Positions 1 to 15,858 of a stretch of 15,858 bases of DNA are shown one piece after another (the stretch's first letter is position 1; every line of letters starts with the position of its first letter). A program made the translations under genes and the position numbers. The notes under the pieces were generated by a model. That model was not told the DNA's origin. It did not search any database and saw only the letters and a list, made by a program, of their open reading frames with translations. The DNA is from Candidatus Desantisbacteria bacterium CG1_02_38_46 (GTDB lineage: Bacteria; Desantisbacteria; UBA1551; UBA1559): positions 1 to 15,858 of the forward strand of contig MNUO01000011.1 in the NCBI GenBank assembly GCA_001871015.1. Reading direction: 5' to 3'.

Positions 1-1
1 A

Positions 2-340
2 ACAGCCCAGCGGGCTTTAGCTTATTTAGAACGCCACCAGGAAGAACTAAGACGGGCAAACTGCACACTTCTTATTAAGCGTTTTCAAGATCCTAACTTA
101 AGGCCCGATAACAATATTATCGAAAATGTAATCAGACAGCTCAATCAAAAATTCAAAAAGGTTGCCGGATTTGAAAGACGCAACACTGCTTTTAATTCCA
201 TCAGCCTTTTAATTATACACTATCGGTTTCACAAATTTACTTGTTCCAGAATACCAGGAAATAATGGAAAATCGCCATTAGAGATTGCGGGGGTTGATAC
301 TTCTCATCTTAACTGGGTACGTTTTTCTCAAAGATCTTAA
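2..340 (+). pseudogene. Transposase, C-terminal part (runs off left edge)
   Basis: The frame is open from the window edge to TAA at 338-340, giving 112 residues with no start in view. The segment NNIIENVIRQLNQ followed by KKVAGFERRNTAFNS and an LLIIHYRFHKF stretch matches, from memory, the C-terminal part of a DDE-type transposase family. In that family an N-N-x-I-E segment is followed by a conserved KxxxGF and a YRFH/YRFK motif, and the protein ends in a (N)GKSPLE(L/I)AGVD tail with a W-x-x-F. The tail is present here as NGKSPLEIAGVD then LNWVRF. I cannot assign the IS family. The catalytic residues would lie to the left of the window, so I cannot tell whether the gene is intact. A multi-hairpin element starts at its stop codon and could be the end of the element. 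Confidence 0.6.
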
Positions 341-462
341 TTGTGGATACTGACGCTTCTGTGGAAAGTGCCGCCTTCGGCTTGGATATCCTTTTCAGGA
401 TATCACACACTTTCCACATCGCTTGGAGTCGCCCGAGGCGACCCCACATTATCCACTAATTA
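337..462. repeat. Nested multi-hairpin element, possible transposon end
   Basis: An outer pair GTGGATA (343-349) and TATCCAC (450-456) encloses an 11-bp stem TGTGGAAAGTG (360-370) with CACTTTCCACA (408-418). Inside that are two small hairpins: GCCG/CGGC (370-373 with 378-381) and GATATCC/GGATATC (385-391 with 398-404). A third lies outside the 11-bp stem: GTCGCC/GGCGAC (428-433 with 437-442). The whole could fold as a branched cruciform or RNA. It lies between a transposase gene and an ORF that lacks its 5' end, which fits the end of an inserted element. The GTCGCC hairpin recurs at 8790-8804. Confidence 0.6.
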
Positions 463-489
463 CGACGACTAATTTTTCATATTTTTTAA

Positions 490-891
490 AGAACAAAAGC
501 TGATTTCATTAGACCTAATTTTCTATATACTACTCACACTTTTAAACGAACTAGAGATAAGCAATTAGCAACCAATTTTGTATACGCTACCAAATATTTT
601 GAGATTATTAATACGCCCTCTAAGGCATACATAGCGCTAAGCGGAAAGTGGGATGAAATAGAAGAACAAATACAATGTTTGTGTGAAGAAATGGATTTTT
701 ATTGTTCTAAGAAACTCAAAAAAGAACTCAAAAAATTCTTGGATAAATTTTATACTTTTAATCAACTTGCCTATAGATATATTTGCTGTGATACCGTAGA
801 ACTTGAAGCGTGGGAAGACGAAAAAAAGAAAATATATAAAGAATATCTTGACTTTAGAGCATTTCTAAAAGAAGACCTTTTTAAGTCTTAG
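490..891 (+). pseudogene. Unrecognised ORF lacking its 5' end
   Basis: The frame is open from just after a TAA at 487-489 to TAG at 889-891, about 133 residues, but there is no ATG or GTG in the first part. The first usual start is TTG at 679, which leaves only 70 residues. The upstream part (for example FEIINTPSKAYIALSGKWDEIEEQ) has coding-like composition, so the true gene probably began further left and lost its 5' end when the hairpin/transposase segment arrived. The rest is charged and helical, with KKLKKELKKFLDKFY and several Cys and Tyr residues. I do not recognise the family. The stop codon lies 12 bases before the next gene, so the two were probably co-transcribed. Confidence 0.4.
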
Positions 892-903
892 CGGGGAGGC
901 GAT

Positions 904-1896
904 ATGTTTATAATAGCAGGGGGGATAATTTTAGCAATTATTATAATTTTTATTATAATTTCTATGCTGGCCGGCGCTGGGCTTGCAGCAGGTGGCGTTT
1001 TGGCAACAATAGGTGCTGTTTTTTCAACAAAAGAGGGGAAAATGTTAAAATTAATAAATTTAGGTAAATATGATGATGCAATAACTCTTTGTAATGAAAT
1101 AATTTCCAAGAATCCGCATAACGCGATCGCATATAATAATCTTGGTGTTGCCTATGAAAGGAAAGGTAATTTCATAGAAGCAATAAAAGCATATCAAAGA
1201 ACCACAGAGATAAATCCGCAGTTTCAATTAGCATTGAATAACCTTAACACACTTAACGCAAAAATATCAAAGGAAGAAGTCCCAGGTATTTCTAAAAAAT
1301 GCCTTCAGTGTGCGGAAATTATAAAGGCAGAAGCAAAGATTTGCAGATTTTGTGGATATAAATTTGAACAGGCGCCCTGTAGGAGTGAAGATGTAAAACC
1401 ACCCTGCGAGGTTTCTCTAAAAGGAATAGAGCAAGGGGGCGAGGAAACAAGTAAAGAGAAATTATCTGAGGAAGAAGAACCCCCTAAAACCGAACATTTT
1501 GAAGGTACAATAACTTGCTCCAGGTGTGGAACTAAAAATAAATGGGAAGACCTAACGGAAGGCAAATACTGCAGCGGATGTGGGAAAGATATAGAGGAAG
1601 AAGTTAAAAGAGGCCCTGTCTCCACCGAAGAAACACATCGGGATAAAGTACCTGAGGGGTTTATGAAAAAAATTGCCTGGACAATATTAAGTTGTGTTGG
1701 GGCCACTATTGTTCTAATTTTAATTTCTAACTACCATCCCGTAAAGGTTAAAAGTGGGGAGAAAGTTACGTGTTGTGATTGCGCTGGGATCATAAAAATA
1801 CGATTAAAGAAATTACGGTGCCAGCGAAAGATGCGAAAAAATACAAAATTATTAAAAGTACTGGATTATGTGAAACGTGTGGTAACAGAGTTGTAG
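904..1896 (+). CDS. Membrane-anchored TPR / zinc-ribbon protein, N-terminal part (frameshifted)
   Basis: A good Shine-Dalgarno (GGGGAGG) precedes ATG 904. The layout is: hydrophobic segment at residues 5-20; a Gly/Ala-rich stretch; two TPR-like helix pairs at about 47-115 (A-I-A-Y-N-N-L-G-V-A-Y then A-I-K-A-Y); a zinc ribbon with C133, C136, C147 and C150 of the KCLQC...CRFCG type; an acidic linker; a second ribbon with C205, C208, C223 and C226; and a second hydrophobic segment at about 258-276. From about residue 299 the frame becomes basic and unlike the rest, while the continuation of the protein is visible in another frame. A one-base loss in the A run at 1794-1798 would explain this, so the last part of this ORF is probably not real. 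The combined protein would be about 451 residues (904-2258). Function unknown; TPRs suggest protein binding at the membrane. Confidence 0.65.
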   Translation: MFIIAGGIILAIIIIFIIISMLAGAGLAAGGVLATIGAVFSTKEGKMLKLINLGKYDDAITLCNEIISKNPHNAIAYNNLGVAYERKGNFIEAIKAYQRTTEINPQFQLALNNLNTLNAKISKEEVPGISKKCLQCAEIIKAEAKICRFCGYKFEQAPCRSEDVKPPCEVSLKGIEQGGEETSKEKLSEEEEPPKTEHFEGTITCSRCGTKNKWEDLTEGKYCSGCGKDIEEEVKRGPVSTEETHRDKVPEGFMKKIAWTILSCVGATIVLILISNYHPVKVKSGEKVTCCDCAGIIKIRLKKLRCQRKMRKNTKLLKVLDYVKRVVTEL

Positions 1897-2258
1897 AAGT
1901 AAAAATAGGAACGGTGTTGTCCTGTGCCAAATGTGGCAAAATTTTAAAAGATTCATCACATAGATTAACTGTCAGGAGAAAAGACGTAGATAAATATTCA
2001 ATTCAACGCACAAACGCAATTTGTAAGAATTGCCAAATAGAAATGGAAAAAGCAGAAAGAGAAGCAAAGAAAGCAGAAAAAAGAAGATTGAGACCACTTT
2101 TTTACGAAACTGTTGAAAAAATAAGGCAAAGCTACTGCGTTAGCGATAACTCAGGGAGGCTTGCTTACAGGTTTTTCTGCGAAAAGCATCCTGAGCTAAG
2201 TGAATATTTATATAAATATTTTTATAAAGGAGTTGATCCTTTTGAAGATAATGAGTGA
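1779..2258 (+). CDS. Tandem CxxC zinc-binding protein, C-terminal part of the preceding gene
   Basis: This frame continues the preceding gene after a slip at 1794-1798; genuine sequence begins near 1797 and the TTG at 1779 is only nominal. Joined across the slip, the protein carries two copies of one module. Each has C-x-x-C, a G-x-I-x-K segment, a strand ending K-D-x-x-K-Y, then a second C-x-x-C about 30 residues on: TCCDC/CETC and SCAKC/CKNC. Similarity between the copies on both sides of the slip is the main evidence for one original gene. A charged helix rich in K, E and A follows, then a C-terminal tail with aromatic residues (LSEYLYKYFYKG). AAGGAG at 2226 lies inside the gene. The stop overlaps a GTG of the next frame. 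Function unknown; zinc binding is inferred from the cysteine pairs. Confidence 0.55.
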   Translation: MRWDHKNTIKEITVPAKDAKKYKIIKSTGLCETCGNRVVEVKIGTVLSCAKCGKILKDSSHRLTVRRKDVDKYSIQRTNAICKNCQIEMEKAEREAKKAEKRRLRPLFYETVEKIRQSYCVSDNSGRLAYRFFCEKHPELSEYLYKYFYKGVDPFEDNE

Positions 2259-2272
2259 ATTTGGGGGCAGAA

Positions 2273-2812
2273 ATGGGAAAATGTTATAAAAATTTAAGGG
2301 AGTTTATTAAAAATAATTTAAGTACTAAAGAATTTCCTGATACTCAAAAAATAATAAATGCATTAAAGGGTGCAAAACGCAGGGGTTATTTCACAAAAAA
2401 GGAATTATTAAAAATAGGATTGTGGAAAGTACCAAAGAAAAGAAATGTATACCGCCTATTATTAAAAAATTCAGAAAAAAAAGTTATAGAAGTGTCCAGA
2501 AAAGTATTTTCTACAAATAATGAAAAAAGAAAAATAGAGCTTTTAGATAAACAATTAAAGGGTGTTGCAATTCCAATGGCTTCCGCAATTCTTATGTTAA
2601 CTAACCCCCGAAAATATGGTGTGATAGATTTTTGGGTTTGGCGCGTCCTTTATAAATTTGGTGAAGTTAAAGTAAAACCAAAAGGGGTGGGTCTCAACTT
2701 TAACAATTGGTATACTTATTTAGCAAAACTCCGATATTTTGCAAAAAAATTTAAAGTTAAAGTAAGAGACATTGAAAGAACTATTTATGATAATGTTGAC
2801 CGGGTATTATAA
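2273..2812 (+). CDS. Helix-hairpin-helix DNA-glycosylase-like protein, hypothetical
   Basis: The ATG at 2273 follows GGGGG at good spacing. A GTG at 2255 would add six residues and overlap the previous stop, and cannot be excluded. The product is 179 residues and very basic. The centre reads LKGVAIPMASAILML, then P-x-K-Y-G-V-I-D-F-W-V-W. That resembles the G-V-G-x-x-x-A-S-A-I-L ... P ... Y-x-x-x-D-x-R-V pattern of the HhH-GPD fold in OGG1/EndoIII-like glycosylases and a set of small uncharacterised relatives. The Asp in VIDFW would sit where the fold has its conserved acid. No iron-sulphur cysteines are visible. Its place after the zinc-ribbon gene suggests a shared transcript but says little about role. 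Glycosylase activity is inference. Confidence 0.5.
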   Translation: MGKCYKNLREFIKNNLSTKEFPDTQKIINALKGAKRRGYFTKKELLKIGLWKVPKKRNVYRLLLKNSEKKVIEVSRKVFSTNNEKRKIELLDKQLKGVAIPMASAILMLTNPRKYGVIDFWVWRVLYKFGEVKVKPKGVGLNFNNWYTYLAKLRYFAKKFKVKVRDIERTIYDNVDRVL

Positions 2813-2815
2813 AAA

Positions 2816-2977
2816 ATGCGTAATTTAGCTGTGAAAAAGAACTTTTTAGCTTCCGCACAGGCACAAACAGTAGAATATTTAACTCCGGATGAAGTCTACG
2901 CCATAGCAGACGCGTCGATGAAAACTAAGAATGAAAATCACGCCAACAACCAGACTTTTCCAAAATTTGGTTGGTAA
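2816..2977 (+). CDS. Small ORF, possible tyrosine-recombinase remnant
   Basis: ATG 2816 to TAA 2975-2977 gives 53 residues, starting 4 bases after the previous stop. The middle reads VEYLTPDEVYAIADAS. This resembles the F/Y-L-T-P-E-E-V-x-x-L linker between the core-binding and catalytic domains of phage-type integrases, preceded by a basic stretch (VKKNFLA). The catalytic domain is absent. The match is short, so this may equally be a chance ORF. Confidence 0.25.
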   Translation: MRNLAVKKNFLASAQAQTVEYLTPDEVYAIADASMKTKNENHANNQTFPKFGW

Positions 2978-2988
2978 CGAGGAAATTA

Positions 2989-3012
2989 CGCAGGCTAAAG
3001 CCCGCGGCTACC
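2989..3012 (-). repeat. Palindromic repeat copy covering the asd stop codon
   Basis: On the minus strand this reads GTAGCC, then stem GCGGGC, loop TTTA, stem GCCTGC (one G-T pair). It belongs to the same family as the arrays at 3458-3579 and 4126-4232. The TAG stop of asd (2995-2997) lies in the loop and second stem, and the last residues of Asd (SRGL) are encoded by the repeat. Confidence 0.75.
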
Positions 3013-4107
3013 GATAAGCAGTTCGGCGATCTGGACAGCGTTAAGGGCTGCACCTTTGCGCAGATTATCAGAAACTACCCAGAGGTTTAATCCATGCGGA
3101 ATTGATTTATCCTCCCGAATGCGTCCCACATAAACAGCATCTTTACCAGTAGCATCAATCGGGAAGGGATATTTTGAATTTGCAGGGTCATCCACTATTA
3201 CCACCCCTGGTGCTTTTGAAAGAATTTTTTTCGCCTCATCCGCAGTTAATTTTTCTTCAGTTTCAATGTTTACTGCTTCTGAATGGCTGATAAAGACAGG
3301 CACTCGGACGCAAGTTGCGGTTATGCGCATCTGCTGTTCATTCATAATTTTTCTTGTTTCCTGCACCATTTTGATTTCTTCCTTTGTATAGCCATTCTCC
3401 TCAAATTTATCAATGTGAGGAAAGAGATTGAAAGCAATCTGGTGGGGAAGAACTTTTGTAGTGGTCGAGTTTACTCGACTTGAAGTAGAGTAAACTCTGC
3501 CACTACTAGCAGACCAAGGTCTGCCACTACCAGCAGAGTAAACTCTGCCACTACCTTGCAGGGCAATCCCTGCAGCTACAATTGATTTCGTTTCATTGAT
3601 TAATTGTTCAACTGCTTCTTTACCCCAGCCAGAAACAGATTGATAAGTAGAAACTACAATCCTTTTGATTCTTACCTCAAGGTGTAGAGGATATATTGCC
3701 ACAACCATCTGAATAGTTGAACAATTTGGATTTGCAATTATACCTTTATGCTTAAATGCAGCATCCGGATTTACTTCAGGAACTACAAGAGGCACCTCTC
3801 TGTCCATCCTGAAAGCATTGCTATTGTCAATTACGACCGCCCCGGATTTTGCTGCAATAGGTGAGAATTGTTTACTCAATTCTGCTCCAATTGAAAAAAG
3901 GGCATAATCTATTCCCTTAAAGGAATTTTTATTTAGAATCTCAACTTTTACGTCTTTGCCTTTAAATTTTAACTTTTTGCCGACTGACCGTTCAGAAGCA
4001 AGAAGTTTTATATTTTTAACAGGGAATTTACGCCGCTCAAGAGTTCTCATCATTTCCTGCCCGACAAGTCCGGTTGCTCCGACAACTGCTACATTGTATT
4101 TTTTCAT
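2995..4107 (-). CDS. asd: Aspartate-semialdehyde dehydrogenase with a repeat-derived insert
   Basis: Reduces L-aspartyl-4-phosphate to aspartate-4-semialdehyde with NADPH, the branch point to lysine/diaminopimelate, threonine and methionine; cytoplasmic. The N-terminal Rossmann motif GATGLVG is at residues 10-16. The catalytic Cys is C129 in NPNCST, and the general-base His is probably H275 in ISHSEAVN. GAGGTG precedes the ATG at good spacing. At 370 residues it is about 30-40 longer than usual. The excess lies at residues about 177-217, an 8-residue repeat rich in Ser, Gly and Arg (GSGRVYSA, GSGRPWSA, SSGRVYST). It is encoded by five copies of a 24-bp palindromic repeat, and the conserved sequence resumes at KVLPHQIAFN. 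The C-terminal SRGL and the stop also come from a repeat copy. Last gene of the minus-strand cluster, downstream of leuB. Confidence 0.95.
   Translation of the reverse strand: MKKYNVAVVGATGLVGQEMMRTLERRKFPVKNIKLLASERSVGKKLKFKGKDVKVEILNKNSFKGIDYALFSIGAELSKQFSPIAAKSGAVVIDNSNAFRMDREVPLVVPEVNPDAAFKHKGIIANPNCSTIQMVVAIYPLHLEVRIKRIVVSTYQSVSGWGKEAVEQLINETKSIVAAGIALQGSGRVYSAGSGRPWSASSGRVYSTSSRVNSTTTKVLPHQIAFNLFPHIDKFEENGYTKEEIKMVQETRKIMNEQQMRITATCVRVPVFISHSEAVNIETEEKLTADEAKKILSKAPGVVIVDDPANSKYPFPIDATGKDAVYVGRIREDKSIPHGLNLWVVSDNLRKGAALNAVQIAELLIGSRGL
3458..3579 (-). repeat. Five tandem 24-bp palindromic repeats inside asd
   Basis: Units lie at 3458-3481, 3484-3506, 3507-3530, 3531-3554 and 3556-3579. 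In minus-strand reading most begin GTAGTGG (the last GTAGCTG), then a 6-bp stem, a TT-centred 4-base loop, the paired stem, then TA or AA. Stem pairs differ between units but remain complementary: GCAGAG/CTCTGC, GCAGAC/GTCTGC, GCAGGG/CCCTGC and GTCGAG/CTCGAC. The first unit is inverted, so 3458-3506 forms one larger inverted repeat from GTAGTGG to CCACTAC. A 24-bp unit keeps the reading frame, so asd stays open. Confidence 0.9.
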
Positions 4108-4125
4108 AAATACACCTCAAAAAAA

Positions 4126-4232
4126 TTAGTCCCGATGAATCGGGACCACTACATAATGATCAGCAGAGTAAACTCTGCCACTACTAGCAGAGCAAGCTCT
4201 GCCACTACTAGCAGAGTAAGATCTGCCACTAC
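4126..4232 (-). repeat. Palindromic repeat array between leuB and asd
   Basis: Four units of the same family fill the leuB-asd gap: 4126-4152 (stem GTCCCGAT/ATCGGGAC), 4161-4184 (GCAGAG/CTCTGC), 4185-4208 (same stem, loop CTTG) and 4209-4232 (GCAGAT/CTCTGC, one mismatch). The last three are tandem without spacers, so this is not a CRISPR array. The TAG in GTAGTGG of the 4209-4232 unit is the stop codon of leuB. Folding of the leuB-asd transcript here could affect RNA stability or asd translation; that is inference. Confidence 0.9.
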
Positions 4233-5287
4233 ATAATGAATTTGCAGATTAAGTCGCCGACCTGGCTTGTGCTCATACCCATTTTTCCTGCACCAAGGTC
4301 TTTAATATGGCCTTCGCTAATTGTTTTGATAACTGCGTTTTCAACTGTTTGTGCAGCTTTTTCTTCACCTAAAGTGTCCAGCATCATTGCGCCAGCGCAG
4401 ATTGTCGCGAGCGGATTTATCATATTTTTCCCTGCATATTTCGGTGCTGAGCCGTGAATTGGTTCAAACATTGAAATGCCCTCAGGGTTTAGGTTTGCAC
4501 CAGCAGCAATTCCCATACCACCCTGAATTACAGCTCCAAGGTCAGTTATGATGTCACCAAACATATTACAGGTAACGATTACATCAAACCATTCAGGATT
4601 TTTGACCATCCACATACAGGTGGCATCTACGAAAGCGTAATCCTTCTGGATTTCAGGATATTCCTCGCCTACTTCTGTAAAAGTTCTTCTCCACAGGTCA
4701 TGGGCGTAGGTGAGAACATTTGCCTTATCGCACAGTGTAAGTTTATTTTTTTTGTTTCTTTTTTTTACGAGTGTATATGCGTATTGTATTACTCTCTCAA
4801 CTCCTTTGCGCGTATTTATATCTTCCTGTATTGCAACTTCATCTTTTGTTCCTTTTTTTAAAAATCCTCCTGCACCGCAATATGCACCCTCTGTATTTTC
4901 ACGCACGACTATAAAATCAATATCCTCAGGCCCTTTATCCTTTAATGGTGTCCAGACACCGGGATAAAGTTTTATGGGACGAAGATTTATGTACTGGTCA
5001 AGTGAAAAACGCAGTTTGAGCAGGAGTCCCTTTTCAAGTATGCCGGGTTCTACCCTGGGGTCACCCACAGCACCCAGATAAATAGCGTCCATTTTCTTAA
5101 GTTCCCCGATTGCACTATCTGGTAATATTTCACCTGTTTTCAGATATCTTTGCGCACCAAAGTCGTAATGGATAAAGTTAAATTTTATATTAAATTTCTC
5201 ACTTACCACATTCAGAACCTTTAATCCTTCCCGAATGATTTCTGGTCCTACACCATCTCCTGGAATCACTGCAATTTCATAATTCAC
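4229..5287 (-). CDS. leuB: 3-isopropylmalate dehydrogenase
   Basis: Oxidatively decarboxylates 3-isopropylmalate with NAD in leucine synthesis; cytoplasmic. The 352 residues show the family core: PGDGVGPE at 9-16; substrate arginines R93, R103 and R129 in [12 protein letters not shown] and VVRENTEG; catalytic Y136 and K188 (DKANVL); metal-binding D221, D245 and D249 (FGDIITDLG); and the nucleotide loop [10 protein letters not shown] at 278-287. The GTG start at 5287 overlaps the previous gene's TGA and follows AAAGGAG, so translation is probably coupled. The stop TAG lies in the first bases of a palindromic repeat unit. The family also contains tartrate and homoisocitrate dehydrogenases. LeuB is preferred on length and motifs, but no leuA, leuC or leuD is in view, so substrate is less certain than family. 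Confidence 0.85.
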
Positions 5288-5940
5288 TGTTTTATCTCCT
5301 TTAACCTTTGTAAAACTGCTGTTTCACTTTTAGATTCATTCTTTAACATCTTAAGATGAATTACTTTTTTGCCAGAAGTCAAAGTGATACTCTTCTTTTC
5401 TATTTTTGTTACCTTATACCCATCAATGATATCACCTTCCTCGAGCACCTGGCCATTAATTATTGCCGAAGATTTTCCGTCTCTGGATTTTATTGTGCCA
5501 AAAAGTGTAAAAGGGGATGATTTCTGTTTTTCTTTAACAGGCAAACCAGGAGGTAAATCTGAATACTCGTCTGGAGTGAATTTAGTTTGAGACAGGTAAT
5601 TCTCTATCCCGACCAGTGAAACAAAAGGGTCACGGTTTAAAGAATAGTAATTAAATTTCAATGTTTGTTCTTTTATGCGCATATTATCCAGCAATTTTCT
5701 TGCATCTCTTATATGAGCGGGGAGTTCAGCCATTGTGACTTCTGGCGATGGTTTAACGGCCAATGGAGCAGTGGGAACAGGGGGCCCTTTTTGTTTTGCA
5801 ATTACCTCTTCTAATGACATTTTTTTTCGTGGCAAGAATGCCTTAAATCCTCCCTTTCTTCTTGCGTAAATTACCAGACAAATGATTACATATGCAACTA
5901 TATTACCAATAATAATTAATTTTTTTAATCGGGGGTTCAT
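5284..5940 (-). CDS. PilP/GspC-like pilus or type II secretion protein
   Basis: The protein has 218 residues. A basic N-terminus is followed by one transmembrane segment at about 9-25 (IIIGNIVAYVIICLVIY), then a Pro/Ala-rich linker (about 50-70). A helical region and an RDPF motif (about 104-107) follow. The C-terminal domain of about 55 residues reads FTLFGTI, AIINGQVLEEGDIIDGYKV, then SITLTSGKKVIHLKM. This is the small beta domain (homology-region type) of PilP and GspC: a strand, an I-N-G-x-x-x-x-E-G-D turn, then V-x-x-I and a last strand. Such proteins link the inner-membrane platform to the outer-membrane secretin. The gene overlaps leuB by 4 bp and follows a prepilin-like gene, which supports the assignment. 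No secretin, ATPase or PilMNO is in view, so PilP versus GspC is undecided. Confidence 0.6.
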   Translation of the reverse strand: MNPRLKKLIIIGNIVAYVIICLVIYARRKGGFKAFLPRKKMSLEEVIAKQKGPPVPTAPLAVKPSPEVTMAELPAHIRDARKLLDNMRIKEQTLKFNYYSLNRDPFVSLVGIENYLSQTKFTPDEYSDLPPGLPVKEKQKSSPFTLFGTIKSRDGKSSAIINGQVLEEGDIIDGYKVTKIEKKSITLTSGKKVIHLKMLKNESKSETAVLQRLKEIKQ

Positions 5941-5952
5941 TTATTCTTTCCA

Positions 5953-5994
5953 TAGCCCCCCCCTGTTGCTTTCGTAAGAAAGCAGGGGGGCTAC
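5953..5994 (-). repeat. Long hairpin repeat at the prepilin stop codon
   Basis: In minus-strand reading it starts GTAGCCCCCCTG, has an inner hairpin GCTTTC-TTAC-GAAAGC, and returns through CAGGGGGG to CTA. The stop codon TAG of the prepilin gene (5991-5993) is part of the opening GTAG. No T-run follows the stem, so it is not a typical rho-independent terminator, although it could act as one. The repeat ends 12 bases before the start of the next gene. Confidence 0.7.
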
Positions 5995-6494
5995 CAGCCT
6001 GAGTAAGGATTTCCTTCTAAATCATTTCCACTACGGGGCACAACCAATAATCCGATTTCCTCCCCATCTTCGTTTTTATAATAGTAGAACCAACCATCCC
6101 ATTTTTGCGAAAAGGCTGCATTATAGTAGGCAGTAGTTGCGGTTTCAAACTGTGTAACCCAGTTAGAAAAATAAACATCATCTTCTCCAGGCATTTGATT
6201 ATGAGGAATTTTCTTTAAATATTTATACCCCTCTGAAAATATTGTGGTTCCTCCACCACGTTCTCCCACTGTGCAATAAACACCATCAACAATTTTTGAT
6301 GGATAATGTCCTGTGTCGAGGTTATACATATTAATTGCCTGACGAAAAGCCCGTAGATTTTCCTTGGTGAGTTTCTCTCTTGCTCTCCCTAAATATGTAA
6401 GACTGGAATGCATTGCAATGGCTGAGAGAATTCCTACAATATTAACTGTAATCATCAATTCAACCAGTGTAAATCCATGTTCTCCATTCTTGAT
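5991..6494 (-). CDS. Type IV prepilin / GspG-like pseudopilin (start unclear)
   Basis: The N-terminal methylation motif is clear: G, then FTLVEL and MITVNIVGILSAIA (6474 downward), with Glu at position 5 of the mature chain and a hydrophobic helix to about residue 22. Helix alpha1 continues with REKLTKENLRAFRQAINMYNLDTGHYPS, as in GspG-type pseudopilins, and the C-terminus ends SGNDLEGNPYSGW, also typical of that group. The start is the problem. The frame runs back to a TAA at 6513-6515 but contains no ATG, GTG or TTG upstream of the motif. An ATC at 6494 lies 12 bases from a GGGGGG Shine-Dalgarno. Two ATGs at 6487 and 6478 are in another frame, so one lost base in the leader, or a rare ATC start, would explain it. 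Stop TAG is inside a hairpin repeat. Confidence 0.75.
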   Translation of the reverse strand: MKNGEHGFTLVELMITVNIVGILSAIAMHSSLTYLGRAREKLTKENLRAFRQAINMYNLDTGHYPSKIVDGVYCTVGERGGGTTIFSEGYKYLKKIPHNQMPGEDDVYFSNWVTQFETATTAYYNAAFSQKWDGWFYYYKNEDGEEIGLLVVPRSGNDLEGNPYSGW

Positions 6495-6516
6495 TTTAAA
6501 GATATACCCCCCTTAT

Positions 6517-6540
6517 AAGTAGAGTAAACTCTACCACTAC
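6517..6540 (-). repeat. Palindromic repeat copy between thiC and the prepilin gene
   Basis: In minus-strand reading: GTAGTG, stem GTAGAG, loop TTTA, stem CTCTAC, TT. Compared with the GCAGAG/CTCTGC copies, both partners of one pair have changed, so the stem is kept. It lies three bases after the thiC stop and a few bases before the GGGGGG that precedes the prepilin reading frame. Confidence 0.85.
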
Positions 6541-6543
6541 ATA

Positions 6544-7821
6544 TTATGACTTCAGGTAGTCTTTGACTAATTTTAAAGCGCAATATTTCCCGCACATTGT
6601 ACAGGTTTCAGTAAAAAAGGAATTCCCTCTGTATTTTTTTGATTTTACCGGGTCAACAGATAGTTTTATTTGTTCTTTCCAGTTCAGGGAATGCCTCATA
6701 CAGGAAATCCTGCGGTCCCAATCAGAAGCGTGAGGTATTCCCTTTGCGATGTCTGCTGCATGGGCGGCAATCTTTGCTGCCACCACCCCTTCTTGAACAT
6801 CTTCAATTGCAGGCAATTTTAAATGTTCTGAAGGTGTTACATAACAGAGAAAATCCGCTCCATGCGATGCGGCGATTGCCCCTCCTATTGCAGCAGTAAT
6901 ATGGTCATAGCCCGGCGCAACATCTGTGACAAGTGGTCCAAGAACATAAAAAGGGGCGCCCTGACAGATTTCCTTTTCAAGTAGAACATTTGCTGCAATC
7001 TGGTGCAATGGGATATGCCCGGGACCCTCAATTATTACCTGCACATCTTCCTTCCAGGCGCGCCTGGCAAGTTCGCCCAGCGTAATTAACTCATAAATTT
7101 GAGCGGAGTCAGTGGCATCAGCAATTGAACCAGGCCTGAAGCCATCCCCTAAACTTAAGGTAATATCATATTTTTTTGCTATTGACAACAATCTGTCAAA
7201 ATGTTCATAAAGAGGGTTTTCCTTTTTGTTGTAGACCATCCACTCTATGAGAAATGCTCCACCGCGGCTGACCACTCCCATTACACGAGGATTTTTCTTC
7301 AGTGTTTGAATCGCTTTCTGTGTTACACCGCAGTGAACAGTTATAAAATCAACTCCGTCTTCTGCTTGTTTTTCAATACAGGAAAAAATCTCATCTTCAG
7401 TCAAATAAACGATTGAGCCCTTTTTTCTGGCTACTTCAATTGCAGATTGATAAATAGGTACTGTGCCAACAGGAACAGGAGATTCCCGTATAAGTGTTCT
7501 CCTTATTTTATCAAGGTTTCCGCCTATACTTAAATCCATAATGGTGTCAGCACCGCTTTTCACCGCTATTTTTAATTTTTCTAGTTCCTTTTTTATGTTT
7601 ATGCAATCTGGAGAGGTACCTATGTTAGCATTTATTTTAGTGCGCAATCCCTTTCCGATTCCAAGTGGTTTTATTTTCTTTTTTCGTTTTGAATTGGAGG
7701 TAATAACAATTTTCCCGCAGGCGATTTCCTTGCGTATTGTTTCAGCGTCTATTTTTTCATCGCGAGCTACAGATTTCATTTCAGCGGTTATTCTGCCTGC
7801 CCGAGCCATTTTCATCTGCAT
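6544..7821 (-). CDS. thiC: Phosphomethylpyrimidine synthase (HMP-P synthase)
   Basis: Radical-SAM enzyme that rearranges aminoimidazole ribotide into HMP phosphate, the pyrimidine half of thiamin; cytoplasmic. The 425-residue chain is of the shorter ThiC type without the long N-terminal domain of E. coli. Visible family motifs include NANIGTSP, GADTIMDLSIGG, SPVPVGTVPIYQ, FITVHCGV, SRGGAFL, LSLGDGFRPG, EGPGHIPL, GPLVTDVAPGYDHI and AAIGGAIAA. The C-terminal cluster cysteines are C407, C410 and C414 in CTMCGKYC (spacing Cx2Cx3C), which bind the 4Fe-4S cluster. GAGGGG lies 8 bases before the ATG. The 43 bases between ndk and thiC hold no TPP riboswitch. thiC sits in the ndk-promoter cluster without other thiamin genes nearby. 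Confidence 0.95.
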   Translation of the reverse strand: MQMKMARAGRITAEMKSVARDEKIDAETIRKEIACGKIVITSNSKRKKKIKPLGIGKGLRTKINANIGTSPDCINIKKELEKLKIAVKSGADTIMDLSIGGNLDKIRRTLIRESPVPVGTVPIYQSAIEVARKKGSIVYLTEDEIFSCIEKQAEDGVDFITVHCGVTQKAIQTLKKNPRVMGVVSRGGAFLIEWMVYNKKENPLYEHFDRLLSIAKKYDITLSLGDGFRPGSIADATDSAQIYELITLGELARRAWKEDVQVIIEGPGHIPLHQIAANVLLEKEICQGAPFYVLGPLVTDVAPGYDHITAAIGGAIAASHGADFLCYVTPSEHLKLPAIEDVQEGVVAAKIAAHAADIAKGIPHASDWDRRISCMRHSLNWKEQIKLSVDPVKSKKYRGNSFFTETCTMCGKYCALKLVKDYLKS

Positions 7822-7845
7822 CTAACACCCCTCGTCTCTTCCAGA

Positions 7846-7862
7846 GAGCCTACTTTCGGCTA
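7846..7862 (-). repeat. Short dispersed repeat (GCCGAAAGTAGGCTC type)
   Basis: In minus-strand reading TAGCCGAAAGTAGGCTC, which itself can pair AGCC with GGCT. Related copies are at 10220-10233 (plus), 11031-11046 (minus, diverged) and 11117-11132 (minus). This copy lies in the ndk-thiC gap, overlapping nothing coding. Confidence 0.45.
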
Positions 7863-7864
7863 TT

Positions 7865-8368
7865 TCACGCCCACTCTAATTCCTGGATATTATTTTTTAC
7901 TACTTCTTTTGCAGGATAAATATGATATATAACTTCATCAGGTTTAAACCACATCTTAATTTCTCTTTCTGCTTCTTTTTCATTTGCAGAGGCATGAATT
8001 ACATTTTCGTATACACCACCTGTAGTAATTCTTCCATACGCTCCCCTGATGCTTGTTGGCTCTGCTTCTTCTGGATTTGTTGCACCAGCAAGTTCCTTCA
8101 CTTTTTTGATTGCATCTTCTCCATGATATACCATTGCCAGGACTTTACGTCGCTCATGCAGTTCGCCCAGGATATACTTTACCAGACCATCGAAGAAAGG
8201 TTTATCTTTAAGATGTGCGTAATGTTTTTCTGCAAGTTTGCGGCTTACCCTTACTACCTTTGCAGCTGCAATTTCAAGTTTTGTCTCTGAAAGGCGGGTA
8301 AGGATATTCCCTGTAAGGGATTTCTTTAATCCATCAGGTTTTATTAATACAAGCGTTTGCTGGAACAT
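7865..8368 (-). CDS. ndk: Nucleoside diphosphate kinase
   Basis: Transfers the gamma phosphate of ATP to nucleoside diphosphates through a phosphohistidine; cytoplasmic oligomer. Family motifs: TLVLIKPDG at 5-13, the KHY...K.KPFF substrate-binding helices at about 48-59, GATNPEEA, TSIRG, and the active-site H125 in ENVIHASAN. At 167 residues it is longer than the usual 135-155, the extra lying mostly in the ELHERRK region and the C-terminal tail (YPAKEVVKNNIQELEWA). I chose ATG 8368 because family members begin just before TLVLIKPD; the ATG at 8395 would add nine residues (MLNKSIGQK). Neither has a strong Shine-Dalgarno. First gene after the promoter at 8448-8475. Confidence 0.93.
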   Translation of the reverse strand: MFQQTLVLIKPDGLKKSLTGNILTRLSETKLEIAAAKVVRVSRKLAEKHYAHLKDKPFFDGLVKYILGELHERRKVLAMVYHGEDAIKKVKELAGATNPEEAEPTSIRGAYGRITTGGVYENVIHASANEKEAEREIKMWFKPDEVIYHIYPAKEVVKNNIQELEWA

Positions 8369-8447
8369 TTTTTGACCTATTGATTTATTTAACATTATAA
8401 CATTTTATAAGGTCTACCCCTTTTTTTACTTCCCCCTACAATGTATA

Positions 8448-8475
8448 ATTATAGCGAGTTTTTACAAAAAGTCAA
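8448..8475 (-). promoter_or_regulatory. Sigma70-type promoter for the ndk-thiC-prepilin-leuB-asd cluster
   Basis: In minus-strand reading TTGACT (8475-8470), 16 bases, TATAAT (8453-8448). Transcription would start near 8440, about 45-70 bases before the ndk start codons. No other minus-strand promoter this good was seen between ndk and asd, so the six genes may share it, although the intergenic repeats could set differing RNA levels. Confidence 0.65.
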
Positions 8476-8729
8476 GTTTTCGCATTTTGGTTCAGAAATT
8501 CCCCAACTTTTTTAAAATAGCATCGGAGTTCTTATTTTCAAGACAATGCAATCGCCACCCTCAAGGATCTTACAGCTTTTCTCACAATTTTCAGCACAAG
8601 GGTCTTAATTATAATTTCCACCACCAAAATCCTGGAAGAAAAACAACCATATTCTGCATCCAGAGTAACAACCAAATTCTGGGAAAATGTGATTAGCACT
8701 GGATTTGGTAGGTTTAGTTTCTGTCGATA
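8476..8729. other. Gene-poor stretch upstream of the ndk promoter
   Basis: Apart from the ndk promoter at its edge I see no convincing gene. Open frames exist on both strands, for example a minus-strand run of about 50 codons ending near 8545 with no usable ATG, and a plus-strand run from 8487. None has a Shine-Dalgarno or recognisable motifs. It may be decayed coding sequence. Confidence 0.4.
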
Positions 8730-9044
8730 TCAAATTTTACTTGGTGGTAGGGTAGGGGCCGGGGATTTTGTGGAGTTTCGCCCCAGCGAGTCGCCTTGGG
8801 CGACAAGTTTCATTTTCATTGCAATTTTTTCATCGGGATAATAAACATACATTACATTTTTGGAATTAAGGATAAGTGATATTGCTTTTTTTGTGTTGCC
8901 CTGGTCGTCGCGCTCAATTGTTTCCATTCTGATGTCGCTGTCTTTCATCCACATTTTATATGTGGTTTTGGGGACACCATCGCGGGAGACGACCATTTCA
9001 AAAGAAACATTGTTGCCCCAGTCCTTTTGTTTTTCTCCTTTCAT
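8730..9044 (-). CDS. Lipoprotein-sorting-like beta domain protein, truncated
   Basis: AAGGAGG at ideal spacing marks ATG 9044. Residues 13-80 (SFEMVVSRDG, then KMWMKDSDIRMETI, NVMYVYYPDEKIAMKM) resemble the first strands of DUF4412/LolA-like periplasmic proteins. Those usually open with a signal peptide and then D-x-x-M-x-x-x-G, followed by K-x-R-M-E and a Y-x-x-x-P-x-x-K motif. Here the signal peptide is missing (the protein starts MKGEKQKDWG). After residue 80 the sequence becomes VAQGDSLGRN and a Pro/Ser tail, encoded by a GTCGCC palindrome at 8790-8804. Both ends therefore look replaced, and a full domain would be about twice this length. Probably a broken or relocated gene that may still be translated. 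Confidence 0.5.
   Translation of the reverse strand: MKGEKQKDWGNNVSFEMVVSRDGVPKTTYKMWMKDSDIRMETIERDDQGNTKKAISLILNSKNVMYVYYPDEKIAMKMKLVAQGDSLGRNSTKSPAPTLPPSKI
8790..8804. repeat. GTCGCC palindrome at the 3' end of the truncated gene
   Basis: GTCGCC and GGCGAC enclose a 3-base loop (TTG). The same hairpin occurs at 428-442 in the multi-hairpin element, preceded there by GGAG and here, 20 bases before, by GGAGTTTCGCCCC. The two copies suggest one mobile or repeated unit. Confidence 0.5.
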
Positions 9045-9123
9045 CTCAACACCTCCTTAAACTTTCCAAAAATTTTTTGCACTACTCTACCATGCAAGAG
9101 CAACACAGAGAATAATCTATTAT

Positions 9124-9252
9124 TTATTTAGTCCGCTTAACTTTTACCTTTCCCCGCGATATTAAGGTAATTGTTTTTTTCTCTTTAGCGTATTCTATGG
9201 CGGGCCCCGTAAATCCTTTTAAAAGAAATTTGCCTGTCCCCCTGATTACACT
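9124..9252 (-). pseudogene. C-terminal remnant of an unidentified gene
   Basis: A minus-strand frame from 9252 to TAA at 9124-9126 encodes about 42 residues with no start codon. The end reads FLLKGFTGPAIEYAKEKK, then ITLISRGKVKVKRTK. The G-F-T-x-x-A-I-E-Y-A-K-x-K segment followed by a short I-x-L-I strand recalls the last helix and strand of Mrr/RecB-like restriction nuclease domains (GF...A...A......LIDG). The rest of the domain is missing, replaced upstream by hairpin repeats. The match is short and the family is uncertain. Confidence 0.3.
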
Positions 9253-9265
9253 TTAGTGTGGGGGG
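9238..9265. repeat. Hairpin repeat CCCCC...ACACT-TT-AGTGT...GGGGG
   Basis: CCCCC (9238-9242) pairs with GGGGG (9260-9265 region), and ACACT (9248-9252) with AGTGT (9255-9259) around TT, with a TGATT bulge. The TT-centred loop is like the 24-bp family elsewhere in the window. No T-run follows on either strand, so a terminator role is not shown. Confidence 0.45.
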
Positions 9266-9473
9266 AGCGTCGGGAAACTATTTTTTCAGGGGGTGTAAAG
9301 ATATTGACCCCCTCTCCGAAGAGTCCGCATACTCCGTACTTTCGGAGTCATCGGACATAAAAACGCAGCCTGGGGCGATTGTGTAGGTTGGATTTTGAGT
9401 TTCACACCAAAATAATTTTACACAGCCCCTTTGTGTTTTAAATTTCGGTATCCTTTTCATTTTTCATGATAGA
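9266..9473. other. Non-coding mosaic with nested hairpin
   Basis: No convincing gene. A 60-codon minus-strand frame (9278-9460) has no Shine-Dalgarno or motif and overlaps a hairpin: GTCCG (9323-9327) with CGGAC (9352-9356), and ACTCCG (9331-9336) with CGGAGT (9343-9348). CAGGGGG followed by GT-TAAA-A and ATTGACC at about 9287-9311 recurs at about 10284-10306, so this looks like diverged repeat DNA. Confidence 0.4.
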
Positions 9474-9770
9474 TTATATAAATCTAATTTGCAGTTTTTT
9501 GTCAAAGGTGTGTGCGATTTTATGCAAAGTCTGCAGGGAATATCCTCGGTAACGCGGAGATTCCAATCTTGCAATAGCTTCCTGAGAAACATTCAGTCTC
9601 TTTGCAAATTCCTTCTGTGTGAGACCCGCCTTTTCTCTTAATTTCAACAGCTGCCAGGTCGTCTCGATGAAAGGGTCGTCGTCGGGCTCCTCACAGGCCT
9701 TGACAAATTCCGGGTCCTTCATTTGTTTCTTTTCCCATTCCTTAAAACCAGTCAATTTAATTTTCTTCAT
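9474..9770 (-). CDS. HigA-type antitoxin, Xre-family HTH
   Basis: The protein has 98 residues with a Cro/C1-type helix-turn-helix at about 44-70: LREKAGLTQKEF, AKRLNVSQEAIARLE, followed by a YSLQTLHKIAHTF helix and a closing strand KLQIRFI. This is the usual HigA/XRE antitoxin that follows an upstream toxin of the RelE/HigB (Gp49-like) group, neutralising it and repressing the operon. ATG 9770 overlaps the TGA of the toxin's full-length frame (ATGA), and GGAGAG lies 12 bases upstream inside the toxin frame. Autorepression through the 17-bp palindrome at 10146-10162 is likely but inferred. Confidence 0.85.
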   Translation of the reverse strand: MKKIKLTGFKEWEKKQMKDPEFVKACEEPDDDPFIETTWQLLKLREKAGLTQKEFAKRLNVSQEAIARLESPRYRGYSLQTLHKIAHTFDKKLQIRFI

Positions 9771-9854
9771 AGCTTATACTCTCCTTTTTTGTACCTATTT
9801 TCAAAATCAGCTTTATATCTTAAAGCCCGTTCAATTTCGTTATCCGGGACCTCG

Positions 9855-10130
9855 TCAGTTTTTTTTCATAAAAGCATGTGTAAATAGTAGGTAATTCTTA
9901 AAAATAAAGAAAAATAGTGTCCTGTAGGTATTTCTTTCTATCTCTACCCTAAATTCATATATTTTATCCCGAAGATAACCTACATACGGCCGATTGAAAG
10001 GCAGCAGTCCCTTTTCAAAAAGCCCCTGTCTTTTTCTGAAAGCCACTCTTGTTTTTAGGTTTAAGCCGTTCAGGTACTTACTCATTAGTTCTTTACCGTT
10101 AGCGGTTCTATAATACTTTATCGTATACAT
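9855..10130 (-). CDS. HigB/RelE-type (Gp49-like) toxin, C-terminus lost to a frameshift
   Basis: An mRNA-interferase-family protein (PF05973-type): MYTIKYYRTANGKELMSKYLNGL, then basic helix residues KTRVAFRKRQGLFEKG, the RPYVGYLRDKIYEFRVEIERNTYRTLFFF core with R and Y residues, and LLFTHAFMKKN. Family members go on after H-x-F-x-K-K with a helix T-x-x-x-P-x-x-E-I-x-x-A. That continuation is present in another frame (TDEVPDNEIERALRYKAD, then FENRYKKGEYKL) and ends at a TGA at 9767-9769 that overlaps the antitoxin ATG. The A8 run (T8 at 9859-9866 on the plus strand) has one base too many. As written the toxin stops at 91 residues instead of about 120. A sequencing error, a real inactivating mutation and slippage are all possible. 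Confidence 0.8.
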   Translation of the reverse strand: MYTIKYYRTANGKELMSKYLNGLNLKTRVAFRKRQGLFEKGLLPFNRPYVGYLRDKIYEFRVEIERNTYRTLFFFIFKNYLLFTHAFMKKN

Positions 10131-10145
10131 TTGCTTCCGCTTTCT

Positions 10146-10181
10146 GTTATATATTATATAACAATTTTGTTATTTTGTCAA
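10146..10181 (-). promoter_or_regulatory. Promoter and operator of the HigBA-type pair
   Basis: In minus-strand reading TTGACA (10181-10176), 17 bases, TATAAT (10158-10153). A perfect 17-base palindrome GTTATATA-A-TATATAAC (10162-10146) lies over the -10 box, the expected site for antitoxin or complex binding. The toxin start is 16 bases further on. Confidence 0.8.
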
Positions 10182-10219
10182 GTGGAAAATGAATTTTTAA
10201 GTGAAATTAGAAAATTTTT

Positions 10220-10233
10220 GCCGAAGTAGGCTC
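10220..10233 (+). repeat. Short dispersed repeat, second copy
   Basis: GCCGAAGTAGGCTC, then TGTAAGAGAAA. The trailing GCTCTGTAAGAG is found again at about 11230-11241. It lies in the 198-base gap between the two toxin-antitoxin modules, which otherwise holds no gene; CAGGGGGG followed by TATAAATACC and TTGACC (10284-10306) has relatives near 9287 and 11203. Confidence 0.45.
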
Positions 10234-10378
10234 TGTAAGAGAAAGTATGAAAAATTGACTCCCGTCGGAAAAACCTGAAAACAGGGGGGTATAAATACCT
10301 TGACCTGCCCGGGAAAATGCGTTAAATCGCAAATGTGAGGGTCGGTTTTGGAATTTTTAGAAAAAAAGGCCTCTAATA

Positions 10379-10639
10379 TTATAAAATATCATGTGTGCCT
10401 ATGTTGGTTATAAGGACTGTGTTTTCATTAAGCAATTTGTACACAGCGCGATAATTCATTGTTATGGAAAATTCCCAAAGGTCTTCACTGCTTTCAATTT
10501 TTTTGTGTCTTAAAGAAGGATAGGAAGGATTTTTTAGTAGGATCCCCAGAGCCCAGTAAAACTTGGCCCTTATTTCTTTGGGGAACTTTTTGAGTTTCTT
10601 TTGTATGCTCTTGGGGATTATAAAGTTTCTACTTATCAA
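10379..10639 (-). CDS. RelE/ParE-superfamily toxin
   Basis: The protein has 86 residues: basic N-terminal helices (KSIQKKLKKFPKEIRAKFYWALGILLKNP), then the beta-core SSEDLWEFSI, MNYRAVYKLL, ENTVLITNIGTHDIL. The W-E-x-S-I-x-x-N-Y-R-A-V-Y pattern and a C-terminal I-G-T-H-D are typical of small RelE/YafQ/HigB-like mRNA interferases and their relatives. It lies downstream of, and overlaps by 11 bp, an AbrB-type antitoxin, the usual arrangement for such a pair. It appears intact. The target (ribosome-dependent mRNA cleavage or gyrase) cannot be told from the sequence. Confidence 0.8.
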   Translation of the reverse strand: MISRNFIIPKSIQKKLKKFPKEIRAKFYWALGILLKNPSYPSLRHKKIESSEDLWEFSITMNYRAVYKLLNENTVLITNIGTHDIL

Positions 10640-10919
10640 TGAGGTCTCTCTTGAGTTCTTTTACACTTTTGTAAGATTTATACTTACCTTCTCGGTACTC
10701 TTTCATAGAGGTTTTATACTCTTCCTGCCACTTTGGTGTCCAAAAATATTCCTGATCTTTTCTTTTAAGCACCATAGGAGTTAATTTTATACTTCCATCT
10801 TCCATAAGCTGAAAATTCACAATATCCCCTATTTTAAGTCTGATAGATTCACGAATCCGTGCGGGAACCACAACCTGAAAGTTTCTTGCTACTTTACATG
10901 TTCCGGTAACCATTTTCAA
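10629..10919 (-). CDS. AbrB/SpoVT-fold antitoxin
   Basis: The protein has 96 residues. The N-terminal swapped-hairpin DNA-binding domain reads TGTCKVARNFQVVVPARIRE, S-I-R-L-K-I-G-D-I-V-N-F, then GSIKLTPM, matching the AbrB pattern (x-x-x-V-x-x-x-x-Q-x-x-I/V-P-x-x-I-R-x-x-L-x-x-x-x-G-D). The acidic/aromatic C-terminal part (EYFWTPKWQEEYKTS) and the SYKSVKELKRDLIDK end would wrap the toxin. AAAGGAGG precedes ATG 10919 with good spacing. First gene of the pair, with its own promoter at 10940-10968, so the antitoxin is made first, as usual for MazE/AbrB-type modules. Confidence 0.85.
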   Translation of the reverse strand: MKMVTGTCKVARNFQVVVPARIRESIRLKIGDIVNFQLMEDGSIKLTPMVLKRKDQEYFWTPKWQEEYKTSMKEYREGKYKSYKSVKELKRDLIDK

Positions 10920-10939
10920 CCTCCTTTCTTTTATTTACT

Positions 10940-10968
10940 ATTATACTATATTTTAGTAATTTTGTCAA
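10940..10968 (-). promoter_or_regulatory. Promoter of the AbrB/RelE-type pair
   Basis: In minus-strand reading TTGACA (10968-10963), exactly 17 bases, TATAAT (10945-10940). TACTA (10936-10940) and TAGTA (10954-10958) form an inverted repeat around the -10 box, a plausible AbrB-type operator. The layout copies that of the promoter at 10146-10181. Confidence 0.8.
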
Positions 10969-10984
10969 GAAAAATCATTTTTTG

Positions 10985-11330
10985 GATCACTTTATTAAAA
11001 ATTTGTCTAATGCACGCCTGACGATTTTCGCTAGACCTACTTGGCGGAAAGTTTAAGTTTGTCGCAATATATAGTTTGTCAAGCCAGAAATTAAAAATTT
11101 TTGTCGGCGAGTAAGTGAGCCTACTTCTGGCGATAAAAATTGGTTTCTCCTCGGTAAAATCCTCTTTTCAGACCCCACTGCTGTCTTGCGACAGCAAGAC
11201 GTGGGGGTTGACCTGCCCGACAGGAGTATGCTCTGTAAGAGGAAAACGCGTCAGCGTTGACCCAATGAATCATACCCAAGACCACTGAGCAAATAAGCAT
11301 CAGCAAATTGGGGGTTCATCATAAAAGTCA
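10985..11330. other. Gene-free mosaic of hairpin repeats
   Basis: No convincing gene on either strand. Contents: diverged copies of the short dispersed repeat at 11031-11046 (CTAGACCTACTTGGCG) and 11117-11132 (GAGCCTACTTCTGGCG), the latter framed by TTTTTGTCGGCG and TGGCGATAAAAA; the hairpin at 11173-11206; then GGTTGACCTGCCCG (about 11206-11219), also found near 10303. It looks like accumulated repeat DNA between the toxin-antitoxin zone and the next operon. Confidence 0.45.
11173..11206. repeat. Hairpin CCCCAC TGCTGTC-TTGC-GACAGCA ... GTGGGG
   Basis: The outer pair CCCCAC (11173-11178) and GTGGGG (11201-11206) and the inner 7-bp stem TGCTGTC/GACAGCA (11179-11185 with 11190-11196) close a TTGC loop, with AGAC bulged out. 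It is similar in plan to the hairpin at 5953-5994. No T-run follows. Confidence 0.6.
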
Positions 11331-11337
11331 AGAAAAC

Positions 11338-11365
11338 TTGACAAAATTGGCAAAAAGCCTATAAT
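11338..11365 (+). promoter_or_regulatory. Promoter of the uppP-COG2426-trkH-trkA operon
   Basis: TTGACA (11338-11343), 16 bases, TATAAT (11360-11365). The first start codon after it is ATG 11407. No other good promoter was seen before 15069, and gene spacing downstream is tight, so one transcript is likely. Confidence 0.75.
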
Positions 11366-11406
11366 AGTAAAAACAGATTTTAGACGATGAGGCTCCTGGA
11401 GGAACT

Positions 11407-11478
11407 ATGAAAGTTAAAGATATTATGATCAGAGATGTAACTACTCTCAAACCCGATGTGTCAGTCAAAGAGGTATAG
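11407..11478 (+). pseudogene. CBS-domain protein remnant (23 codons) ahead of uppP
   Basis: ATG 11407 follows CTGGAGGAA at good spacing and the frame ends at TAG 11476-11478. The 23 residues MKVKDIMIRDVTTLKPDVSV plus KEV match the first strand and helix of a CBS domain (V-x-D-I-M-x-x-x-V-x-T-x-x-P-x-x-x-V-x-E) and then stop. GAGGTATAGGAGA then serves as the uppP ribosome site, so the rest of the CBS gene was probably removed by a deletion that joined its 5' end to uppP. It may still be translated as a short leader that couples to uppP. Confidence 0.6.
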
Positions 11479-11482
11479 GAGA

Positions 11483-12250
11483 ATGAATATTTTACAGGCT
11501 GTCATCTTAGGGATTGTGCAGGGACTGACAGAATTTATACCTGTGAGCTCAAGTGCGCACCTTGTGCTTGTTCCGCATTTTTTAGGCTGGAGCAGTCCAC
11601 CTGTTATTTTTGGTATAGTTTTACATATTGGAACTTTGAGCGCTATTCTTATCTTTTTCTGGAAAGATATTTTGCAATTAGCGATAAGCAATAAGCGATA
11701 CGCATTTTTAATTATTCTTGCCTGCATCCCAACTGTTATTATGGCCATTGCGTTCAAAAGGTTTTTTGAATCTTTATTTGAAAATCCCCTCGGCGTTTCC
11801 ATTTTGCTTCTGGTCACAGGTTTCCTTTTATGGATTGCTCCACGCAAACCACACAACGCACAACTTAAAACTGTTTCTTATACCGATGCCCTCTGGATTG
11901 GCTTTGCTCAAGGTTGTGCTATAGCACCAGGGATTTCCCGCTCGGGTACTACCATTGTAACAGGACTGTTTCGCGGCCTGGATGGAGAGGAAGCGGTCCG
12001 CTTTTCTTTTCTTCTTTCCATCCCTGCAATCCTTGGCGCCCTTATTTTTAAAATAAAGGATTTTCAACTTCAGAGTAGCCTTATAAATCAGGCAACTACT
12101 TACTGGGTGGGCGGGTTTGCTGCAGCAATTAGTGGATACTTTGCTATCAAAGTTGTTTTTAAAAGCATAAAAACAGGAAAATTTAAATATTTTGCCTATT
12201 ATTGCTGTGCATTGGGTATAGTTGGAATTTTGAATGTTTGCTTACGTTAG
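11483..12250 (+). CDS. uppP: Undecaprenyl-diphosphatase (BacA/UppP)
   Basis: Integral membrane enzyme that dephosphorylates undecaprenyl diphosphate for reuse of the lipid carrier in peptidoglycan and polysaccharide synthesis; also linked to bacitracin resistance. The 255 residues show both family motifs: EFIPVSSSAHL at 17-27 (catalytic Glu17 side) and PGISRSGTT at 149-157 with R153. About seven or eight hydrophobic segments are visible. ATG 11483 is chosen because AGGAGA lies just upstream and the family starts MxxLQAxxLGIVQGLTEF; an upstream extension to 11456 would run into the CBS remnant. A short near-repeat, GCGATAAGC/AATAAGCGATA, is embedded at about 11680-11701 (residues LAISNKRYAF). 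The stop is followed by a half palindromic repeat. Confidence 0.95.
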   Translation: MNILQAVILGIVQGLTEFIPVSSSAHLVLVPHFLGWSSPPVIFGIVLHIGTLSAILIFFWKDILQLAISNKRYAFLIILACIPTVIMAIAFKRFFESLFENPLGVSILLLVTGFLLWIAPRKPHNAQLKTVSYTDALWIGFAQGCAIAPGISRSGTTIVTGLFRGLDGEEAVRFSFLLSIPAILGALIFKIKDFQLQSSLINQATTYWVGGFAAAISGYFAIKVVFKSIKTGKFKYFAYYCCALGIVGILNVCLR

Positions 12251-12252
12251 AT

Positions 12253-12267
12253 GTAGTGGCAGAGTAA
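12253..12267 (+). repeat. Half copy of the 24-bp palindromic repeat
   Basis: GTAGTGGCAGAGTAA matches the first half of the family unit (GTAGTGGCAGAG and the start of the loop) and then stops. It fills the 19-base gap between uppP and the next ATG, so the next gene has no purine-rich Shine-Dalgarno other than the GGCAGAG in the repeat. Confidence 0.7.
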
Positions 12268-12269
12268 AT

Positions 12270-12755
12270 ATGATACAAGAATTAATTTCACTTTTGCAGG
12301 GTTTACCGAAAGAATTTATCACCGTAATTGTTGCGATGTTACCAATTGCTGAACTGCGCGGCTCAATTCCTGTTGCTTTAAGTTTTGGCATGAATCCCTG
12401 GCCTGCATTCTGGTGGTCAATTTTAGGGAATATGATTCCTGTAGTTCCAATATTGTTATTTCTGGGCCCAGTTTCAAAATGGTTGAGGCATTTTAAAATA
12501 TTTGGTAGATTTTTCACATGGCTTTTTACGCGCACAGAAAAGAAGAGTGACATTATTCAGAAATATGGATTCTGGGGATTGGCAATTTTTGTGTGTATTC
12601 CACTGCCTGTAACCGGTGCATGGACAGGTTGCGTTGCAGGGTTTCTTTTACAGATGAAATTCTGGAGGGCGTTTTTCGCAATTCTACTGGGCGTACTGAT
12701 TGCAGGTGGCATAGTAATGTTTGCCAGCCTTGGCATCATAAAATTATTTTTCTGA
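12270..12755 (+). CDS. COG2426 small multidrug-export family membrane protein
   Basis: The protein has 161 residues, very hydrophobic, with about four membrane segments. The family signature (Sm_multidrug_ex, PF06695) is visible: MLPIAELRGSIPVAL at about 23-37, GNMIPVVPILLF, then YGFWGLAIFVCIPLPVTGAWTG, and a C-terminal G-V-L-I-A-G-G-I-V-M helix. The AELRG and PLPVTGAWTG pieces are re-entrant-loop-like. The substrate is not known; the export name is historical. The start at ATG 12270 fits the family; an in-frame extension back to 12234 would overlap uppP by 17 bases and is less likely. It sits between uppP and a potassium-uptake pair in a tight operon. Confidence 0.85.
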   Translation: MIQELISLLQGLPKEFITVIVAMLPIAELRGSIPVALSFGMNPWPAFWWSILGNMIPVVPILLFLGPVSKWLRHFKIFGRFFTWLFTRTEKKSDIIQKYGFWGLAIFVCIPLPVTGAWTGCVAGFLLQMKFWRAFFAILLGVLIAGGIVMFASLGIIKLFF

Positions 12756-12761
12756 GGTTTT

Positions 12762-14090
12762 ATGAGAAAAAGACTTGGTCCGGCGCAAACTATATTCCTG
12801 GGATTTCTATTACTTATTTTGACTGGGACTTTCCTGCTGTCCCTGCCAATTTCTACATCTACAGGCAGAAGGGCGCCACTTGTGGATGCTCTTTTTACTG
12901 CAAACTCTGCAATTTGTGTTACAGGTTTAACTGTTGTGGATACAGGAAACTACTGGTCGCACTTTGGACAAATTGTTATTCTTATCCTCATTCAAATCGG
13001 TGGCCTTGGATATATGACCATTGCAAGTCTTATCGCACTCATATTGCGCCAGAGAATAACCATGGAGGAAAAACTTGCTTTTAAAGAAGGGATGGACCAG
13101 TTTAGCATGTCTGAGATTGCCCATTTCATCAAGCAGGTTATCAGGGCAACTTTTATTATTGAAGGTTTGGGTGCTTTTGTCCTTTTTCTATACTGGAGAG
13201 ACAAATTTGGATTGGCTGGTGCTGCCTACAAAGGAATATTTCATGCTATCTCGGCTTTCTGTAATGCAGGATTCAGCCTTTTTAGCACCAGCTTCCAGGA
13301 CTATAGAGGAGATTTACTGATAAACATCACTATCATGGGCCTCATTGTCACAGGCGGACTCGGGTATACGGTCATAAGAGATATCTACCATCACCTCAGA
13401 AAACGAAAACATCGCCATTTGTTCCTTCACACTAAATCAGTTCTGATGATGACCGCTATCTTAATCTTGGGTGGAGCAACCTGCATTTTTTTCTTTGAGA
13501 GTATAAATCCCACTGTGTTTCAATCGCTGACCCTGAAAGAGAAAATACTTTCTTCGTTCTTTCAGTCAATAACTGCGCGAACCGCAGGGTTTAACACTCT
13601 CCCTATTGCTCAAATGGCTATTCCAACGCTTCTTCTGCTTATTATTCTTATGTTCATCGGTGCTTCTCCTGGAGGCACTGGTGGTGGAATAAAGACTACG
13701 ACATTTCTTGTTTTAATTTGTTCAACCTGGGCTACCATTAAAAGGAGGAGGGACGTCCAGGTATTCAAAAGAAGAATTCCCGGGGAAATTATTTATAAAT
13801 CCTTTGCGATATTTATTATCGCTCTAACCCTCGTTATAATTGTTACATTCTTTATGCTAAACATCGAGGGAAAGGGTTTAGTTGCGGTGTTGTTTGAGGT
13901 TGTCTCTGCATTTGCAACGGTGGGATTATCAACAGGGATAACACCTACACTTTCTTCTGCTGGGAAATTGTTGCTCATTGTAACTATGTTCATTGGAAGG
14001 GTGGGGCTCCTTACATTTGCTGTAGCATTTACCCAGAGAAAAGAGGAGCCGCTTTACCGTTATCCAGAAGAGAGGATATTAGTAGGCTAA
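12762..14090 (+). CDS. trkH: TrkH/KtrB-family potassium uptake channel subunit
   Basis: Membrane pore of a Trk/Ktr potassium uptake system. At 442 residues it matches KtrB length (about 440-455) better than long TrkH. The four selectivity loops are present, each with its key glycine: CVTGLT (G55), CNAGFS (G170), RTAGFN (G276) and ATVGLS (G388). The gating-loop segment GASPGGTGGGIKTTT is at 300-314. Roughly eight to ten hydrophobic segments surround these loops. ATG 12762 follows GAGG 7-8 bases upstream, and the gene starts 6 bases after the previous stop. The RCK subunit gene follows 9 bases after its stop. Called trkH for the family; ktrB is equally possible. Confidence 0.93.
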   Translation: MRKRLGPAQTIFLGFLLLILTGTFLLSLPISTSTGRRAPLVDALFTANSAICVTGLTVVDTGNYWSHFGQIVILILIQIGGLGYMTIASLIALILRQRITMEEKLAFKEGMDQFSMSEIAHFIKQVIRATFIIEGLGAFVLFLYWRDKFGLAGAAYKGIFHAISAFCNAGFSLFSTSFQDYRGDLLINITIMGLIVTGGLGYTVIRDIYHHLRKRKHRHLFLHTKSVLMMTAILILGGATCIFFFESINPTVFQSLTLKEKILSSFFQSITARTAGFNTLPIAQMAIPTLLLLIILMFIGASPGGTGGGIKTTTFLVLICSTWATIKRRRDVQVFKRRIPGEIIYKSFAIFIIALTLVIIVTFFMLNIEGKGLVAVLFEVVSAFATVGLSTGITPTLSSAGKLLLIVTMFIGRVGLLTFAVAFTQRKEEPLYRYPEERILVG

Positions 14091-14099
14091 GGGGGTCAA

Positions 14100-14789
14100 A
14101 TGAGACAGTTTGCTGTAATTGGATTAGGGAAATTTGGTTTTGCAGTAGTCAAAACCCTTGCCGAGAAAGGCTGCGAGGTTCTTGCTATTGATAAGGATGA
14201 GGAAAAAGTTCGTGAGGCAAGTGGATTTACCACACAAGTCATTCAGTTAGATGCCACTGATGAAGATGCTTTGAAAAAAGTTGGCGCTGAAGATATAGAT
14301 GTGGCTATAGTGAGTGTTGGCGAGAATTTAGAGGCGAGTATACTTATTACACTTATATTGAAAGAAATAGGTGTGAAGGAAGTAATTTCCAGGGCACTCA
14401 ATCCCCATCACGCAAAGGTGCTTCAGAAGATAGGTGTTGACAGAGTTATATTCCCGGAACGGGAAATGGGCATAAAGGTTGCCGAGAGTTTAGTGTCACC
14501 CGATATTCTTGAGCAGATAAGACTTTCGCCAAACTATGAAATCCTCGAGTTCACAGTTCCGTCAAGTTTTACTGGCAGGACTTTAAAAGAACTGGCGATT
14601 CGCACAAAATATAAGGTGAATGTGATTGCCATCAGGAAGAAGGTCCCCTGCATCAATGAATCAGGCGAATCTGATTTCAAGGAGGAAATAAATTTAACTC
14701 CAGATGGTGAAGATGAAATCTCAGTCGGAGATGTATTAGTTGTTGTTGGAGATATTAAAAATATTGAGGCATTGCGCAAGGAGAAATAA
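14100..14789 (+). CDS. trkA: TrkA/KtrA-family RCK regulatory subunit of potassium uptake
   Basis: Cytoplasmic ring-forming subunit that binds nucleotides and gates the TrkH/KtrB pore. The 229 residues comprise one RCK_N domain with Rossmann motif GLGKFG (8-13) and the acidic end of strand 2 (D31, AIDKDEEK). Then come LDATDEDALKKVGAEDIDVAIVSVG, SRALNPHHAKVLQKIGVDRVIFPE, and an RCK_C domain from about 135 with a charged insert near 185-200. This is the single-unit KtrA layout rather than the doubled E. coli TrkA. GGGGGTC precedes ATG 14100. Pairing with the upstream pore gene is as expected. Confidence 0.93.
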   Translation: MRQFAVIGLGKFGFAVVKTLAEKGCEVLAIDKDEEKVREASGFTTQVIQLDATDEDALKKVGAEDIDVAIVSVGENLEASILITLILKEIGVKEVISRALNPHHAKVLQKIGVDRVIFPEREMGIKVAESLVSPDILEQIRLSPNYEILEFTVPSSFTGRTLKELAIRTKYKVNVIAIRKKVPCINESGESDFKEEINLTPDGEDEISVGDVLVVVGDIKNIEALRKEK

Positions 14790-14790
14790 A

Positions 14791-15069
14791 TTGAATAACA
14801 ATAATTATAATCACAAAGAACTTGCACAGGATTTGTTAGAATTGGGAAAATTTTATTTTCTAAACGAAAAATATGATGAAGCAATAAAAGTTTTGCAAAA
14901 GGCGCAAAAATTTAACCCTTTCTGTGCGGATATATATTATCACCTAGGGCTAGTTTACGAGGCAAAGAACAATCTTCATAATGCAAAGGTTATGTACTTG
15001 AAAGCAACTGAGGTTGATTCCCAGTTTACTTTAGCCCAGGAACATCTTGATAAATTGGTAGGGAAGTGA
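14791..15069 (+). CDS. Small TPR protein
   Basis: TTG 14791 lies two bases after the trkA stop and follows AAGGAGA, so I prefer it to an in-frame start at 14740 that would sit inside trkA. The 92 residues form two to three TPR helices: ELAQDLLELGKFYFLNEKYDEA, IKVLQKAQKFNPFCADIYYHLG, LVYEAKNNLHNAKVMYLKATEVD. The G-x-x-Y and A-I-K-V-L spacing with Pro at P-F-x-A-D is typical. No signal peptide or membrane segment. Probably a protein-binding helper; any link to potassium uptake is only positional. Confidence 0.75.
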   Translation: MNNNNYNHKELAQDLLELGKFYFLNEKYDEAIKVLQKAQKFNPFCADIYYHLGLVYEAKNNLHNAKVMYLKATEVDSQFTLAQEHLDKLVGK

Positions 15070-15111
15070 ACAACTTCCAAAAATGTGGCGCCAGAAATTA
15101 AGGGGGGGGTT

Positions 15112-15639
15112 ATGGTTAAAAAAACTACTTTTGCTCTGTTCTTCGGGAACAGAGGTTTTTTTCCGGCGAAGTTGATGTCTGAGGCAAGAAAAGAGATTTC
15201 AGGGGTGTTAGAGTCAATGGGCTATGATTACATAATGCCAAACGAGAGAGCAACGAGATTCGGGGCAGTAGAAAATCCTGCTGAAGGACAGATTTATGCA
15301 AATTTTCTGGAGAAGAATAAGGGCAAATTCGGTGGGGTTATTCTTTCTCTGCCGAACTTCGGGGATGAAAGCGGAGCAGTGGCCGCACTTAAAAATGCAG
15401 GGGTTCCAATTTTAATTCAGGCGTATCCGGACGAACTGAATAAGATGGCACCCAGTGAAAGGAGAGATTCTTTTTGCGGAAAATTTTCAATCATGGATGT
15501 TTTTGTACAGTATGCAGTCCCCTTTACAATTTTGCCACCGCACACAGTGTCGCCTTCCTCCAAAACTTTCAAGAGTCAGATTGATTATTTTGACAGGGTT
15601 TGCAGGGTCGTAAATGGCGTAAACCTGAAAAATGCGTGA
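15112..15639 (+). pseudogene. L-fucose/L-arabinose isomerase-like protein, C-terminally truncated
   Basis: ATG 15112 follows GGGGGGGG. The 175 residues match the N-terminal Rossmann-like domain of L-fucose isomerase-like proteins: FALFFGNRGFFPAKL, ARKEISGVLESMGYD, ANFLEKNKGKFGGVILSLPNFGDE, AALKNAGVPILIQAYPDE, RRDSFCGKFSIMDVFVQYAVPFT, PHTVSPSSKTF, FDRVCRVVNGV. Full proteins are about 450-500 residues and go on with G-x-I-G-A-R-P; here the frame ends in NLKNA and TGA at 15637-15639. A short continuation in another frame (EKCVKNTFLG, then IVGKGYLKLKKS) does not look like the missing domains. The metal-binding and catalytic residues lie in the lost part, so no isomerase activity is expected. Confidence 0.7.
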
Positions 15640-15716
15640 AAAATACATTTTTAGGTGATAATATCGTCGGGAAAGGCTATTTGAAATTAAAAAAATCTTA
15701 GCAAATTTTTAAAATT

Positions 15717-15857
15717 TCATATTTGCTTCATTTTGTCGATCCTTTTAAGTGCATAATTATATAAATCTTTATACAAGTAGCCAGCAGGAAATCTTAGATG
15801 GTTTTTGTTTCCTGTTGTAGTTAATCTTGCTTGGACACATAACAGATATTCTCTTAA
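15717..15857 (-). CDS. C-terminal end of a gene that enters from the right edge
   Basis: A minus-strand frame is open from the window edge to TGA at 15717-15719, 46 residues: LREYLLCVQARLTTTGNKNH, LRFPAGYLYKDLYNYALKRID, KMKQI. It is basic with Tyr and Leu in a helical pattern, and the other minus frames are closed by stops nearby, which suggests real coding sequence. Family not recognised. It would converge on the truncated isomerase-like gene; the 77 bases between them hold no clear terminator. Confidence 0.4.
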   Translation of the reverse strand, partial: LREYLLCVQARLTTTGNKNHLRFPAGYLYKDLYNYALKRIDKMKQI

Positions 15858-15858
15858 A

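Follow-up and report, generated by a model that had tools for sequence, protein, structure and literature searches.

Five hairpins with an unpaired GTAG foot lie in frame within asd, the aspartate-semialdehyde dehydrogenase gene of Candidatus Desantisbacteria bacterium CG1_02_38_46, in a window (the whole stretch of DNA that was analysed) of 15,858 nucleotides. Asd is no special case, being one of more than 20 affected genes in this genome. Very probably, a mobile GTAG-tagged REP family inserted widely and selection kept the in-frame copies in permissive loops. The observations behind this reading are the anatomy, copy number and stem covariation of the element and its placement in frame in conserved genes, together with its frame bias, its depletion from coding sequence and, for Asd, a loop position seen in an AlphaFold2 model. 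The type of element is known, as are intragenic copies; the unusual points are how many core genes carry it, its preference for one frame, and that unrelated repeats occupy the same loops in the relative G001.

The repeat array within Asd

The host gene of the array (positions 2995–4107, minus strand) encodes 370 amino acids in an open frame, and in a profile scan its product scored 496 bits against NCBIfam NF011456 (cut-off 223) and 464 bits against asd_B (TIGR01296; cut-off 324). The earlier note on this DNA had described five palindromic units inserted in frame at 3458–3579, between two intact conserved flanks and in a variable loop of the protein, and all of this is borne out. In the reading direction of asd, unit 1 (3557–3579, minus strand; GTAGCTGCAGGGATTGCCCTGCA) has a different stem and is read VAAGIALQ. 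It is followed, on the same strand, by unit 2 (3531–3554; GTAGTGGCAGAGTTTACTCTGC), read SGRVYSA, unit 3 (3507–3530; GTAGTGGCAGACCTTGGTCTGC), which has a compensated stem and is read SGRPWSA, and unit 4 (3483–3506; GTAGTGGCAGAGTTTACTCTAC), read SGRVYST. Unit 5 (3458–3480, plus strand; GTAGTGGTCGAGTTTACTCGAC) is inverted, and its reading on the asd strand, SSRVNSTTT, completes the insert peptide, in which the predicted tryptic peptides include VYSAGSGRPWSASSGR and VYSTSSR. The central three units are in tandem with a period of 24 bp (spacings 24 and 24), and it is this period that the earlier note had taken for a 24-bp palindromic unit; the element itself is not symmetric, having 22 nt and an unpaired GTAG. 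An 8-residue repeat running through all five units was likewise only partly right: three copies read so, whereas unit 1 has another stem and unit 5 is inverted.

On one side of the insert a helix ends near residue 178; on the other stands the motif KVLPHQIAFN. A comparison of 54 sequences gave a span from TYQSVSG to PHQIAFN of 74 aa here and of 41–43 aa in 50 others, for a net insert of 33 aa over the usual loop length instead of the roughly 40 residues first supposed. The other three long loops span 49, 58 and 60 aa; the longest of these belongs to G001 (19 aa over the norm) and the 58-aa loop, whose insert is unrelated, to a genome of the Omnitrophota. In the Asd of Omnitrophota NC_groundwater_710 (L086, 2001–3044), the loop at the same place is 17 residues longer and contains SSEFRVHAKLETRNPKLGT, which resembles another dispersed repeat.

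Modelling of the fold, one of the checks proposed at the outset, was carried out with AlphaFold2 (80 sequences) and gave a mean pLDDT of 91.4. Residues 186–211 have a pLDDT below 50 and no secondary structure, while the core exceeds 90 and the remaining fold is intact; the model thus predicts a disordered loop for the insert, on an enzyme that is otherwise intact. The best match of the model among solved structures (Foldseek) is 2gz3, the Streptococcus pneumoniae ASADH, with a TM score of 0.87.

Further units lie nearby in the window, all on the minus strand. A GTAG-footed hairpin at the 3′ end of asd (2989–3011; GTAGCCGCGGGCTTTAGCCTGCG) codes for the final residues GSRGL and the stop codon. 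Upstream of asd, an intergenic hairpin (4127–4152; GTAGTGGTCCCGATTCATCGGGACTA) has the same foot and a third stem type, and a head-to-tail array of three units (4161–4232) lies between asd and a leuB-like gene (4229–5287), whose TAG stop is supplied by the GTAG of the unit at 4209–4232. A lone unit (6518–6540; GTAGTGGTAGAGTTTACTCTAC) lies between genes.

Anatomy of the element

The true unit is seen in 34 singletons, in which it has 22 nt, GTAGTGG-CAGAGTTTACTCTGC, the second part being the 15-nt remainder of the hairpin; it consists of an unpaired GTAG(TG) foot, a 7-bp stem and a TT loop. Only GTAGTGG and the hairpin are common to all 34; their flanks are not conserved, no CTAC complement was found downstream of the hairpin in any of them, and the next 7 nt do not match CCACTAC. 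Stem variants were gathered by the foot and loop letters alone, with no requirement for pairing, which yielded 159 copies of 34 distinct kinds. Among these 34 variants the stem is paired in 84% of cells, double-sided changes occupy 33 cells compared with 10.3 in shuffles (a value that none of 500 shuffles reached), and covariation scores 0.416, while slid partners reach 0.076 at most. Covariation is present in six of the seven stem pairs, and the main stems are GCAGAGT/ACTCTGC, GTCGAGT/ACTCGAC, GCAGACC/GGTCTGC and GCAGAGC/GCTCTGC. A second stem type, GTAGTGGCACGATTCATCGCAC, is read as the 8-residue repeat CSGTIHRT, three times in tandem, in HypD (L159, 14875–16083), and gives single SGAIHRT copies in IspG and TrpG (L150 and L161).

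Consensus matches number 73 + 74 (about 147) in 1.73 Mb of this genome, with none for a reversed control, and the RNA fold has a z score of −5.6; chance is therefore ruled out. No Rfam family was found at the site of the array. The assembly is metagenome-like and fragmented, and the growth of arrays in 24-bp steps probably involves slippage, but an assembly artefact, or plain replication slippage without mobile DNA, is a very improbable source of the repeats as a whole, given that they occupy dozens of loci with differing flanks and unit mixtures, occur as singletons and are also found in unrelated genomes.

Placement in genes

A census of copies and their frames, another check proposed at the outset, covered 387 kb of stretches picked for holding copies, so that the genes in it are a biased selection. 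It found 189 units, of which 93 are intergenic, 34 overlap gene edges and 62 lie within 25 called genes; two of the 25, LeuD and IspD, are probably artefacts of an upstream start site, and MiaB, whose unit is more diverged, figured in the first census only. The most heavily loaded genes are IspE (seven units), a NuoL-like subunit (six), ThiL and TsaB (five each), and others include TopA, DprA, IspG, UvrA, DapF, HypD, CCA-transferase, TrpE, TrpG, LeuC, ThrC, AroA-Cmk, TrmD and Mfd, names given without a profile test being a reading of the translated sequence. Nine of the ten interrupted proteins that were scanned (Asd, TopA, IspE, MiaB, IspG, DapF, ThiL, TsaB and TrpG) exceed a curated NCBIfam cut-off, in many cases through a profile match that breaks in two where the insert lies; the tenth, the NuoL-like protein, does not. 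Across the 387 kb, units are about 12-fold rarer within genes (0.22 per kb in gene interiors vs. 2.65 per kb between genes). Two further protein repeats were noticed: CCA-transferase (L159, 18738–19847) contains two to three copies of another 8-residue repeat, AESRLSGR, which do not derive from the GTAGTGG element, and MurD (L155, 9969–11534) has an N-terminal block of three NKQSLFLAKEMSIKCQ copies before the normal start of the protein.

Read on its own strand, every stem type leaves two frames open, and these are used very unequally: the polar frame (SGRVYSA; mean hydropathy −0.3) in 18 genes and the hydrophobic frame (VVAEFTLL; +2.05) in three (P = 0.0015). Of the three exceptions, one is an N-terminal signal-like stretch and another a probable start artefact. 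At L160 (222–1271), a unit read in the hydrophobic frame falls in the hydrophobic part of an N-terminus that resembles a signal sequence. The frame preference bears on whether the inserts reach the protein at all. Strong mRNA hairpins could in principle allow them to be skipped or removed in expression, by RNA excision or ribosome bypassing; the frame and the peptide would then be irrelevant, yet the polar frame prevails with both frames open, and the inserts add whole codons to conserved genes, so that skipping is scarcely credible.

Spacings between neighbours of the same orientation are divisible by three in 13 of 13 intragenic cases and 17 of 42 others (P = 9e-5), an excess that is partly ascertainment, as the gene caller misses broken open reading frames. 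Outside genes the spacings are often 25, 26, 28 or 38, which disposes of the suggestion that a 24-bp unit, as a multiple of three, is what lets the element spread through coding sequence. In 11 open reading frames, that of the leuB-like gene in the window among them, the GTAG foot supplies a TAG stop.

The same loops in a relative, and distant genomes

The sole near relative compared, G001, is of the same order as this genome, and its Asd is about 80% identical. Its Asd loop has a different insert, GGGACTGTCCC...CCCCGATGGACATCGGGG...GGGACTGTCCC, built of short palindromes. The earlier note had named, as evidence against its interpretation, close relatives that all carry an unrelated insert of equal length here; the insert of G001 is indeed different, but it is shorter, and it points to a permissive loop and is not counter-evidence to in-frame insertion. 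Other repeat-like peptides (e.g., SPLTPLYERGDGGG, SLPANLAGR, LKIVNCKLKIVN and IRRPTSD) occupy the matching loops of G001 orthologues of ThiL (in three places), TsaB, TrpG, IspG, CCA-transferase, TrmD, LeuC, UvrA and DprA, where the loop alignments are approximate and the dispersed-repeat nature of the peptides was judged by eye. No repeat peptide is present at the matching loops of the G001 MiaB, IspE and NuoL-like proteins. In ThrC, the element sits at the identical codon in both genomes, with stems GAGTTTACTC and GAGCTTGCTC; either the insertion is old and common to both and has since undergone compensatory change, or the site was hit twice.

Among 385 other genomes the element is present in seven, with at least 10 matches in three (G001, G087 and G114). 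In distant genomes its stems again show compensated changes (CAAAG/CTTTG, CCGAG/CTCGG and CTGAG/CTCAG). In G087 and G114, which hold the most copies among the distant genomes, essentially all of the copies read lay outside genes and no general intragenic habit was seen; it is therefore this order, and not just the element, that accounts for the intragenic habit. GTAG-footed hairpins were not in excess at the named Asd loci. The distant genome G048 has GTAGGGGC-footed hairpins near asd (L029, 2745–3033), a related-looking REP type.

Could the inserts be under selection for some function, whether in the mRNA, where hairpins might adjust translation or stability, or in the protein, where the peptides might modify the enzymes? 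Stem pairing is maintained through compensation, and at the shared ThrC codon, which gives VY in one genome and AC in the other, the hairpin is preserved in both. Moreover, many of the copies outside gene centres are probably transcribed, because nearly all sit between co-directional genes (94 unidirectional, two divergent and no convergent pairs). Nevertheless, upkeep of the stem is equally expected from a transposase that requires a hairpin or from fresh insertion, the affected genes are unrelated in function, G001 has other repeats or none in the corresponding loops, and coding copies are 12-fold depleted, so that selection for function seems distinctly unlikely. A broader proposal, unlikely though conceivable, is that this lineage tolerates or uses repeat-encoded peptides in its core enzymes, with unrelated repeat families recolonising the same loops as a standing source of new segments.

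Proposed origin and significance

The anatomy, copy number and dispersal of the element argue for mobile REPs. Under the favoured reading, the family would be non-autonomous mobile DNA that proliferated in this lineage and whose insertion took little account of genes. Selection would then have purged copies that broke a frame or struck a protein core; the survivors would be those that kept the frame and fell in variable loops, the frame being mostly the one that yields a short polar peptide, and local tandem copying may afterwards have lengthened the inserts in Asd, IspE, ThiL, TsaB and the NuoL-like subunit. The inserts are presumably translated, and the peptide is likely to be neutral. By analogy with published GTAG REPs, the units may have been moved by a RAYT-type HUH transposase acting on a single-stranded hairpin with its GTAG foot. 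Three Y1_Tnp matches are present in this genome, and within 1.5 kb of RAYT-like or Y1 transposase genes of this genome and G001 no GTAG hairpins were found besides one case at a contig end. There (C53; L056, 1–500), a fragment of an IS200/IS605-type TnpA is accompanied by hairpins and, at about 350 bp, by two GTAG-footed hairpins with different stems. As the assembly is 88% complete and fragmented, the missing RAYT linkage leaves room for a transposase.

The very name of REPs implies a place outside genes. If dozens of copies are translated, they amount to a natural map of the loops in essential proteins that accept foreign sequence, touching the lysine, leucine, threonine, tryptophan, isoprenoid and thiamine pathways and tRNA modification, and the other repeats in the same loops of G001 provide a second, independent reading of this map. 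There is also a caution: where the proteins of uncultured bacteria show odd 8-residue repeats, mobile DNA and not function can be the reason.

Comparison with known repeat systems

A literature search found no report on this lineage. MITEs have 70–300 bp and terminal inverted repeats of 15–30 bp, and identity with them was rejected because the present element has 22 nt and lacks terminal repeats. Rickettsia palindromic elements (RPE-1, RPE-4 and RPE-6) were rightly named as a parallel at the outset, being palindromic, in frame and found in many genes. Going by their descriptions, identity with them was rejected as well: RPE-4 and RPE-6 have a CGTC end and RPE-1 a longer body, whereas the present unit ends in GTAG and has 22 nt. 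RPE-4 and RPE-6 of Rickettsia conorii have been assigned to a sister CGTC superfamily (PMC3733652). Coding inverted repeats in the mitochondria of Nematomorpha (PMC6649704) are similar in that hairpins are kept within protein-coding genes; they are longer and their arms encode conserved residues, whereas the present elements are short dispersed loop insertions.

The element was first thought to be a family of its own kind, but its sequence places it, in every feature compared apart from RAYT linkage, with the GTAG-tagged REP superfamily defined by Di Nocera, De Gregorio and Rocco (2013), which comprises 24 families (PMC3733652). These REPs have 20–40 nt with an unpaired terminal GTAG, a stem of 5–13 bp at its widest bounds and more usually given as 6–9 bp, and a loop of 2–20 nt, vary by alternative complementary stem bases and occur as singletons, inverted dimers and clusters, and their foot can supply TAG stop codons (PMC3733652). 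The present element likewise has GTAG unpaired at one end of a short palindrome (34 singletons), a 7-bp stem and a TT loop, which fits their TY, in a total of 22 nt, and exists in about 147 copies with covariation in six of seven pairs. It shares the TAG stops, and its tandem and inverted neighbours form dimers and clusters that are mostly extragenic with some intragenic (93/34/62 of 189). Intragenic GTAG copies have already been described in several species, with uvrA among the genes that carry them, and are most numerous in Opitutus terrae, with repair genes prominent; REP clusters coding for 43–82 aa are known from Thauera and R. conorii, and in a single case, recB of two Xanthomonas species, different REPs lie at about one site (PMC3733652). 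The present element differs in its GTAGTGG foot and stem set, found in an uncultured lineage and assigned to the superfamily by anatomy, and in having no linked RAYT among the genes examined. It differs, too, in that its intragenic copies lie mostly in biosynthetic and other core genes, and in that, in the sister genome G001, more than one repeat family has settled in these loops.
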